Assembly (NCBI RefSeq): GCF_900015215.1
Contig: NZ_LN555523.1
Location: 978,912-1,042,911 of the forward strand
Length of the DNA stretch: 64,000 bases
Direction of reading: 5' to 3'
DNA from: Romboutsia ilealis
Lineage (GTDB): Bacteria; Bacillota; Clostridia; Peptostreptococcales; Peptostreptococcaceae
The notes beneath the pieces are model-generated. The model was given only the letters and a program-made list of their open reading frames with translations. It was not told the DNA's origin and did no database searches. The position numbers and the translations under genes were made by a program. Shown in pieces: positions 1 through 64,000 of this stretch (position 1 is the stretch's first letter; each line of letters begins with the position of its first letter).

Positions 1-24
1 AAGTAGTACATTTAGGAGGATGAC

Positions 25-1170
25 ATGAAAAAAAGTTATACATTAATATCACCTTGCTTTTTTGGTATGGAAAAAATGCTAGCAAGAGAGATAAAGGATT
101 TAGGATTTGAAATAATCAAAACAGAAGATGGAAGGATTACATATAAAACTGGTGAAGATGGAATAGCTAAGGCTAATATGTGGTTAAGATGTGCAGAAAG
201 AGTTCATCTTAAAGTAGCAGAATTTGAGGCTAGAACATTTGATGAGTTATATGAAAATACTAAAAGAATAAATTGGTCAAGATATATTCCATATGGAGCA
301 CAATTTCCAGTATCAAAAGCATCATCTATAAAATCAAAATTATATTCTACAACAGATATACAGTCTATAGTAAAAAAAGCTATAGTTGATAGCCTTAAAA
401 AAAGTTATATGGAAACTGGTATATTAAAGGAAGATAAAGAAAAGTATCCAGTATATGTATTTTTACATAAGGATAAAGTTACGATATCAATAGATACAAC
501 TGGAGATGCACTTCATAAAAGAGGATACAGAGAAAAAGCAAATAAAGCTCCAATAAGAGAAACATTAGCAGCAGGGATCATGAGTTTAGTGCCATGGAAA
601 CCAGGAAGAATATTAGTAGACCCGATGTGTGGATCTGGAACTATGCTTATAGAAGCTGCAATGATGGGGATAAATATGGCTCCTGGTCTTAATCGTGAGT
701 TCATATCAGAAAAATGGAGAACATTAGATAAAAAAATCTGGTGGGATACTAGAAAAGATGCTTTTGATAAAATAGATAATGATGTGGAATTTAAAATATA
801 TGGATATGATATAGATGAAGAAGCACTAGAAATTGCAAAGGAAAATGCTGAAATAGCAGGTGTAGATGAATATATAGAGTTTAAATTAGGAAATGCCATA
901 GATTTTAAAAGTGATGAAGAATATGGATTTATAGTTACGAATCCTCCATATGGAGAAAGACTAGAAGACAAAGAAAGTGTACAAAGCTTATACAAACATT
1001 TAGGATATACATTTAGAAATTTAAAGAATTGGTCATATTATTTAATAACTTCGTACGAGGACTTTGAAAAAGAATTTGGACAAGAAGCAGATAAAAGAAG
1101 AAAGTTATACAATGGAATGCTAAAAACTAACTTGTACCAATATATAGGACCACGTCCACCTAAAAAATAA
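25..1170 (+). CDS. THUMP-domain class I SAM-dependent RNA methyltransferase (YpsC/RlmL-N type)
   Basis: Predicted to methylate a guanosine N2 in 23S rRNA using S-adenosylmethionine. The N-terminal third fits a THUMP RNA-binding domain. The catalytic half carries the SAM loop DPMCGSGTMLIEAA near residue 195 and the N-methyltransferase motif TNPPYGERL near residue 310. At 381 aa it matches the single-domain Firmicutes YpsC family rather than the much longer E. coli RlmKL fusion. The ATG follows GGAGG at 16-20. Family assignment is firm; the exact target base is inferred from relatives. Confidence 0.93.
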   Translation: MKKSYTLISPCFFGMEKMLAREIKDLGFEIIKTEDGRITYKTGEDGIAKANMWLRCAERVHLKVAEFEARTFDELYENTKRINWSRYIPYGAQFPVSKASSIKSKLYSTTDIQSIVKKAIVDSLKKSYMETGILKEDKEKYPVYVFLHKDKVTISIDTTGDALHKRGYREKANKAPIRETLAAGIMSLVPWKPGRILVDPMCGSGTMLIEAAMMGINMAPGLNREFISEKWRTLDKKIWWDTRKDAFDKIDNDVEFKIYGYDIDEEALEIAKENAEIAGVDEYIEFKLGNAIDFKSDEEYGFIVTNPPYGERLEDKESVQSLYKHLGYTFRNLKNWSYYLITSYEDFEKEFGQEADKRRKLYNGMLKTNLYQYIGPRPPKK

Positions 1171-1180
1171 TTAATAATTT

Positions 1181-1225
1181 CCCCCTTAAGATAATATATA
1201 TAACATAAAGAATATTTTAAGGGGG
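1181..1225 (+). promoter_or_regulatory. Hairpin sequestering the ribosome binding site of the next gene
   Basis: CCCCCTTAA (1181-1189) is the exact reverse complement of TTAAGGGGG (1217-1225), which contains the Shine-Dalgarno sequence of the ATG at 1233. No T-run follows the right arm, so this is not a standard terminator. If transcription reads through from the methyltransferase gene the RNA would hide the RBS. Confidence 0.6.
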
Positions 1226-1232
1226 TGTAATT

Positions 1233-2168
1233 ATGTTAAGATTAAGTGGTAGAAGTCATAATAGAAATATGAAAAATAAGCACTCAAAAAAATTAGAAAA
1301 AAATACACAGGAAAAATCAAAATATGAAGAAGATTACAATGAGATAATATTAAATGATTTAGTTCCAGAGGAAAATAAGCAAGATTTTGGATTAGATAAT
1401 GAATCTAATCAAAAAAAACAAGGTGGACTTAAATTAAATTTTGCTTTAGGTGGTAAAAAGCGACCTAATAAAAAGCAACATCATAATCAACATCAAAATC
1501 AAGAAACTTCAGATGTATTAGAAAATGTTCAGACAAATAAACAACAATCACAAGAAGATATTGGAGAAACTAATAAGTCTAAAAAGGCACCTAGACCTAA
1601 AAAAAGACCTAATCATAAAAAGCCGTCAAATAATGATCAAGAAGTTCAAAATAGTAAAAATTTAGAGAATAATAAATCTCAAAGTAAAAATGAACATAAT
1701 AATAAAGAACAACATGGACATAATAAAGCTAGTCAAAGTGAAGAAAATCAAGGTAAATCTGGTTATGGAAAACAAGCTCATCATAAAAATGGATTAGGGA
1801 AAAATAGTAAAAAAACACATAGTAAATTGAAAAAATCTCAAAATAATGATAAGGAATCTACAAATGATTTACAAGAAAAAACTAAAAATTCAAATCAGAA
1901 GGTAATAAATCCTAAGAAAAGAAAAAGACAACATATTCATAAAGAAGAGTTAGAAGAGGAAGTAAGAATCTTAGAAGAAGTAGAACCTGAACTTAAAATA
2001 GAAGATAAAGAAGAAGATAGCCAAGATATAATCTCATTTAGAGGAGAAGAAAGTATGGAAGAAAATAATAGCCAAGAAGAATCTCAACAAAAAGCTTCAG
2101 AGATAAAAGAAGTACCAAGTAGATTTGAAAATATTGTTTGGTCAGAGGATAAATTTCCTAAAAAATAA
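1233..2168 (+). CDS. Low-complexity Asn/Lys/Gln-rich hypothetical protein
   Basis: No recognisable family. The 311-residue protein is almost entirely hydrophilic, with no signal peptide or membrane segment. Residues 1 to about 230 are rich in K, N, Q, S and H (for example KKRPNKKQHHNQHQNQ), and the last 80 residues are strongly acidic (EELEEEVRILEEVEPEL). A disordered polyampholyte with a basic body and acidic tail is inferred. The start is ATG after a GGGGG ribosome binding site inside a hairpin. A terminator follows at 2203-2226. It could bind nucleic acid, but nothing in the sequence proves this. Confidence 0.75.
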   Translation: MLRLSGRSHNRNMKNKHSKKLEKNTQEKSKYEEDYNEIILNDLVPEENKQDFGLDNESNQKKQGGLKLNFALGGKKRPNKKQHHNQHQNQETSDVLENVQTNKQQSQEDIGETNKSKKAPRPKKRPNHKKPSNNDQEVQNSKNLENNKSQSKNEHNNKEQHGHNKASQSEENQGKSGYGKQAHHKNGLGKNSKKTHSKLKKSQNNDKESTNDLQEKTKNSNQKVINPKKRKRQHIHKEELEEEVRILEEVEPELKIEDKEEDSQDIISFRGEESMEENNSQEESQQKASEIKEVPSRFENIVWSEDKFPKK

Positions 2169-2202
2169 TAATAAATATATTTAAATAGTGTTAAAATATA
2201 AA

Positions 2203-2236
2203 AAGCTTAGTATTTATACTAAGCTTATTTTATATT
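2203..2236 (+). terminator. Intrinsic terminator
   Basis: Perfect 10-bp stem AAGCTTAGTA (2203-2212) and TACTAAGCTT (2217-2226), a four-base loop, then a T-rich tail. It separates the low-complexity gene from the HD-domain gene. Confidence 0.8.
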
Positions 2237-2251
2237 TTAAAGGGTGATTTT

Positions 2252-2863
2252 ATGAACAATAAAGAGTTATTTATAAAAATAAATGAAATTTTATTACAAA
2301 ATTTGAAACCATCTGAGGAGTTAGAACGTTTGATAACAGAGGGATATTTAGATAAAGAGCCATTTAATAAAATAAAAAAGCTAAATAATATAGAACAAAA
2401 TCCCAAATACCATCCAGAAGGAAGTGTTTTAAAACATGTATTTTTAGTAGTAGATCTAGCAAGTAAATATAAAAAATACTCTAATGATGAAAAAGTATTT
2501 ATGTGGGCAGCACTTTTACACGATATAGGAAAGCTAACTACTACAAGAGTTAGAAAAAATAGAATAACTTCATATAATCATGATATTGAAGGTGAAGAGA
2601 TAGCGATGGATATTTTAAATGAACTAACTGATGACGATTTTAAACAAAAAGTATCTAAGTTAGTAAGATGGCATATGCAACCATTATTTTACGATAAAAA
2701 TCTTCCTTTTTTTCAACCACAAGATATGATAAATGATGTAGAATATAAAGAGGTAGCATTACTATCTTTATGCGATAGGCTTGGAAGAGGTAATTTAGAT
2801 GAAGATAGAATAAAAGATGAAAAAGAAAGGATAGAAAATTTCAAAGCGTATTTTGAAAAATAA
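2252..2863 (+). CDS. HD-domain (HDIG) metal-dependent phosphohydrolase
   Basis: A single HD domain: H of HPEGSVLKHVFLVV near residue 55, then ALLHDIGKLTTT near residue 90, and a downstream H in VRWHMQP. This matches the HDIG signature of phosphohydrolases that bind one or two metals. The spacing resembles the HD domain appended to some CCA-adding enzymes, but there is no nucleotidyltransferase domain in these 203 aa. The substrate (nucleotide or RNA 2',3'-phosphate) is not predictable. RBS AAGGGTG precedes the ATG. The next gene starts 19 nt downstream, so co-transcription with the lipoprotein operon is possible. Confidence 0.85.
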   Translation: MNNKELFIKINEILLQNLKPSEELERLITEGYLDKEPFNKIKKLNNIEQNPKYHPEGSVLKHVFLVVDLASKYKKYSNDEKVFMWAALLHDIGKLTTTRVRKNRITSYNHDIEGEEIAMDILNELTDDDFKQKVSKLVRWHMQPLFYDKNLPFFQPQDMINDVEYKEVALLSLCDRLGRGNLDEDRIKDEKERIENFKAYFEK

Positions 2864-2882
2864 CTAAATAGGGAGGTTTTGG

Positions 2883-4250
2883 ATGAAGTTATTTAAGTTA
2901 ACTGCTTTATCAACTTTGTTAATGATTACATTAAGTGGATGTAGCTTAAACTCTGAATCACCAGAACAACTTATAAAGGAAAAACCAGTTTACAGTGAAG
3001 AAAATTTAAATTTATATAGACAAATAGAGAATCTTTTACCGTCTCTAAATTCTTCGCTACTACTTCCACGAAACGCAAGTGAAGTTGCAAAAATAAATGA
3101 GGTTGACCTAGATAAAGATGGAGAAAAAGAGTTAGTAGTATTTGAAAAAAAAGAAGATGTAAATGCAAATAAAACTGAAGTAGGATTTATGGTACTTAAA
3201 AAGGATAAAAATGGAGAGTATCAAGAAGGAGGTAACATATTAGAAGGAGGAGAAACTATAGAATATGCGAATTTTTATGATTTGGATAAAGATAAGCATT
3301 TAGAAATAATTCTTCTTATAAAAAAACAAGATAAAACTAATATGTACATATATAAATTTAAAGATAATGAGTTAAATAAAGTGGCTACTTTAAATCCATA
3401 TTGGATAAACGATAGATACAATCTTACTGATATGAAAATTAAGGTAGAGTATATTGATAATGATGATATTTTAGATATTTTGGTTTTAAACTATAATCCT
3501 AAAATAAATAAAGTTTATTCAAGCTTATTAAATTTTGATGGTAAAATTAAATTATTAGATTGTATAGAGCATGAAAATGTTAAAAACCTTAATAATTTAT
3601 ATATAACATATGGACAAGTCGATACTAATAAAAATGGAATTGTATTAGATATTCCAAATCTTAAAGAAAATAATTATATAACTCAAATTTTATATACTAA
3701 GGATAAAAAATTAAAAAAGGTATTTGAAGATGATGATAAAAATTTAATGAAACCATATTATATACCAGTTGAAGATATAAATAAAGACAAAGTTCTTGAA
3801 ATACCAATAGTAGGGGGAAGTAGTAGTATATATACACTACAATCTTCATCTACAGTGAGTTGGTATAGATGGAATGGAAAGAATAATGAAGATGCTAGAT
3901 TAGTATTTAATAGTAGAATATATTATAATTATAAATGCAATTTTAAATTAGAGATACCAAATAACTTAATAAATAAAATATATAGTGAACAAGAGTATCA
4001 AGGTGAAAATATTTTATTTAAGTTCTACTATAATGATTTAGTAGAAAATGAACCTAAAAATATTTTTACTATAGTTGTATCTCCTAAATCTGCTGTAGAT
4101 GAAGGAAAAAGTATAACTAATAAATCATCTGTAATACTTACAGAAAGTTATGATAATACCTATATATTACAAAAAAATAATGAAGAATTATTAGATAAGT
4201 TTAATATAACTACAGAAGCATTAATGGAATATTTTTCATTAATCTATTAA
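2883..4250 (+). CDS. Lipoprotein linked to a two-component system
   Basis: The N-terminus MKLFKLTALSTLLMITLSGC is a type II signal peptide with lipobox LSGC, so the mature 455-aa protein should be tethered outside the membrane. Acidic repeats such as DLDKDGEKELVVF, DLDKDKHLEII and DINKDKVLEI look like FG-GAP/VCBS-type calcium-binding blades, suggesting a beta-propeller. RBS GGGAGG precedes the start. It ends 21 nt before a response regulator and the kinase follows, so an extracytoplasmic sensory or accessory role for that system is inferred. No enzyme motif was seen. Confidence 0.85.
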   Translation: MKLFKLTALSTLLMITLSGCSLNSESPEQLIKEKPVYSEENLNLYRQIENLLPSLNSSLLLPRNASEVAKINEVDLDKDGEKELVVFEKKEDVNANKTEVGFMVLKKDKNGEYQEGGNILEGGETIEYANFYDLDKDKHLEIILLIKKQDKTNMYIYKFKDNELNKVATLNPYWINDRYNLTDMKIKVEYIDNDDILDILVLNYNPKINKVYSSLLNFDGKIKLLDCIEHENVKNLNNLYITYGQVDTNKNGIVLDIPNLKENNYITQILYTKDKKLKKVFEDDDKNLMKPYYIPVEDINKDKVLEIPIVGGSSSIYTLQSSSTVSWYRWNGKNNEDARLVFNSRIYYNYKCNFKLEIPNNLINKIYSEQEYQGENILFKFYYNDLVENEPKNIFTIVVSPKSAVDEGKSITNKSSVILTESYDNTYILQKNNEELLDKFNITTEALMEYFSLIY

Positions 4251-4271
4251 TATTTATTTGGGAGGATTTGT

Positions 4272-4970
4272 ATGAAGGAAAAAATATTAATATTAGAAGA
4301 TGAAATAGGAATAAGAAGTTTTGTAAGTATAAATTTAAAAAGAGAAGGATATGAGGTAATAGAAGCTGGATGTGGTCAAGAAGCTATAGATAAGATAAAA
4401 AATGAAAAAAATATATCTTTAGCGCTTTTAGATGTAATGTTACCAGATATGAGTGGAATAGAAGTTTGTAAATATATAAGACAAAATTTTGATCAAGTTG
4501 GGATTATAATGCTTACTGCTAAAGCACAAGAGGAAGATAAAATAGAAGGATTTATATCTGGTGCTGATGATTATATGGTAAAGCCATTTAGTATAAAGGA
4601 GCTATTATTTAGAATAAGCGCGTTACTTAGAAGAATTAAAAAAGATGATACTATAAACACTAATGAAATAACATCACCACCTTTTATTCTTAACTTAGAT
4701 AAAAGAAAGCTATTTAAAGATGGTAAAGAAATAGAACTTACACCAACAGAGTTTTCGATAGTCAAATATTTAATTACTAATGCGAAAAAATCTTTAAGTA
4801 GAGATCAAATACTTGAAGAAGTTTGGGGAAGTAACTATCTTTATGATTTTAAAATAGTGGATGTAAATATAAGAAGAATAAGAAATAAAATTGAGGATGA
4901 CCCATCAAAACCTAAATATATACAAACTGTTTGGGGATATGGATATTGTTTTAGAAAGGAAGAACAATAG
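4272..4970 (+). CDS. OmpR/PhoB-family response regulator
   Basis: The 232-aa protein has a receiver domain with acidic pocket LEDE near residues 7-10, phospho-acceptor Asp in LLDVMLPDMSG near 54, and conserved Lys in MVKPFS near 104. A C-terminal winged-helix DNA-binding domain follows (TPTEFSIVKYL ... VWGYGY). RBS GGGAGGA precedes the ATG. Its TAG stop shares the G at 4970 with the GTG start of the kinase, so the two are translationally coupled. Confidence 0.95.
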   Translation: MKEKILILEDEIGIRSFVSINLKREGYEVIEAGCGQEAIDKIKNEKNISLALLDVMLPDMSGIEVCKYIRQNFDQVGIIMLTAKAQEEDKIEGFISGADDYMVKPFSIKELLFRISALLRRIKKDDTINTNEITSPPFILNLDKRKLFKDGKEIELTPTEFSIVKYLITNAKKSLSRDQILEEVWGSNYLYDFKIVDVNIRRIRNKIEDDPSKPKYIQTVWGYGYCFRKEEQ

Positions 4971-6406
4971 TGCTACAATTTGAAGGGCTAAGGAAAAAAG
5001 TAATTAAAAATTATTTTATAATAATTATAATAACTGTTACTTTATTTGAAGGTTTATTTATATCTTATGTTCAGAATTATTATTATGATTCGGTAAGACA
5101 AAGTTTAAAAAGTCAAGTTGAGTATACCAATTCTGTATATAACACAAGTGTAAATAATATAGAAAATACTACTTTTGATGAAAAAATAAGTAATATACTA
5201 GATAAACAAAGAATCTGGGGAAGTTCAAAGTATGCAACTCAGGTAATAAACAAGGATAAGTATATTATAATTGATCAGTATGGAATAAAAAAACATGAGA
5301 AAATAGAAGCTGAAGATGTAGATAAGGCATTAAAGGGTGTAAAGGATTTATATCCTATAACTCATAAGATAGAATCTACTAATGAACATGTAATGAGCAT
5401 AGCTGTACCTATAAAGATAAATAATGTAATAGAAGGTGCGATAAGATATACGGTATCGTTAACAGCTATAGATGTTACTATATTTAAGTTGGCACTTGGA
5501 TTAATACTTGCAGGGATATTTATATTAATAATAGCTATATCTTTAAGTCTAAGGTTTGCAGAAACCATAATTCAGCCACTTATAGAGTTAAAAGAATTTG
5601 CAAATGAGTTAGCACATGGTAACTTTAGTATAAAGTTAAAAGACACTAGTATATCAGATGATGAGATAGGAGATTTAGCGAAGACATTTATGTATATGGC
5701 TTCTGAAATAGACAAAAGTGAAAAATTAAAAGAAGAGTTTATATCATCAATATCTCATGAACTTAGAACTCCTCTTACATCAATAAAGGGATGGAGTGAA
5801 ACATTAGGATATGAAGGTATAACAAGAGATGAACTTGATTTAGGTCTTGGAATAATCCAAGATGAAACAGAGAGACTTATAAAACTAGTTGAAGAGTTAC
5901 TTGATTTTTCAAGACTAGCATCTGATAGGATAAAGTTAAAAATAGATACAGTAGATATAAAAAGGCTAGCAATAGGAGTTGTGAATCAGCTTAAGGTAAA
6001 ATCGAGCGAAAAAGATATAAGCTTAAGTGCAGAGTTTGAAAATGAAAATATTGATTTAATTCAAGGTGATAAAGACAGACTTAGACAGGTTTTAATAAAT
6101 TTAATTCAAAACTCTATAAAATTTACTGATGAAGGTGGATTTATAAATGTTATAGTATCTCAAGATGAAGAGTACACAACTATGAAGGTAGTAGATAACG
6201 GAGCTGGTATAGAAAACGAAAATTTAGAAAAAGTCTTAGATAAATTCTTCCAAGAAGATTACAATGAAGCAGGTAGCGGTTTAGGACTTGCTATAAGTAA
6301 TGAAATAGTAAAACTTCATGGAGGTAAGATGATACTTAACAGTAAAAAAGGAGTAGGAACTTCTATAACTGTAAAAATAAAAAACACACTTATAAAATCT
6401 ATATAA
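4970..6406 (+). CDS. Membrane sensor histidine kinase (HAMP-HisKA-HATPase)
   Basis: 478 aa, GTG start overlapping the regulator stop (TAGTG). Transmembrane segments lie at about residues 13-33 and 165-190, flanking an extracellular sensor region of about 130 residues. A HAMP linker follows, then the phosphorylation helix with His in SSISHELRTPLTS near 262. The ATP-binding domain has the N box LRQVLINLIQNSIKFT, DNGAGI and GSGLGLAIS. Partner of the upstream regulator. The signal is unknown; the preceding lipoprotein gene makes a cell-envelope cue plausible. Confidence 0.95.
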   Translation: MLQFEGLRKKVIKNYFIIIIITVTLFEGLFISYVQNYYYDSVRQSLKSQVEYTNSVYNTSVNNIENTTFDEKISNILDKQRIWGSSKYATQVINKDKYIIIDQYGIKKHEKIEAEDVDKALKGVKDLYPITHKIESTNEHVMSIAVPIKINNVIEGAIRYTVSLTAIDVTIFKLALGLILAGIFILIIAISLSLRFAETIIQPLIELKEFANELAHGNFSIKLKDTSISDDEIGDLAKTFMYMASEIDKSEKLKEEFISSISHELRTPLTSIKGWSETLGYEGITRDELDLGLGIIQDETERLIKLVEELLDFSRLASDRIKLKIDTVDIKRLAIGVVNQLKVKSSEKDISLSAEFENENIDLIQGDKDRLRQVLINLIQNSIKFTDEGGFINVIVSQDEEYTTMKVVDNGAGIENENLEKVLDKFFQEDYNEAGSGLGLAISNEIVKLHGGKMILNSKKGVGTSITVKIKNTLIKSI

Positions 6407-6430
6407 GCTAAAAATAGAAAGAGGAATAAT

Positions 6431-7168
6431 ATGAGAAACATAAAGATAACTATAAAATATGATGGCTCAAGGTATAAAGGGTTTCAAAGGCTAAAAGACA
6501 ATGATATGACAATACAAGGTAAGATAGAGGATGTCTTAAGCAAAATGGCTAATGAAAACATAGAAATAATTGGATCTGGAAGAACAGATATGGGGGTTCA
6601 TGCATATGGACAAGTTGCTAATTTTAAAACAACTTCTAATTTATCTGTAGACAAAATGAAAACATATTTATATGAGTATTTACCAGAAGATATAGTAATA
6701 ACTAACATAGAAGAAGTAGATGAAAGATTCCATAGTAGGTATAATGCAAAATCAAAAGTATACTTATATAAAATATACAATAATAAATTCCATGATCCAT
6801 TTTTAAGAAAGTATACTACTCATATACATAAGAAATTAGACATAGAATTAATGAAAGAGGCAAGTAAATATTTTATAGGCGAACATGATTTTACTAGTTT
6901 TGCATCATCTAAATCTAAGAAAAAATCAAATGTAAGAATTATACATTCTATAAATATAACAGAAAATGATGGTTTAGTAGAAATATACTTTGAAGGTAAT
7001 GGATTTTTATATAATATGGTAAGAATAATGACAGGTGCTTTAATAGATGTAGGACATAAAAAAATAGCACCTGAAGATATTAAAATAATGCTTGAAGAAA
7101 AAGATAGGACTAAAGCTGCAGATACTGCTTCGGCTAAAGGATTATATTTATATAAAGTAAGTTATTAA
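6431..7168 (+). CDS. truA: tRNA pseudouridine(38-40) synthase TruA
   Basis: Isomerises uridines 38, 39 and 40 of the tRNA anticodon arm. The catalytic Asp lies in GSGRTDMGVHAYGQ near residue 52; the RYNAKSKVYLYKI strand and the GNGFLYNMVRIM motif near 195 are typical of TruA. The length of 245 aa is normal. RBS GAGG precedes the ATG, 25 nt after the kinase stop, and an intrinsic terminator closes the unit. Confidence 0.95.
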   Translation: MRNIKITIKYDGSRYKGFQRLKDNDMTIQGKIEDVLSKMANENIEIIGSGRTDMGVHAYGQVANFKTTSNLSVDKMKTYLYEYLPEDIVITNIEEVDERFHSRYNAKSKVYLYKIYNNKFHDPFLRKYTTHIHKKLDIELMKEASKYFIGEHDFTSFASSKSKKKSNVRIIHSINITENDGLVEIYFEGNGFLYNMVRIMTGALIDVGHKKIAPEDIKIMLEEKDRTKAADTASAKGLYLYKVSY

Positions 7169-7170
7169 AA

Positions 7171-7197
7171 AATAGGCTTTTAAAGCCTATTTTTTAT
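7171..7197 (+). terminator. Intrinsic terminator (probably bidirectional)
   Basis: AATAGGCTTT and AAAGCCTATT form a stem immediately after truA with a run of T on the plus strand. The convergent minus-strand gene ends at 7197, so the same stem may serve it as well. Confidence 0.8.
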
Positions 7198-7577
7198 TAG
7201 AATATATGGTTTAAATCACATTTTTCTGACTCTAAAATATTGTTTAAATGCATTTTTATAGTTTCAATTTGTTCTAATGCAGCTAATTTATCGTTGTATT
7301 TAATGCTTTGTTCAAGTATATTAAGTGATAAACATATATCATCAAAGTACTCATGGTCTACTATTTTATACCAAATTTCTTTTTCTTTATGCCATGATTT
7401 TGACCAATCTTTTATATCAATAGCAACTTTATCAAGTTTATCATCTTCAATATTTTTTTGAATAAGTTCAATTTCATGTTTAAATTTATTAGTAAAATCA
7501 TATATTTTGTTTTCAGAATAAATACCTAAAGACACAAATAATAAAGTCCATATTAAAACTGCAATAACTTGTTTCAT
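7197..7577 (-). CDS. DUF4363 family protein
   Basis: A 126-aa protein with an N-terminal transmembrane helix or uncleaved signal (VIAVLIWTLLFVSLGIY) followed by an amphipathic helical domain rich in K, D, E and W. Sequence and size match DUF4363, which is commonly encoded next to DUF421 membrane proteins in Clostridia, as here. The start has a GAGGTGA ribosome binding site. The biochemical function is unknown. Confidence 0.8.
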   Translation of the reverse strand: MKQVIAVLIWTLLFVSLGIYSENKIYDFTNKFKHEIELIQKNIEDDKLDKVAIDIKDWSKSWHKEKEIWYKIVDHEYFDDICLSLNILEQSIKYNDKLAALEQIETIKMHLNNILESEKCDLNHIF

Positions 7578-7593
7578 ATTATGCTCACCTCAT

Positions 7594-8250
7594 TTAGTCC
7601 TTTTTTCTTTGTATAAGAACTTCATCATTTTCATCAACTATACAAATTAAAACATCTTTAATCCTTTTTATATGATTAGATTTTAAAATTTTTAAAATCC
7701 ATCTATCATCTTTGTTTATCTCATTAAGATTATCTTTTATAACTTTACCGTCTATTATAACTGGAAGAGGTAAATGTTTAAAATCATTTGTTTTATTAGG
7801 ATCATAAGATGTGGATGGAACAATACTTAAATCTCCGTCAGTTTCAAGTATTGCATATTGAACTTCTTTAAGATTAAAGTATCCTTGAGAACGTAATTCT
7901 TCCAGAAGCTCTTCAATAGTTATACGTTCTTTTTTTAATTGTCTATAATTTAATTTATTTTTACTTATAAGGACAGCAGGACTACCAGATAAAATTTTAC
8001 TAACAGTTCTACTTTTTAAAGTTATATAAGAAATCAAAACTTCTATAAATACAAGCCCTGTAATTGAAGAAATTCCATAGATTATAGGAATAGCGTTATT
8101 TTGCATAGGAATAGCTGCAACTTCCGCAATAAGTAGTGTTATTACTAAGTCAAAAGCATTCATTTCAGCTATTTCACCTTTTCCCATAACCCTTAAAGCT
8201 ATTAAAACTGCTATATACAGTATTATACTTCTAATTAAAACAACAAGCAC
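7594..8250 (-). CDS. DUF421 (YetF-like) membrane protein
   Basis: Three hydrophobic N-terminal segments are followed by a cytoplasmic domain with ILSGSPAVLISKNKLN and ELLEELRSQGYFNLKEVQYAILE, the DUF421/YetF pattern. An in-frame ATG exists at 8292, but the GTG at 8250-8248 sits five bases behind AGGTG (8256-8260). It also gives the N-terminus LVVLIRSIILY expected for this family, so GTG is chosen (218 aa). It lies upstream of and close to the DUF4363 gene in one operon. Molecular function is not established. Confidence 0.85.
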   Translation of the reverse strand: MLVVLIRSIILYIAVLIALRVMGKGEIAEMNAFDLVITLLIAEVAAIPMQNNAIPIIYGISSITGLVFIEVLISYITLKSRTVSKILSGSPAVLISKNKLNYRQLKKERITIEELLEELRSQGYFNLKEVQYAILETDGDLSIVPSTSYDPNKTNDFKHLPLPVIIDGKVIKDNLNEINKDDRWILKILKSNHIKRIKDVLICIVDENDEVLIQRKKD

Positions 8251-8389
8251 TTTATCACCTCTAAAAAACAGTATATAAATTAGTATATCCAAATCAAAAA
8301 GTTAGATACTCAAATATAAAATGATGTCTTTAAAATAATGGTATAATTTGATATAATATGACTTACTTAGTAGTAAGGAGGTTACGATT

Positions 8390-9823
8390 ATGAGTAAAAG
8401 AAAACAAGTACAAGTTCCTATAGAAAAAATACAAGAACAAGATAGATTTATAGAAGCAATAGCTGAAAAAAATTCAAGATTTTATGCAATACATCAAACA
8501 AAGCCAAAGTATATGATACAAACTTTTGGATGCCAAATGAATGAACATGACTCAGAAAAGTTATGTGCAATGCTTGATGATATGGGTTATCAAAGAACTA
8601 TGCTTGCTGCCGAATGTGATCTTATAATATATAATACTTGTGCAGTAAGAGAAAATGCAGAACTTAAGGTTTATGGAAACTTAGGTCAATTAAAGTTTAA
8701 TAAACGTAAAAATCCAGATTTAAAAATAGCTGTTTGTGGATGTATGATGCAGCAACCTCATGTTGTTAAAGAACTAAAGTCTAAATATAATCATGTTGAT
8801 TTAGTATTTGGAACACACAACCTTTATAAATTCCCAGAATTATTAGCATCATCAATGGAATCAGAGGGTATGTTAGTAGATGTTTGGGATGTTGATGGAG
8901 AAGTAGTAGAAGGTCTTAGAAGTAGTAGAAAATTTGAACTTAAAGCCTTTGTAAATATAATGTATGGATGTAATAACTTCTGTACTTATTGTATAGTACC
9001 TTACACTAGAGGTAGAGAAAGAAGTAGAAGTGTTGAAGATATAGTTAATGAAATAAAAGAATTAGTTGCGAATGGAACTAAGGAAGTAACATTACTTGGT
9101 CAAAATGTAGATTCATATGGAAAGACTTTAGATAATCCTGTAACATTTGCTGAGCTTCTAAGAATAGTAAATGAAATAGAAGGTTTAGAGAGAATAAGAT
9201 TTATGACATCTCATCCTAAAGATATATCTGATGAAGTTATATATGCTATAAGAGATTGTGATAAAGTATGTGAATTTATACACTTACCAGTACAATGTGG
9301 AAGTACAAGCTTACTTAAGAAGATGAATAGACACTATAGTAAAGAATACTATCTAGAGATAGTAGAAAAAGCTAAGAAAGAAATTCCTGATATAGCATTT
9401 TCAACTGACCTTATGATAGGATTCCCTGGTGAAACTGAGGAAGATCTACTAGATACTATAGATGTAGTTAGAAAAGTAAAATATGATGCAGCATTTACGT
9501 TTATATACTCAAAGAGAGAAGGAACTCCAGCTGCAAAGATGGAAAATCAAATACCAGAAGATGTAAAACATGAAAGATTTAATAGAGTATTAGCTGCAGT
9601 AAATGAAGAAATAGCTAAAATAAATGAAAGCTACCAAGATAAAGTTGTAGAAGTTTTAGTTGAAGGAAAGAGTAAAACTGATGATAATGTATTAACAGGT
9701 AGAACTAGACAAAATAAACTAGTAAACTTTACTGGTGGAAGTGAAGATATAGTTGGGAAATTAGTTAATGTAAAAATAACATCACCAAAAACATTCTCAT
9801 TACAAGGAGAATTAGTTAAGTAA
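8390..9823 (+). CDS. miaB: tRNA-2-methylthio-N6-dimethylallyladenosine synthase MiaB
   Basis: Radical-SAM methylthiotransferase that converts i6A37 to ms2i6A37. Order: N-terminal UPF0004 domain with cysteines in [21 protein letters not shown] and [11 protein letters not shown]; radical SAM core with [20 protein letters not shown] near residue 195; C-terminal TRAM domain from about 410. 477 aa is normal. RBS AAGGAGG precedes the ATG. It acts after MiaA, encoded about 9 kb downstream. Confidence 0.97.
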
Positions 9824-9832
9824 TTAAAAAAC

Positions 9833-9863
9833 GTGCCTTAGATATTTAAGGCACATTTTTTTA
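9833..9863 (+). terminator. Intrinsic terminator of miaB
   Basis: GTGCCTTA (9833-9840) pairs with TAAGGCAC (9847-9854), followed by seven T. The T-tract (9855-9863, ATTTTTTTA) is also the left boundary of a repeat copy. Confidence 0.85.
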
Positions 9864-9974
9864 ATTATTAGAATTTTATAACATATCAAAAACTGCTGAT
9901 AACTTGTGTATGACATATCGTTGGCGAAATAAAGTACTTCGCCGACACCTCGCTCGAGCGAAGCAAATTTTTTA
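9864..9974 (+). repeat. Partial copy of terminator-associated structured repeat
   Basis: The 3' half is clearly related to the 191-bp repeats at 26963 and 58071: GTTGGCGA (9920-9927) and TCGCCGAC (9939-9946) form a hairpin, followed by CACCTCGCTCGAGCGAAGC and T6A. The 5' part (GATAACTTGTGTATG) is shortened and diverged. It is bounded by ATTTTTTTA on the left and ATTTTTTA (9967-9974) on the right. The right T-tract touches the stop codon of the Nudix gene. Confidence 0.75.
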
Positions 9975-10583
9975 TATTTCTAAAAACTCTAGGAAATTTT
10001 CTAGTATTTTAGCGGTTATACCCCATATCACATAATTTTCATATTTATAAAATAAAACTCTATAATTACTAGTAGCAAATTTATAATCCTTTTTATTAGG
10101 GATAATATCATAAGGAAAATTATCATTTGGAATAATTTTGACTTTATTATTATAAAGGCAAGGGTTATGTTCTAATAAGTAAGATACTGGAACTAAAAAA
10201 ATATGATCTACTTCATCTTTATTTATATTAAGGCTATCTATATTATTTATATATCCAACAAAAGGATGAATTATCATATTACCAGGTGTTATAAGTAAAT
10301 CTAGTTCAGAGATAATATTTACGTTTTTTACATTTGTTCCAAGCTCTTCACAAGTTTCTCTTATAACTGCATCAAGAGGACTTTCATTAATTTCTATTTT
10401 TCCTCCAGGAAAAGATATTTCATTAGGTTGGTTTTTTAAATTTTTAGACCTTACCTGAAACAATATATAATGTGTATCATTTTTCTTTACTATAGGTATT
10501 AAAACTGAAGCTCTTTTCATATTTTTATATCCATTTATATAAGGTTTATAATTTTTAAATTTATGCTTTAAATCTTCTATCAT
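9972..10583 (-). CDS. Nudix hydrolase, probable CoA pyrophosphatase
   Basis: The Nudix box starts at GGKIEINESPLDAVIRETC and continues EELG, fitting G-x5-E-x7-REUxEExGU. Just upstream, VRSKNLKNQPNEISFPGG resembles the NuCoA signature that distinguishes CoA diphosphatases (YeaB/PCD1 type). Predicted to cleave CoA or acyl-CoA to phosphopantetheine and ADP. 203 aa; ATG at 10583 with RBS AAGGAG at 10592-10597. Family is firm; substrate is inferred from the motif. Confidence 0.87.
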   Translation of the reverse strand: MIEDLKHKFKNYKPYINGYKNMKRASVLIPIVKKNDTHYILFQVRSKNLKNQPNEISFPGGKIEINESPLDAVIRETCEELGTNVKNVNIISELDLLITPGNMIIHPFVGYINNIDSLNINKDEVDHIFLVPVSYLLEHNPCLYNNKVKIIPNDNFPYDIIPNKKDYKFATSNYRVLFYKYENYVIWGITAKILENFLEFLEI

Positions 10584-10727
10584 ATAACTACTCCTTTAAT
10601 TATTAAAGTACAGTATTATATTATATACAATTATAAATCAAAATAATACAAATAATACGATTATTATAGATTATTTCTTACCTCATATGTATAATATAAA
10701 TTAGTTATATAGTAAGGAGAGACATAA

Positions 10728-11759
10728 ATGAGATTATATACAAAGGAAGATGACATATATATAAATATACCAAGTAATATGATAAATAATATCGATGAAG
10801 ATAATATTTTATTAAAAGAATATATAAGAATTTATAAGAATGTAGAGAAGCTTAAAGAATATATAACTAAATATTTATTTGAAAAAGATAGCTCAATAAC
10901 TCAAAAGAATATTGGAGATTTATTACTTAATATAAAATCTGAAGAAAATTTAGATAAATTTATAAATTATATAGATGTAGATATACATTCTTTAGAAAAA
11001 AAGTTTAAAAACTTAAACATACACTTAGGTGTAAATATAGATGAGATAAATTTAGCAAAAGAAGAAATTAAAAATGAATATGTAAATAGATCTTATAATG
11101 AAGACTTTATAGTTAGTAAAGAATATATAAATGAGATAATAAATTGTATAAAAGATGAAAATATGTATTCATTAAGACAAAAATCTAGATATGGAAGTTT
11201 AAACATAGAAGGAAAACTAAAATACCTAGAGGATATAGAAGATTTCAATGAAGATGAAAAGGGTGGAATATATAGTCCTATACTTGTTATATATAGACCG
11301 GCTAAGTATTTAAGAGGAAGTTATATATTAGAAGATACTTATTATGTATACATAAAAAGACAACCACTAAATGCGCTTATTAATCAAGAAAAGCTTAATG
11401 AAAAAGGTATTGATGGTATGGGAAGTATTATATATAAAAAGCTAAAACATGACCTTACAAATGAAAATTTACAGGAAATCTTAGCTGAAATATATATATA
11501 TGCAAATAAAAATAATTTAAATTTTGAAAATATAAAATTAACGGATATAAGTTCTAATAGATTATGGCTTACAAGTGAAAGACTTAAAAAAGAATTTAAA
11601 GAACTTAGATATTATCACAAAAATTTAACACAGAAAATAAAGGATATATATGATTCTACAGGAGCGTATTATACTCAAATAGGTGGGAAATATATATTTA
11701 ACACAAGAGATTTTGCACATTGTTACAAAACATATAAGTCAAAAGATATAAATGGATAA
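10728..11759 (+). CDS. Hypothetical protein, 343 aa
   Basis: Not recognised. Hydrophilic, rich in K, N, E, D, I and Y, with no signal peptide or membrane helix. The first 170 residues look helical (ELKEYITKYL-like heptads). The C-terminal part contains YSPILVIYRPAKYLRGSYIL and ends in a Tyr/Thr-rich segment (DSTGAYYTQIGGKYIFN). RBS AAGGAGAG precedes the ATG, and a terminator follows at 11780-11824, so it is monocistronic. Codon use matches its neighbours. Confidence 0.75.
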   Translation: MRLYTKEDDIYINIPSNMINNIDEDNILLKEYIRIYKNVEKLKEYITKYLFEKDSSITQKNIGDLLLNIKSEENLDKFINYIDVDIHSLEKKFKNLNIHLGVNIDEINLAKEEIKNEYVNRSYNEDFIVSKEYINEIINCIKDENMYSLRQKSRYGSLNIEGKLKYLEDIEDFNEDEKGGIYSPILVIYRPAKYLRGSYILEDTYYVYIKRQPLNALINQEKLNEKGIDGMGSIIYKKLKHDLTNENLQEILAEIYIYANKNNLNFENIKLTDISSNRLWLTSERLKKEFKELRYYHKNLTQKIKDIYDSTGAYYTQIGGKYIFNTRDFAHCYKTYKSKDING

Positions 11760-11779
11760 ATTTATTTGAAATTTTATAA

Positions 11780-11829
11780 AATACCTTATATAGATTTATA
11801 CAGTAGAGTTCTATATAAGGTATTTTTAT
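11780..11829 (+). terminator. Intrinsic terminator
   Basis: AATACCTTATATAG (11780-11793) and CTATATAAGGTATT (11811-11824) form a perfect 14-bp stem with a 17-nt loop and T-rich tail. Confidence 0.8.
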
Positions 11830-11970
11830 ATGTTAAGGTAGTAAAATAAAATATATTATAAAATATTTTTAAGATAATAATTATTTTGAATAAATAAGTT
11901 TTGTTTATATAATATTATTACTTTTAAACTTAAAAAATAAAAATATATAGATAACTTAGGAGGTATTAAA

Positions 11971-12474
11971 ATGATTAGAAAAGCCAAGTTTAGTGATATA
12001 GATACTATAATGTCTATAATAAATGAAACTGTAGAAGAAATGAAATCATACGGAAATACTCAATGGGATAATAATTATCCTAATAATAAAACCTTTATAA
12101 ATGATATAAAAAATGATAGCTTGTATGTATATGAAGAGGATAATTATATAAAAGGCTTTGTATGTATTGATAATAATGAAGCAGAAGAATACAAAAATTT
12201 AAATTGGTCATTATATGAAAAATGTATGGTAACTCATAGAATGGCTATCGATAATAAATTTAGAAATAGTGGTATAGCTAGTAAGTTAATGGATTTTTGT
12301 GAAGAATTAGCATTAAAAAATGGAGTAAGATATCTTAAAGCTGATACTTATTCATTAAATATAAAAATGAACTCTTTTTTCAAAAAGCGAGGATATAAAT
12401 TTATTGGTAAAGTTTTCTTTACAGGAAAAGAAAAGCCATTTTATGTTTATGAAAAAATATTAAAAGAAAAGTAA
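11971..12474 (+). CDS. GNAT-family N-acetyltransferase
   Basis: A 167-aa single GNAT domain. The acetyl-CoA binding motif A is MVTHRMAIDNKFRNSGIASKLM around residues 85-105 (Q/RxxGxA-type loop RNSGIA), followed by LKADTYSLNIKMNSFFKKRGYKFIG. It resembles RimI-like acetyltransferases of unknown substrate. RBS TTAGGAGG precedes the ATG; a terminator follows. Confidence 0.88.
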   Translation: MIRKAKFSDIDTIMSIINETVEEMKSYGNTQWDNNYPNNKTFINDIKNDSLYVYEEDNYIKGFVCIDNNEAEEYKNLNWSLYEKCMVTHRMAIDNKFRNSGIASKLMDFCEELALKNGVRYLKADTYSLNIKMNSFFKKRGYKFIGKVFFTGKEKPFYVYEKILKEK

Positions 12475-12503
12475 AATTAAAACTTAACTATTAAAGTATA
12501 AGT

Positions 12504-12538
12504 AATCTGGGTATTAAAAATACTTAGATTATTTTTTT
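12504..12538 (+). terminator. Intrinsic terminator
   Basis: AATCTGGGTATT (12504-12515) pairs with AATACTTAGATT (12519-12530), using two G-U pairs, and is followed by a T-rich run. Confidence 0.75.
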
Positions 12539-12619
12539 ATCCAAACTTAATAATACTTAGGAGTTATGGTATAATAATTAACTAGAAAATACAATCACTA
12601 AGACTTAAGGAGGGTGAGT

Positions 12620-15475
12620 ATGAACATAGATAGAAATAAACTTACTCCAATGATGAAACAATACTTTGAAGTTAAAGATAGATACCCTGACTGTATATTA
12701 TTCTTTAGACTTGGAGACTTTTATGAAATGTTTTTTGAAGACGCTATAATAGCTTCAAAAACACTTGAAATAGCATTAACAGGAAAATCATGTGGCCTAG
12801 AAGAAAGAGCTCCTATGTGTGGGATACCATTTCATAGTGCCAATTCATATATATCAAAATTAGTAGAAGCAGGATACAAAGTTGCAATAGGTGAACAGTT
12901 AGATGATCCACAAACAACTAAAGGAATAGTAAGAAGAGATGTTATAAGAGTTGTAACTCCAGGTACTGTACTTGAAGGAAGCTTACTTGAAAATAAGAAA
13001 AATAACTATCTTTTATCGCTATATATAAAAGAAGATTTATGTGGATTAACTTATGTTGATATAAGTACGGGAGAAGTAAATGCAACATATTTATCTACTG
13101 ATAAAATAGTAGAAGAAATTGCTAAAGTTCATCCAACGGAAATAATAATAAATGACTTAAACTTTATTCCTAAATTACAAAATATAGCTACAATAAGTAA
13201 TATATATATAAATGAAAGCTTTGATGAAAAATATTTAGATGAAAGTATTCTTAATGAGTACTTTAGTGATGAATATTTAAGTAATATAAAATTTGATGAT
13301 AAAGATTTAATAAAATATAGTTTATCTATACTATTAAACTATATATTTAATACTCAAAAGCAAGTTACATCAAATATAAATAACATAAATATATACAACT
13401 CTAGTGAATATATGGTACTTGATATGTTTACAAGAGTTAACCTTGAACTTACAGGGACTATAAGAGGAAATAAGAAAAAAGGATCACTTTTACATGTATT
13501 AGATAAAACATCTACTGCTATGGGGGGAAGACTTCTTAGAAAATATGTAGAAGAGCCATTAGTTAATAAAGCTAAAATAGATGAAAGATTAAATGTTATA
13601 CAAGAAATTAAAGATGATTTTATGCTTCGTGAAGACTTAAATGAAATCTTAAAAAATGTATACGATATAGAAAGAATATGTGGAAAAATTGCCTTTGAAA
13701 AAGTAACACCAAAAGAAATGATCCATCTTAAAAATTCTATAGAAAAATTACCAATATTAAAGGATACTATAAATTCATCAAGTGCATCTATGCTTAAAGA
13801 TTATATAAAATACTTAGATGATTTAAATGATTTGTATAATCTTATTAATGAGTCTATACTTGAAGAACCGTCAATAACTTTAAAAGATGGTAATATAATA
13901 AAATCAGACTTTAATGAAGGATTAAAAGAGCTTCGTGACATCTCTAAAAACGGAGCATATATGATAAAAGAAATCGAAAATGAAGAGAGAGAAAAAACTG
14001 GTGTTAAATCTCTTAAAATAGGATTTAATAAAGTATTTGGATACTTTATTGAAATAACTAAGGTCAATTTAAATACTGCTAAGATTGATGAATCATATAT
14101 AAGAAAACAAACACTAAGCAATGCAGAAAGATTTATAACTCCAAAGCTTAAGGAAATAGAAGATAAAATACTAAATGCTGAAGAAAAAATAAAATCTTTA
14201 GAGTATGAAATATTTGTAAATATAAGAAATGAAATTTACAAAAATATAGATAGAATACAAAAAGTATCTAAAACTATAGCAAATATAGATGTATTTGTAT
14301 CATTAGCTACTGTAGCTTATATAAATAATTATGTAAGACCTAATATAAATGAAGATGATAAATTAGATATAAAAAATGGTCGCCATCCAGTAGTTGAAAA
14401 TATAGTGGGCGAAGAAAACTTCGTTCCAAATGACACTTACCTAAATACAGGTGAAAATATAATAAATATAATAACAGGACCTAACATGGCAGGGAAGTCA
14501 ACATATATGAGACAAACTGCAGTAATTGCTTTAATGGCACACATTGGTTCATTTGTACCAGCAGAATATGCAAATATACCAATACTTGATAGAATATTTA
14601 CAAGAGTTGGAGCAAGTGATGATTTATCTCAAGGACAATCAACATTCATGGTTGAGATGAGTGAAGTATCTCATATACTTAAAAATGCTACAGATAAAAG
14701 TTTGGTAATACTTGATGAAATCGGAAGAGGGACAAGCACTTATGATGGAATAAGTTTAGCTTGGTCTATAGTTGAATATATTCAAAGTAAAATAAAATGT
14801 AAAACTTTATTTGCAACACATTATCATGAATTAACTGACCTTGAAAATGAATTTAGTGAAGTGAAAAACTACTCTATAGCAGTTAAAGAAGATGATGATA
14901 ATATAATCTTCTTAAGAAAAATAATACCAACTGGAGCGGATAAGAGTTATGGTATATATGTTGCAAAACTTGCAAAGCTTCCAGATGAAGTTATAAATAG
15001 ATCAAGAGAAATACTAAGTGATTTAGAAAAAAATCATATATATAATAGTGTAGCTATAAATAAAGATAGTGATAAGATTTTTGAAAATATTAACGCTATA
15101 GAAATACCATCAAATAATGATACAAAACTATATATTGAGAATATAAAAGAGTTAGAAAAGGAAATATTAACTTTAAAAGAAAATAGCTTTAAAGAAGAAT
15201 TTGAAAGTTTAAAATTAGAACATGAATCTTTAGTTAAAAGCTATGAAGATATTAAATCTAAAAATGATAAATTAAATATAGAAAATAAAGATTTATCTAA
15301 AAAAATTAAAGATAATGAAGCAAATTCACAAATAGCAGTAACTCAAATGAGTTTCGATACTATAGGTGATAACAATTTAAAGGATGAAATATTAAACTTA
15401 GACTTGCTTAATATGACTCCACTAGATGCAATAAATGCATTATATTCATTACAAAAGAAAGCTAAAAACAATTAA
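12620..15475 (+). CDS. mutS: DNA mismatch repair ATPase MutS
   Basis: Recognises mismatches as a clamp. Mismatch-binding domain I has LFFRLGDFYEMFFEDA with the conserved Phe-x-Glu near residue 38. The ATPase has Walker A TGPNMAGKSTYMRQT, signature DLSQGQSTFMVEMSEV, Walker B LVILDEIGRGTSTYDG and FATHYHEL. The GTG at 12614 directly abuts AAGGAGG (12607-12613), so the ATG at 12620 with normal spacing is chosen (951 aa). The coiled-coil-rich C-terminus (about 840-925) is somewhat extended. mutL follows 77 nt downstream. Confidence 0.97.
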   Translation: MNIDRNKLTPMMKQYFEVKDRYPDCILFFRLGDFYEMFFEDAIIASKTLEIALTGKSCGLEERAPMCGIPFHSANSYISKLVEAGYKVAIGEQLDDPQTTKGIVRRDVIRVVTPGTVLEGSLLENKKNNYLLSLYIKEDLCGLTYVDISTGEVNATYLSTDKIVEEIAKVHPTEIIINDLNFIPKLQNIATISNIYINESFDEKYLDESILNEYFSDEYLSNIKFDDKDLIKYSLSILLNYIFNTQKQVTSNINNINIYNSSEYMVLDMFTRVNLELTGTIRGNKKKGSLLHVLDKTSTAMGGRLLRKYVEEPLVNKAKIDERLNVIQEIKDDFMLREDLNEILKNVYDIERICGKIAFEKVTPKEMIHLKNSIEKLPILKDTINSSSASMLKDYIKYLDDLNDLYNLINESILEEPSITLKDGNIIKSDFNEGLKELRDISKNGAYMIKEIENEEREKTGVKSLKIGFNKVFGYFIEITKVNLNTAKIDESYIRKQTLSNAERFITPKLKEIEDKILNAEEKIKSLEYEIFVNIRNEIYKNIDRIQKVSKTIANIDVFVSLATVAYINNYVRPNINEDDKLDIKNGRHPVVENIVGEENFVPNDTYLNTGENIINIITGPNMAGKSTYMRQTAVIALMAHIGSFVPAEYANIPILDRIFTRVGASDDLSQGQSTFMVEMSEVSHILKNATDKSLVILDEIGRGTSTYDGISLAWSIVEYIQSKIKCKTLFATHYHELTDLENEFSEVKNYSIAVKEDDDNIIFLRKIIPTGADKSYGIYVAKLAKLPDEVINRSREILSDLEKNHIYNSVAINKDSDKIFENINAIEIPSNNDTKLYIENIKELEKEILTLKENSFKEEFESLKLEHESLVKSYEDIKSKNDKLNIENKDLSKKIKDNEANSQIAVTQMSFDTIGDNNLKDEILNLDLLNMTPLDAINALYSLQKKAKNN

Positions 15476-15552
15476 GAGTTGAAGAACCCTAAAATTAATT
15501 TTAAATTAGCGAAATATATTAAGCTAATACGTTAGAAAAGGGGGAGGACAAT

Positions 15553-17664
15553 ATGAATAGAATTAATATACTAGATGATTTAACTATAAATAAAATAGCT
15601 GCAGGAGAGGTCGTTGAAAGACCTTCTTCTGTAGTTAAAGAATTAATAGAAAATTCTGTAGATGCAGGAAGTACTAAAGTAGTTATAGATATACAAGATG
15701 GTGGAAAAAAACTTATTAGAATAACTGATAATGGGTGTGGTATAGCATCTAGTGAAGTTGACAAATCATTTTTAAGACATGCTACAAGCAAGATTAAAAA
15801 TATTGATGACCTGTATGATTTATATTCTCTTGGATTTAGAGGTGAAGCTTTAGCATCTATTAGTGCTGTATCAAAACTTGAAATGATAACAAAAACAAAA
15901 GATGAGCCTATAGGAACTAAAGTTATAGTTGAAGGTGGGCATATAATATCTAAAGAACCCGTAGGTGCACATAATGGTACAACTATTATAATAAAAGATA
16001 TATTTTTTAATACACCAGCTCGTCAAAAGTTTTTAAAATCAACTCATGCTGAAACTATAAATATAAGTGATTTAATAAATAAACTTGCAATAGGAAATCC
16101 ACATGTTCAATTTAAATATGTAAATAATAATAAATCTATGCTTACAACACCAGGAGATAATAAATTATTAAGTGTTATAAGAAGTATATATGGGAAAGAA
16201 ATTTGTGAGAATTTAATAGAGGTAAATTATGAGTGTAAATATTTTAAGATAAGTGGGTATATAGGAAATAACAATATCTATAGATCTAATAAAAATTTAC
16301 AACACGTATATATAAATAAAAGATTTGTAAAAAGTAAGATAGTTTTAGATGCTATAAGTGAAGCGTATAAAGGTATTATACCTATTAATAAACATTCAAT
16401 ATGTTTTATACAGTTGACTATAAATCCAGCTAATATAGATGTAAATATACATCCAACAAAGCTTGAAGTTAAATTTGAAAATGAAAAGGAAATGTATATT
16501 GAACTTAGAGATATACTAAGAAAAACTTTACTCTCAGTATCATTAATAGGAAAGTATGAGACATATGATAAAAAAGATACTACTAAAAATATCTTAGTAA
16601 AAGAAAATAACAGTCAAGGTAAAGACATCTATGAAAATAAAGCGTCTTATGATATAAAAGTAATTGAGAAAAATTACGAAAAGCCAATAGATTCATTTAT
16701 GTCATTTAATGATATTATAAAAAGTGAAAATAACACAGAAAAAGATAAAAAAAATATATATGAGAAAAAATCAACAGCTAATATAAATGAATTAGATAAT
16801 ATAAAAATAATAAAAGAAGATTCTAGTTCTGAATATATAATAGAAGGTAATATTAGCTTAGAAAATTCTTTTTCTATTGAAGATATAGAAAATTTAGATA
16901 AAGAAAAAGAATATCAAGAAAGCTTATATAATCAGGATAATGAGTATGAAGAAAATAATTTAAATTATAAGTATAGTAGTGAATATATAAATAAAGATGA
17001 ATATAGCAGTAAATTTACAAAAGAAATAGGAAAAATAGAGGACAATATTCAAGAACAATTTTTTAAAGATTCTCCATCTAATAAGTTTTCATTAGCAGGA
17101 TATAATGTTATAGGAACAATATTTGATACCTATATAATATTATCTAAAGGAAATTCAATGTATCTACTTGATCAACATGCAGCACATGAGAAGATACTTT
17201 ATGAAAGATATATGGATAAGTTCTATAAATCTAGTATAAATATGCAAATGTTACTAGATCCTATAGTACTTGAATTATCTAATATAGATATGTTACATGT
17301 TGAAAATAATTTAGATATATTCATGAAATTTGGTTTTGAAATTGAATTATTTGGTAACAATCACATAATGATAAGATGTGTACCAACTATATTCGGTGTT
17401 CCTGAATCTGAAAAATTTATACTACAAATAATAGATAATATAGAAGAAATAAAAAATAACTATGAGCTAAAAGGAGAAAAATTTGCATCTATGGCGTGTA
17501 GAGCTGCTATAAAAGCAAATGACAGAATTCAAAGTATGGAAATAAAAAGTTTACTTAATGAACTTGAAACTTGTGAAAATCCTTTTACATGTCCTCATGG
17601 TAGACCAACAATAGTAGAAATAACGAAAACTGAAATAGAAAAAATGTTCAAACGAATTATGTAG
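15553..17664 (+). CDS. mutL: DNA mismatch repair protein MutL
   Basis: GHKL ATPase N-terminus with IAAGEVVERPSSVVKELIEN, DNGCGI and GFRGEALASI. A low-conservation Asn/Lys/Glu-rich linker spans about residues 340-505. The C-terminal domain carries DQHAAHEKILYE, the metal-dependent endonuclease motif of MutL proteins from bacteria lacking MutH, plus ACRAAIKANDRI and CPHGRPT. 703 aa. RBS GGGGAGG precedes the ATG. miaA starts 16 nt downstream. Confidence 0.97.
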   Translation: MNRINILDDLTINKIAAGEVVERPSSVVKELIENSVDAGSTKVVIDIQDGGKKLIRITDNGCGIASSEVDKSFLRHATSKIKNIDDLYDLYSLGFRGEALASISAVSKLEMITKTKDEPIGTKVIVEGGHIISKEPVGAHNGTTIIIKDIFFNTPARQKFLKSTHAETINISDLINKLAIGNPHVQFKYVNNNKSMLTTPGDNKLLSVIRSIYGKEICENLIEVNYECKYFKISGYIGNNNIYRSNKNLQHVYINKRFVKSKIVLDAISEAYKGIIPINKHSICFIQLTINPANIDVNIHPTKLEVKFENEKEMYIELRDILRKTLLSVSLIGKYETYDKKDTTKNILVKENNSQGKDIYENKASYDIKVIEKNYEKPIDSFMSFNDIIKSENNTEKDKKNIYEKKSTANINELDNIKIIKEDSSSEYIIEGNISLENSFSIEDIENLDKEKEYQESLYNQDNEYEENNLNYKYSSEYINKDEYSSKFTKEIGKIEDNIQEQFFKDSPSNKFSLAGYNVIGTIFDTYIILSKGNSMYLLDQHAAHEKILYERYMDKFYKSSINMQMLLDPIVLELSNIDMLHVENNLDIFMKFGFEIELFGNNHIMIRCVPTIFGVPESEKFILQIIDNIEEIKNNYELKGEKFASMACRAAIKANDRIQSMEIKSLLNELETCENPFTCPHGRPTIVEITKTEIEKMFKRIM

Positions 17665-17680
17665 TTTAGAGAGGATTAAT

Positions 17681-18613
17681 ATGAAAAAGATTCCAATTAT
17701 AATACTTACAGGACCAACAGCAGTTGGAAAAACTAACTTATCAATAGACCTTGCAAAAGAACTAAATGCTGAAATTATATCTGCAGATTCTATGCAAATA
17801 TATAAATATATGGATATAGGTAGTGCTAAGGTAACAGAAGAAGAAACGCAAGGAGTAAAACACTATTTAGTAGATGAAGTAACTCCAGATTATGTATTTT
17901 CAGTTTCTGAGTTTCAAAAAAGGGCAGATGATTATATACAAAAAATAAATAAGGATAATAAAAAAGTTCTAGTGACAGGAGGAACTGGACTTTATTTAAA
18001 TTCATTAATTTATGATATGGATTTTGCAAAATCTGATGCAAATAATGAGCTTCGAGAAAAATTAAGAATAGAACTTGAAGAAAATGGTATAGACTATATG
18101 CATAATAAATTAAAAGAATTAGATCCTGAAGCTGCTGATAGAATCCATAAAAATAATACTAAAAGAGTTATAAGGGCTCTTGAAGTTTGTTTAAGTGGAG
18201 AAAAAATGAATGATTTTTCTAAGGACTTAAAGTTTAATGAAAAATATAATCCTATAATAATAGTTTTAAATAGAGAAAGAAATCATCTATATGAAAGAAT
18301 AAATAAGCGTGTAGACATAATGATGGACAATGGTTTAATAGATGAAGTTAAAAACTTACTTAAAATGGGATATACAAAAGATATGATATCTATGCAGGGA
18401 ATAGGATATAAAGAAATAATAAAATATTTAGACGGTGAGTATACATTAGATGAGGCTATAGACATAATAAAAAGAGACTCAAGAAGGTATGCAAAGCGTC
18501 AGTTAACTTGGTTTAGAAGATATGACGATGCTAAGTGGTTTAACTTAGATGAATATAGTGATAGTCAAGTACTTAAAAATGATATAATTATGCATATTGA
18601 AAAAATGCTATAA
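17681..18613 (+). CDS. miaA: tRNA dimethylallyltransferase MiaA
   Basis: Prenylates A37 of tRNAs reading UNN codons, the substrate for MiaB. P-loop LTGPTAVGKTNLS at residues 8-20, ISADSMQIYKYMDIGSAK, VTGGTGLYLNSLIY and MQGIGYKEI are all diagnostic. 310 aa, normal length. It follows mutL by 16 nt and precedes hfq by 66 nt, the usual Firmicutes order. Confidence 0.97.
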   Translation: MKKIPIIILTGPTAVGKTNLSIDLAKELNAEIISADSMQIYKYMDIGSAKVTEEETQGVKHYLVDEVTPDYVFSVSEFQKRADDYIQKINKDNKKVLVTGGTGLYLNSLIYDMDFAKSDANNELREKLRIELEENGIDYMHNKLKELDPEAADRIHKNNTKRVIRALEVCLSGEKMNDFSKDLKFNEKYNPIIIVLNRERNHLYERINKRVDIMMDNGLIDEVKNLLKMGYTKDMISMQGIGYKEIIKYLDGEYTLDEAIDIIKRDSRRYAKRQLTWFRRYDDAKWFNLDEYSDSQVLKNDIIMHIEKML

Positions 18614-18679
18614 ATTATATAAAATATAATAAAAGGAATGGTAAATTTTACTACTTAAATTAAATTATCGGGAGGATAT

Positions 18680-18946
18680 ATGCAAATGAAAAATAATACA
18701 GCTATAAATTTACAGGATTTATTTTTAAATAATGCTAGAAAAGAAAGAATACCTGTTACAATATATTTAATGAATGGGGTTAAAGTAAATGGACAAGTAA
18801 AAGGTTTTGATAGCTATATAATAATGCTAGAAGATGAGAAAAGACAACAAAATATGATATACAAGCATGCAGTATCAACTATACTACCTACTAGACATAT
18901 AAATATGCAAAATAATAATCAACAAAATAATAATTTTAATAAATAG
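18680..18946 (+). CDS. hfq: RNA chaperone Hfq
   Basis: Sm1 motif [21 protein letters not shown] and Sm2 [10 protein letters not shown] are visible; 88 aa with an Asn/Gln-rich tail ([14 protein letters not shown]). It forms a hexamer that binds U-rich sRNA ends. RBS GGGAGGA lies at 18670-18676; ATG 18680 or the in-frame ATG 18686 could initiate. The terminator directly follows. Confidence 0.96.
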
Positions 18947-18953
18947 ATAAGGA

Positions 18954-18987
18954 TGTGAATCAAATTGTATTTGATTCACATTTTTTA
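18954..18987 (+). terminator. Intrinsic terminator of hfq
   Basis: TGTGAATCAAAT (18954-18965) and ATTTGATTCACA (18969-18980) form a perfect 12-bp stem followed by T6. The ATTTTTTA at 18980-18987 is the left boundary of a degenerate repeat copy. Confidence 0.88.
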
Positions 18988-19140
18988 CATATAAGTAAAT
19001 TATGATATGAAAAATTTTGTGAATAACTTATGAATACAAGTAATTTCAATAATCTTAGAAAAGTAAAAAATGGTATCTTTAGCAACGGATATAACTGAAA
19101 TGATTCGCCTACAAGTTGTTCAAGTGTATCGGATTTTTTA
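18988..19140 (+). repeat. Degenerate copy of terminator-associated repeat
   Basis: GAATAACTTATGAATACAAG and AGTAATTTCAATAA match the 5' half of the 191-bp repeats with a few changes, and GATTCGCCTACAAGTTGTTC with CAAGTGTATCGGAT matches the middle. The two 3' hairpins are missing. The copy is flanked by ATTTTTTA at 18980-18987 and again at 19133-19140. Confidence 0.65.
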
Positions 19141-19327
19141 TAATAAGATTTTATATTTATAAAAATATATGTAATATTTATATAATGAAGCTACATAAAA
19201 GTATAATAAATTTAAAAATAATATTTTATAGATATATAATAGTAGAAATAAAAGGATATCGTTTAACAGATAAAATAATATATATAGGAAGTTATATAAT
19301 GAAAGTAAAAAAGAAAACTTTTGAGTG

Positions 19328-19382
19328 ATATAATTCACATATAACATATAGATTATATCTATATGTTATATGTGAATTATAT
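19328..19382. repeat. Perfect 26-bp inverted repeat with 3-nt centre
   Basis: The arm 19328-19353 is the exact reverse complement of 19357-19382; the centre is TAT. No T-run follows on the plus strand. The AT-rich stretch 19141-19327 before it shows no credible gene. The repeat sits about 90 bp upstream of the rhodanese lipoprotein gene. Confidence 0.8.
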
Positions 19383-19474
19383 TGAATTTCTATTTAACTT
19401 TACTTTTAAAATAAATTTTATATAATATAAAATGTTGAAAAAACGAAAAAAATAAAAGAAATGGAGGGTTAGGT

Positions 19475-20191
19475 GTGAAATTAACCAAAAAAGCAAAAGC
19501 TTTCTTAATGAGTACAATGATAATTGCCACATTAGGCAGTATAGTTGGATGTTCATCAAATAATAGTGATTCAACTTATAATAAAGTAGATTCTGCTAAA
19601 ACAGAAAAGCTAACGTCAGATAATAAAAAGACATTAGTTATAGATGTAAGAAGTTCAGATGAATATGCTAAGGGTCATTTAGTAGATGCAATAAATATAC
19701 CATTTGATGATTTTAAAGAAAAAATCAATGAATTAGATGGCTATAAGGATCAAAAGATTATATTAATATGTAATACTGGAAATAAAAGTGGAAAAGGCGC
19801 TCAAATTCTAGTAGATAACGGATTTAAGAAAGTATACAATGCAGAAGATGGTATGGATGAATTTGATTATTCTACAGTAACTTACACAAATGTTACAGGA
19901 AGTGAATTTGAAAATATGATAGCAAAAAATAAGAATGCTGTTATAATAGATGTAAGAGATGCTAAGGACTATGAAAAAAGCCATATAGAAAACTCAATAA
20001 ATATACCAATAGATGACTTTGAGTCAAGATTTAATGAATTAGAGGAATACAAGGGTAAAGATATATTAATATATTGCTCAATAGGAAGAAGAAGTGCTAA
20101 AGCAGCGGGAATATTAGAAAATAATGGATATACTAATGTTTACAATGCAGTAGATGGTGTAACAGAATATGACTTTAAATTAGTTAAATAA
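19475..20191 (+). CDS. Tandem-rhodanese lipoprotein (YnjE-like)
   Basis: GTG start seven bases behind GGAGG (19463-19467). Signal peptide II ends at lipobox IVGC near residue 26, so the protein is exposed on the outer face of the membrane. Two rhodanese domains follow (about 45-135 and 145-238). Each has an intact catalytic loop cysteine: CNTGNKS in the first, CSIGRRS in the second, plus the VIDVR and HL/HI-NIP landmarks. Predicted to carry persulfide sulfur. A terminator separates it from the TVP38 gene, but both belong to a set that resembles the E. coli ydj/ynj locus. Confidence 0.9.
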   Translation: MKLTKKAKAFLMSTMIIATLGSIVGCSSNNSDSTYNKVDSAKTEKLTSDNKKTLVIDVRSSDEYAKGHLVDAINIPFDDFKEKINELDGYKDQKIILICNTGNKSGKGAQILVDNGFKKVYNAEDGMDEFDYSTVTYTNVTGSEFENMIAKNKNAVIIDVRDAKDYEKSHIENSINIPIDDFESRFNELEEYKGKDILIYCSIGRRSAKAAGILENNGYTNVYNAVDGVTEYDFKLVK

Positions 20192-20198
20192 TTATATA

Positions 20199-20232
20199 AA
20201 AAAGGTATATAAGATTTTATATGCCTTTTTAA
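20199..20232 (+). terminator. Intrinsic terminator
   Basis: AAAAAGGTATATAA (20199-20212) and TTATATGCCTTTTT (20217-20230) form a stem with one G-U pair and a U-rich 3' arm. Confidence 0.75.
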
Positions 20233-20259
20233 AATACTTTAGAAAAGAGGCGAATTAAA

Positions 20260-20973
20260 ATTAATAATCAAGAAAGAAATAAAGGACTTAATAAATCATT
20301 TTGGATTACAATTGGTATTATACTAGCTTTAGTTTTAATATATTTATTTGTTCCAACTATAAATGATATTGTAAATAATATGACATCTTATTTAGTTAAA
20401 CTTGATATGGAAGGATTAAAAGAATATATATTATCTTTTGGTATTTGGGGACCGGTAGTATCTTTCTTATTAATGATACTTCAATCTGTAGCTGCACCTC
20501 TTCCAGCATTTGTAATAACTTTTGCTAATGCTGCTTTATTTGGATGGGTGTATGGTGCAATACTTTCATGGACTAGTGCCATGGCTGGAGCAGCAATATG
20601 TTTTTATATAGCTAAATTTTTAGGAAGAAATACAGTTGAGAATTTAACTAGCAAATTTGCATTAGATGAAGTAGATAAGTTTTTTGTAAAGTATGGAAAG
20701 CATACAATATTAATAGCAAGACTATTGCCATTTATGTCTTTTGACTTAGTAAGTTATGCGGCAGGATTAACATCAATGAGCTTTGCATCATTTTTTATAG
20801 CAACAGGAATAGGACAGCTTCCAGCTACAATAGTGTATTCATATGTTGGAGATATGCTAACTGGTGGGGCTAAGTTAATGATGACTGGGCTACTTACATT
20901 ATTTGCATTAAGTATATTAATATATGTTATTAAGAAAATATGGGACGAAAAAATAATAAACAATTTAAAATAA
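20260..20973 (+). CDS. TVP38/TMEM64 (DedA-like) membrane protein with apparent ATT start
   Basis: SNARE-associated/DedA-type family: GFxxGxxxS-like core NAALFGWVYGAILSWTSA, then FLGRNTVENL and LLPFMSFDLVSYAAGL. The first ATG in frame (20380) would remove the first transmembrane helix and has no RBS. The reading frame stays open upstream and encodes INNQERNKGLNKSFWITIGI followed by a hydrophobic helix. It begins at ATT 20260, nine bases behind AAGAGG (20245-20250). No ATG, GTG or TTG occurs in frame between that RBS and 20380. Start inferred; family firm. Confidence 0.8.
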   Translation: MNNQERNKGLNKSFWITIGIILALVLIYLFVPTINDIVNNMTSYLVKLDMEGLKEYILSFGIWGPVVSFLLMILQSVAAPLPAFVITFANAALFGWVYGAILSWTSAMAGAAICFYIAKFLGRNTVENLTSKFALDEVDKFFVKYGKHTILIARLLPFMSFDLVSYAAGLTSMSFASFFIATGIGQLPATIVYSYVGDMLTGGAKLMMTGLLTLFALSILIYVIKKIWDEKIINNLK

Positions 20974-20992
20974 TAATACAAAATAGTTAAGA

Positions 20993-21028
20993 GTTGATTT
21001 CTATATATAATAGAAGTCAGCTTTTTTT
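20993..21028 (+). terminator. Terminator derived from an IS3 transposase 3' end
   Basis: GTTGATTTCTAT (20993-21004) pairs with ATAGAAGTCAGC (21010-21021), followed by T7. Read on the minus strand it gives LTSIIYRNQLLT, close to the LTPVQYRNQL C-terminus of IS3-family OrfB. It is 17 of 18 identical to the start of a similar element at 42738. Confidence 0.65.
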
Positions 21029-21173
21029 ATAAAGATAAAAAACTATATAAAGAACTTACTAAATTTAGATATGTATTTATATTAAATGTAGTTTTTTATA
21101 CAATTTTCAAATTATAAATAGTAAATGATGAGAGTGAATTATTTGCTTGATTTATTTAATATAATAAAATTTA

Positions 21174-21202
21174 TTGACAAGTATAAATATATTATATATT
21201 AT
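21174..21202 (+). promoter_or_regulatory. Sigma-A-type promoter of the AIM24 gene
   Basis: TTGACA at 21174-21179, 17-nt spacer, TATTAT at 21197-21202, about 50 nt before the RBS of the gene at 21256. Confidence 0.6.
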
Positions 21203-21255
21203 TGTTTAATATTAAAATTAAGTATTTATAGACACATAAAATAAGGAGATTGATG

Positions 21256-22089
21256 ATGAATACATTAGATGATAAAATAAGTATAATTGATAGTATATCA
21301 TATGATGGAGTAGACTTTGAGATAATAGCATATAATAACTTAGAAGGAGCTCAAAATGTAGAAACAGCAATGGGTGTATTCTTTGCAAATCAGGTTGGAT
21401 TGAAAATGAAGCAAGTAAGAATAAAGTTAAATAATAGTTCTGTAAAAACTGAAGCTGGAGCGCTTTATTATTATAAAGGAAATATACAATCTAAAAGTAA
21501 TATTGGTGGTGTAGGAGGTCTTTTTAAAAAGGCCGTTTCAGGAAGTATAACAAATGAAAGTGCTATAAAACCTATTTATAGTGGACGTGGAGAGATTCTT
21601 TTAGAACCATCATATAAACACTATATAATAATGGAATTAAATAATGAAAGTATAATCGTTGATAAAGGAATGTTTTATTGTTGTTCAGAGGATATAACTG
21701 TTAAAGGAGTTATGCAAAAAAATATTTCATCAACATTACTTGGAGGAGAAGGATTATTCCAAATAGAATTAACTGGTTCAGGGGTAGTTGTACTTGAATG
21801 TAGTGTACCAAAGTCAGAAATAGTAGAATGTGAAATAAGTAAAGGAGAAGAATTAAAGGTAGATGGAAACTTCGCTATAGCTAGAAGTAAAGGTGTAAAC
21901 TTTAGCGTTACAAAATCAGATAAAAGTTTATTTGGTTCAGCTATAAATGGTGAAGGATTCTTAAATACCTTTATTGGTGAAGGAAAAGTTTGGATAGCTC
22001 CTACTCAACCTATGTATGAAAAAATGAGATATGGCCTTCCAACTAATAATAATTCTATGAATAACCCAACACCTCGTCAAAGAGGATAA
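21256..22089 (+). CDS. AIM24 family protein
   Basis: A glycine-rich beta-sandwich protein of the AIM24/TIGR00266 family: GGVGGLFKKAVSGSI, GEILLEPSYKHYIIMEL and GEGLFQIELTGSGVVVL are typical. Cytosolic, no signal peptide; bacterial function unknown. Several in-frame starts exist (TTG 21250, ATG 21253, ATG 21256). AAGGAG at 21243-21248 gives the best spacing to 21256 (277 aa). Transcribed alone from the promoter above and closed by a terminator. Confidence 0.9.
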   Translation: MNTLDDKISIIDSISYDGVDFEIIAYNNLEGAQNVETAMGVFFANQVGLKMKQVRIKLNNSSVKTEAGALYYYKGNIQSKSNIGGVGGLFKKAVSGSITNESAIKPIYSGRGEILLEPSYKHYIIMELNNESIIVDKGMFYCCSEDITVKGVMQKNISSTLLGGEGLFQIELTGSGVVVLECSVPKSEIVECEISKGEELKVDGNFAIARSKGVNFSVTKSDKSLFGSAINGEGFLNTFIGEGKVWIAPTQPMYEKMRYGLPTNNNSMNNPTPRQRG

Positions 22090-22093
22090 TATT

Positions 22094-22142
22094 AAATGCC
22101 CTGTAGGATAGATTCTTATTATCTAGACTATAGGGCATTTAC
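22094..22142 (+). terminator. Stem-loop terminator
   Basis: AAATGCCCT (22094-22102) and AGGGCATTT (22132-22140) bracket a 29-nt loop five bases after the AIM24 stop; the U-tract is short. Confidence 0.6.
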
Positions 22143-22176
22143 ACTAAACATTTATATTAGAAAAACCTTCACCTAA

Positions 22177-22542
22177 TGTCTCATAAACGTCAGATATCCT
22201 CAAAATGAAGAGTTTGTAACAAAGATTGGAGAAAGCTATGGAACTTCAAAGGATACTACTTTATATAATGGTCCTTTTGTATTAACAAAGTGGAAAACAG
22301 AAGATCAATTTACTATGGAAAAAAATCCAAACTATTGGGATCAGAAAGAGGTTAATTTATTAATTATAAACGCTAAAGTTGTAAAAGATGTTCAAGCGGG
22401 TGTTAGTTTATTTGAAGCAGGAGAAATAGATATAGTTTAGATTAATTCAGAGTACGTTGATAAATTTAAGGGTTCAAAAGATTTTAAACTATTCTCTAAT
22501 GCAGCAACAATATTTTTAACTACTAATAAAGATAGAAAATAG
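22177..22542 (+). pseudogene. Fragment of an oligopeptide ABC transporter substrate-binding protein (OppA type)
   Basis: The frame reads YPQNEEFVTKIGESYGTSKD followed by TTLYNGPFVLTKW and MEKNPNYWDQKEVNL, the conserved middle of the OppA/DppA solute-binding family. There is no start codon or signal peptide, the frame has a TAG at 22438-22440, and coding similarity ends at TAG 22540-22542. Both ends of the roughly 540-aa protein are missing, so this is a decayed internal fragment. No opp permease genes lie nearby. Confidence 0.8.
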
Positions 22543-22613
22543 ATTTTTACAATATTGACAAAAGTAATTTATATTATAAATAAATTTATAATATAAATAA
22601 AATATATGATAAT

Positions 22614-22649
22614 AAAAAAGCTGATCCTTAAATAGATCAGCTTTTTTAT
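22614..22649 (-). terminator. Bidirectional terminator
   Basis: AAAAAAGCTGATC (22614-22626) and GATCAGCTTTTTT (22635-22647) form a 13-bp stem with T-runs in both orientations, adjoining the stop of the DUF1540 gene. Confidence 0.85.
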
Positions 22650-22954
22650 TATCTAGATACAAAAGTTTCACAACTTGTATTGTGTGCATTTATTTGAACG
22701 CTGTCAGCAACGCAATTCTTATCTTCATTGTAAGTGCAATTAACAGCATCACATTTTATTTGTTCAGGTTTAGTACAACTGCAATTAGCACAATTTGTAA
22801 AAGAAGTACTATCTTGATCTACGAAAGAAGAGCAGTAAGTACTAGAAGTTGTATTAGCATTATGACCACCTACATTTATACCACCAGCATAACATAATCC
22901 CGAGTTATTATGTCCACAATTAGTTGCAGAACAGTTTAAATTTCCATTTGACAT
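22649..22954 (-). CDS. DUF1540 cysteine-rich protein (two domains)
   Basis: 101 aa with 12 cysteines in two related halves: CSATNCGHNNSGLCYAG ... YCSSFV and CDAVNCTYNEDKNCVAD ... CETFV, each followed by a GxxxNAHNxxT-like strand. This is the DUF1540 pattern, common in spore-forming Clostridia and thought to bind metal. A CxNCxC segment (CANCSC) joins the halves. RBS AGGAGG precedes the ATG. Function unknown. Confidence 0.9.
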   Translation of the reverse strand: MSNGNLNCSATNCGHNNSGLCYAGGINVGGHNANTTSSTYCSSFVDQDSTSFTNCANCSCTKPEQIKCDAVNCTYNEDKNCVADSVQINAHNTSCETFVSR

Positions 22955-23151
22955 TTTATGTACCTCCTATTTACTTATATAATCTATTATTTGATAAATT
23001 AAAAAAAATATAATAGGAAGATTTAAGGAAAATTATAGATTATAGATATTATTTAAATTTAATAGATAATAAGTGTATTTTAATAAAATGACAAATTGAA
23101 ACTTTATAATAAAGTTATTAATAAGGTATTACTTAAAGTAAAAAATAATAT

Positions 23152-24287
23152 AATTTAACTCGTTGTGCTAGTTAAATTTTTCAATAATAAAACTCCAACA
23201 AATATAGTATCCTAAGATTATCTCTACTATTCTAAAGGAGGATTATATATGCTAGAGTTTAATAATTATTATATCCAAGATCAAAAAAATTTAACTGATT
23301 TATTTACAAATATATTTGTAATTATAGATGATATATATAATGAGATTATACCTATAACTGTAAGTAATAGACGTAATATAAAAGATAGCAAACTTTCTGA
23401 TAGTGAGATAATCACTATTAGCATAGTTGGTGAACTTTTAACTATTGATTCTGAAAAAGCATTCTTTAGTTTGCTTAAAAGGGAATATAAAAATCTATTT
23501 CCAAAGATAGGAGATAGAACGAGATTCAACAGAACTAAAAGAAACTTATATTGGGTAATATCTAAAATAAGAGAGCATATTTCTTTATTTATGCAATCTT
23601 ATTCTAACAATATAAGAATTGTAGATAGTATGCCTATTCCAGTATGTGAATTTGGTAGAGCACATTTTAGTAAATGCTTTAAAGGCGAAGCCTCTTATGG
23701 TAGATGTCCTTCAAAAAAACAAACTTATTTTGGATTTAAATTTCATGCTCTTACTACAATAGATGGATTTTTATCTGATTATATTATAACTCCAGCTAAT
23801 GTAGATGATAGAAATGCAGTATGGGATTTATGTGATAAATATAAATCTATTTCTATTATTGGTGATAAAGGGTATGTAAATAAAAGGCTAACGCCTGAAC
23901 TGAAAGTTGAAAAGGATATAAATCTATTATTTTTAAAGCGCGGAAATAGTAAAGATAATTATCCCAAAGATATAAGACAATTGATATTTAAAGCTAGAAG
24001 AAGGATAGAAACTAGTTTTTCTCAGTTGGCAGAACAATTAAATTTGAATAAAGTAAAAAGTAAATCAATGTTAGGATTTATAACTAGAACTTCAATAAAA
24101 GTTTTAGCTCATAATATATCATTTCTAATAAACAAATTAATGGGAAATGAAGATTCTATATCTAAAATAAAAAGATTAGTATTTGGATAAAAATTACAAA
24201 TACTAATCTTTCATAGGATATTCTTTTTTGCACAATTTAAATTCCTTTATTTGGAAAAATAATTAACTAGCACAACAGATTAATTTA
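23152..24287 (+). mobile_element. IS982-family insertion sequence
   Basis: The transposase gene at 23249-24190 lies between imperfect terminal inverted repeats: left CGTTGTGCTAGTTAA (23161-23175) and right TTAACTAGCACAACAG (24263-24278). Flanking AT-rich bases (AATTTAACT left, ATTAATTT right) are shared with the mini-element at 34998-35128, so the repeats may extend outward; exact ends are uncertain. The single reading frame is intact, so the element may be active. Confidence 0.85.
23249..24190 (+). CDS. IS982-family transposase
   Basis: 313 aa DDE transposase. The family hallmark IVDSMPIPVCEFGRAHFSK contains the first catalytic Asp; YGRCPSKKQTYFGFKFHALT follows; the second Asp is in IIGDKGYVNKRL; the catalytic Glu is in ARRRIETSFSQL near residue 250. 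RBS AAAGGAGG precedes the ATG. No frameshift is seen. Codon use resembles the host. Confidence 0.93.
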   Translation: MLEFNNYYIQDQKNLTDLFTNIFVIIDDIYNEIIPITVSNRRNIKDSKLSDSEIITISIVGELLTIDSEKAFFSLLKREYKNLFPKIGDRTRFNRTKRNLYWVISKIREHISLFMQSYSNNIRIVDSMPIPVCEFGRAHFSKCFKGEASYGRCPSKKQTYFGFKFHALTTIDGFLSDYIITPANVDDRNAVWDLCDKYKSISIIGDKGYVNKRLTPELKVEKDINLLFLKRGNSKDNYPKDIRQLIFKARRRIETSFSQLAEQLNLNKVKSKSMLGFITRTSIKVLAHNISFLINKLMGNEDSISKIKRLVFG

Positions 24288-24353
24288 ATAGACGTATGAA
24301 AGATACTGTTATATTATATATATAACAAATAAAACAAAAAAGGGGGATTGATT

Positions 24354-25256
24354 ATGAAAAAAGTTAATATTTTTTTGAGTATAAACTTTATATTTACATG
24401 GGGTGTGGCATTTTGGCTAATGAGCAATGGTGGATATCAAAATCCATTGGCTAAGATAGTACTTATGGTATGTATGATAATTCCAGCAATATCAGCAATT
24501 TTAACTAGCTTTATAACTAAGGAAAATATTAAAGATTTATGGATAAAACCAAATTTTAGAAATAATAAAAAATTTTATTTAATAGCATGGTTTTTGCCTG
24601 CAATACTTATTGTATTAGGAGCAGGAGTGTATTATTTAGTGTTTCCATCTCATTTTGATTTAAGTATGTCAACATTTATAAAATTAACACAAGACCAAAT
24701 GGTAGCTATGGGTCAGCGAGCACCATCAGTAGAAGAATTAAAATCATTGCTTATAATGCAAATAATAATAGGAGTTTTACTTGCACCTATATTAAATTTT
24801 ATAGCTTGTCTAGGAGAAGAATTAGGATGGAGAGGATTTTTACTTCCAATGCTTAATGAAAAATATTCATATTTAAAATCAACTATTAAAAGTGGAGTTA
24901 TATGGGGAATATGGCATGCACCTATGATAGCTATGGGACATAATTATGGATTAGGTTATTTTGGTGCACCTTGGGGAGGAATACTTGCAATGATAGTATT
25001 TTGTGTAGTTGTATCTGCCTTTTTATCATATATGACATTTAAGACTAAAAGTTGTATACCGGCAGTGCTTTCACATGGTATGATAAATGGGTTTGCAAGT
25101 TTTTCAACTATATTTATAGCAGTACCTAGAGTTAATCCATTTATAGGACCAAGTCCAGTTGGGATTTTAGGTGGAGTTGGATTTATCATAGTAGGAATTA
25201 TTTGTTTAATTAAAATAAATAAGATGGATAAAGAAATGGAGGAAATATCTATATAG
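24354..25256 (+). CDS. CPBP family intramembrane metalloprotease
   Basis: Multi-pass membrane protein with the three CPBP (Abi/CAAX-like) motifs: EELGWRGFLLP (catalytic Glu-Glu and Arg) near residue 160, GIWHAPM near 190, and SHGMINGF near 240. A TTG at 24348 is only one base behind AGGGGG, so the ATG at 24354 is chosen (300 aa). Possible roles include protein processing or bacteriocin self-immunity. No bacteriocin gene is adjacent. Confidence 0.9.
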   Translation: MKKVNIFLSINFIFTWGVAFWLMSNGGYQNPLAKIVLMVCMIIPAISAILTSFITKENIKDLWIKPNFRNNKKFYLIAWFLPAILIVLGAGVYYLVFPSHFDLSMSTFIKLTQDQMVAMGQRAPSVEELKSLLIMQIIIGVLLAPILNFIACLGEELGWRGFLLPMLNEKYSYLKSTIKSGVIWGIWHAPMIAMGHNYGLGYFGAPWGGILAMIVFCVVVSAFLSYMTFKTKSCIPAVLSHGMINGFASFSTIFIAVPRVNPFIGPSPVGILGGVGFIIVGIICLIKINKMDKEMEEISI

Positions 25257-25270
25257 ATATTTCCTTATTT
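25241..25270 (+). terminator. Terminator overlapping the CPBP stop codon
   Basis: GGAAATATCT (25241-25250) and AGATATTTCC (25255-25264) form a perfect 10-bp stem that contains the TAG stop; a T-rich tail follows. Confidence 0.7.
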
Positions 25271-25429
25271 ATTTAAAAAGTTTACTTTTATAATATAGAC
25301 TATGTACTAAAAATATTAAGCAGTAATACAAAATTAAATTTTAGCTATTAGGGTTAGTTAAATTTTCAATATATGGTATATAATAAATATATTGAAAATT
25401 ATAAATAAGGTATAAGTAGGAGTTAAATA

Positions 25430-26185
25430 ATGTCTAAAGTATTTAAGAAAATATATGAAGTAGGATATAGAGATACAAATCCAAGAAGAGAATGTAAATT
25501 TTCATCATATATGGAATTTATGTCAGATATAGCTTTTAAGCATGATGCCAGTTTAGGCTTATCCCTATCAAATTTACTTGAAAGTAATCATACATGGGTA
25601 GTATTTAATTATAAGATTAAAGTATTTAAGCCGACGAATTATCAAGATGAATTAAGAGTTGAAACATATATAAAGACCTTTAGAAAGTACTTTGCGGTTA
25701 GAGTATTTGAAATATATAATGAAGAAAATGAACTTGTATTACAAAGTGAAAGTTTAGCATTTTTTATAGATATGTTAAAAGCAAAACCCTGCACTATTCC
25801 AGATTACTATTATAATAAGTATAATATATCAGAAGAAGATAAAAATATAAAAATAGATAAATTAAAGTTTGAAAAAACAGAAAGAGTAGATATAGAAAAG
25901 AAATTTGATATAAGATATACAGATATTGATTTTAATTTACATGTTGGAAATGTAAATTATGTTAGATGGATTATAGATTCTATGCCACTTGAAGTAGTTA
26001 AAGACTATAGGATATGTGAATTCAATATAAAATATGAAAAACAAATAAAAGATCAGGAAAGTATAATAGTAAATACAAAACTTGAATATGAACAAGATAA
26101 AGTACATGCAAATCATATTATAATAGATAAGGAAAATAATGAATTATCTTTGCTTGAAAGTTATTGGGAGAAAATTAAATCATGA
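25430..26185 (+). CDS. Acyl-ACP thioesterase
   Basis: Double hot-dog fold protein of the FatA/FatB-like bacterial family. The C-terminal half has DFNLHVGNVNYVRWI near residues 165-180, matching the catalytic NxHxxN...Y motif of acyl-ACP thioesterases. The N-terminal half begins YEVGYRDTNPRRECKFSSYM. 251 aa is normal. Predicted to release free fatty acids from ACP, linking it to the fab cluster at 47-57 kb. RBS AGGAG precedes the ATG; monocistronic. Confidence 0.9.
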   Translation: MSKVFKKIYEVGYRDTNPRRECKFSSYMEFMSDIAFKHDASLGLSLSNLLESNHTWVVFNYKIKVFKPTNYQDELRVETYIKTFRKYFAVRVFEIYNEENELVLQSESLAFFIDMLKAKPCTIPDYYYNKYNISEEDKNIKIDKLKFEKTERVDIEKKFDIRYTDIDFNLHVGNVNYVRWIIDSMPLEVVKDYRICEFNIKYEKQIKDQESIIVNTKLEYEQDKVHANHIIIDKENNELSLLESYWEKIKS

Positions 26186-26241
26186 TAAGATGTTAAGTAA
26201 TCTTATTAAAATATATACTTAAACTTATAATGTATAATGAC

Positions 26242-26292
26242 AAAAAATTCACTTCACTTATGTCGGTATCGTTTATCTGTTGCTCAAAATGA
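26242..26292 (-). repeat. Degenerate internally deleted repeat copy
   Basis: Read on the minus strand, GAGCAACAGATAAACGATAC then CGACATAAGTGAAGTGAA and T6 match the 3' half of the 191-bp repeats (GCAACAGACGAAGTC, CGACATGAAG, GAAGCGAA T6) with an internal deletion. It is the most diverged member found. Confidence 0.45.
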
Positions 26293-26373
26293 TGTATAGA
26301 AAATATGATAAACTTGTAAAATTTATAAATAAATGATATATTTTAGATAAAAATAAAATAAAAGAGGGACACT

Positions 26374-26913
26374 ATGTATTTACCAAGTAAAATCACAAAT
26401 ATATTATCTAAAATAACTAAATCATATACAGTTAAATATACAAATGGTAAAATAGAATCAGTATTTATAAATGAAAAAGATGTAACAATACAAGCATCAA
26501 ATAAAGGATACTGTATTTACTTAAAAGGTGGTCCTATATATTTAAATGATTTAAAGTCAATAGAGCCTCTTTTAGTAAAAATGAATGTTTTAAACAATAA
26601 TGATAAAATTAAAAATAACCAGTCTATAAAAGATGAATTAATAGATATTTTTTCTAAAAATAAAGATACTTTTTCTGTAAAATACAGTGGAGCATGTATA
26701 GTATCTTTAAATCTAGAAAATCCTAAATTAGTTATAAGCAAAACTAGTGTAGGATATTCATTAAATGTGAATAATGAAAATATATCTATAAATAATGTGG
26801 TATCATTAAAAAAACTTTTAACAAGAATGAATGTTATAAAGCCATTAAAGAAGAAAAATATTAAAAAAGATGTTTATGATTGTAGATTTGAACAACTTAT
26901 GTTGGATATATAG
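26374..26913 (+). CDS. Hypothetical protein with an internal duplication
   Basis: Not a known family. The 179 residues consist of two similar units of about 65 aa. The first (residues 8-72) has SYTVKYTNGKIESVF, GYCIYLKGGPIYLNDL and LLVKMNVL. The second (88-158) has TFSVKYSGACIVSLN, GYSLNVNNENISINNV and LLTRMNVI. The pattern of beta-strands plus a terminal helix suggests a repeated small fold. No signal or membrane segment. RBS GAGGG precedes the ATG; a terminator follows. Confidence 0.8.
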   Translation: MYLPSKITNILSKITKSYTVKYTNGKIESVFINEKDVTIQASNKGYCIYLKGGPIYLNDLKSIEPLLVKMNVLNNNDKIKNNQSIKDELIDIFSKNKDTFSVKYSGACIVSLNLENPKLVISKTSVGYSLNVNNENISINNVVSLKKLLTRMNVIKPLKKKNIKKDVYDCRFEQLMLDI

Positions 26914-26932
26914 ACAGATTGCCTTTAAAAAG

Positions 26933-26962
26933 GCTGAACTTATATAAAGTTCAGCTTTTTTT
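26933..26962 (+). terminator. Intrinsic terminator
   Basis: GCTGAACTT (26933-26941) and AAGTTCAGC (26947-26955) with T7 (26956-26962). The T-run is the left border of the next repeat copy. Confidence 0.85.
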
Positions 26963-27153
26963 ACGCTTAAGGATATTATAATACTTAAAAAAATATGGAT
27001 AACTTCTGAATGTAAGTAATATCAATAAATTGGTTTTGAGCGTACAAAAGATTTTGAAATACTTCGCCCATGTAGTGGCTCAAGTAACGGATGAAGTCGT
27101 TGGTGACATGAAGTGTTTCTCCGACACGTCGCTCGAGCGAAGCGAATTTTTTA
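26963..27153 (+). repeat. Full-length 191-bp terminator-associated structured repeat (copy 1)
   Basis: Begins ACGCTTAAGGATATTATAAT and ends CGAGCGAAGCGAA T6 A. It aligns without gaps to 58071-58261 with about 18 mismatches by eye (about 90% identity). Hairpins: ACTTCG (27061-27066) with TGAAGT (27092-27097) enclosing CCAT/GTGG; GTTGGTGA (27099-27106) with TCTCCGAC (27118-27125); TCGCTCGAGCGA palindrome. The G+C content is well above that of the surrounding intergenic DNA. Confidence 0.9.
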
Positions 27154-27226
27154 GTTTAATTTTAATATTTATAAATTATAAATAATCAAAAAGTATTTGA
27201 TAATATATTTTTATAGGAGGCAAGAG

Positions 27227-28354
27227 ATGAAAACAATAAATTTAAATGAAAAAACTCTAGAAGAGATAAAAATAAATGAAAATAATTGTATAAATTGCAA
27301 AAGATGCTATAATTCATGTACTATGATGAGTAAATATTCTTCATCTCCAAAAGAACTTATGAAAAAAATAATAACAGATAAAAGTGTAGATAAAAATATA
27401 CCTTATTCTTGTTCTTCTTGCGCAGTTTGCAACTTAAAATGTCCTAAAGATATAAAAATAAAAGAAATGTTTTACGATATGAGAAAAGATATTTTTAATA
27501 ATGATAAAAAAAATATGAATGATATTGGATATAATAGTGTAAAATTTCATCAGATTAATAGTTTTTCACCTGTATTTTCAAAGTCTTTTTCAAATAAAAG
27601 TACTAAGAAATTATTCTTTCCAGGATGTAGTTTATCAAGTTATAGTCCAGAAATAGTCTTAAAAACATATGAATATTTAAAAGAGAGTATAGAGGATTTA
27701 TCAATAGCGTTTAAATGTTGTGGTAAGCCAACTTTATCAATGGGAGATATGGATAAATTTAAAATATATTATTCTCAGGTAGAAAATTTATTTTTAGAAA
27801 ATGAAATTGAAGAAGTTATAGTAGCATGTCCAAATTGTTTTAATACCATAAAACAATATAGTAAATCAGTTAAAGTAAAAACTATATGGGAGGTTATAAA
27901 TGAAAACTCAATTCCTAAAAATTTAATAAATCATTATAATGATTTAGATATTAGGTTTAGTTTACATGACCCATGTCCTATAAGATATGAATCTAAGATT
28001 CATGATACTGTTAGATTAATATTAAAATCAATGGGGATAAAAATAGTTGAATTCGATAAAAGTAGAGAAAATACAGAGTGTTGTGGATCTGGAGGTATGC
28101 TTAGAGTAACAAATCCTAAACTAGCTTTAGAACAAACTAATAAAAGAGTTAGTGAAGCTAAAACTGATACAGTTATATCTTACTGTGAATCATGTTGCGA
28201 AGCTATGATGATTGCAAATAAAAATACACTTCATATATTAGATTTTATGTTCAATGAGGCTGTTATAAATAAAAGTAAATTTACTCAAGATAAAATATCT
28301 ACTATAAAAAAATGGAAAAATAGATATAAATCTATAAAGTTAATTAAAAATTAA
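27227..28354 (+). CDS. Cysteine-rich (Fe-S)-binding oxidoreductase, HdrD/GlpC-like
   Basis: The N-terminus carries two [4Fe-4S] ferredoxin motifs, CINCKRCYNSC and CSSCAVCNLKCPKD. Two CCG domains follow, with FKCCGKPT and TECCGSGG and accompanying CxxC and CESCCE motifs, as in heterodisulfide reductase subunit D and GlpC. The ATG at 27227 has GGAGG at 27216-27220; an upstream ATG at 27197 lacks a ribosome binding site. 375 aa, cytosolic. First gene of a run ending with the ABC ATPase at 33627. An electron-transfer role is inferred; the partner is unknown. Confidence 0.88.
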   Translation: MKTINLNEKTLEEIKINENNCINCKRCYNSCTMMSKYSSSPKELMKKIITDKSVDKNIPYSCSSCAVCNLKCPKDIKIKEMFYDMRKDIFNNDKKNMNDIGYNSVKFHQINSFSPVFSKSFSNKSTKKLFFPGCSLSSYSPEIVLKTYEYLKESIEDLSIAFKCCGKPTLSMGDMDKFKIYYSQVENLFLENEIEEVIVACPNCFNTIKQYSKSVKVKTIWEVINENSIPKNLINHYNDLDIRFSLHDPCPIRYESKIHDTVRLILKSMGIKIVEFDKSRENTECCGSGGMLRVTNPKLALEQTNKRVSEAKTDTVISYCESCCEAMMIANKNTLHILDFMFNEAVINKSKFTQDKISTIKKWKNRYKSIKLIKN

Positions 28355-28413
28355 ATAATAAGATTTTAATTTTAAAATATGGTAATATATTATTTTAGAA
28401 AAGAGGTGATATT

Positions 28414-29079
28414 TTGACAAAAAAGTACAAAACAGCATATAAGGTAATAATATCTATAGTTATATTGATGATTATATCAATTGTTGTATATAAGGTTTAT
28501 AAAATGAATTTAGGAATAGGTGATATAAAAAATTATGTTGAGTCTTTTGGAAAGTTGGGACCAATAATATATATAATAATATTCTCTCTAGTTCCTCTTA
28601 CACTTTTTCCAGATTCAATACTTGCAATATCAAGTGGCCTTATATTTGGATTAGTAAATGGATATATTTATACTGCAATTGGAGCTTTAATAGGAGGAAC
28701 AATATCTTTTTATATATCTAGAAAGTTAGGAAGAAATGTAGTAAAAAAACTTATCAAAGAAAAACTAGATAAAGTAGAAAATATGATAAATGAAAGAGGA
28801 TTCTTTATAGTGCTTATGCTAAGGCTAATTCCTTTATTTCCATTTGATGTAATTAGTTATGGTTCTGGCTTAACAAGTATAAAATATAAAGATTTCATAC
28901 TTGCGACTTTCTTTGGAACAATACCAGGAATATTTGTATTTGTAAATATTGGAGCACAATCAGTTAATATAGGAAGTAAAAGCTTTTATTTATCAATAGT
29001 AGCGTTAATATTACTTTTGGTAGTATCTATAATATTAAAAAATAGATTTATTACCAAAAACTTAGAAAATAATAAATAA
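28414..29079 (+). CDS. TVP38/TMEM64 (YdjX/YdjZ-like) membrane protein
   Basis: TTG start behind GAGGTG (28403-28408). About five transmembrane segments. Family core: SSGLIFGLVNGYIYTAIGAL then SFYISRKLGRNVVKKL and LRLIPLFPFDVISYGSGL. 221 aa. DedA-superfamily proteins of this type are thought to act in lipid transport or scrambling. It is a paralogue of the protein at 20260. It is 15 nt upstream of the phosphatidyltransferase gene, consistent with a lipid-related module. Confidence 0.92.
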   Translation: MTKKYKTAYKVIISIVILMIISIVVYKVYKMNLGIGDIKNYVESFGKLGPIIYIIIFSLVPLTLFPDSILAISSGLIFGLVNGYIYTAIGALIGGTISFYISRKLGRNVVKKLIKEKLDKVENMINERGFFIVLMLRLIPLFPFDVISYGSGLTSIKYKDFILATFFGTIPGIFVFVNIGAQSVNIGSKSFYLSIVALILLLVVSIILKNRFITKNLENNK

Positions 29080-29094
29080 AACCTAGGAGGTAAA

Positions 29095-29679
29095 ATGTTA
29101 GATACACATGCAAGAAAATATGTAAATCCAATAATTGAATTAGGAGCTAAGTTTCTTTTAAAATTAAAATTAACTCCTAATAATGTAACTATATTAGCTT
29201 TATTATTAGGGATATCAACTTCTATATTTTTATATTTTGATATGCAAGTAGTTGCAGTTATTGTGCTTTGGATATCAGGATACTTAGATGCAGTAGATGG
29301 AGCTATGGCAAGAAGAAGTAATAGTTCATCGTCTTTTGGAACACTTCTTGACATTGTTTCAGATAGAATTGTGGAAGTAGGTATAGTGTTAGTACTTGGG
29401 ATTAAATTTGTAGACTTAAGATATAATTTTATAGTATTAACTGCATGTATACTTATGTCTATGACTATATTTTTAACAGTTGGAGCATTAAGCGAAAAAA
29501 AAGGAGTGAAATCATTTTACTATCAAGCAGGAGTGGCAGAAAGAAGTGAAGGATTCATATTTTTTTCACTTATGATTTTATTTCCGAGCTATTTAAGAAT
29601 AATAACTAATATATTTTCAATACTAATAATAGTAACTGCAATTCAAAGATTTTTGGAGGCAAAAAGATTACTAGATTAA
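29095..29679 (+). CDS. CDP-alcohol phosphatidyltransferase family protein (YnjF-like)
   Basis: The family signature DG-x2-AR-x8-G-x3-D-x3-D is complete: DAVDGAMARRSNSSSSFGT then LLDIVSDR at about residues 61-90. Six hydrophobic segments are predicted in 194 aa. The enzyme class transfers a phosphatidyl group from CDP-diacylglycerol to an alcohol; the acceptor cannot be read from sequence. RBS TAGGAGG precedes the ATG. E. coli ynjF belongs to this family and is likewise next to ynjBCD and TVP38 genes. Confidence 0.92.
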   Translation: MLDTHARKYVNPIIELGAKFLLKLKLTPNNVTILALLLGISTSIFLYFDMQVVAVIVLWISGYLDAVDGAMARRSNSSSSFGTLLDIVSDRIVEVGIVLVLGIKFVDLRYNFIVLTACILMSMTIFLTVGALSEKKGVKSFYYQAGVAERSEGFIFFSLMILFPSYLRIITNIFSILIIVTAIQRFLEAKRLLD

Positions 29680-29701
29680 TAAATAATAAGGAGATATAAA
29701 T

Positions 29702-30925
29702 ATGAATAGAAAAATTTACATAGTACTATTATGTATGATGATGATTTCATCTATAGTTGGATGTTCAAAATCTCAAAAATCAAATGATATAAACAGTAAT
29801 ACAAATATACTAGACACTAGTTATGATGAAATTTTAAAAAGTGCAAAAGGGACTACAGTAAACTTTTATGGATATGGCGGTAATGAAGTTATGAACAAGT
29901 GGTTTGATACTTATGTAATCCCGCAAATGAAAGAAAAATATGATATAAAAGTAAAAAGGGTAGGAATGAATATTGATGATATAATGAATAAATTATTATC
30001 AGAAAAGCAAGCTAAAAGTAAAGATGGAGTTATGGATGTAGTTTGGATAAATGGTGAAAATTTTAAAACTGCAAAAGAAAATAATCTATTAGTTGGAGCA
30101 TTTACTGAAAAACTTCCTAACTTTAATGATTACATAGACAAAGATTCAGAAACTATAAACACTGATTTTGGAACACCTGTAGAAGGGTTAGAAGCACCAT
30201 GGGGTAAAGCAGAGTTTGTAGTAATTAAAGATACTGATAAAGTATCTCAAAATATAGAAGATACTGAAACATTAAAAGAAGCAATAATTAAAAATCCAGG
30301 CAAATTTACATACCCTGCATTACCAGATTTTGAAGGAAGTGCATTTGTAAGAAATGTAATATATGACATAGTAGGATATGAAAACTTAATTAACTTACCT
30401 GAAAATGAAGATGAAGTTAGAAAAGTTATACAACCAGCGATGGATTATTTAAATGAAATTAAACCATATTTATGGAATAAAGGAGAAACATATCCTGCTA
30501 CAATAGCACAATTAGATAATATGTATTCAGATGGCGAAGTTTACTTTACAATGACTTATTCACCAAATACTGTTAAAGGAAAAATTGATAGCAATGAATA
30601 TAGTAAGGATACAGAAATAATAGCATTTGATAAAGGAAATATAAGTAATACTCATTTTTTAACAATACCTGAAAATGCACCTAACAAAGAAGGAGCTATG
30701 GTACTTATAAACTTTTTAATGAGTATAGATGCTCAAGCGTTAAAAACTGATACTGCTAATTGGGGCGATATGACTGTATTAGATATGAATAAAGTGCCTA
30801 ACGAAGAAAAGTATAAATTTAGTGAAACTGTGGAATTTGGAAAGACATTACCAGAGTTAAATGCTGGATTAGTACCTATAATAGAGAAAATATGGACTGA
30901 AGAGGTTTTACAAAATGGAAAATAA
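29702..30925 (+). CDS. ABC transporter substrate-binding lipoprotein (YnjB-like)
   Basis: Signal peptide II with lipobox IVGC near residue 21. The mature domain contains features typical of the YnjB (COG4134-type) solute-binding family: NKWFDTYVIPQMKEKYDI, VWINGENFKTAKENNLL, LPNFNDYIDKDS and EGLEAPWGKAEFV. 407 aa. The ligand is not established; the fold is that of Fe3+/thiamine/polyamine-type binding proteins. The permease ATG lies inside its 3' end (11-nt overlap). Confidence 0.9.
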   Translation: MNRKIYIVLLCMMMISSIVGCSKSQKSNDINSNTNILDTSYDEILKSAKGTTVNFYGYGGNEVMNKWFDTYVIPQMKEKYDIKVKRVGMNIDDIMNKLLSEKQAKSKDGVMDVVWINGENFKTAKENNLLVGAFTEKLPNFNDYIDKDSETINTDFGTPVEGLEAPWGKAEFVVIKDTDKVSQNIEDTETLKEAIIKNPGKFTYPALPDFEGSAFVRNVIYDIVGYENLINLPENEDEVRKVIQPAMDYLNEIKPYLWNKGETYPATIAQLDNMYSDGEVYFTMTYSPNTVKGKIDSNEYSKDTEIIAFDKGNISNTHFLTIPENAPNKEGAMVLINFLMSIDAQALKTDTANWGDMTVLDMNKVPNEEKYKFSETVEFGKTLPELNAGLVPIIEKIWTEEVLQNGK

Positions 30926-31775
30926 ACTAAAACCATATATATTATTAGCACCTATAGCTATTATATTAATAAGTATAATGGGATTTGGAATAGCTAATTG
31001 TGTAATGCAAAGTTTAGGATATATGCCACATATAGGTGAAGAAAATATTAGTTTTAGATTTTATAAAGAAGTTATAAGAGATTCTATATTTTTAGAATCT
31101 CTTATATTTAGTTTAAAAACGTCATTTATATCGTCTACGGTAGCAGTTTTTATAGGAGTGATAGTGGCATATTTTTTATCACAAGAGAAATTATCTAAAA
31201 TAAAAGAATCATTATTAAATTTACCTATTATAATTCCACATATAGTTGTAGTAATGTTGATGATAACTATATTTTCTCAATCAGGAATAATTTCAAGAAT
31301 ATTATATTCATTAAATATTATAAATGATTCATCTCAATTCATATCTTTAGTTTCTGATAAAAATGGAGTAGGAGTAATATTGGTATATTTATGGAAAGGA
31401 ATACCATTCACTATTATAACAGCATATAATATTTTGAAAAATATAAGTAATAATTTAGAAAAAGTAGCCATAAATTTAGGAGCTAGTAAGTTACAATGCT
31501 TTAGACATATAATTTTACCATTAGCTTCACCAACAATAATATCTTCATTTATAATTTTGTTTGCTTTTTCTTTTGGGTCATTTGAAGTTCCATTTTTAAT
31601 AGGTCCAACAACACCTAAAGCACTTTCTGTTAGTGCGTATACAAATTATATAAGCTCGGACTTATCTCAAAGGTCATATGCTATGGTTATAAATGTTATA
31701 TTATCTAGCTTAAGTTTTATACTTCTTATTGTATATAATAAAATTCTAGAAAAGATAAATAAATATAAGATTTAG
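30915..31775 (+). CDS. ABC transporter permease, first subunit (YnjC N-half-like)
   Basis: 286 aa with about six transmembrane helices and the BPD inner-membrane signature EAA-like loop NLEKVAINLGASKLQCFRHII near residue 185. The start overlaps the binding-protein gene by 11 nt, implying translational coupling. In E. coli YnjC both permease domains are fused in one chain; here they are separate genes. Confidence 0.92.
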   Translation: MENKLKPYILLAPIAIILISIMGFGIANCVMQSLGYMPHIGEENISFRFYKEVIRDSIFLESLIFSLKTSFISSTVAVFIGVIVAYFLSQEKLSKIKESLLNLPIIIPHIVVVMLMITIFSQSGIISRILYSLNIINDSSQFISLVSDKNGVGVILVYLWKGIPFTIITAYNILKNISNNLEKVAINLGASKLQCFRHIILPLASPTIISSFIILFAFSFGSFEVPFLIGPTTPKALSVSAYTNYISSDLSQRSYAMVINVILSSLSFILLIVYNKILEKINKYKI

Positions 31776-31789
31776 GAGAAGATATTAAA

Positions 31790-32581
31790 GTGAATTTAAA
31801 GAAAATAATAATAGAATTGGCTATTATAGCTTTTATATTTCCTCTAATAATATTGGGGATTTGGAGTGTAACAGGTTCTTGGATATATCCAAGTCTTTTA
31901 CCTCAAAGTTATTCACTAAGAGGATTTCAATATATATTAAGTTTAGACAATATAGCTATATTAATAAATAGCATAGTCCTATCAATTTTAGTTGTATTTA
32001 TTACAATAGTGATTAGTATTCCAGCAGCTAAGGCACTATCTTTATATAATTTTAAAGGAAAGAAATTCTTTGAATTATTAGTATTATCTCCAGTAATAAT
32101 ACCTACAATATCAATAGCAATGGGAGTACATATATTTTTTATAAAGCTAAAATTAGCAAATACATACCTAGGCGTAGTAATTATAAATATATTACCTTGT
32201 ATACCTTATGCCGTAAGAATTATAGGTGATGTGTATAAATTAGTTGGAGATAAGTTAGAAATACAAGCAAAAATGCTTGGAGCAAGCAACACAAATGTAT
32301 TTAGATATGTTACACTACCTCTATTATTACCTGGAATATTAGGAGCATCAAGTATGTGCTTTATAATAGTATTTAGTCAATATTTCTTAACTATGCTTAT
32401 TGGAGGAGGAACGGTAATTACATATCCTATGATTATGTTTCCATATATACAAAGTGGAGATAGAGTAATAGGTTCTATGTATAGTATAGTATTCTTAGTT
32501 GCAAGTATAATAGTTTTAATATTAATAGAGAAAAGGATAAAAATACATTACAAAAATAGTAGCAGTTTTTTTGAAGTATAA
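31790..32581 (+). CDS. ABC transporter permease, second subunit (YnjC C-half-like)
   Basis: GTG start at 31790 behind AGGAG. 263 aa, six hydrophobic segments. The EAA loop is LEIQAKMLGASNTNVFRYV near residue 160. Pairs with the preceding permease to form the heterodimeric channel, driven by the ATPase encoded 20 nt downstream. Confidence 0.92.
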   Translation: MNLKKIIIELAIIAFIFPLIILGIWSVTGSWIYPSLLPQSYSLRGFQYILSLDNIAILINSIVLSILVVFITIVISIPAAKALSLYNFKGKKFFELLVLSPVIIPTISIAMGVHIFFIKLKLANTYLGVVIINILPCIPYAVRIIGDVYKLVGDKLEIQAKMLGASNTNVFRYVTLPLLLPGILGASSMCFIIVFSQYFLTMLIGGGTVITYPMIMFPYIQSGDRVIGSMYSIVFLVASIIVLILIEKRIKIHYKNSSSFFEV

Positions 32582-32601
32582 GAAATTAAGGAGAAATAGA
32601 T

Positions 32602-33627
32602 ATGTCATCAGTTAAACTTGTTAACATAACTAAAAGTTTTGATGAAAAGATAGTATTAGAAAATATAAATATAGATATAAAAGATGGAGAACTAGTATCA
32701 TTATTAGGAGTATCTGGATGTGGAAAAAGTACAACACTACAATTAATAGCAGGACTTATTAATCCAGATAGTGGAGATATAATTTTTAATGATAAATCAG
32801 TACTAAATATACCAACAGGAAAAAGAGAGGCAGTAATAGTATTTCAAGATTATTTATTATTTCCCCACATGAGTGTATATGAAAATATTGAATTTGGTTT
32901 AAAAATGAAAAATATAAATAAGAAAACTAGAAAAGACAAAGTTAACGAGTTAATAAAACTTGTAAAATTAAATGGGTACGAAAATAAATATCCATCTGAA
33001 TTATCTGGAGGACAAAAACAAAGGGTTGCTATAGCTAGAACATTAGCAATAAATCCAAAGGTATTATTATTAGATGAGCCTTTTTCAAATTTAGATATAA
33101 ACTTAAGAAATGAAATGAGAGAGTTTGTTTTAAATTTACAGAAGAAATTAAATATAACTACTATACTTGTTACTCATGATAAAGAAGAAGCACTTATAAT
33201 GAGTGATAAAATAGCTGTTATGGTAGAGGGTAAAATAGAGCAGTTTGATAAGCCGACAACATTATATCAAAATCCTAAAACTAAATCAGTTGCTAATATA
33301 TTTGGTGAAAGAAATTATATAAAAGGAAAAATAGAAAATGAAGTATTTAAAAGCAATATATTCTATATAGATGCAAAGGGGTATAATGATTTAGATATTG
33401 TTGAAGCTATGATTCCTAAAGAATGCATAAAATTATACAGTGCAAATTATAATGATGGAGTAAATGGATATATACAAAGAAAGCAGTATGCAGGAGATAA
33501 AACTTTTTATGATATTAATATAAATGGAGAAGTATTAAAATGTACATCTATATCGAATGAATATAATCAGGGTGATGATATAAAAATATGTATTGATAGA
33601 GATAATATAGTATTTTTTCCATTATAA
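32602..33627 (+). CDS. ABC transporter ATP-binding protein (YnjD-like)
   Basis: Walker A GVSGCGKST near residue 36, Q-loop FQDYLLFPHMSV, signature LSGGQKQRVAIART, Walker B VLLLDEPFSNLD, switch His in VTHDKEEA. A C-terminal TOBE-like regulatory domain (about residues 235-341) resembles the iron/thiamine/polyamine importer ATPases. RBS AAGGAGA precedes the ATG. Last gene of the module; no clear terminator was found directly after it. Confidence 0.94.
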   Translation: MSSVKLVNITKSFDEKIVLENINIDIKDGELVSLLGVSGCGKSTTLQLIAGLINPDSGDIIFNDKSVLNIPTGKREAVIVFQDYLLFPHMSVYENIEFGLKMKNINKKTRKDKVNELIKLVKLNGYENKYPSELSGGQKQRVAIARTLAINPKVLLLDEPFSNLDINLRNEMREFVLNLQKKLNITTILVTHDKEEALIMSDKIAVMVEGKIEQFDKPTTLYQNPKTKSVANIFGERNYIKGKIENEVFKSNIFYIDAKGYNDLDIVEAMIPKECIKLYSANYNDGVNGYIQRKQYAGDKTFYDININGEVLKCTSISNEYNQGDDIKICIDRDNIVFFPL

Positions 33628-34026
33628 AAACAAAATGTACAGAATAAATATGTTTATTACTGTGTTGGTATACTGTACTATTGGAAATAGAAGTGAAAAG
33701 CTGCAGTAAAGTTAGTTGATTTAATGGTTTTAAAAATGTAATGAGTAGAGAAGCTGATCTGAAATGATATCTTCTATAGTATTTATGACAATACTTATAA
33801 CTATTATAAATCAAGGTAGTACGACTAAGATGATAGATAAAAAATTATGTGTATTATAAGAAATATACACAGTTATACAGTATAAAAGTCATTACGTGTA
33901 AGTTAGATAATATAGTTAAATTTAAATTTTAAAAATAATATATATATAACGAAATTTATGGTATATTATTATATAAGGTTCCAGTTTATGGGATATAGTA
34001 TTGATAATAATATTATTGTATTAGGA
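33628..34026. other. Intergenic region, no credible gene
   Basis: AT-rich and interrupted by stops in all frames. A 31-codon frame near 33765 (MISSIVFMTILITIINQG...) lacks a ribosome binding site and is probably chance. It may hold remnants of older insertions next to the IS200 element. Confidence 0.5.
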
Positions 34027-34085
34027 ATACCACAGGTTATACCTGTGGTTCTAAAAAGCTTTTAGCTATGAGTAGAAATAAAAAA

Positions 34086-34140
34086 ACCTCCATAAAATTA
34101 TAGTAGGTTTGCCGACCAAAACTATAAAATTTAAGGAGGT
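34086..34140 (+). promoter_or_regulatory. Stem sequestering the tnpA ribosome binding site
   Basis: ACCTCC (34086-34091) complements GGAGGT (34135-34140), extended imperfectly by ATAAAATTATAG and CTATAAAATTTAA. Translational occlusion of tnpA by such a 5' stem is known for IS200 elements; the pairing is visible here. Confidence 0.7.
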
Positions 34141-34150
34141 GTGTCCGATA

Positions 34151-34624
34151 ATGGACAATAATAGTTTAGCACATAGCAAATGGAATTGTAAATATCATAT
34201 AGTTTTTGCACCAAAGTATAGAAGGCAGATTATTTATGGAAAAATAAAGTCTGATATTGGTGTTATATTAAGAAAACTTTGTGATCATAAAGGTGTTGAG
34301 ATAATTGAAGCAAATGCATGTAAAGATCATATACACATGCTTGTAAGTATACCACCAAAACTTAGTGTATCTCAATTTATGGGTTATCTGAAAGGAAAAA
34401 GTTCACTGATGATATTTGATAGACATGCAAATTTAAAGTATAAATATGGAAATAGACAGTTTTGGTGTAAAGGGTATTATGTTGATACAGTTGGAAGAAA
34501 TAAAAAGGCAATTGAAGAATATATAAAAAATCAAATACAAGAGGATATAATTCATGAACAAATGAGTTTAAAGGAATATATTGACCCGTTTACGGGTGAG
34601 CCAGTAAATAAAGCAAAAAAATAA
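34151..34624 (+). CDS. tnpA: IS200/IS605-family Y1 transposase TnpA
   Basis: HUH single-strand transposase: KYHIVFAPKYRR, the metal-binding DHIHMLVSIPP, and the catalytic tyrosine region WCKGYYVDTVG. ATG at 34151 with AAGGAGG at 34133-34139 (157 aa); an upstream in-frame ATG at 34109 lies before the RBS and is rejected. Intact. Confidence 0.93.
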   Translation: MDNNSLAHSKWNCKYHIVFAPKYRRQIIYGKIKSDIGVILRKLCDHKGVEIIEANACKDHIHMLVSIPPKLSVSQFMGYLKGKSSLMIFDRHANLKYKYGNRQFWCKGYYVDTVGRNKKAIEEYIKNQIQEDIIHEQMSLKEYIDPFTGEPVNKAKK

Positions 34625-34748
34625 GCACCTTTAGGTGCAGTTAGTAATAGTATGCGGTTGGCAAACCGTTCAGTGTGCGAGTAGCACAGCCAGAAACAAA
34701 GCCTTATAGGCGTAGAGCAAACCACCCGTTTTACGGGTGGTTCTGATT
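34625..34748 (+). ncRNA. Structured IS200 right-end region, possible omega-RNA-like relic
   Basis: Between tnpA and the right end lie several hairpins: GCACCT/AGGTGC (34625-34638), CGGTT/AACCG near 34656, GCC/GGC around 34701-34711, and the terminal ACCACCCGT/ACGGGTGGT. The stretch is GC-rich for this genome and resembles the 3' ends of IS605-type elements that encode the TnpB guide RNA, yet no tnpB is present. RNA function is inference only. Confidence 0.35.
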
Positions 34749-34997
34749 AAAATTTATTAGACTGTTTATAGGTATACTTATATTATTAATGCAAACTTAG
34801 GATTATCATAATGATATGTACATAACAAAAGGTTAGGAGCTAAAATTGAAATAGCTCTTGATAGGATACAACAGGGTTAGGATTTATGGTAGTGTTATAG
34901 ATATATTTTAGGTCAAAAGATAATTTATAAATTTATAGTAAATGATAGAAACTATATTAAAGTAGGACTAAGTATAGTAAACGTAAAGATTTATAAA

Positions 34998-35128
34998 TTA
35001 ATCTGTTGTGCTAGTTATTTTACTACACATATTGAAATTACTATATAAAGCTTTTGAACTATAAAAATATAATTTACTAGGCTCTAGTATTTTCAATAAT
35101 CATATTTAACTAGCACAACGAGTTAAAT
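34998..35128 (-). mobile_element. IS982-derived miniature element (no transposase)
   Basis: CTGTTGTGCTAGTTA (35003-35017) and TTTAACTAGCACAACGAG (35105-35122) are the two ends of the IS982 element at 23.2-24.3 kb, in opposite orientation, including adjoining bases (TTAAT and GTTAAATTA). Only about 85 bp of unrelated AT-rich sequence lies between, without coding potential. Confidence 0.75.
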
Positions 35129-35310
35129 TAATAAATAGATATTATTTTAGAATATTAACATTATATTTAAAATAATAGTATATAAAAATACTTTGGAAAT
35201 AGACTAGATTTAAATTAAGGTTAGGAGAAATATATATGTTAATAAAGTGAATTATATATATTTTTTTGGATAATTTAAAACTATATAACTAAATATATGG
35301 AGGACGTAAT

Positions 35311-36705
35311 ATGAAGAAAAAAGGTTTTAAGTTACCTACAGCATATAGTATATTATTAATTATTACTATTGTAATAGCTATAATAACTCAATTTATACCT
35401 GGAGTGAAACCTGCAAAACTTTCCGATGTTATAATGGCACCTATAAATGGATTAAAAGATGCTATAGATATATCTTTATATGTACTTTTAATGGGAGGGT
35501 TCTTAGGCGTTGTAACAAAAACTGGGGCTCTAGATGCAGGTATAGGAGCAGTTGTTAAAAAATTAAATGGTAAAGAATTGTTACTGATACCTATACTTAT
35601 GTTTATATTCTCTCTAGGTGGTACTAGTTATGGTATGTCAGAGGAGACATTAGCCTTTTACGCATTAGTTACTGCAACAATGATGGCTGCAGGATTTGAT
35701 TCATTAACAGCAGTAGCGACGATAGCTTTAGGAGCTGGTAGTGGAGTTTTAGGTTCTACAGTAAATCCATTTTTAGTATCTACGAGTATAGACTCTTTAA
35801 AAGGAGTTGGAATAGAAACTAATCAAGCTGTAGTTATAGGAATTGGTGTGGCATTATGGATATCATCTTTACTTATATCTATATTTTTTGTAATGAATTA
35901 TGCTAAAAAAGTTAAAAATAATAAAGAAGCTTCACTTTTATCTCAAAGAGAATATGATAATGCAAAAGAAGCATTTATGGATAATAATGAAGGTACAATA
36001 GAGTTTACGACTAAAAGAAAAATTGTAATATGGTTATTTGCTATATCTTTTATAGTTATGATACTAGGGGTAATACCTTGGGAGAGATTTGGTATAACTA
36101 TATTTAAAGGAACTGCATTTTTAACTGGAGAGCCTCTTGGTAATTGGTGGTTTTCAGAACTTGCTGTTTGGTTTACATTAATGGCAATTATAATAGGTAT
36201 AGCTTATGGATTTAATGAAAAGGAAATAGTGTCGGCTATAATAGATGGTGCAGCTGAAATGGTTGGTGTAGCACTTATAATAGGTATATCAAGAGGTGTA
36301 TCATTTATTATGTCATCAACTAATCTAGATGTATATGTATTAAATAGAGCGTCTACAGCACTTACTGGAATGTCACCTATATTATTTACTAATATGGCAT
36401 TTTTAATATATATAGCATTAGCATTTTTAATTCCATCAACTTCAGGACTTGCAAGCTTATCAGTACCAATATTTGGACCTCTTGCTCAAACTTTAGGATT
36501 TGTGCCTGAAATAGTTATATCTATATTAAGTGCAGGTAGTGGACTTGTAAACCTAATAACTCCAACATCAGGGGTAATTATGGGTGGACTAGCTATTTCA
36601 AAGGTTGAATATACTACATGGGTAAAATTTGTAACTAAGATAGTTGTATGTATATATATATCTTCAGCTATTATACTATCAATTGGTATGATGCTTATAA
36701 AATAA
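35311..36705 (+). CDS. YfcC/ArcD-family (DcuC-like) membrane transporter
   Basis: 464 aa with about 12 membrane segments. Family features include GGFLGVVTKTGALDAGIG, FSLGGTSYGMSEETLAFY and PTSGVIMGGLAISKVEY, placing it with YfcC/basic amino-acid antiporter (arginine-ornithine type) and C4-dicarboxylate carriers. The substrate is uncertain; no arginine deiminase genes are adjacent. RBS TGGAGG precedes the ATG. A terminator shared with the convergent small gene follows. Confidence 0.85.
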   Translation: MKKKGFKLPTAYSILLIITIVIAIITQFIPGVKPAKLSDVIMAPINGLKDAIDISLYVLLMGGFLGVVTKTGALDAGIGAVVKKLNGKELLLIPILMFIFSLGGTSYGMSEETLAFYALVTATMMAAGFDSLTAVATIALGAGSGVLGSTVNPFLVSTSIDSLKGVGIETNQAVVIGIGVALWISSLLISIFFVMNYAKKVKNNKEASLLSQREYDNAKEAFMDNNEGTIEFTTKRKIVIWLFAISFIVMILGVIPWERFGITIFKGTAFLTGEPLGNWWFSELAVWFTLMAIIIGIAYGFNEKEIVSAIIDGAAEMVGVALIIGISRGVSFIMSSTNLDVYVLNRASTALTGMSPILFTNMAFLIYIALAFLIPSTSGLASLSVPIFGPLAQTLGFVPEIVISILSAGSGLVNLITPTSGVIMGGLAISKVEYTTWVKFVTKIVVCIYISSAIILSIGMMLIK

Positions 36706-36733
36706 GAGAAAAATATTTTGTTTAATATATAAA

Positions 36734-36768
36734 AAGAGCCTTTTTAATAAAGAGGCTCTTCTTGTATA
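36734..36768 (+). terminator. Terminator between convergent genes
   Basis: AAGAGCCT (36734-36741) and AGGCTCTT (36753-36760), with T-rich sequence on the plus side. Confidence 0.7.
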
Positions 36769-36775
36769 TTAAATT

Positions 36776-36958
36776 TTATTTATTATTAGGAAGATTTCTT
36801 TGAGGATATGCATTTTTACTATTTATAACTCTAAAATTTAATATATCTGTGGTTTCACTGTCAGTGCTTTCATGAGCATCTATATTGTCTAATATTTCAT
36901 GGTATTGATCATCATGATTATTTAAAAAGGCGAAGTCATCATTAGTTTTCTTTTTCAT
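36776..36958 (-). CDS. Small acidic hypothetical protein, 60 aa
   Basis: Begins MKKKTNDDFAFLNNHDDQYH and is rich in D, E and N with no cysteine, signal or membrane segment. AAGGAG at 36965-36970 is well placed for its ATG, which supports real translation. It lies downstream of the 114-aa and PqqD-like genes on the same strand. No family recognised. Confidence 0.6.
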   Translation of the reverse strand: MKKKTNDDFAFLNNHDDQYHEILDNIDAHESTDSETTDILNFRVINSKNAYPQRNLPNNK

Positions 36959-37053
36959 AATAAATCTCCTTTATAATGTGTTATATAAAATAGTATTTGT
37001 GAAAACTAATTTTATATGTATATCAAGCATAAAATTAGATTATTATATCTTAT

Positions 37054-37398
37054 CTATTTAGATTTATATTTTAAAGTATATCCATTTGTAGTTTTTATGA
37101 TAGTACCACTATTTAATAAATTACCTATAATTATTTTAGCTAGATGAGAAGGATTTTTAATAACTAATTTGTGCTTACTATAAAATAGAGAAGATTTAAC
37201 ATTAGCAAGTTCATTTTCGATATCTTTTCTAGATAAAGTTTTATTTTGTTTAAAGGAGCGAATAACAATTTTTTCACTTTTTTTATAAAGATTATCTAGC
37301 AATTCTTTTTCTCTACTTTGTTCCTTTTTTATACCCCATATGTATATTATTACAGTAGCAATAGCAAATAAAAGTATATAAAATAGAGTGCTTAACAT
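37054..37398 (-). CDS. Small membrane-anchored hypothetical protein, 114 aa
   Basis: One N-terminal transmembrane helix (LFYILLFAIATVIIYIWGI) followed by a basic cytoplasmic domain with SFKQNKTLSRKDIENELANV and a C-terminal segment that looks like a small winged-helix (SHLAKIIIGNLLNSGTII). Start codon immediately follows the stop of the PqqD-like gene, with GGAGG upstream, so the two are co-translated. Function unknown. Confidence 0.7.
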   Translation of the reverse strand: MLSTLFYILLFAIATVIIYIWGIKKEQSREKELLDNLYKKSEKIVIRSFKQNKTLSRKDIENELANVKSSLFYSKHKLVIKNPSHLAKIIIGNLLNSGTIIKTTNGYTLKYKSK

Positions 37399-37399
37399 T

Positions 37400-37750
37400 T
37401 TACTTGCCTCCTTTTTTAAACTTTACAAATCTATTACTTTCAAGTATTGTGATAAACTCAATTAATCTTTCAATTAAAGGTTCAGCATCATTTGCAAAAT
37501 GCCCTTTAACATCTTTAGACAGTTCGTAGACTGATTTATTATTATCTATACACTTCCATACAAAGCTTCCATGTCTATCAAGCTTTACATAGCTTTTTTG
37601 AGGAACCTTAAAAGCTTTTTGAGCTATCACATCAAATAAAGTATTTCGAGTTATTTCTAAAGTAACAATACCAAAGCTATCTTCAACCCATGCTATATTT
37701 TCATTTTTTATAGGAATAAAATCTAAATAATTTTTAACTTTCGTACTCAT
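37400..37750 (-). CDS. PqqD-family protein
   Basis: 117 aa. The C-terminal part HGSFVWKCIDNNKSVYELSK then IERLIEFITILESNRFVKF has the winged-helix pattern of PqqD/RiPP-recognition-element domains. The start is ATG 37750 with GGAGGG at 37755-37760; an ATG four codons upstream overlaps that RBS and is rejected. No radical SAM gene is nearby. It follows the OPT transporter gene across a terminator. Confidence 0.75.
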   Translation of the reverse strand: MSTKVKNYLDFIPIKNENIAWVEDSFGIVTLEITRNTLFDVIAQKAFKVPQKSYVKLDRHGSFVWKCIDNNKSVYELSKDVKGHFANDAEPLIERLIEFITILESNRFVKFKKGGK

Positions 37751-37770
37751 AAAACCCTCCAATATATAAA

Positions 37771-37805
37771 ATTAAGGGAGTGTATTTTAAGACAACTCCC
37801 TTAAT
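37771..37805 (-). terminator. Terminator downstream of the OPT gene
   Basis: ATTAAGGGAGT (37771-37781) and ACTCCCTTAAT (37795-37805) form a perfect 11-bp stem; on the minus strand it is followed by TTTTATATATT. Confidence 0.75.
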
Positions 37806-37820
37806 TAACTATATTATTTA

Positions 37821-39737
37821 TTAACTAGCTTTATTCTTATCTTTATACCAAATAGTGAATTTAAATAAAGTAAGTATTAATAATGCAAAGAATATTACAG
37901 AACCTATTTGACCTAGATTAACAAAATCAGATAAGTTTATTATGTCTGCTAGAGATCTTTCTCCAATTTTTATAACTGCGAATATAGCAAGTAATACACC
38001 TACTAGACCTTCACCAGCTATAAGACCTGAAGTATATAAAACACCTCTGTCAATTTGTTCTTTTTTTACTTTTTTAGGTACATTTTTTCTATTTTCAAGG
38101 AATAATCTTATAACTCCACCAAACATTATACCAGCACTTAAGTGAATTGGAAGATATAGACCAACTGCAAATGGAAGTACAGGTATACCTATTATTTCAA
38201 CTGCTATAGCAATACCAGCACCTGCAAATATTAATGGCCAAGGAAGGTTTCCTTCCATAACGCCTTCAACAACTAATTTCATAAGAGTAGCTTGAGGAGC
38301 AGGTATATCTTTTGAACCAAATCCCCACGCAGCATTTAAAAGATATAAAACTGCACCTATAGTTAAAGCAGATATTAAAACTCCTATAAGCTCGCCTAAT
38401 TGTTGTTTTCTAGGTGTAGCACCAACAATATAACCTGTTTTTAAATCTTGAGAAGTATCTCCTGCAATTGCAGCTATTATACATATAACAGATCCTATAG
38501 CTATAGAACCTATCATACCTTCTTGGCCAACTATACCAGTTGATTTTAAAGCTAATGTACTTATTAATAAAGTAGCTATAGCCATTCCAGAAACCGGGTT
38601 ATTACTACTACCAACTAAACCAACAAGTCTTGAAGATACTGTTGCAAAGAAGAAACCAAATATAGCTATTAAAAGAGCACCAACAAAATTAACTGGAATA
38701 GAAGGTATTAACCATATAGCAATAACTACAGCTAATGAGCCTAATAAAACAACTTTCATAGACATATCTTGGTCAGTTCTTAATGTAGAATTAGATCTAT
38801 CTATATTAGAATAATCTTTCATTGCTCTAGCAAAAGTATTAAATATTAGAGGAAGAGATTTAATTAAACTTATTATACCACCACATGCAACAGCACCTGC
38901 ACCGATATATCTTATATAATTATCCCAAATTCCCCAAAAGTCTAATTCACTTATAGGAACAGTTCCAGGATAAAGTATTGTATCAGCGCCAAATAGTGAA
39001 AATAATGGTATTAAAGCTATCCAACCAACTATAGCACCTGCAAACATATATCCAGATATTTTATATCCACATATATAACCAACACCAAGTAGTGCAGGAA
39101 GTACATCTATACCAAATGCAGCATTAGAATATCCTGGTATTTCCCATTCTATTTCACTTGGGAACAATTTAATACCATCAGCTATAAATTTATAAACTGC
39201 TGCAATTCCAAGACCAGCAAAAACTACAGAAGCCTTAGAACCACCTTCTTCACCAGCAAGTAAAACTTCAGCACAAGCTGTTCCTTCTGGGTATGGAAGT
39301 ACACCGTGTTCTTTAACTATAAGTGCTTTTCTTAGAGGTATCATAAATAAAACTCCAAGTAATCCACCACATAAAGCTATAAGTGCAATTTTTAATAAAC
39401 TAGGACTTCCAATTCCCCAATCTTTCATCCATATAAACATTGCAGGTAATGTAAATATAGCACCCGCAGCTAATGATTCACCAGCTGAACCTATAGTCTG
39501 AACTAAGTTGTTTTCAAGTATAGAGTCTCTTTTTAATATGACTCTTAAAACCCCCATTGATATAACTGCAGCAGGAATAGATGCACTAACTGTCATACCA
39601 ACCCTAAGGCCTAAGTAGGCATTAGCAGCACCAAATATAACTGCCAACAAACATCCTAATATTATAGATGTAGCTGTAAATTCAGGAACTATTTTATTGG
39701 CGGGTATAAAGGGCTTAAATTCTTTTTGATTATCCAT
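37821..39737 (-). CDS. OPT-family oligopeptide transporter
   Basis: 638 aa, about 15 hydrophobic segments. Typical OPT features: GANAYLGLRVGMTVSASIPA near residue 40, EHGVLPYPEGTACAEVL near 150, SSNNPVSGMAIATLL near 370 and GDTSQDLKTGYIVGATP near 430. Imports small peptides by proton coupling, by family. RBS AGGAGG precedes the ATG. Intact length. Confidence 0.94.
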   Translation of the reverse strand: MDNQKEFKPFIPANKIVPEFTATSIILGCLLAVIFGAANAYLGLRVGMTVSASIPAAVISMGVLRVILKRDSILENNLVQTIGSAGESLAAGAIFTLPAMFIWMKDWGIGSPSLLKIALIALCGGLLGVLFMIPLRKALIVKEHGVLPYPEGTACAEVLLAGEEGGSKASVVFAGLGIAAVYKFIADGIKLFPSEIEWEIPGYSNAAFGIDVLPALLGVGYICGYKISGYMFAGAIVGWIALIPLFSLFGADTILYPGTVPISELDFWGIWDNYIRYIGAGAVACGGIISLIKSLPLIFNTFARAMKDYSNIDRSNSTLRTDQDMSMKVVLLGSLAVVIAIWLIPSIPVNFVGALLIAIFGFFFATVSSRLVGLVGSSNNPVSGMAIATLLISTLALKSTGIVGQEGMIGSIAIGSVICIIAAIAGDTSQDLKTGYIVGATPRKQQLGELIGVLISALTIGAVLYLLNAAWGFGSKDIPAPQATLMKLVVEGVMEGNLPWPLIFAGAGIAIAVEIIGIPVLPFAVGLYLPIHLSAGIMFGGVIRLFLENRKNVPKKVKKEQIDRGVLYTSGLIAGEGLVGVLLAIFAVIKIGERSLADIINLSDFVNLGQIGSVIFFALLILTLFKFTIWYKDKNKAS

Positions 39738-40411
39738 AATAGTACCTCCTTTTAATATTTATATAATTCTGTTATGTAGGATTAGATAATTAATTGTATG
39801 TTTACTAAATTGTATATATACATTAAGGGCTAGTACTTATTGTAAGGCAATAAAAATAAAATTTTATATACTATAAATAAGGATAAGTATTATAAATATA
39901 GTTATATAATAAGTTAATAAAAAATACTGCATACATAAAAATAAAGGAGATTTTATGTATTATTGTGGGAAAAATAAATATTAATGTCAATATTGATGAA
40001 TAAATATTACATATTTCGTTCTAAAGTTTCGCAAAGAGAGTGTTATCATCATAAAGTGAAAGTTTATGCTAAAGACGTTGGAATAACTAAGTTTAAAGAT
40101 TTCCTGGGTAATAATATTTCATTATAAATATTTAGTGAAATTTAAAATATATAAATGATGTGATAAAAAAGATATATAGGTTTTATATTAGAATTATATA
40201 GAAATAAATATGAAAAAGAAGATAATCTATAAGATATAAAAATTGTTAAAGAAAAAGTAACTCCTCTTAAAGGGAAATATATAAATAGAATAGGAAATGA
40301 TAAAATATAACAAGAGTAAATAAAGTACATATAGAAATTATCTTAATTTTAAACATGGGATTAATATAATTTATATATGTACTTTATTTTTAATTATATA
40401 ATAGTATAAAT
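39738..40411. other. Intergenic region with decayed coding remnants
   Basis: On the plus strand a short open stretch starts MYYCGKNKY after a GGAG site (39944-39958). Further on, 40018-40125 reads RSKVSQRECYHHKVKVYAKD and VGITKFKDFLGNN before stops. The pieces look like ruins of one or more genes but I cannot name the family. The left 200 bp presumably hold the OPT promoter. Confidence 0.4.
40318..40391. terminator. Long stem-loop, probable terminator
   Basis: AAATAAAGTACATATA (40318-40333) is the exact reverse complement of TATATGTACTTTATTT (40374-40389), enclosing 40 nt. It faces the end of the DUF6873-type gene and could terminate it on the minus strand. Confidence 0.65.
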
Positions 40412-41164
40412 TTAGTACTCAAGTAGAGGGATAACAGATCCTAAATCTAATAATTTATCATCACTTAAGGAAATTAAGTTTTTATTTTTGCTTTCAACAA
40501 AATTTAATATTTTATCATAATCAGGGTGTTTTTTTATATTTCCAAGGAAAACCAATTCATTATTTGAAACTAAAAAGCTAGATCCACCTATAAATCCATA
40601 ATTTAACTCAAATAGGTCAATATGTCCTTTTTCTATTAATAAACAATCTATACCGTATTTTATGACTTCTTTATATATACCTTCATCTGAAGTGATCAAA
40701 GAATTATCATCAACTATACATATAGAACATTTACAATAGCCTTGGGATACATTTATTTTTTTTATATTATTTTTTTCTAGATAACGAAGTATTACTTTAT
40801 CTGTATACTTAAAGTTGTGTATAGCAAAGTTTTTTAGAATTATTATATTATAATGTATATTGTATGGATACTTATTTTTTATAATAGAATTTCCAGGTAT
40901 TACATTAAAATCATAAGGTTTTAAAATATTTTTATAATAATCATACACATTAGGAGCAACTACTATGTTATTATCATTTAATTTACATACACTTATGTCT
41001 GGATGATATTTAATGGCTTTATAAGTATCATTGCAACAAGTAGATTTTATTATACTTACTCCCATATTTTTTAAATTATTTTCCATGTTTTTAGGAATTC
41101 GTTTATCAACTATTGCAAGTTGTAATTTATTTTTTACTATAAATGATTCTTTTACAAATTTCAT
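40412..41164 (-). CDS. DUF6873 / GME-fold family hypothetical protein
   Basis: 250 aa, soluble. Repeated patterns QGYCKCSICIVDDNSLITSD, FIGGSSFLVSNNELVFLG and the N-terminal ISVCKLNDNNIVVAPNVYDY suggest the alpha/beta propeller of guanidino-modifying (amidinotransferase-like) proteins, which I match to DUF6873. The catalytic Cys-His set of true amidinotransferases is not evident. RBS AGGGAGA precedes the ATG. Monocistronic; function unknown. Confidence 0.65.
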   Translation of the reverse strand: MKFVKESFIVKNKLQLAIVDKRIPKNMENNLKNMGVSIIKSTCCNDTYKAIKYHPDISVCKLNDNNIVVAPNVYDYYKNILKPYDFNVIPGNSIIKNKYPYNIHYNIIILKNFAIHNFKYTDKVILRYLEKNNIKKINVSQGYCKCSICIVDDNSLITSDEGIYKEVIKYGIDCLLIEKGHIDLFELNYGFIGGSSFLVSNNELVFLGNIKKHPDYDKILNFVESKNKNLISLSDDKLLDLGSVIPLLEY

Positions 41165-41824
41165 TGTCTATCTCCCTATAATTTAATATATAATTTATTA
41201 TATAAAGTTTTAGTATTTTTTCAAGTTAGTTATATAAAAATGACTTTAGCACAGAAATAGTATTTAGAAGGTAGATGATTTAATATATTGACTATTTAAA
41301 ATTAAAATTAATATATTAATTACATATTAAGGTTTAACTAATTATAATAGATAATTTTTTGTAAATGGAAATTTTTTGAGAACAAATGATAAAAAAGTGG
41401 TAAAATATATTTATATATAATATGTTATTTTAATGCAAAATAAATACAGACAACATTACATATAATATGACTATAAATTAAAAATACTGATATATAATAT
41501 TTTATAAACTTATATAACTTAAATTTTATAGTATGAATATTTAAGTTGAATGTAGAATGTTAGTACTATATTAAGTTATAATATTAATAGAGGTATAAAT
41601 ATAGGATATAAATAATTAACCTATATATTAAAAAGGTTAAATAAATAGTTCCTAATATAATAAAATGTATTTAAAAAGACTTTAGTTAAAATTTATATAG
41701 ATTTCAAAAATAAGCTAAAGCTAAAATAGTTAATATTAAAATATAAATTCAATAATATGCTTTAATTTTATATTGAATTTATATTTTATATGCTTTAAAT
41801 AAATATTAAAGGGAGTTTTAAAAA
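41165..41824. other. 660-bp AT-rich intergenic region
   Basis: Divergent promoter region between the DUF6873-type gene and degV. No gene was found. The only clear structure is an inverted repeat ATATAAATTCAATA (41741-41754) / TATTGAATTTATAT (41771-41784) about 40 bp before degV, which could be an attenuator or simple AT palindrome. Confidence 0.5.
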
Positions 41825-42673
41825 ATGAATAATATTAAAATAGTTTATGACACAATGAATGACTTACCAGAAAATATGAAGGATAAATATGATATAGATA
41901 TGTTACCTACTACTATAATATTTCAAAGTGAAGAATATAAAGCTGGTGTAGATATAGATAATGACGAATTTTATAAATTACTTAGAGAGAATAAAGAGGT
42001 ACCTACTACATCTCAAGTTACATATATGACTTTTAAAGAAACATTTGAAAAGTATCTAAATGAAGGTAAAAAGGTATTATATATGGCAGGTTCATCAGCA
42101 GGATCGGGAACTTACCAAAGTGCAATGCTTGCTAAAAATGATATAGAATCTGATGATATATATATAGTGGATACGTATAGTTTTTCTATAGGAGGAGGTC
42201 TATTAGTTCTTGAAGCTGCTAAAATGGTAGAAGAAGGTTTAGATATAGATACTATAATTAAGAAACTTGAAGAATATAAAGATAAAGTGCAAGTATATTT
42301 CTCAGTTGATTCACTAGATTATCTATACAAAGGTGGTAGAATATCTGGAGCTAAAGCTGTAGTTGGAACTTTACTTAATATAAAGCCGATACTTAAAATA
42401 GAAGATGGATTAGTGAAGCAAAAAACTCAAGTAAGAGGAAGTAAAAAAATAATACCAACACTTATAGAAAAGTTAAAAGAAGAAGTTGGAAATGACTTCT
42501 CAGATAAGGATGTATATGTTGGATATGGAGATGACTTAGAAAATCATGAAAAATTCGTTGAAAAGGTTAAGGAAGAATTATCACCTAAAAACGTATATAC
42601 ATTCCGTATAGGTTCATGTGTAGCATGTCACTCAGGTCCTACTGTTATAGGAATAGCATGTTTAAATAAATAA
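41825..42673 (+). CDS. DegV family fatty-acid-binding protein
   Basis: 282 aa DegV fold. N-terminal IVYDTMNDLPENMKDKYDI, the PTTSQVTYMTF loop that contacts the lipid carboxylate, AGSSAGSGTYQSA, DTYSFSIGGGLLVLEAA and the DSLDYLYKGGRISGAKA segment are all diagnostic. Binds fatty acids, possibly as FakB partner of fatty-acid kinase. RBS AAAGGGAG precedes the ATG. Confidence 0.93.
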   Translation: MNNIKIVYDTMNDLPENMKDKYDIDMLPTTIIFQSEEYKAGVDIDNDEFYKLLRENKEVPTTSQVTYMTFKETFEKYLNEGKKVLYMAGSSAGSGTYQSAMLAKNDIESDDIYIVDTYSFSIGGGLLVLEAAKMVEEGLDIDTIIKKLEEYKDKVQVYFSVDSLDYLYKGGRISGAKAVVGTLLNIKPILKIEDGLVKQKTQVRGSKKIIPTLIEKLKEEVGNDFSDKDVYVGYGDDLENHEKFVEKVKEELSPKNVYTFRIGSCVACHSGPTVIGIACLNK

Positions 42674-42696
42674 AAAACGTGATCATATATATGATG

Positions 42697-42850
42697 TAAA
42701 ATCTACCCTTTATCAAGGATACTAGTAAAAATGGTTGTTAAGAGCTGATTTCTGTATTGTACAGGAGTCAGTTTTTTATATTCTATTCATAATTTTTATT
42801 AGTGTAATAATCCATATGATTCTTTGAATTTTAATTCTATTTATTATTAG
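42697..42850 (-). pseudogene. Remnant of an IS3-family element end
   Basis: Minus-strand reading gives HMDYYTNKNYE, then after a frameshift KLTPVQYRNQLLT, matching MDYYNNDRYQWNLNKMTPVQ and YRNHL of the OrfB at 60.5 kb. AAAATCTACCCT and AAGGATA near 42697 correspond to the end of that IS. The rest of the element is gone. Confidence 0.7.
42745..42778 (+). terminator. Terminator of degV formed by IS3 remnant
   Basis: CTGATTTCTGTA (42745-42756) pairs imperfectly with TACAGGAGTCAG (42760-42771), then T6. The same bases encode LTPVQYRNQ on the minus strand. Confidence 0.6.
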
Positions 42851-43016
42851 AATAGATTCTATAATAAAGTTAAATACATAAATTAATAAAAATAGATGTT
42901 AGTAATAAGCTAGCATCTATTTTTATAAGTAAGTATATTTTTTAACTTATATATTGATACTACATCAATCTAAAAAGATATTAAAAAATATACTTTAAAT
43001 AAATAATTAAAAAAAC

Positions 43017-43064
43017 TTGCAATGTAGTTACAAAAGTTATAATATATGAATATATATTCATATA
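43017..43064 (+). promoter_or_regulatory. Promoter and palindromic operator of the ArsR/metal ATPase operon
   Basis: TTGCAA (43017-43022) and TATAAT (43038-43043) form a promoter with a short 15-16 nt spacer. Immediately after lies the perfect palindrome TATATGAATATATATTCATA plus TA (43043-43064), of the ATATGAA..TTCATAT type bound by CadC/CzrA-like repressors. The operator over the start site fits autorepression. Confidence 0.75.
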
Positions 43065-43098
43065 TATAATTATTCACATATCCATGTAGGAGGAACGT

Positions 43099-43464
43099 AT
43101 GAAAGATATAGAAGTATGTTGTAACAATGAATTGCATACAGATGTAATTGATTCTGTAAGAGCTGAAATGCCCGATACAGAAATGCTATATGAATTAGCA
43201 GAACTATTTAAAGTATTTGGAGATACAACAAGAGTAAGAATATTATACGCACTATCAGCACAAGAGATGTGTGTATGTGATATAGCAGATTTGTTAGATA
43301 TGACTCATTCGTCAATATCACATCAGCTTAGAGTTTTAAAACAAGCTAGATTAGTAAAATTTAGAAAAGAAGGAAAAACAGTATTTTACTCTCTAGATGA
43401 TTGCCATATAAGTCAAATATTTAATTGTGGACTTGAGCATATAGAAGAAAGGTATAAAAGATAG
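43099..43464 (+). CDS. ArsR/SmtB-family metal-responsive repressor (CadC-like)
   Basis: 121 aa winged helix. EMCVCDIADLLDMTHSSISHQL then RVLKQARLV is the recognition region and includes the ELCVC-type metal-binding box of CadC. An extra Cys pair sits at the N-terminus (EVCCNNELH), and C-terminal DDCHISQIF may give an alpha-5 site. Predicted to release DNA on binding Cd, Pb or Zn. It is 12 nt upstream of the P-type ATPase. Confidence 0.93.
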   Translation: MKDIEVCCNNELHTDVIDSVRAEMPDTEMLYELAELFKVFGDTTRVRILYALSAQEMCVCDIADLLDMTHSSISHQLRVLKQARLVKFRKEGKTVFYSLDDCHISQIFNCGLEHIEERYKR

Positions 43465-43475
43465 GAGATGAGTTT

Positions 43476-45854
43476 ATGGGAGCTTGTAGTATGAGTAAAA
43501 AAGAGATAATACTCGGTGGTCTAAACTGTGCTCATTGTGCAGAAGTCATTAATGAAAAAGTATCTAAATTAGAAGAAATAGAATATTGTAACTTAAATTT
43601 TATAAATAAAAAACTAACTTTAGAAATAGCTTGTGATTCAAATATAGATGAAGATTTAGTTATAAAAAAAGTAATTAAAATGATAAATGATATAGAACCA
43701 GGGCTTGATATAAAAGTATTAAGAGATGAAAAAATAAACAATAAAAAAGTTGAAATAGCATTAGGTGGATTAAATTGTGCTCATTGTGGAGAAGAAATAG
43801 GAAATAAAGTATCAAAATTAGATAATGTAATACAATCTAACTTAAATTTTATAAGTAAAAAGCTTACGTTTGAAGTAGCTAAAAACGTAGATGAGAAATT
43901 AGTTACAGAGGAAATTATAAAGATAATAAATGATACAGAACCAGGACTTGATATAAAGGTTAGCTTTTCAGATACAAAAACAAAAAAGGAAAATAAAGAA
44001 GAAGTTGAAATTTCAAATAAAGGTGACTTAATAAAATTAATTATAGGTAGTATAATGTATATCTTTGGAATATTTCAAACTGCAACTGGATTTGAAAGCA
44101 AGTTTGCTAATATAGTATTTTTAATGGTTTATTTAATAGTAGGTTATGATGTATTATTAAAAGCCTTAAAAAATGCATCAAAAGGTAGAGTATTTGATGA
44201 AAACTTCTTAATGTCTATAGCAACAGTAGGAGCTGTTATAATAGGAGAAGTACCAGAAGCAGTAGGAGTTATGCTTTTTTATAAGATTGGTGAATACTTA
44301 CAAGATATAGCAGTAGGAAAATCTAGAAAATCAATAACTTCACTTATGCAAATAAGACCAGATTCTGCTAACTTAAAAGTTGGATCAGAAATAAAAGTAG
44401 TTTCTCCAGAAGAAGTAAGCATTGGAGATATAATAGTTGTAAAGCCAGGTGAAAAAATACCTCTAGATGGAGTAGTAGTAGATGGTTTTTCAATGGTTGA
44501 TACCTCAGCACTTACAGGAGAATCCGTTCTTAGAGAAATAGGTGTAGGAGAGTCTGCATTATCAGGATTTATAAATAAAAATGCATTATTAACAATAGAA
44601 GTAACTAAAGAGTTTGGAGAATCAACAGTTTCAAAAATACTTGACTTAGTTGAAAATGCAAGTAGTAAAAAATCTAAAACAGAAAACTTTATAAGTAAGT
44701 TTGCAAAATACTATACACCATTTGTATTAATTTCTGCTATGGTAATAGCATTTATACCACCACTAGTAGTACCTAATGCTGAATTTTTAGATTGGTTTTA
44801 TAGAGGACTAGTATTTTTAGTTGTTTCTTGCCCTTGTGCCTTAGTTTTATCAATACCATTATCATTTTTTAGTGGAATTGGTAACTCATCTAAACATGGG
44901 ATATTAATAAAGGGAAGTAACTATTTAGAAGCACTTAAAAATGTAGATACAGTAGTATTTGATAAAACTGGTACACTTACAAAAGGTGTATTTAAAGTAA
45001 CAAAAGTATCACCTGTTGGAATAAGTGAAAAAGAATTAATAGAATATGCTGCATATGCAGAAGCAAATTCAAACCATCCAATAGCAAAATCTATAGTAAA
45101 TTACTATAAAGAAAGTATAGACTTAGAAAAAATAACATACTTTGAAGAAATAGCAGCACATGGGATAAAAGTAAAATATAACGATTTACACATATTGGCT
45201 GGTAATGATAAGCTAATGAGCAGTGAAAATATATTATATTTCCCAACTGATGATATAGGAACAGTAGTTTATATAGCAGTTAATGGAGCTTATAGAGGAT
45301 ATATAGTAATATCTGATGAAATAAAAGAAGATAGTAAAGAAGCTATAAAAAACTTAAAATTAAGTGGCGTTAAAGAAGTTGTAATGTTAACAGGAGACAA
45401 TGAAAAGGTAGCAAATAAAATTGCTAATGAACTAGGAATAGATAAAGTTTATTCAAACTTATTACCTAATGAAAAAGTTGATAGATTAGAAGACATATTT
45501 AAAGAAAAATTACCAAAAGAAAAAGTTGCATTTGTTGGAGATGGTATAAATGATGCTCCAGTACTTGCAAGAGCAGATGTTGGTATAGCAATGGGAGCAT
45601 TAGGGTCAGATGCAGCAATAGAGGCAGCTGATGTAGTTTTAATGACTGATGAACCAAGTAAAATTGCTAAAGCAATAGAAATATCAAGAAAGACAAATAA
45701 AATAGTATGGCAAAATATTGTATTTGCATTAGGGGTTAAGGCGATAGTATTAATACTAAGTGCAGGTGGTGTAGCTACTATGTGGGAAGCAATATTTGCA
45801 GATGTAGGAGTTGCTTTAATAGCAGTATTAAATGCAATGAGAGTTATGAAATAA
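43476..45854 (+). CDS. P1B-type heavy-metal-exporting ATPase (CadA/ZntA-like) with two HMA domains
   Basis: 792 aa. Two N-terminal heavy-metal-associated domains, each with GGLNCAHC (residues about 10 and 90), are followed by eight membrane helices. Landmarks: TGES actuator loop, ion-binding SCPCALVLSIP, phosphorylation site DKTGTLTKG, HP in SNHPIAKS and GDGINDAPVLARADVG. Exports Zn2+, Cd2+ or Pb2+ by family. Duplicated HMA domains are similar to each other. RBS AGGAG, ATG 43476. Confidence 0.94.
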   Translation: MGACSMSKKEIILGGLNCAHCAEVINEKVSKLEEIEYCNLNFINKKLTLEIACDSNIDEDLVIKKVIKMINDIEPGLDIKVLRDEKINNKKVEIALGGLNCAHCGEEIGNKVSKLDNVIQSNLNFISKKLTFEVAKNVDEKLVTEEIIKIINDTEPGLDIKVSFSDTKTKKENKEEVEISNKGDLIKLIIGSIMYIFGIFQTATGFESKFANIVFLMVYLIVGYDVLLKALKNASKGRVFDENFLMSIATVGAVIIGEVPEAVGVMLFYKIGEYLQDIAVGKSRKSITSLMQIRPDSANLKVGSEIKVVSPEEVSIGDIIVVKPGEKIPLDGVVVDGFSMVDTSALTGESVLREIGVGESALSGFINKNALLTIEVTKEFGESTVSKILDLVENASSKKSKTENFISKFAKYYTPFVLISAMVIAFIPPLVVPNAEFLDWFYRGLVFLVVSCPCALVLSIPLSFFSGIGNSSKHGILIKGSNYLEALKNVDTVVFDKTGTLTKGVFKVTKVSPVGISEKELIEYAAYAEANSNHPIAKSIVNYYKESIDLEKITYFEEIAAHGIKVKYNDLHILAGNDKLMSSENILYFPTDDIGTVVYIAVNGAYRGYIVISDEIKEDSKEAIKNLKLSGVKEVVMLTGDNEKVANKIANELGIDKVYSNLLPNEKVDRLEDIFKEKLPKEKVAFVGDGINDAPVLARADVGIAMGALGSDAAIEAADVVLMTDEPSKIAKAIEISRKTNKIVWQNIVFALGVKAIVLILSAGGVATMWEAIFADVGVALIAVLNAMRVMK

Positions 45855-45856
45855 AT

Positions 45857-45895
45857 AAAAACTATGTAGCCAAATTGGTTACATAGTTTTTTATT
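45857..45895 (+). terminator. Intrinsic terminator of the metal-resistance operon
   Basis: AACTATGTAGCC (45860-45871) and GGTTACATAGTT (45877-45888), one G-U pair, followed by a T-run. Confidence 0.8.
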
Positions 45896-45929
45896 GATTA
45901 TTATTTTCGCTAAATGATTTTATAAAGAA

Positions 45930-46994
45930 TTATAATAAAGAAGTGAGTTCACTTATAACATCATCAACAGAACTTAGCTTATCAGCCTTGTATGCATCAG
46001 CACCACAGAATAATAGTCCATTTTCTACATCACCACTAACAGCATTTATTAAAGCCTTTGAAATGCAGTAGGGAGTATCTTTTGGGTTGCATTTAGATAT
46101 ACAGTTATAACATTTAGTTATAGTTGGTCTATTAGTACTGATATCATCTATAAATTTATTATGAATAGCTCTTCCAGGAAGGCCAACTGGACTTTGAACT
46201 ATTTTTATATCATCAAAAGTTGAATTAATATAAGCATTTTTGTAATTTTCGTGTGCATCGCACTCATAAGTAGTAACAAATCTAGTTCCAACTTGAACGC
46301 CATCAGCACCTATATTTATGTATTTAGCAACATCTTCTGCAGTTGAAATACCGCCAGCAGCTACAACAGGTATGTGTTTATTGTATTTATCACCATAATT
46401 TTTAGCTATTTCAAGTATTTCTACGAATTCTTTGTCGTAATCTATGGATTTTATATCTTCTAAATCGTTCTTTGAAAATCCAAGATGTCCTCCTGCTTTA
46501 GGTCCTTCTACAACTATTAAATCAGCGGTAGTATTTTCTTTTTTATCCCACATTTTAAGGATTAGATTACAAGCTTTAGATGATGAAACTATAGGTGCAA
46601 TTTTAACATCAGAACCTTTAGTAAAGCTTGGTAACTTACTTGGAATACCAGCTCCAGATATAATAAGATCTACATTTGAATTTACACACTCTTTTACATA
46701 TTCTTCGTAATTATTCATAGCAACCATTAGGTTAACACCTATTATTCCACCATCAGAAATTTCTTTTGCTTTTGATATATGTTTTCTTAGAGATCTTAAG
46801 TTAGCATTTAAATTATTTGTCTCAAAATCAGGTTCATCATAACCTATTTGAGCTCCTGAAATTATACCAATTCCTCCTGCTTTTGCGACACTTCCAGCTA
46901 AATTAGAACGAGAAACTCCAACACCCATACCACCTTGTATTATAGGTACATTTGCAATTAAATTTCCAATAACTAAACTTTTGATAAAAATCAT
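45930..46994 (-). CDS. Nitronate monooxygenase / FabK-like FMN enzyme with Cys cluster
   Basis: TIM-barrel flavoprotein: VPIIQGGMGVGVSRSNLAG at the N-terminus, VEGPKAGGHLGFSK and VVAAGGISTAEDVAKYINIG for FMN phosphate. It differs from FabK by a C-terminal CYNCISKCNPKDTPYC plus FCGADAY, a pattern that could hold an Fe-S cluster. 354 aa. The ATG at 46994 is only one base from AAGGAG (46996-47001), so initiation a few codons later at a rare codon is possible. Divergent from fabH. Confidence 0.85.
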   Translation of the reverse strand: MIFIKSLVIGNLIANVPIIQGGMGVGVSRSNLAGSVAKAGGIGIISGAQIGYDEPDFETNNLNANLRSLRKHISKAKEISDGGIIGVNLMVAMNNYEEYVKECVNSNVDLIISGAGIPSKLPSFTKGSDVKIAPIVSSSKACNLILKMWDKKENTTADLIVVEGPKAGGHLGFSKNDLEDIKSIDYDKEFVEILEIAKNYGDKYNKHIPVVAAGGISTAEDVAKYINIGADGVQVGTRFVTTYECDAHENYKNAYINSTFDDIKIVQSPVGLPGRAIHNKFIDDISTNRPTITKCYNCISKCNPKDTPYCISKALINAVSGDVENGLLFCGADAYKADKLSSVDDVISELTSLL

Positions 46995-47434
46995 CTCCTT
47001 ATTAAAAAAATTTAAAATTATATTACTAAAAAATTCACTTTTACGAAGTATCGTATAGATAATATTTTAAGTAACAAATATATAAATTTATAATTATGAT
47101 ATATTGTTTTTAATATAAAATGCTTCAACGATACATCCCTTAGGTAAAGTAAATTTTTTTGTATGAGAAGTATTGTAGCATAAAAAAATATTGAGTAAAA
47201 CAAAAATTTTTACAATCAAAATAAATAAGATTTACAAAAAATATTTGTAGCTAAAATGTTGACATTAAGCCAAAGTAGTCTTAACATTATCGCATCGGTC
47301 AACCGAACGGCTGATAAAATCTAGAAAATAAATTTTAAAAAAGTGATTGACTTTTTATTTTGAATAGAATATATTTTGAGTATCAAAACAAAACTTTGGC
47401 AACAAAGATATTTGTAAGAGATAAGGAGAAAAGT
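46995..47434. other. Divergent regulatory region before the fab cluster
   Basis: No gene. It contains a possible promoter TTGACA (47259-47264) with TAACAT (47282-47287), a GC-rich palindrome TCGGTCAACCGA (47295-47306), and the main fabH promoter and FabT-like box at 47347-47388. Confidence 0.6.
47347..47388 (+). promoter_or_regulatory. fabH promoter with FabT-like operator
   Basis: TTGACT (47347-47352), 17-nt spacer, TATATT (47370-47375). The palindrome TTTTGAGTATCAAAA (47374-47388) overlaps the -10 and start site and matches the TTTGA-N3-TCAAA core of FabT boxes known from streptococci. The putative regulator is encoded at 56863. Confidence 0.7.
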
Positions 47435-48412
47435 ATGGAAGGGATAATCATAAAAGGTATAGGTGCTTACACCCCATCTAAGATTGTTACTAATAATGAT
47501 TTAAGTAAAATCGTAGAAACAAGTGATGAGTGGATAAGATCTAGAACTGGAATAAAGGAAAGACGAATATCTCAAGGTGAAGATACCTCATATATGGGAA
47601 TTAAGGCAAGTGAAAAAGCTATTGAATTAGCTAATCTACAAAGAGAAGATATAGATTTAATAGTTTTTTCTACTTGCACACCAGATATGTTTATACCATC
47701 GAGTGCTTGTATAGTACAAAAAGAAATGGGGTTAAAAAATGCAGTAGCTTTTGATTTAAATGCAGCTTGCTCAGGTTTTGTATATGGTGTAGATGTGGCA
47801 AGGAGTTTAATGAAAACTAATAATTATAAAAATGCACTTGTTATAGGTAGCGAGAATTTATCAAAAGTAATTAACTGGGAAGATAGAAAAACGTGTGTAC
47901 TATTTGCTGATGGTGCAGCATCAATAGTTTTATCTAAAAGTGAAAATGAGGGAATAATAGACTCTATATGCAAATCCTATGGAGATAATGGTGAGTTTTT
48001 AAGTATAGGAGGCAGAGAAATAAAAAATCCATTTATGGATGAAAGTATTTCAAAATATCAATATTTAGATATGGATGGTTCAGAAATATTTAAATTTGCA
48101 ACATCATCAGTTACATCTTCTATAAAAGATATACTACAAAAAAATAATATGACAATTGATGATATAGACTATATAGTGCCACATCAAGCAAATGTAAGAA
48201 TAATAGAGTATGTTGCAAAAAAATTAAAAACTTCTATGGATAAGTTTTATATGAATATTGATACATATGGAAATACATCATCTGCATCAATACCTCTTGC
48301 ATTAAATGAAATGTACAATAAGGGTATTTTACAAAAAGGCCAAAACTTATTGTTAGTAGGTTTTGGTGGAGGACTTACATATGGTTCATCTCTTATAAAA
48401 TGGAGTATATAA
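47435..48412 (+). CDS. fabH: 3-oxoacyl-ACP synthase III FabH
   Basis: Starts fatty-acid chains by condensing acetyl-CoA with malonyl-ACP. Catalytic Cys112 in NAACSGFVYGVD, His in VPHQANVRI, Asn in YGNTSSASIP. An upstream in-frame ATG at 47360 falls inside the promoter; the ATG at 47435 with AAGGAGA (47423-47429) gives 325 aa, the usual length. First gene of the fab operon. Confidence 0.96.
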   Translation: MEGIIIKGIGAYTPSKIVTNNDLSKIVETSDEWIRSRTGIKERRISQGEDTSYMGIKASEKAIELANLQREDIDLIVFSTCTPDMFIPSSACIVQKEMGLKNAVAFDLNAACSGFVYGVDVARSLMKTNNYKNALVIGSENLSKVINWEDRKTCVLFADGAASIVLSKSENEGIIDSICKSYGDNGEFLSIGGREIKNPFMDESISKYQYLDMDGSEIFKFATSSVTSSIKDILQKNNMTIDDIDYIVPHQANVRIIEYVAKKLKTSMDKFYMNIDTYGNTSSASIPLALNEMYNKGILQKGQNLLLVGFGGGLTYGSSLIKWSI

Positions 48413-48434
48413 AGTCAAATTAATAAAGTTAAAA

Positions 48435-48482
48435 TACGGTAAGATTAAATACCGTTAAAAAATAAATACCCAGGCATTGGGT
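48435..48482 (+). other. Two small hairpins between fabH and acpP
   Basis: ACGGTA/TACCGT (around 48435-48454) and TACCCA/TGGGTA (48466-48482). Neither has a T-run, so they look like mRNA processing or stability elements ahead of the highly expressed acpP. Confidence 0.45.
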
Positions 48483-48529
48483 AAATAAAACAATAAAATT
48501 AAAAAAATTGAAAATTGGAGGAAAAGAAA

Positions 48530-48760
48530 ATGATATTAAACAAAGTTAAAGAAATAATGATGGAAAACTTATCAATAGAGGAGGAAAGCATAACTTTAGA
48601 AAGTACATTCGAATCTTTAGAAATAGATTCATTAGATGTATTCCAATTAGTAATGGAAGTAGAAGAAGCTTTTGAAATACAAATAGAGAACCCAGAAAAT
48701 ATGAAAACTATAAAGGATTTAGTAAACTACATAGAAGAAAAAACTAAAGTAAATGCTTAA
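48530..48760 (+). CDS. acpP: Acyl carrier protein
   Basis: 76 aa, strongly acidic; the phosphopantetheine attachment Ser is in EIDSLDVFQLV at about residue 34. Start ATG 48530 behind GGAGGAAA; an in-frame TTG at 48515 lies within the RBS region and is rejected. Carries acyl intermediates for all Fab enzymes here. Confidence 0.95.
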   Translation: MILNKVKEIMMENLSIEEESITLESTFESLEIDSLDVFQLVMEVEEAFEIQIENPENMKTIKDLVNYIEEKTKVNA

Positions 48761-48775
48761 TTTATAGGAGGATAT

Positions 48776-49717
48776 ATGAAATATTCAAAAATAAGTCAAT
48801 TACTGAATATAAAATATCCTATATTCCAAGGAGGTATGGCATGGATTGCTGACGCCTCTTTGGCAGCAGCAGTAAGTGAAGCTGGAGGATTAGGTATTAT
48901 ATCAGGTGTAGGTCAAACAGAAGATGTAAGAGAACAAATAAAAAAAGCTAAAACATTAACTAATAAACCTTTTGGCGTAAATATAATGCTAATGGCGCCA
49001 AATGTTGATGAAATAGCAAGTTTAATTGTTGAAGAACGAGTAGATGTTGTTACAACTGGTGCAGGAAGTCCAGGAAAATATATAGAAATGTGGAAAGAAC
49101 ATAATATAAAAGTAATTCCAGTAGTACCATCTGTTGCAATAGCAAGACGTATGGAAAAGTTAGGTGCAGATGCTGTTATTGTTGAAGGAATGGAAGCGGG
49201 AGGACACATAGGTCAACTAACAACAATGGCGTTAGTTCCACAGGTAGTGGATGCAGTGGATATTCCTGTAATAGCTGCTGGTGGAATAGGTGATGGAAGA
49301 GGAATTGCAGCAACTTTTATGTTAGGAGCTCAAGGAGTACAAATAGGTACTAAGTTTTTAGTTGCTAAAGAATGTAATATCCATCAAAACTACAAAGATA
49401 GAGTTATAAAGGCTAAGGATATAGATACAGAAATAACAGGCACATCAACAGGCCATCCAATAAGATCTCTAAGAAATAAATTTACAAGACAATATATAAA
49501 ATTAGAAAAAGAAAGCTTAGGTAGTGAAAAATTAGAAGAGCTAGCTAGAGGATCTTTAAGAAAGGCTGCTAAAGATGGAGATGTGGAAAATGGATCTCTT
49601 ATGGCAGGACAAATAGCTGGTATGGTAAGCAAAGAACAAAGCTGTGAAGAAATTATACAAGAATTAGTTAGTAAATATGAAGAATCTATAGGTATTTGTA
49701 GGAGGGCTTATGAGTAA
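48776..49717 (+). CDS. fabK: Enoyl-ACP reductase II FabK
   Basis: FMN-dependent NAD(P)H enoyl-ACP reductase: YPIFQGGMAWIADASLAAAVS, TTGAGSPGKY, EGMEAGGHIGQLT with the catalytic His, and PVIAAGGIGDGRGIAA. 313 aa. RBS TAGGAGG. No FabI gene is seen in the window, so FabK may be the reductase used. Its end overlaps fabD by 8 nt. Confidence 0.95.
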   Translation: MKYSKISQLLNIKYPIFQGGMAWIADASLAAAVSEAGGLGIISGVGQTEDVREQIKKAKTLTNKPFGVNIMLMAPNVDEIASLIVEERVDVVTTGAGSPGKYIEMWKEHNIKVIPVVPSVAIARRMEKLGADAVIVEGMEAGGHIGQLTTMALVPQVVDAVDIPVIAAGGIGDGRGIAATFMLGAQGVQIGTKFLVAKECNIHQNYKDRVIKAKDIDTEITGTSTGHPIRSLRNKFTRQYIKLEKESLGSEKLEELARGSLRKAAKDGDVENGSLMAGQIAGMVSKEQSCEEIIQELVSKYEESIGICRRAYE

Positions 49718-50660
49718 GAAGATTGCTTTTTTATTTCCTGGTCAAGGAGCGCAATATATAAACATGGGAAGAAGCCTATATGAAAATATAAATGAGTGCA
49801 AAGAGATATTTGATAAAGGTGAAGAAATACTAGAAATGCCAATTAAAGATATTATATTTGATGGAAGTGAAGAAACTTTAAAATCTACTAAATATAATCA
49901 ACCTGCAATACTTTTAACATCACTTGCCTGTCAAAAGGCATTACAACTTGAAGGAATAGAAGCTAATTATGTAGCAGGGTTGTCATTAGGAGAATATAGC
50001 GGACTTATATATTCGGGAATTGTTTCTTTTGAAGATGGAGTAAAGTTAGTAAAAAGTAGAGCTACTATAATGGATGAAGGAATAGAAGAAGGCGTAGGAT
50101 CTATGGCAGCAGTTATGAAGTTAAGTAAAGAGAAAGTGGATACTTTACTTGAAGAAGCATCTAAATTTGGAGTTGTAGAGGTTGCAAATTACAACTGCCC
50201 AGGTCAAGTTGTTATAACAGGAGAAGTTGATGCAATAAGGGAAAGTATATCAATTGCAAAATCTTTAGGAGGATTATGTATACCACTTAAAGTTAGTGGA
50301 CCATTTCATAGCTCACTATATGAAAAAGCAAGCTTCAAATATTATGAAAGTATAAAATATATTGAAATAAATGAACCTAAAAAAGTAATGTATTCAAATA
50401 TATTAGGTAAACCATATTCAAAACAAGATGATATAAGAGATTTACTTAGAAAGCAAATAATGTCACCGGTATTATTTGAAGATAGTATAAATCATATGTT
50501 AGATCAGGGTATAGATACTTTCATTGAACTAGGCCCAGGAAAGACTTTATCTGGATTTGTTAAAAAGATAGATAAAAAAGCTAATGTTTATAATATAGAA
50601 GATTTAGATACTTTAAAATCGACAGTTGAAAAAATAAGATCAAAAGGCGAAACTTTATAA
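49710..50660 (+). CDS. fabD: Malonyl-CoA:ACP transacylase FabD
   Basis: Loads malonate onto ACP. FPGQGAQYINMG, nucleophile Ser in GLSLGEYSGLIY near residue 91, active-site Arg in KSRATIMDE and His in SGPFHSSLY near residue 200. 316 aa. Starts within the 3' end of fabK (AGGAGGGCTTATG). Confidence 0.95.
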   Translation: MSKKIAFLFPGQGAQYINMGRSLYENINECKEIFDKGEEILEMPIKDIIFDGSEETLKSTKYNQPAILLTSLACQKALQLEGIEANYVAGLSLGEYSGLIYSGIVSFEDGVKLVKSRATIMDEGIEEGVGSMAAVMKLSKEKVDTLLEEASKFGVVEVANYNCPGQVVITGEVDAIRESISIAKSLGGLCIPLKVSGPFHSSLYEKASFKYYESIKYIEINEPKKVMYSNILGKPYSKQDDIRDLLRKQIMSPVLFEDSINHMLDQGIDTFIELGPGKTLSGFVKKIDKKANVYNIEDLDTLKSTVEKIRSKGETL

Positions 50661-50677
50661 AGGCCATGGAGGAGAAT

Positions 50678-51424
50678 ATGTTAAAAGGAAAATGTGCAGT
50701 AATAACAGGTTCAACTAGAGGTATAGGAAAAGCTATAGCTATAAAATATGCAAGTTTAGGATGTAATATAGTTATAAACTATAGAAGTGAAAAAGATGAA
50801 GTTAATGCCTATAAGTTAAGTGAAGAAATAGGTAAATTAGGTGTTGATACTTTGATAGTCAAAGCAAATGTGGCTGATTTTGAAGAAGCTAAAAACATAG
50901 TAGAAAAAACCAAAGAAAAATTCGGGAAAGTTGATATTTTAGTAAACAATGCTGGAATAACTAAAGATAACTTAATTCTTAGAATGAACGAAAGTGATTT
51001 TGATAGTGTAATAAATGTAAATTTAAAAGGTTCATTTAACTGTTTAAAAGCAGTAACACCAATTATGTTAAAACAAAAGCACGGAAAAATAATAAACATG
51101 GCATCAGTAGTTGGAGTAATAGGAAATCCAGGTCAAGTAAATTATTGTGCGTCAAAAGCAGGAGTTATTGGAATGACAAAATCTCTAGCAAAAGAGCTTG
51201 GAGGTAAAAATATAAATGTAAATGCTATAGCACCTGGATTTATAGATACTGACATGACAAAAGTACTAAGTGAAGATCAAAAGAAAAACATATTATCACA
51301 AGTTCCATTAAAAAGACTAGGTTTAGTATCTGATGTTGCAAATGTAGCAGCATTTTTAGCTAGTGAAGATTCAGATTATATAACAGGTCAAGTAATACAC
51401 GTTGATGGCGGAATGGCAATGTAG
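50678..51424 (+). CDS. fabG: 3-oxoacyl-ACP reductase FabG
   Basis: Short-chain dehydrogenase: NADPH-binding TGSTRGIGKAIA, LVNNAGIT, catalytic Ser-Tyr-Lys in MASVVGV and NYCASKAGVIG, and a PGFIDTDMT loop. ATG 50678 with GGAGGAG is preferred to ATG 50666, which overlaps that RBS (248 aa). The stop is 12 nt before the fabF start. Confidence 0.95.
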   Translation: MLKGKCAVITGSTRGIGKAIAIKYASLGCNIVINYRSEKDEVNAYKLSEEIGKLGVDTLIVKANVADFEEAKNIVEKTKEKFGKVDILVNNAGITKDNLILRMNESDFDSVINVNLKGSFNCLKAVTPIMLKQKHGKIINMASVVGVIGNPGQVNYCASKAGVIGMTKSLAKELGGKNINVNAIAPGFIDTDMTKVLSEDQKKNILSQVPLKRLGLVSDVANVAAFLASEDSDYITGQVIHVDGGMAM

Positions 51425-51436
51425 ATGGAGGTAAAT

Positions 51437-52678
51437 ATGAATAGAATAAATAGAGTTGTTATAACAGGAATGGGAGCAGTTACTCCTATAGGAAATAATG
51501 TAGAAGATTTCTGGCAAAATAGTAAAAATGGAAATTCTGGAATAGATTTTATAAAATCTATGGATACTTCAGATCTTGAAGTAAAAGTAGGTGGAGAAGT
51601 AAAAGATTTAAAATTAGAAGGTTACTTAGATAAAAAAGAAATAAGAAGATTAGATAGATTTACACAATATGCACTTATAGCTACTGAAGAAGCAATAAAA
51701 GATTCTAATTTAGACTTAGAAAATATCGATAGTAATAGATTTGGAGTTATGGTAGGATCTGGTATTGGAGGATTCCACACACATGAAAGTGAATTTGGAA
51801 ACATTCATAAAAAAGGACCTAAAAAAGTTTCACCAATGTATATACCAATGGCAATTATAAACGCAGTTGCTGCAAATGTAGCTATAAAATATAATGCAAG
51901 AGGAATATGTACATCAGCTGTAACTGCATGTGCAACAGGTACAAATAATATAGGAGATGCTTTTAGACATATAAAGCATGGTTATGCAGATATTATGTTA
52001 TGTGGTGCATCGGAAGCGTCTTTTACACCAATAGCTATAGCAGGTTTTAATAATATGAGAGCATTATCTACATCTCAAAATCCTAAAAGAGCATCTATAC
52101 CTTTTGATAAAGACAGAAATGGATTTGTTATGGGAGAAGGTGCAGGAATATTAGTAATTGAAAGTTTAGAACACGCAAAAAAACGTAATGCTAAAATACT
52201 TGGAGAAATAGTTGGATATGGTTCAACTTGTGATGCTTATCATATAACTTCTCCAGATCCTAAAGGAATTGGAGCATCAAAAGCTATGTTAAATGCGATA
52301 AATGAAGCTAATATAAATCCTAGTGAAGTTTCATATATAAATGCTCATGGAACATCAACACCTTACAATGACTTATTTGAAACAAATGCAATAAAAAATG
52401 TATTTAAAGAAGATGCAATAAATATTCCTATATCTTCAACTAAGTCTATGACAGGACATTTATTAGGTGCTGCAGGTGCTATAGAATCAATAGTATGTAT
52501 AAAAGCTTTACAAGACGGATTTATACCACCAACAGTAGGTTATGAAAACAAAGATGAAGAACTTGATTTAGATTATGTACCAAATATCGGTAGGGAGTCA
52601 GATTTAAAATATGCAATAAGTAATTCATTAGGATTTGGTGGACATAATGCATCTTTATTATTTAAAAGATGGGAGTAA
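51437..52678 (+). CDS. fabF: 3-oxoacyl-ACP synthase II FabF
   Basis: Elongating condensing enzyme: catalytic Cys in VTACATGTNNIGDA, His in NAHGTSTPYND and KSMTGHLLGAAGAIE. 413 aa from ATG 51437 with GGAGG at 51427-51431; the in-frame ATG at 51425 overlaps the RBS. Confidence 0.96.
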   Translation: MNRINRVVITGMGAVTPIGNNVEDFWQNSKNGNSGIDFIKSMDTSDLEVKVGGEVKDLKLEGYLDKKEIRRLDRFTQYALIATEEAIKDSNLDLENIDSNRFGVMVGSGIGGFHTHESEFGNIHKKGPKKVSPMYIPMAIINAVAANVAIKYNARGICTSAVTACATGTNNIGDAFRHIKHGYADIMLCGASEASFTPIAIAGFNNMRALSTSQNPKRASIPFDKDRNGFVMGEGAGILVIESLEHAKKRNAKILGEIVGYGSTCDAYHITSPDPKGIGASKAMLNAINEANINPSEVSYINAHGTSTPYNDLFETNAIKNVFKEDAINIPISSTKSMTGHLLGAAGAIESIVCIKALQDGFIPPTVGYENKDEELDLDYVPNIGRESDLKYAISNSLGFGGHNASLLFKRWE

Positions 52679-52683
52679 GTATT

Positions 52684-53166
52684 ATGAAATTTGATGAAGT
52701 AAAAGAAATTATAAATATAATAAATGATTCAGAGTTGTCTTATTTTGAAGTAAATATAGATAATAACTATATAAAAATGGATAAATCTATGTCAAGAAGT
52801 TATGGTAGCTTAAACCAAAGCTATAGTAACATATCAGAGATAATAGATGAAAAATCTTTAGATACAAATTTAAATAATAATATAGAAGCAGCTATAGATA
52901 AAGATATAAATGAAGAGATTGATGATTTTGAATATATAAAAAGTCCAATGGTAGGAACTTTTTATAAAGCTATATCACCAGATGAATCTCCTTTTGTATC
53001 TGTTAATCAAAAGATATCAAAGGGAGATATAGTTTGCATAGTAGAAGCTATGAAACTTATGAATGAAATAAGTTCAGATTTTGATTGTGAAATAATAGAT
53101 GTACTAGTAGAAAATGGAGTAATGGTTGAGTATGGAGAGCCACTATTTAAAATAAGGAGAAGATAA
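52684..53166 (+). CDS. accB: Biotin carboxyl carrier protein of acetyl-CoA carboxylase
   Basis: 160 aa. C-terminal biotinyl domain with [10 protein letters not shown] and the biotinylated Lys in [11 protein letters not shown]. The linker is Asn/Asp/Glu-rich rather than the usual Pro/Ala. ATG 52684 lies just after the fabF stop; GGGAG inside the fabF end is the RBS. fabZ starts two bases after its stop. Confidence 0.95.
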
Positions 53167-53167
53167 T

Positions 53168-53590
53168 ATGCTTACAGTAAAAGAGATAAAGGAAATTTTA
53201 CCTCACAGATATCCTTTTTTAATGATAGATAGAGTAGAGGAAATAGTTTTAGGGCAAAGTGCTAGAGGATATAAAAATGTATCTGCAAATGAAGAGTTCT
53301 TTAATGGGCATTTTCCAGAGCATCCAGTTATGCCAGGAGTTTTAATATTAGAAGCATTAGCACAACTAGGAGCAATAGCAATACTTTCTATGGAAGAACA
53401 TAAAGGAAAGCTTGGATTTTTAGTTGGCGCAGATAAAGTGAAATGGAGAAAACAAGTAGTTCCAGGGGATAAATTAGATTTACATATAGAAATAGTAAAA
53501 ATGAGAGGTCCTATAGGAATTGGAAAAGGAACAGCTACTGTTGATGGAAAAGTAGTATGTGAAGGCGAAATAATGTTTTCTATTGGATAG
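53168..53590 (+). CDS. fabZ: 3-hydroxyacyl-ACP dehydratase FabZ
   Basis: Hot-dog dehydratase with [13 protein letters not shown], catalytic His in [13 protein letters not shown] and Glu in [12 protein letters not shown]. 140 aa. Only this dehydratase is present in the cluster; no FabA, FabM or FabN was seen, so how unsaturated chains arise cannot be told from here. Confidence 0.95.
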
Positions 53591-53598
53591 GTGAGATT

Positions 53599-54924
53599 AT
53601 GTTAAAAAAAGTACTTATAGCAAATAGAGGAGAAATAGCCGTAAGAATAATAAGAGCGTGTAGAGAATTAGGTATATCTACAGTTAGTATATATTCAGAG
53701 GCTGATAAGGAAGCACTTCATGCTCAACTTGCAGATTATTCAGTATGTGTTGGCCCAAATCCTTCAAAGGATAGTTATTTAAATGTAGCTAATATACTAA
53801 GTGCTTGTATATTAACAGGATGTGATGCCATACATCCTGGCTTTGGTTTTTTATCTGAGAATCCAAAGTTTGCAAAAATGTGTGAAGAATGCAATATAAA
53901 ATTTATAGGCCCAGATTCTGAGACTATAAGTCTTATGGGAGATAAATCTCAGGCAAGAAAAATAATGAAAAAAGCTAATGTACCAGTAGTTCCGGGATAT
54001 GAAGATAAAATAGATTCTTACGAAGAGGCTTATAAAATAGCTAAAGATATCGGCGCCCCTATAATGATAAAAGCATCTAGTGGTGGTGGTGGAAAAGGTA
54101 TTAGGATAGTTAAAGATTTAGATGAGTTTAAACATAACTATGAAGCTGCAAAAAGTGAGTCTATGGCATGTTTTGGAGACGATAGAATATATATTGAAAA
54201 ATACATTGAGAATCCAAGGCATATAGAGTTTCAAATTATAGCAGATGAATATGGTAATATAATACACTTAGGTGAGAGGGAATGTTCGCTTCAAAAAAAT
54301 AATCAAAAAGTATTAGAAGAAGCTCCATCAACTTTTTTAAATAAAGAATTAAGAGAGAAAATGGGTAAAGTTGCAATAGATGCAGCAAAGGCAGTAAATT
54401 ACAAAAATGTTGGAACGATAGAGTTTTTAGTTGATAAAGACCAGAAGTTTTATTTTATGGAGATGAATACAAGAATTCAAGTAGAACACCCTATAACCGA
54501 AATGATAACTGATGTTGATATAGTTAAAGAACAGTTAAAAATAGCTTCAGGTATTAAATTAAGTTTACATCAAGAAGATATAAAAATGCAAGGGCATGCT
54601 ATAGAATGTAGAATAAATGCAAAAGATGCAGGAACTATAAGTGAACTAAACATGCCATCAGGACTAGGGGTTAGAGTAGATAGTGCAATATATTGTGGAT
54701 ATACTATACCTCCATTTTATGATTCTATGATAGCAAAACTTATAACATATGGAAAAGATAGAGAAGAAGCAATAATAAAGATGAAAAGATCTTTAGGAGA
54801 ATTTGCAATAGGTGGAGTAAATACAAATATAGATTTCCAGTATGAAATACTAGAGCATCAAGATTTTATAGATGGGAATTACGATACATCATTTTTGAAC
54901 AAAGATGTATCGATGGCGATATAA
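53599..54924 (+). CDS. accC: Acetyl-CoA carboxylase biotin carboxylase subunit
   Basis: ATP-grasp enzyme: IANRGEIAVRIIRACRELGI, glycine loop KASSGGGGKGIRIV, and MEMNTRIQVEHPITEMITDV containing the catalytic residues. 441 aa, normal. RBS AGGTGAG. A 159-nt AT-rich gap without an obvious terminator separates it from accD. Confidence 0.96.
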   Translation: MLKKVLIANRGEIAVRIIRACRELGISTVSIYSEADKEALHAQLADYSVCVGPNPSKDSYLNVANILSACILTGCDAIHPGFGFLSENPKFAKMCEECNIKFIGPDSETISLMGDKSQARKIMKKANVPVVPGYEDKIDSYEEAYKIAKDIGAPIMIKASSGGGGKGIRIVKDLDEFKHNYEAAKSESMACFGDDRIYIEKYIENPRHIEFQIIADEYGNIIHLGERECSLQKNNQKVLEEAPSTFLNKELREKMGKVAIDAAKAVNYKNVGTIEFLVDKDQKFYFMEMNTRIQVEHPITEMITDVDIVKEQLKIASGIKLSLHQEDIKMQGHAIECRINAKDAGTISELNMPSGLGVRVDSAIYCGYTIPPFYDSMIAKLITYGKDREEAIIKMKRSLGEFAIGGVNTNIDFQYEILEHQDFIDGNYDTSFLNKDVSMAI

Positions 54925-55083
54925 TGTAATTCATTAACACGTTACTTAAGCAAAGTTTTAAATAACAAAATGTTAGTTAAAGATCTTATATGAAAAATTT
55001 GTTGAAATTCTATTTTTAAAGATAATTATTCATAGATGGATAATTCGTAATCCCTTAGTATTATAATAATATGGAGATGACAT

Positions 55084-55956
55084 ATGCTTAAGAATTTATT
55101 TAGAAAAAAAGAGTATATACAAGTAAAACCAAGGGATTTAGAAGATGATAAAAGTACATTGCCTAATATCCCAGAGGGTAAATGGATAAGATGTAATAAG
55201 TGTAAAAATATAATCTATATAGACGATTTAAACTCAAACTATAATGTTTGTATAAATTGTGGGTTTCACTTTAATATAGGTGCAAAGACAAGAATAAATC
55301 ATATATTTGATGAAAATAGTTTTGTATATATGTTTGAAGATATACTAACAACAAATCCACTAGAATTTGATAATTATGAAGAAAAGATAAATCAAAATAA
55401 AGATAAATCTAATCTTAATGAAGCTGTAATAACAGGTCAAGGAAATATTCATGGTAAAAGAGTTTGTGCTGCAATTATGGATAGTAATTTTATGATGGGT
55501 AGTATGGGATGTGCTGTAGGTGAAAAAATTACTAGACTTGTAGAGTACGCTACAAAAAGAGAGTTACCACTTATAATATTTACAGCATCAGGTGGAGCTA
55601 GAATGCAAGAAGGAATATTTTCATTAATGCAAATGGCAAAAATTTCCCAAGCTATAGCAAGGCATGATAGTAAAGGCTTATTATATTTAAGTATAATAAC
55701 TAATCCAACTACTGGAGGAGTAACTGCAAGCTTTGCAATGCAAGGAGATATGATAATAGCAGAACCAGGTGCAATTATTGGTTTTGCAGGAAGAAGAGTA
55801 ATAGAAAATACTATTAGACAAAAACTACCAGATGAATTTCAAACTTCTGAATTTGCAGTAGAAAAAGGATTTGTAGATTCTATAGTAAAAAGACATGATA
55901 TGAAAAATTATATATCAAAAACATTGAGTTTACATGGAGTGTGTGAAAATGTATAG
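55084..55956 (+). CDS. accD: Acetyl-CoA carboxylase carboxyltransferase beta subunit
   Basis: Zinc ribbon [20 protein letters not shown] and CxxC partner at residues 38-60, then the crotonase-like core with [20 protein letters not shown] and [14 protein letters not shown]. 290 aa. The accA start lies inside its 3' end. Confidence 0.95.
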
Positions 55957-56764
55957 TAGTGAAATAGTTAAAAAATCTCCTTGGGATAAGTTAAATATAG
56001 CTAGAGATAAAAATCGACCGAATGCTAGATTTTATATAGAAAATATATTTAATGACTTTCTAGAATTACATGGAGATAGATATTACAAAGATGATAGCGC
56101 TATAATTGGTGGAATAGCATCTATAAATAATATAAATGTAACTGTAATAGGTATAAATAAAGGAAAAGATACATTAGAAAATATAAAAAATAATTTTGGA
56201 ATGCCCCATCCAGAAGGATATAGAAAAGCTTTAAGACTTATGAAGCAAGCAGAAAAATTTAATAGACCTATAATATGCTTTGTAGATACTCCAGGAGCAT
56301 TTTGTGGAATAGAAGCAGAAGAAAGAGGGCAAGGAGAAGCTATAGCACAAAATTTATTTGTAATGAGTAAACTTAAAACACCAATAATCTCAATAATTAT
56401 AGGTGAAGGTGGAAGTGGAGGAGCCTTAGCATTAGCAGTTGCTAATAAGGTATACATGTTAGAAAACTCAATATATTCAATACTGTCTCCTGAAGGATTT
56501 GCATCAATACTGTGGAAGGATGCTACAAGGGCAAAAGAAGCTAGTGAAGTTATGAAAATAACAGCTGAAGATTTAAAAAGCTTTAATATAATAGATAGTA
56601 TAATAGAAGAACCAATAGGTGGTGCACATGAAGATCCAAAATTTATGTGTGATAAAATAAAAGAAAATATAATAAATGACTTAGAAAAGCTTATAAATTC
56701 TGACCTTAATGAGGTTGTTGATATGAGGTATGATAAGTTTAGAAAAATAGGTAACTTTTATTAA
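55949..56764 (+). CDS. accA: Acetyl-CoA carboxylase carboxyltransferase alpha subunit
   Basis: [20 protein letters not shown] and [20 protein letters not shown] define the CoA pocket. 271 aa, shorter at the N-terminus than the E. coli enzyme but usual for Firmicutes. ATG 55949 is eight bases behind GGAG and overlaps accD by 8 nt; ATG 55934 is possible but leaves no RBS. Confidence 0.95.
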
Positions 56765-56862
56765 AAATGATTTTTCTAGCAAAATATTATGTACCAACTT
56801 AAATCAATTATAAAATTTATTATAGTAACAAGTGAAAATAAAATAAATGGAGAATATATGAA

Positions 56863-57315
56863 ATGACAAATACTCAAGAGATATTAAATAAATTATTGGT
56901 ACAGTTATTTAATGATATTTTACATATAGAAGAAAAGTCTCTTAAAAATACAGATTTGATGGATTTATCAATGACAGAAATACATACTATAGAAGCTATA
57001 GGAATAAAAGAAGCTAGAACTATGGGCGAAATTGCACATGATTTGAGAATAACAGTAGGAACACTTACTGCAGCTATAACAAGACTTATAAATAAAGGAT
57101 ATGTTGAGAGGAAGAGAACAGAAGAAGATAGAAGGGTGGTACTTGTAAGTTTAACGTATAAAGGAGAAACTGTTTATAAGGAACATCAAGTATTTCATGA
57201 AGACATGATTACTTCAATGCTAGGTAATTTCTCAGAAGAAGAAGAAAATATACTTGCAATAGCGCTAGAAAAACTGAATAATTTCTTTGAAGAAAAATAT
57301 GAAAGCTTTAAATAG
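56863..57315 (+). CDS. fabT: MarR-family regulator, FabT-like
   Basis: 150 aa winged helix with LSMTEIHTIEAIGIKEARTM, VGTLTAAITRLINKGYVERK and RTEEDRRVVLVSLT, closely resembling streptococcal FabT, the acyl-ACP-dependent repressor of fatty-acid synthesis. Located at the distal end of the fab cluster, not at the head as in streptococci. GGAG (56849-56852) is best spaced for an ATG at 56858 that opens only a two-codon frame (ATGAAATGA), whose TGA overlaps this gene's ATG. Confidence 0.85.
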   Translation: MTNTQEILNKLLVQLFNDILHIEEKSLKNTDLMDLSMTEIHTIEAIGIKEARTMGEIAHDLRITVGTLTAAITRLINKGYVERKRTEEDRRVVLVSLTYKGETVYKEHQVFHEDMITSMLGNFSEEEENILAIALEKLNNFFEEKYESFK

Positions 57316-57329
57316 AAGAATAAAATTAT

Positions 57330-57378
57330 AAAGACTATATATTAATTAATAGAAAAATTAATATATAGTCTTTTATAT
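57330..57378 (+). terminator. Intrinsic terminator of the fab cluster
   Basis: AAAGACTATATATTAATT (57330-57347) and its exact reverse complement (57356-57373), followed by T-rich sequence. Confidence 0.85.
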
Positions 57379-57571
57379 TAATAGTTAAAGACTTATATAA
57401 GAAGCCTATTAATATAATATTAATGATATCGAAGTTATTATTATCATCAATTGAAAACAATGATTTTAACTTGGATAGAGAAAAAACAATTAACTATTTT
57501 AAACTATTTTTTTTAATTACTAAAATTTATGATATAATTTTTTATAGATAAATGAAAAAGAGGGAATTACA

Positions 57572-58027
57572 ATGAGAAAAAAATTTTTTATAGTATTAAC
57601 TATAGTATGGATGGGGGTAATATTTTATATGTCTAATCAATCAGCATCAATATCATCTATGCATTCTGGAAATACAATAAATATTATAAGTAAATTGCCA
57701 TTAATAGGTAATATTATGGATTACCTTACAAGTATTAATATAGGAGAATTTATAGTAAGAAAATGCGCTCATATGACTTCATATTGCATTTTAGCAATAC
57801 TTTTATTTATGTCGGTATATGAAAATGATATAAAAAAAACAGTAATAATTTCATTTTTAGGAACATTTTTATATGCATGTAGTGACGAATTTCATCAATT
57901 ATTCATATATGGAAGAAGCGGTGAGTTTAGAGATGTAATGATAGATTCTACTGGAGGAATTATAGGTCTATTACTTATTATTTTTATAGTAAAATATAAA
58001 CAAATTAATAAGAAAATTGAAAAATAG
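57572..58027 (+). CDS. VanZ family membrane protein
   Basis: 151 aa, four hydrophobic segments. The VanZ pattern includes MGVIFYMSNQSA near the N-terminus, RKCAHMTSYCILAILLF, and CSDEFHQLFIYGRSGEFRDV followed by DSTGGIIG. VanZ gives low-level teicoplanin resistance in Tn1546, but most chromosomal homologues have unknown roles. RBS AGAGGG precedes the ATG; a terminator follows. Confidence 0.92.
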   Translation: MRKKFFIVLTIVWMGVIFYMSNQSASISSMHSGNTINIISKLPLIGNIMDYLTSINIGEFIVRKCAHMTSYCILAILLFMSVYENDIKKTVIISFLGTFLYACSDEFHQLFIYGRSGEFRDVMIDSTGGIIGLLLIIFIVKYKQINKKIEK

Positions 58028-58070
58028 CAATATATTGCATTGTAATAGATGCAGTGTATTGCTATTTTTT
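58024..58070 (+). terminator. Intrinsic terminator of vanZ-like gene
   Basis: ATAGCAATATATTGCAT (58024-58040) and ATGCAGTGTATTGCTAT (58049-58065), then T6. The T-run borders repeat copy 2. Confidence 0.88.
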
Positions 58071-58261
58071 ACGCTTGAGGATATTATAATACTTAAAAAA
58101 ATGTGGATAAATTCTGAATGTAAGTAATATTAATAAATTGGTTTTGAGCATAAAAAAGATTTTGGAATACTTCGCCCACGCAGTGGCTCAAGCAACAGAC
58201 GAAGTCGTTAGCGACATGAAGGGTTTCGCTGACACGTCGCTCAAGCGAAGCGAATTTTTTA
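58071..58261 (+). repeat. Full-length 191-bp terminator-associated structured repeat (copy 2)
   Basis: Begins ACGCTTGAGGATATTATAAT and ends CAAGCGAAGCGAA T6 A. Flanked by ATTTTTTA on both sides (58064-58071 and 58254-58261). Hairpins: ACTTCG (58169-58174) with CGAAGT (58200-58205) enclosing CCAC/GTGG; GTTAGCGA (58207-58214) with TCGCTGAC (58226-58233); TCGCT/AGCGA. Interior G+C is far above the local average. Confidence 0.9.
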
Positions 58262-58517
58262 TTAAAAAGAGAAGTAATAAATAATTAAAAAACTATAGAT
58301 TAAGTATTTTAACTCATTATAATAGTCAAATTTAATCATTAAAAATACTAAATCCGTGCGAGATATATATGTTTTAATAATAATTTTACATTATAAATAT
58401 AATAGAAAATTATATAACTAAAATAGTAAAAATATTATAGAAATCTATAGGATGTTGTATAATATATATATGATGTGATAATATGTAATTATATAATCAA
58501 TAGGGGGAGATAGAGTA

Positions 58518-59558
58518 ATGCACTTAACAAAAACATTACTAAAAAAAATAGATAATAAAGAGATAATATCTTATAATGTAAGATTTGATAATGGATTTGA
58601 AGTAGAAATACTTAATTTAGGTGGGATAATAACTAAAATAATAACACCAGATAAAAATGGAAATTTAGAAAATGTTGTAGTAGGGTATAAAGATATAGAA
58701 AGTTATATACAAAATCCATCTTACTTTGGAGCGATAATAGGAAGAACTTCAGGTAGAATTTGTGAAGGACAAATATCGATAGATGGAGTAGATTATGAAT
58801 TAGCTAAAAATTATAATCCTCATCAAGGGCATGGAGGATACAAAGGATTTAATTCTAAAATTTGGGATTTAAAAGTGTTAGAAGAAGAAAATAACATAAC
58901 TTTAAAATTATATGCTAAATCTTTAGATATGGAAGAAAATTATCCAGGGAATTTAGATTTATGTGTAAGTTTTAAAATATATGAAGACTATAAAATAGAG
59001 CAAACTTATGAAGCTGTAAGTGATAAAAAAACATTAGTTAATATGACGAATCATAGCTATTTTAATTTAAGTGGAGATATAAAAAGACCGATAATAGATG
59101 AATATTTAAAAGTAGACTGTGATTATATATTAGAACTTGATAAGACTTGTGTACCAACAGGTAAAAAAATAAGTGTAGAAAACACTCCATTTGATTTTAA
59201 AAAAGAAATGAAAATAGGAGATAGAATAAATAATAATCATAAACAAATTCAAATTGGATGTGGTTATGACCATATATTTGTATTAAACAATAGTCAAAAT
59301 CAAATAAAATTAAATGATAGAATATCAGGAAGAAATATGATAATTGATACAGATCAAAATTGTGTGGTTATATACAGTATGAATTTCCCTGATGAGGTAG
59401 AACTTTATAATGGTAAAAAGACTCAAAAAAGATATGGAATATGTTTTGAAACACAAGCTGCACCAATAGGAAGAGATATGTGCTTTATAGAAGATTCTTT
59501 ATTAAATAAAGGGGAAAAGTATACTCAAAAAACTACTTATACGTTTTCTATAAATTAA
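58518..59558 (+). CDS. galM: Aldose 1-epimerase
   Basis: Mutarotase interconverting alpha and beta sugar anomers. 346 aa: NLGGIITKIITPD, GAIIGRTSGRI, catalytic His in NPHQGHGGYKGF and NMTNHSYFNLSG, and Glu in YGICFETQAAP near residue 310. RBS GGGGGAGA precedes the ATG. No other sugar genes adjoin; the 256 bp between the repeat and this gene show only AT-rich promoter-like sequence. Confidence 0.93.
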   Translation: MHLTKTLLKKIDNKEIISYNVRFDNGFEVEILNLGGIITKIITPDKNGNLENVVVGYKDIESYIQNPSYFGAIIGRTSGRICEGQISIDGVDYELAKNYNPHQGHGGYKGFNSKIWDLKVLEEENNITLKLYAKSLDMEENYPGNLDLCVSFKIYEDYKIEQTYEAVSDKKTLVNMTNHSYFNLSGDIKRPIIDEYLKVDCDYILELDKTCVPTGKKISVENTPFDFKKEMKIGDRINNNHKQIQIGCGYDHIFVLNNSQNQIKLNDRISGRNMIIDTDQNCVVIYSMNFPDEVELYNGKKTQKRYGICFETQAAPIGRDMCFIEDSLLNKGEKYTQKTTYTFSIN

Positions 59559-59731
59559 ATTGATTGTAATAGTTTTATCATATGCTATATTATTTGCAGC
59601 AAAATATTATAGACATTTACTTACAGCTGTTGATATAGTAAGTATAATAATATGTAATGAATTAATTATAATTTTATTATAGAGTATAAACAATATACAA
59701 TAATAAATATCATTTAAATAAAGAGGTAAAT

Positions 59732-60472
59732 ATGAAAAAAACATTACATGACTATAAAGATATAATAAAAAAACTACCTATAAAAAATAAATATACAAAA
59801 GAAGAATTATTAATAGATGACTTTCTTATCGAGAAATCAAATAATATAGAGATATATTATGCTCCACATAATGAATATTTTAATCCAAAGGCAAAAATAT
59901 TTATTGTAGGTATAACTCCAGGTTTTCAACAAATGAGTACGGCTATAGCAACAGCTAGAAAAGAATTAGAATTTACAGATGATATTAATGAAATTCAATA
60001 TAGATGCAAGGTAGCAGCTAGATTTAGTGGTAGTTTAAGGAAAAATATCATTAATATGCTAGACGATATAAAGTTAAATGAAGTACTACATTTAGAAAGT
60101 GTAAGTGAAATATTTGAGGAAAAAGATTATTTACTACATACAATATCTCTTATTCCATACCCTGTATTTGTAAAGAAAGAAAACTATACAGGACATACTC
60201 CTAAGCTAAATAAAAGTGAAATTTTAATGAAATATGTATATGAACATTTTATATGTGAATTCAAAAAAATAGAGAATTATAAAGAAATATTATTAGTACC
60301 ATTAGGTAAAGCTGTAGAAGATGTATTATTAAAATTGAAAGATGACGGAGTTATAGGTGAAAATCAAATTTTAATTGGATTTCCTCATCCATCAGGGGCT
60401 AATGTTAATAGATTAAAGCAATTTGAAAAAAATAAAGAAAATATGAAAAGATTTATTAAAAATAAATTTTAA
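59732..60472 (+). CDS. Uracil-DNA glycosylase superfamily protein
   Basis: 246 aa. The glycosylase-fold motifs are IFIVGITPGFQQMSTA near residue 53 (motif A-like GxxPG) and IGFPHPSGANVNR near 212 (motif B-like HPS). The usual catalytic Asp/Asn next to motif A is replaced, so uracil excision cannot be assumed. RBS AGAGG precedes the ATG. Probably a DNA-repair-type or uncharacterised UDG relative. Confidence 0.75.
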   Translation: MKKTLHDYKDIIKKLPIKNKYTKEELLIDDFLIEKSNNIEIYYAPHNEYFNPKAKIFIVGITPGFQQMSTAIATARKELEFTDDINEIQYRCKVAARFSGSLRKNIINMLDDIKLNEVLHLESVSEIFEEKDYLLHTISLIPYPVFVKKENYTGHTPKLNKSEILMKYVYEHFICEFKKIENYKEILLVPLGKAVEDVLLKLKDDGVIGENQILIGFPHPSGANVNRLKQFEKNKENMKRFIKNKF

Positions 60473-60536
60473 TACAAAAGGGCTATAACTATATAAAATG
60501 TACCCTATGTAAAGGACAATTTAAAAAAAGGTATCT

Positions 60537-61447
60537 TTAAAAAGCAAGATGATTTCTGTATTGTACAGGAGTCATCTTGTTTAAATTCCATTGATATCTA
60601 TCATTATTATAGTAATCCATATAATCATCTATTTCATTCCTTACTTGCTCTAAAGTGCTACAATTATTAAGAATAACTTCATCTTTGAAATGGCCAAAGA
60701 ATGATTCCTGCGGAGCATTATCCCAACAATTACCTCTCCTAGACATAGATTGTTTTAATCCAAGTTTTTTTACTATACTTTGAAATTTAGGGCTCGTATA
60801 GTGACGCCTTGATCCGAGTGTAAAATAGCTTCGCTGTGAAGTTTTAAAGTTTTATTTAATGTAAGTTTTTTTAGTGTATTTAAGACAATATTTAACCGTA
60901 GGTTATCTGAAACATAATGAGCTAATATTTCATTTGTAGATGAATCTTTTATTGTTGATAAATATGCTTTTTTCCCATTTTTGTATCTTAAGTATGTGAT
61001 ATCCGTTAACAATACTTTACCTGGTATACCTTGTTTAAATTCTCTATTTAGTAAATTAGGAACGATAGTATGTTCTTTAGTTGCTTTCATCATACGTCTA
61101 TAAGGATTAGCTCTTCTAAACGGACAAATTATATCATATTTATTCATTATTCTTCTAATACGTTTTAAATTATATATTATATTAAATTTATCCTTTAAAA
61201 CCATTTTTATTTGCCTTGCACCTTTTTTGCGGCCTTTGTAGTTAAATGCTTTCAACACATTTTCTTTAGCTAAGAGATCCTGTTTTTCCTTAAAGTTTCT
61301 TAATTTTTCATTTTCTACTAAAAAATATTTGTAGTATCCAGATCGAGATACATCGGCAACTTTACATAAGTAACTTATCATATTTTTTAAATTATACTTT
61401 TTTATTGTAGCTTTAATAAGTTCATATTTTTCCCCAAGATAATACAT
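60537..61447 (-). pseudogene. IS3-family transposase OrfB, single-base frameshift
   Basis: DDE integrase. The first part (61447-60773) contains HTH_21 and the first catalytic Asp in LLTDITYLRYKNGKKAYL and ends abnormally in HSDQGVTIRALNFKV. The expected HYTSPKFQ reading resumes in another frame, and the second part contains MSRRGNCWDNAPQESFFGHF with the catalytic Glu. A one-base deletion near 60801-60806 explains the break. The element probably cannot make its own transposase. Confidence 0.88.
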
Positions 61448-61867
61448 TTATTTCTTCCTTAACACTCTCCTTTCTATCATGTCTAACTTTTTTAGTAATT
61501 CATTTTCAGCTTGAAGTAATTTTATTTTAGCTTCTAGTTTTTTATACTTTTCTTCTAATGTCATATTCTTCTCAACAGGTCTACCATTATTATATTTACG
61601 AGTATCTGTAAGTTTTGCAGCTCCGCCGTTTTTAAAGGCTGTACGCCATCTATTTGCCGAAGATTTAACTCTTTGCATACCTATAATATCAATATTAAAT
61701 CCACATTCTTCAAATATTATCCTAGGTAATTTACCATTGCAGTTCTCATCTATGAATATTTTTTTAAATTCATCTGTATAAGTAATCCCCTTCGAGCTAA
61801 CTTTTTTAACATATTTATTTTTTCTTAATTCAATTATTTCTTCCTCTGTAAATAAATTTATACTCAT
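61448..61867 (-). CDS. IS3-family transposase OrfA
   Basis: 139 aa: N-terminal helix-turn-helix region (EIIELRKNKYVKKVSSKG), SSANRWRTAFKNGG, and a C-terminal leucine-rich coiled coil (KYKKLEAKIKLLQAENELLK) typical of OrfA DNA-binding subunits. Its stop (61450-61448) directly abuts the orfB ATG. RBS GGAG precedes the ATG. Confidence 0.88.
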   Translation of the reverse strand: MSINLFTEEEIIELRKNKYVKKVSSKGITYTDEFKKIFIDENCNGKLPRIIFEECGFNIDIIGMQRVKSSANRWRTAFKNGGAAKLTDTRKYNNGRPVEKNMTLEEKYKKLEAKIKLLQAENELLKKLDMIERRVLRKK

Positions 61868-62004
61868 TAAAATTTCTCCATCTCTATTTATTATTTATTT
61901 AATTATATACAAAAATACCCTATAGGGTAGACCTTTTTATTAATTGTCTACTCTATAGGGTACATTTTAAAATTTACTTTAATTATCCTTTATTTTAACT
62001 AACA

Positions 62005-62205
62005 CTATTTACTTAAAATTTTCTCTAATTTTTCGATATATAAAGAGACTTCACCACATTTAGGGCAAATTGCAACTTTAGGTTTTTCTATTTTCTCTGA
62101 AAATATAGTGCTATTTTTAGTAATTTTAATACCATATCCAGCGCCATCAATTTTAATATCAAAGCCATTAATCATTTCAGAATTACATTGCTTACATATT
62201 CTCAT
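62005..62205 (-). CDS. Zinc-ribbon protein, 66 aa
   Basis: Two CxxC pairs, CKQCNSEM near residue 4 and CPKCGEVSLY near 47, flank a basic beta-rich stretch (KIDGAGYGIKITK), a small zinc-ribbon protein type found in Clostridia. RBS AGGTGAT precedes the ATG. Possibly nucleic-acid binding; function unknown. Confidence 0.8.
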   Translation of the reverse strand: MRICKQCNSEMINGFDIKIDGAGYGIKITKNSTIFSEKIEKPKVAICPKCGEVSLYIEKLEKILSK

Positions 62206-62286
62206 TTTATATCACCTACCTTATGTAAAATAAATATTAAAACTTTAATATTGATTATTATAAATTATAAAATAGATATATATTAT

Positions 62287-62391
62287 TTAAAGTATAGTTT
62301 CCCAATCGATTTTAGTTATAAGTAAAAAGAGAATAAGTGATAAAAATAATATTTCAGGAGAGATAAATAGCTGACTTTGTTCACAATTCAT
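62287..62391 (-). CDS. Candidate 34-aa single-pass membrane protein
   Basis: The frame starts at ATG 62391, six bases behind GAGGTGA, and reads MNCEQSQLFISPEILF, a hydrophobic helix (LSLILFLLIT), then KIDWETIL and stop. Good RBS, one clean transmembrane helix and charged ends support expression. No family recognised. It sits in the 327-bp gap between the zinc-ribbon and SpoIVB-like genes; nothing else was seen there. Confidence 0.45.
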   Translation of the reverse strand: MNCEQSQLFISPEILFLSLILFLLITKIDWETIL

Positions 62392-62532
62392 TAAAAATCA
62401 CCTCAATAATTATTACATTATATTAGTAAAGGCTTATTTATATGCAGATTATATATTCAAATATTTGACAAAGTAAAATATGAAATATTACATATCCTAA
62501 AACTAAATCTAGACATAAAAGGAGTTGACATA

Positions 62533-63453
62533 ATGAAATTATTTAAATCTTTAATTTTAACTTTAGTTGTAACATTGATACTAACTACATCATCAATATT
62601 TTGTCAGGATACAGTAAAGTTAGTTCCAAGTGGAGAAGTTGTTGGATTAAATATAGAATTAAAGCATCCTTATGTGTATCAAATATTAAGTGAAGATGCA
62701 AAAGATTTAGAACATGGAGATATAATATTATCAGTAAAATATAAGCTTAAAAAAGTAAAATCAATAGATAAAATAAATGAAATTATGAAATTAAAAAATC
62801 AAGATATAATAGTAGAATTCTCTAGAGAAGGCACAAATTATACACAAAAGATGACTACAGAACAACTTAGGATGTATGTATTAAAAGAAGTTATATCAGG
62901 GATAGGTACTATAACTGCAATAAATGAAAATGGAGAATTTGTTGGAATATCTCATAGTATAAAAATGGAAAACAGAGCAATAGAGTTTAATAAATGTGAA
63001 GTTTTTGAAACATCATATGTTCAAGAAATAAAATCTTATAAAGATCGAGTAGGAAGTTTAATAGCAAATATAACTGATAAAAAAATAGGTAGCGTATATT
63101 CAATGGGGGAATATGGGGTCAAAGGCAAATCTGATAGTTTTAAATATTCTAAGAAAAAATCTTTAGAAATAGCACAACCCAAAATTGGTAAAGCATATAT
63201 ATATTGTAAAGCTCCAGTTACAAATGAACTAAAGCTACATGAAATAGAAATAATAAAAGTTGGTAAAGAGTCATCTCAAATAAAGATAGTTGATGAAAAT
63301 CTAATAAAATATAGAGGTGGAGCTGTGGTAGGTATGAGTGGATCTCCAATAATACAAGATAATAAAATAGTAGGTGGATTAAGAAGTATAGTCATAAAAA
63401 ATCCTACAAGAGGTTATATTGCTAATATTCATAGTATGTTGTATGATAATTAA
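62533..63453 (+). CDS. SpoIVB-like S55 serine peptidase, short form
   Basis: 306 aa with an N-terminal signal/anchor (LILTLVVTLILTTSSIF), a reduced PDZ-like region (LVPSGEVVGLNIEL ... LEHGDIILSV), and an S55 domain. GIGTITAINENGEFVGISHSI carries the probable catalytic His, and RGGAVVGMSGSPIIQDNKIV the Ser, followed by NPTRGYIANIHSML. Shorter than B. subtilis SpoIVB (about 426 aa), which triggers sigma-K processing. A paralogous or reduced role is inferred. RBS AGGAG. Confidence 0.85.
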   Translation: MKLFKSLILTLVVTLILTTSSIFCQDTVKLVPSGEVVGLNIELKHPYVYQILSEDAKDLEHGDIILSVKYKLKKVKSIDKINEIMKLKNQDIIVEFSREGTNYTQKMTTEQLRMYVLKEVISGIGTITAINENGEFVGISHSIKMENRAIEFNKCEVFETSYVQEIKSYKDRVGSLIANITDKKIGSVYSMGEYGVKGKSDSFKYSKKKSLEIAQPKIGKAYIYCKAPVTNELKLHEIEIIKVGKESSQIKIVDENLIKYRGGAVVGMSGSPIIQDNKIVGGLRSIVIKNPTRGYIANIHSMLYDN

Positions 63454-63454
63454 T

Positions 63455-63477
63455 AGAGAGTTAATACTCTCTTTTTT
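63455..63477 (+). terminator. Intrinsic terminator
   Basis: AGAGAGT (63455-63461) and ACTCTCT (63466-63472), then T6 up to 63477, directly followed by a truncated repeat copy. Confidence 0.85.
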
Positions 63478-63524
63478 ACGCTTAAGGATATTATAATACT
63501 TAAAAATATAAGTAATATTAACAT
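63478..63524 (+). repeat. Truncated 5' copy of terminator-associated repeat
   Basis: ACGCTTAAGGATATTATAAT plus ACTTAAAAATA is identical to the start of copy 1, then AAGTAATATTAACA; the hairpin-bearing 3' half is absent. Confidence 0.8.
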
Positions 63525-63565
63525 ATACATTATAGATATGAAATTTAGACATTGGAGAGAGGGAT

Positions 63566-64000
63566 ATGAATTTAAAAAGAATAATTGTTATAATTATACT
63601 AGTGATATCAGTAATATTAGGAATATATCTATTTACATTAAGTAATGATTCTAAAAATGAAGATATAAGTTATAAACCTAATGATAAAATAGAGGCTACT
63701 GATAATAAAGAAACTGTTCCAGTAATAGACTTCCTTAAATCTATATCAGGATTAAAAGCTAAAAATATAGAATTAATAGATTCTCCGGTAGGAATTAAGG
63801 GTGAATTTTTAGCTCCCAGAGAATCTATATTAAATGGAGTAGATTATTTCTTAAAACATACTGAAAATGATAAAATGACCAACGTAAAAGTGGATATAGG
63901 AGATAGTTATATAGTTATAAGAGTGGATTATAAAATAACTAATAGTATAACTACACCAATAGAGATAAAAGTAATTCCTAGATTAAACAATAACAAAGAT
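63566..64000 (+). CDS. Membrane-anchored hypothetical protein (3' end beyond window)
   Basis: ATG 63566 behind GGAGAGAGGG; frame open to the window end (145 codons). N-terminal helix IIVIIILVISVILGIYLF, then an extracytoplasmic domain with IKGEFLAPRESILNGVDYFL and GDSYIVIRVDYKI. No family recognised. Lies in the same direction downstream of the SpoIVB-like gene but after a terminator. Confidence 0.7.
   Translation, partial: MNLKRIIVIIILVISVILGIYLFTLSNDSKNEDISYKPNDKIEATDNKETVPVIDFLKSISGLKAKNIELIDSPVGIKGEFLAPRESILNGVDYFLKHTENDKMTNVKVDIGDSYIVIRVDYKITNSITTPIEIKVIPRLNNNKD

Follow-up and report, generated by a model that had tools for sequence, protein, structure and literature searches.

A folded, modular repeat behind intrinsic terminators of Romboutsia ilealis and its relatives, with a possible single-strand route of insertion

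According to the excerpted text of PMC7290912 and PMC6006769, elements of the IS200/IS605 group have neither inverted repeats nor target duplications; they integrate 3′ of an oligonucleotide that is short and fixed, with a preference for the lagging-strand template. One lineage study of IS605 saw no preference for the leading or the lagging strand (PMC7290912). The repeat of Romboutsia ilealis described here resembles these elements and the non-autonomous PATEs, as far as the excerpts characterise them, in having no terminal inverted repeats, a short fixed oligonucleotide 5′ of the insertion, hairpins inside the ends and a bias towards the lagging-strand template; with the IS200 resident in R. 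ilealis it also has the terminator T-run in common as a target. It differs from an IS200/IS605 PATE in that its ends are not those of the resident IS200 and in that 10 of 11 repeat-rich genomes hold no intact Y1_Tnp. The repeat works like an IS200/IS605-like single-strand non-autonomous element, and its membership of that group fails on shared ends and on the presence of a transposase.

Other described repeats share single traits with it. BOX of Streptococcus pneumoniae is likewise composed of a 5′ part, optional internal modules and a 3′ part, and is folded, intergenic and present in many copies; in the sections of PMC3049150 that describe it, BOX has terminal inverted repeats and target duplications, whereas the present repeat has neither and targets a terminator T-run (the two were compared by description and not by sequence). 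BOX mirrors the coding bias, with 60.8% on the leading strand in those sections, whereas our repeat exceeds it (89 of 92 against 82.6%). SPRITE of S. pneumoniae also has a T-rich 3′ part and an association with terminators, but in the account of PMC3049150, as far as it goes, is itself terminator-like, with an 18-bp duplex and AAAA/TTTT ends, whereas the repeat sits behind the terminator of another gene. Group IIC introns recognise a terminator stem-loop followed by T; the relevant part of PMC7161350 presents them as ribozymes with a reverse transcriptase, whereas the repeat has no Rfam match and no RVT_1 was found in four Romboutsia genomes. REP/BIME sequences with their RAYT transposases are also high-copy intergenic palindromic repeats, but here the Y1-type transposase is missing from most repeat-rich genomes. 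A description of the repeat was not found in the openly licensed PMC literature, including by searches with the element's own sequence strings.

Anatomy, copies and range of the repeat

The window, by which we mean the whole 64-kb stretch of R. ilealis DNA that was analysed, holds several copies of a short, non-coding, modular DNA repeat, mostly 140–195 bp in length, that consists of domain I and domain II in the consensus order T6-ACGCTTAAGG...TTGAGCGTAAAAAAGA-TTTTGA-(module A)-AGC...TGA-(module B)-AGCGAAGCGAA-T6. Domain I is closed by TTTTTTACGCTTAA/TTGAGCGTAAAAAA, so that the T-run of the insertion site is itself part of the helix, and in domain II TTGAGC/GCTCAA closes a three-way junction. 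Folded structures lie near both ends of the element, and the exact ends, T6-ACGC and GCGAA-T6, show on reading no inverted-repeat relation. A sequence-only reading of the window had placed covarying hairpins at 27061–27146; the stems are real, but that interval is only a fragment of a larger element at 26963–27152 (the 27k copy), and the 8-bp stem named there is one arm of the domain II junction. The parts of this copy and of the others in the window are as follows.

26933–26955, + strand: intrinsic-terminator hairpin of the upstream gene, GCTGAACT...AGTTCAGC, read directly and lying immediately 5′ of the T-run
26956–26962, + strand: terminator T-run, the target that holds the 27k copy; in R. 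timonensis (G003) and in G002 the hairpin and T-run stand without the element
26963–27152, + strand: the 27k copy, a full element with modules A and B both present; match to RNA model R1 at 27077–27152
26957–27049, + strand: domain I of the 27k copy, with the closing helix TTTTTTACGCTTAA (26957–26970) / TTGAGCGTACAAAA (27036–27049)
27052–27152, + strand: domain II of the 27k copy, from TTTTGA through the 3′ T-run (27147–27152), with a structure that covaries
27058–27082, + strand: module A, 25 nt, kept or cleanly absent elsewhere by comparison of copies
27099–27125, + strand: the previously named 8-bp stem (27099–27106 / 27118–27125), with a T·T mismatch at 27104/27120
27112–27135, + strand: module B, 24 nt, kept or cleanly absent elsewhere by comparison of copies
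58024–58064, + strand: hairpin 5′ of the T-run of the 58k copy, read directly
58065–58260, + strand: T-run (58065–58070) and the 58k copy (58071–58260), full and with modules A and B; stem at 58207–58214 / 58226–58233
9856–9973, + strand: T-run (9856–9862) after a terminator hairpin and the older 9.9k copy (9863–9973); match to RNA model R1 at 9901–9973
63472–63510, + strand: T-run and 5′ end of a decayed copy, from pattern and sequence match
47104–47160, + strand: possible decayed 3′ part of a copy (weak), 65% to the 9.9k copy, with no RNA model match

The A-run of the domain I helix is interrupted by one C in the 27k copy, and the 9.9k copy, with its stem at 9920–9927 / 9939–9946, has a 5′ part unlike that of the other copies. 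Across the R. ilealis genome, 92 5′ ends (26-base pattern with up to 3 mismatches) and 77 3′ ends (25-base pattern) were found, and the reversed-pattern controls for both found 0 places; BLAST of the 27k region against the 2.59-Mb genome gave at least 41 matches (40 of 168 candidates scored). Among 60 R. ilealis copies, namely the fetched loci with both ends recognised that also served for the hairpin and locus comparisons below, 35 carry both modules, 18 carry neither, four have only module A and three have only module B. Two insertions common to both species contain module A in R. ilealis but lack it in R. timonensis (L073 and the second copy in L056), and modules are therefore lost, gained or converted in place. 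Copies that consist of domain II only were seen by eye directly behind terminators, both in R. ilealis (L259, L260) and in other genera (L184, L186, L201). The R. ilealis copies with both modules form a star, with a mean pairwise identity of 0.947 and a best pair of 0.995. The repeat is apparently an old family with fairly recent insertions.

For R. ilealis, we rejected an autonomous version in which a reading frame would separate the two domains, because 43 of 46 paired ends in this genome lie only 140–218 bases apart; of the three wider spacings, those of 2345 and 2934 arise from short copies matched with another 3′ end, and that of 1112 from a copy carrying an insertion with a reading frame. 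At ~1.8405–1.8416 Mb (L070 / L114), a repeat copy is split by ~0.9 kb with a transposase-like reading frame, which we take to be that of an IS630-type transposase. Near 444.2 kb (L239), the last 3′ bases of the repeat adjoin an apparent tRNA gene ending CCGCACCA, and in Paraclostridium ghonii (L019, L021, L024 and L036) domain II has an extra nested module repeating TTTGAGTAACGG inside the junction.

Domain I also contains a 9-mer, TGTGGATAA, ~35–36 nt from the T-run, in other genera too (alignment A2), which is presumably DnaA-box-like. It is perfect in 53 of 81 R. ilealis copies and within one mismatch in 69, compared with 5 and 101, respectively, of 4000 random 95-mers; among 19 domain I sequences, seven have it perfect and 14 within one mismatch. 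Elsewhere in the window, a 129-nt direct duplication with 74% identity (43503–43631 and 43752–43880) lies inside a 792-aa ORF at 43476–45854.

Matches to the domain II model occur in 29 of 71 Peptostreptococcaceae genomes and in 12 of 23 genera (in the per-genome counts across these 71, a count of 68 means at least 68). All 26 positives in an order-wide sample of 247 genomes belong to the Peptostreptococcaceae, under stricter filters that may miss weak relatives. The plasmid and phage collections gave no match to the repeat. No Rfam family, the group II intron included, reached its gathering score in the window, and a permissive Rfam search with the 27k copy returned nine matches, all under gathering scores and at chance level.

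Covariation of the fold

According to the sequence-only reading, three copies form the same 8-bp stem, and a two-sided change at its fourth pair points to selection. All six arms and their coordinates are correct and A58210–T58230 does take the place of G–C on the letters, but the 27k stem is broken at its sixth pair, T27104·T27120. The TCGCT/AGCGA stem, described there as kept, is invariant in a 10-sequence alignment (A1, 10 of 21 domain II sequences) whose members were picked by a 24-base pattern containing that very stem, which makes its invariance uninformative. In 38 R. ilealis copies with module B (a further two were excluded because of gaps), the stem is unchanged in 25, and two, the 58k copy and L064, have a two-sided compensated pair, against 0.13 expected from 2000 shuffles (P 0.0035); the broken pairs in these 38 copies are at chance level (6 vs 6.2). 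Considered by itself in 39 domain II sequences, the 8-bp stem shows three pairs and four cells changed on both sides (28/500 and 9/500 shuffles, respectively), its covariation score of 0.078 was reached by 43 of 500 shuffles, and a shift of the partner by +2 columns raises the score to 0.143. Taken alone, the covariation of this stem is only suggestive.

Domain II as a whole (20 pairs in 39 MAFFT-aligned sequences) has nine pairs and 13 cells with two-sided changes against 3.0 and 3.6 in shuffles, and both counts were reached in 0 of 500; in a model-fitted alignment of 52 distinct rows there are 11 pairs and 25 cells against 5.3 and 7.0. In the closing helix of domain I, 90.6% of the cells in 19 sequences are paired, and four pairs and eight cells are changed on both sides. 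The shuffles gave 1.6 such pairs, 7 of 500 being as high, and 2.3 such cells, 0 of 500 being as high, while further pair types in this helix show no excess over shuffles (311/500). Both the whole of domain II and the domain I helix also beat nearly all slid versions, and all of the shuffle controls ignore relatedness among the sequences. The domain II alignment (A4) comprised 38 of 56 RNA model matches together with L031, whose coordinates are two bases off; the 18 omitted matches were four of repeated place or sequence, 11 with long inserts and three that were degenerate or near-duplicate, and the closing helix of two full-length window rows was read inside module A. The domain I alignment (A2) comprised 18 of 21 non-R. 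ilealis sequences and one R. ilealis copy, and left out the near-duplicates L031 and L033 and also L032, which is without the 3′ arm; L010 was entered with six T, against five at the locus, which gives one extra unpaired cell. G·U cells outnumber A·C cells by 35 to 17 in domain II and stand at 5 to 5 in domain I, in counts that ignore relatedness. The G·U excess in domain II would be compatible with a fold formed by this strand, whether as RNA or as single-stranded DNA.

That the paired changes are chance or inherited variants, with no structure selected, would agree with the weakness of the 8-bp stem on its own, with broken pairs that are not avoided in R. ilealis copies and with the domain I pair types that do not exceed shuffles (311/500). 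This reading is highly improbable in view of the two-sided cells of domain II and of the domain I helix, which stand above shuffles (0/500) and above nearly all slid versions. With covariation that is family-wide and broken pairs at chance level, the fold is conserved in the family as a whole, whereas individual resident copies degrade in the way of ordinary repeats. To judge from the alignments, the secondary structure is a selected one at the level of the family, that is, across genera and for the larger structure; the earlier proposal of selection does not extend to the named stem alone or to the state of the R. ilealis copies.

Target site and orientation relative to replication

A hairpin of −5 kcal/mol or lower abuts the T-run in 48 of the 60 R. 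ilealis insertions, compared with 6.8% of 600 random T-runs (runs of at least five T). The 12 insertions without a scored hairpin include some that by eye resemble terminators with long or imperfect stems. Insertions sit 3′ of the T-run, some of them with only T4 in the 5′ flank (e.g. L107). In other records, which include R. timonensis, an uncultured Romboutsia, P. ghonii and Terrisporobacter petrolearius, 31 elements were scored on the best T-run in range, and 20 of them have such a hairpin there; choosing the best run biases this count upward.

The locus of the 27k copy is cleanly empty in R. timonensis (G003), where it reads hairpin-TTTTTT-AGTTTAATT, and no element is present at this locus in G002. 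Of 10 loci with both flanks in the G003 stretches, one is clean and empty, three have an element at the same T-run and six are not clean, one of these six holding a different, older element at that T-run. There is no target duplication beyond the T-run motif, and T6 on both sides is indistinguishable from a T6 duplication. Another repeat, TAATTTAACTCGTTGTGCTAGTTAAAT with its inverse, occurs in the window at 23151–23177, 24259–24290, 34994–35020 and 35102–35133, and a stretch similar to it is located at an empty site in G003.

In R. ilealis, the copies change strand at dnaA, at 2.467 Mb. With dnaA as the origin, the terminus assumed opposite and leading/lagging counts read from strand lists, 89 of 92 5′ ends and 74 of 77 3′ ends are co-oriented with replication; one exception, the 5′ end at 821830 (L048), is one base different from an inverted neighbour less than 2 kb away. 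ORFs of at least 150 aa are co-oriented with replication in 82.6% of cases (window plus 380 kb of G003), and terminator-like sites in 58%, with 80 co-oriented and 57 opposite in G003 and 12 and 7, respectively, in the window. The binomial P of at least 89/92 is 1.8e-5 at 0.82, the value for ORFs, and 8.6e-18 at 0.58, that for terminator-like sites. In the 380-kb stretch of G003, all eight 5′ ends are in the leading orientation. The main contig of G003 has 40 matches, and by their listed strands 35 or 36 of them obey the same strand switch, the origin being on another contig. For a gene on the leading strand, the coding strand is the lagging-strand template, and the T-run and hairpin therefore lie in the strand that is exposed at the fork. 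The upstream gene is co-directional with the repeat at 31 of 35 classified loci, so the direction of transcription may contribute to the orientation bias.

These features bear on two alternatives. A miniature element (MITE) mobilised by a DDE transposase with a T6 target duplication would, like the repeat, be small, AT-rich and repeated, with a T-run on either side; because the ends T6-ACGC and GCGAA-T6 do not form an inverted repeat, and because symmetric duplex insertion would not be expected to favour a single orientation with respect to the T-run and replication, we regard it as the least probable of the readings weighed here. Under the other alternative, the repeat is a retained functional RNA, such as a transcript 3′-end structure, a terminator back-up or a small RNA, with the fold selected for its role in RNA. 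The covarying structure and the sense orientation behind the upstream gene at 31 of 35 loci would both be expected of such an RNA, but the R. ilealis copies decay in a star-like manner with the stem broken as often as chance, the two close species differ in their insertions and the modules vary freely, which makes it quite improbable. The structure most likely serves mobility in single-stranded DNA rather than a function in the transcript, as suggested by insertion at T-runs, by the clean empty site and by an orientation that follows replication in nearly all copies.

Candidate movers and routes of insertion

R. ilealis has four near-identical IS200 copies, one of them in the window (~34013–34750) and the others at L120, L121 and L122. 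Three of the four start no more than 3 nt from a T-run behind a terminator hairpin (by eye), which indicates that a Y1 enzyme in the R. ilealis genome uses such targets, and all four share the replication orientation of the repeat. The sequence behind the IS200 at L121 resembles the start of domain I. Comparison of the four R. ilealis copies led us to reject the resident IS200 as a direct parent, since its ends do not match those of the repeat.

Of the 71 family genomes, 29 contain the repeat and 42 do not; Y1_Tnp is found in 15 of the former and 22 of the latter, indicating no association, and of the 11 repeat-rich genomes (at least 13 matches) eight are without it, two contain only fragments and one, R. 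ilealis, has it intact. IS110 (DEDD transposase) gave no match in seven of nine repeat-positive genomes, R. ilealis among the seven; the matches found were six copies in G003 and one fragment below the cut-off in G069. RVT_1 was not found in any of four Romboutsia genomes, two of which are repeat-rich and ~99% complete or better (G002 is 83% complete), and occurs once each in the genomes of L011 and L014. From these patterns, the mover is either unaccounted for, lost or the replication machinery of the host.

The RVT_1 result also weighs on a retroelement, in which an RNA ending in U6 would anneal to the A6 strand of the target and be reverse transcribed there, in the manner of group IIC introns. 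Such a route would produce the terminator target and the T-run at both ends, and group IIC introns do recognise terminator stem-loop targets (in the relevant part of PMC7161350); with RVT_1 absent from the four Romboutsia genomes and neither a group II intron nor another Rfam family at gathering score in the window, we consider it very improbable.

The explanation that we favour, with about even confidence, is that the hairpins belong to a modular mobile element that is non-coding and non-autonomous and inserts via single-stranded DNA on the lagging-strand template, with the fold serving mobility. During replication, the terminator hairpin and T-run of the coding strand would be exposed in single-stranded form on the lagging-strand template; there the element, as a folded single strand, would be joined 3′ of the T-run, as in single-strand transposition of the IS200/IS605 type. 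The 5′ closing helix of the element would be formed by the T-run junction paired with the internal A-run, and if the element is the mobile strand joined at the T-run, the selected structure would be its recognition fold. The ends, unlike those of IS200, and the occurrence of intact Y1_Tnp in only one of 11 repeat-rich genomes count against this explanation, as do the finding that only one of 10 comparable loci is clean and empty, the 12 of 60 insertions without a scored hairpin, the co-directional upstream gene at 31 of 35 loci and the IS605 lineage study that saw no strand preference.

Enzyme-free copying by template switching, which we judge unlikely but a serious rival, would do without a transposase. 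The lagging-strand polymerase would copy the T-run into A6 and stall at the terminator hairpin, the nascent A6 end would re-anneal to the 3′ T-run of an element elsewhere, and synthesis would proceed back to the donor's own terminator, stall there with an A6 end and rejoin the first T-run. This scheme accounts for the hairpin target, for the T-run at either end of the element and for its orientation relative to replication, and it fits the 10 of 11 repeat-rich genomes without intact Y1_Tnp, the lack of RVT_1 in the four Romboutsia genomes and the lack of IS110 in seven of nine genomes; units also begin at internal T-runs, as in the domain-II-only copies directly behind terminators. However, template switching would be expected to multiply whatever lies between two T-runs, whereas a single family dominates, and template switching alone does not explain the conservation of the fold across 12 genera. 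A fuller version, which seems to us unlikely, is that a family-wide repeat spreads without a dedicated transposase, an A6 nascent end copying a T-run-flanked hairpin cassette by two template switches at terminator stalls, with the conserved fold, and perhaps the DnaA-box-like 9-mer, aiding the copying. If this were true, intrinsic terminators would be the landing pads of a replication-driven, enzyme-free mobile element.

The repeat is unusually strict in its target, the T-run of intrinsic terminators, its orientation bias goes further than that of the genes, and the obvious enzymes are mostly absent from its clade. It raises the question of whether terminator hairpins on the lagging-strand template can capture DNA, and with which protein. 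It also carries a warning for these genomes, in which hairpins behind terminators resemble transcript regulators but may be insertions.
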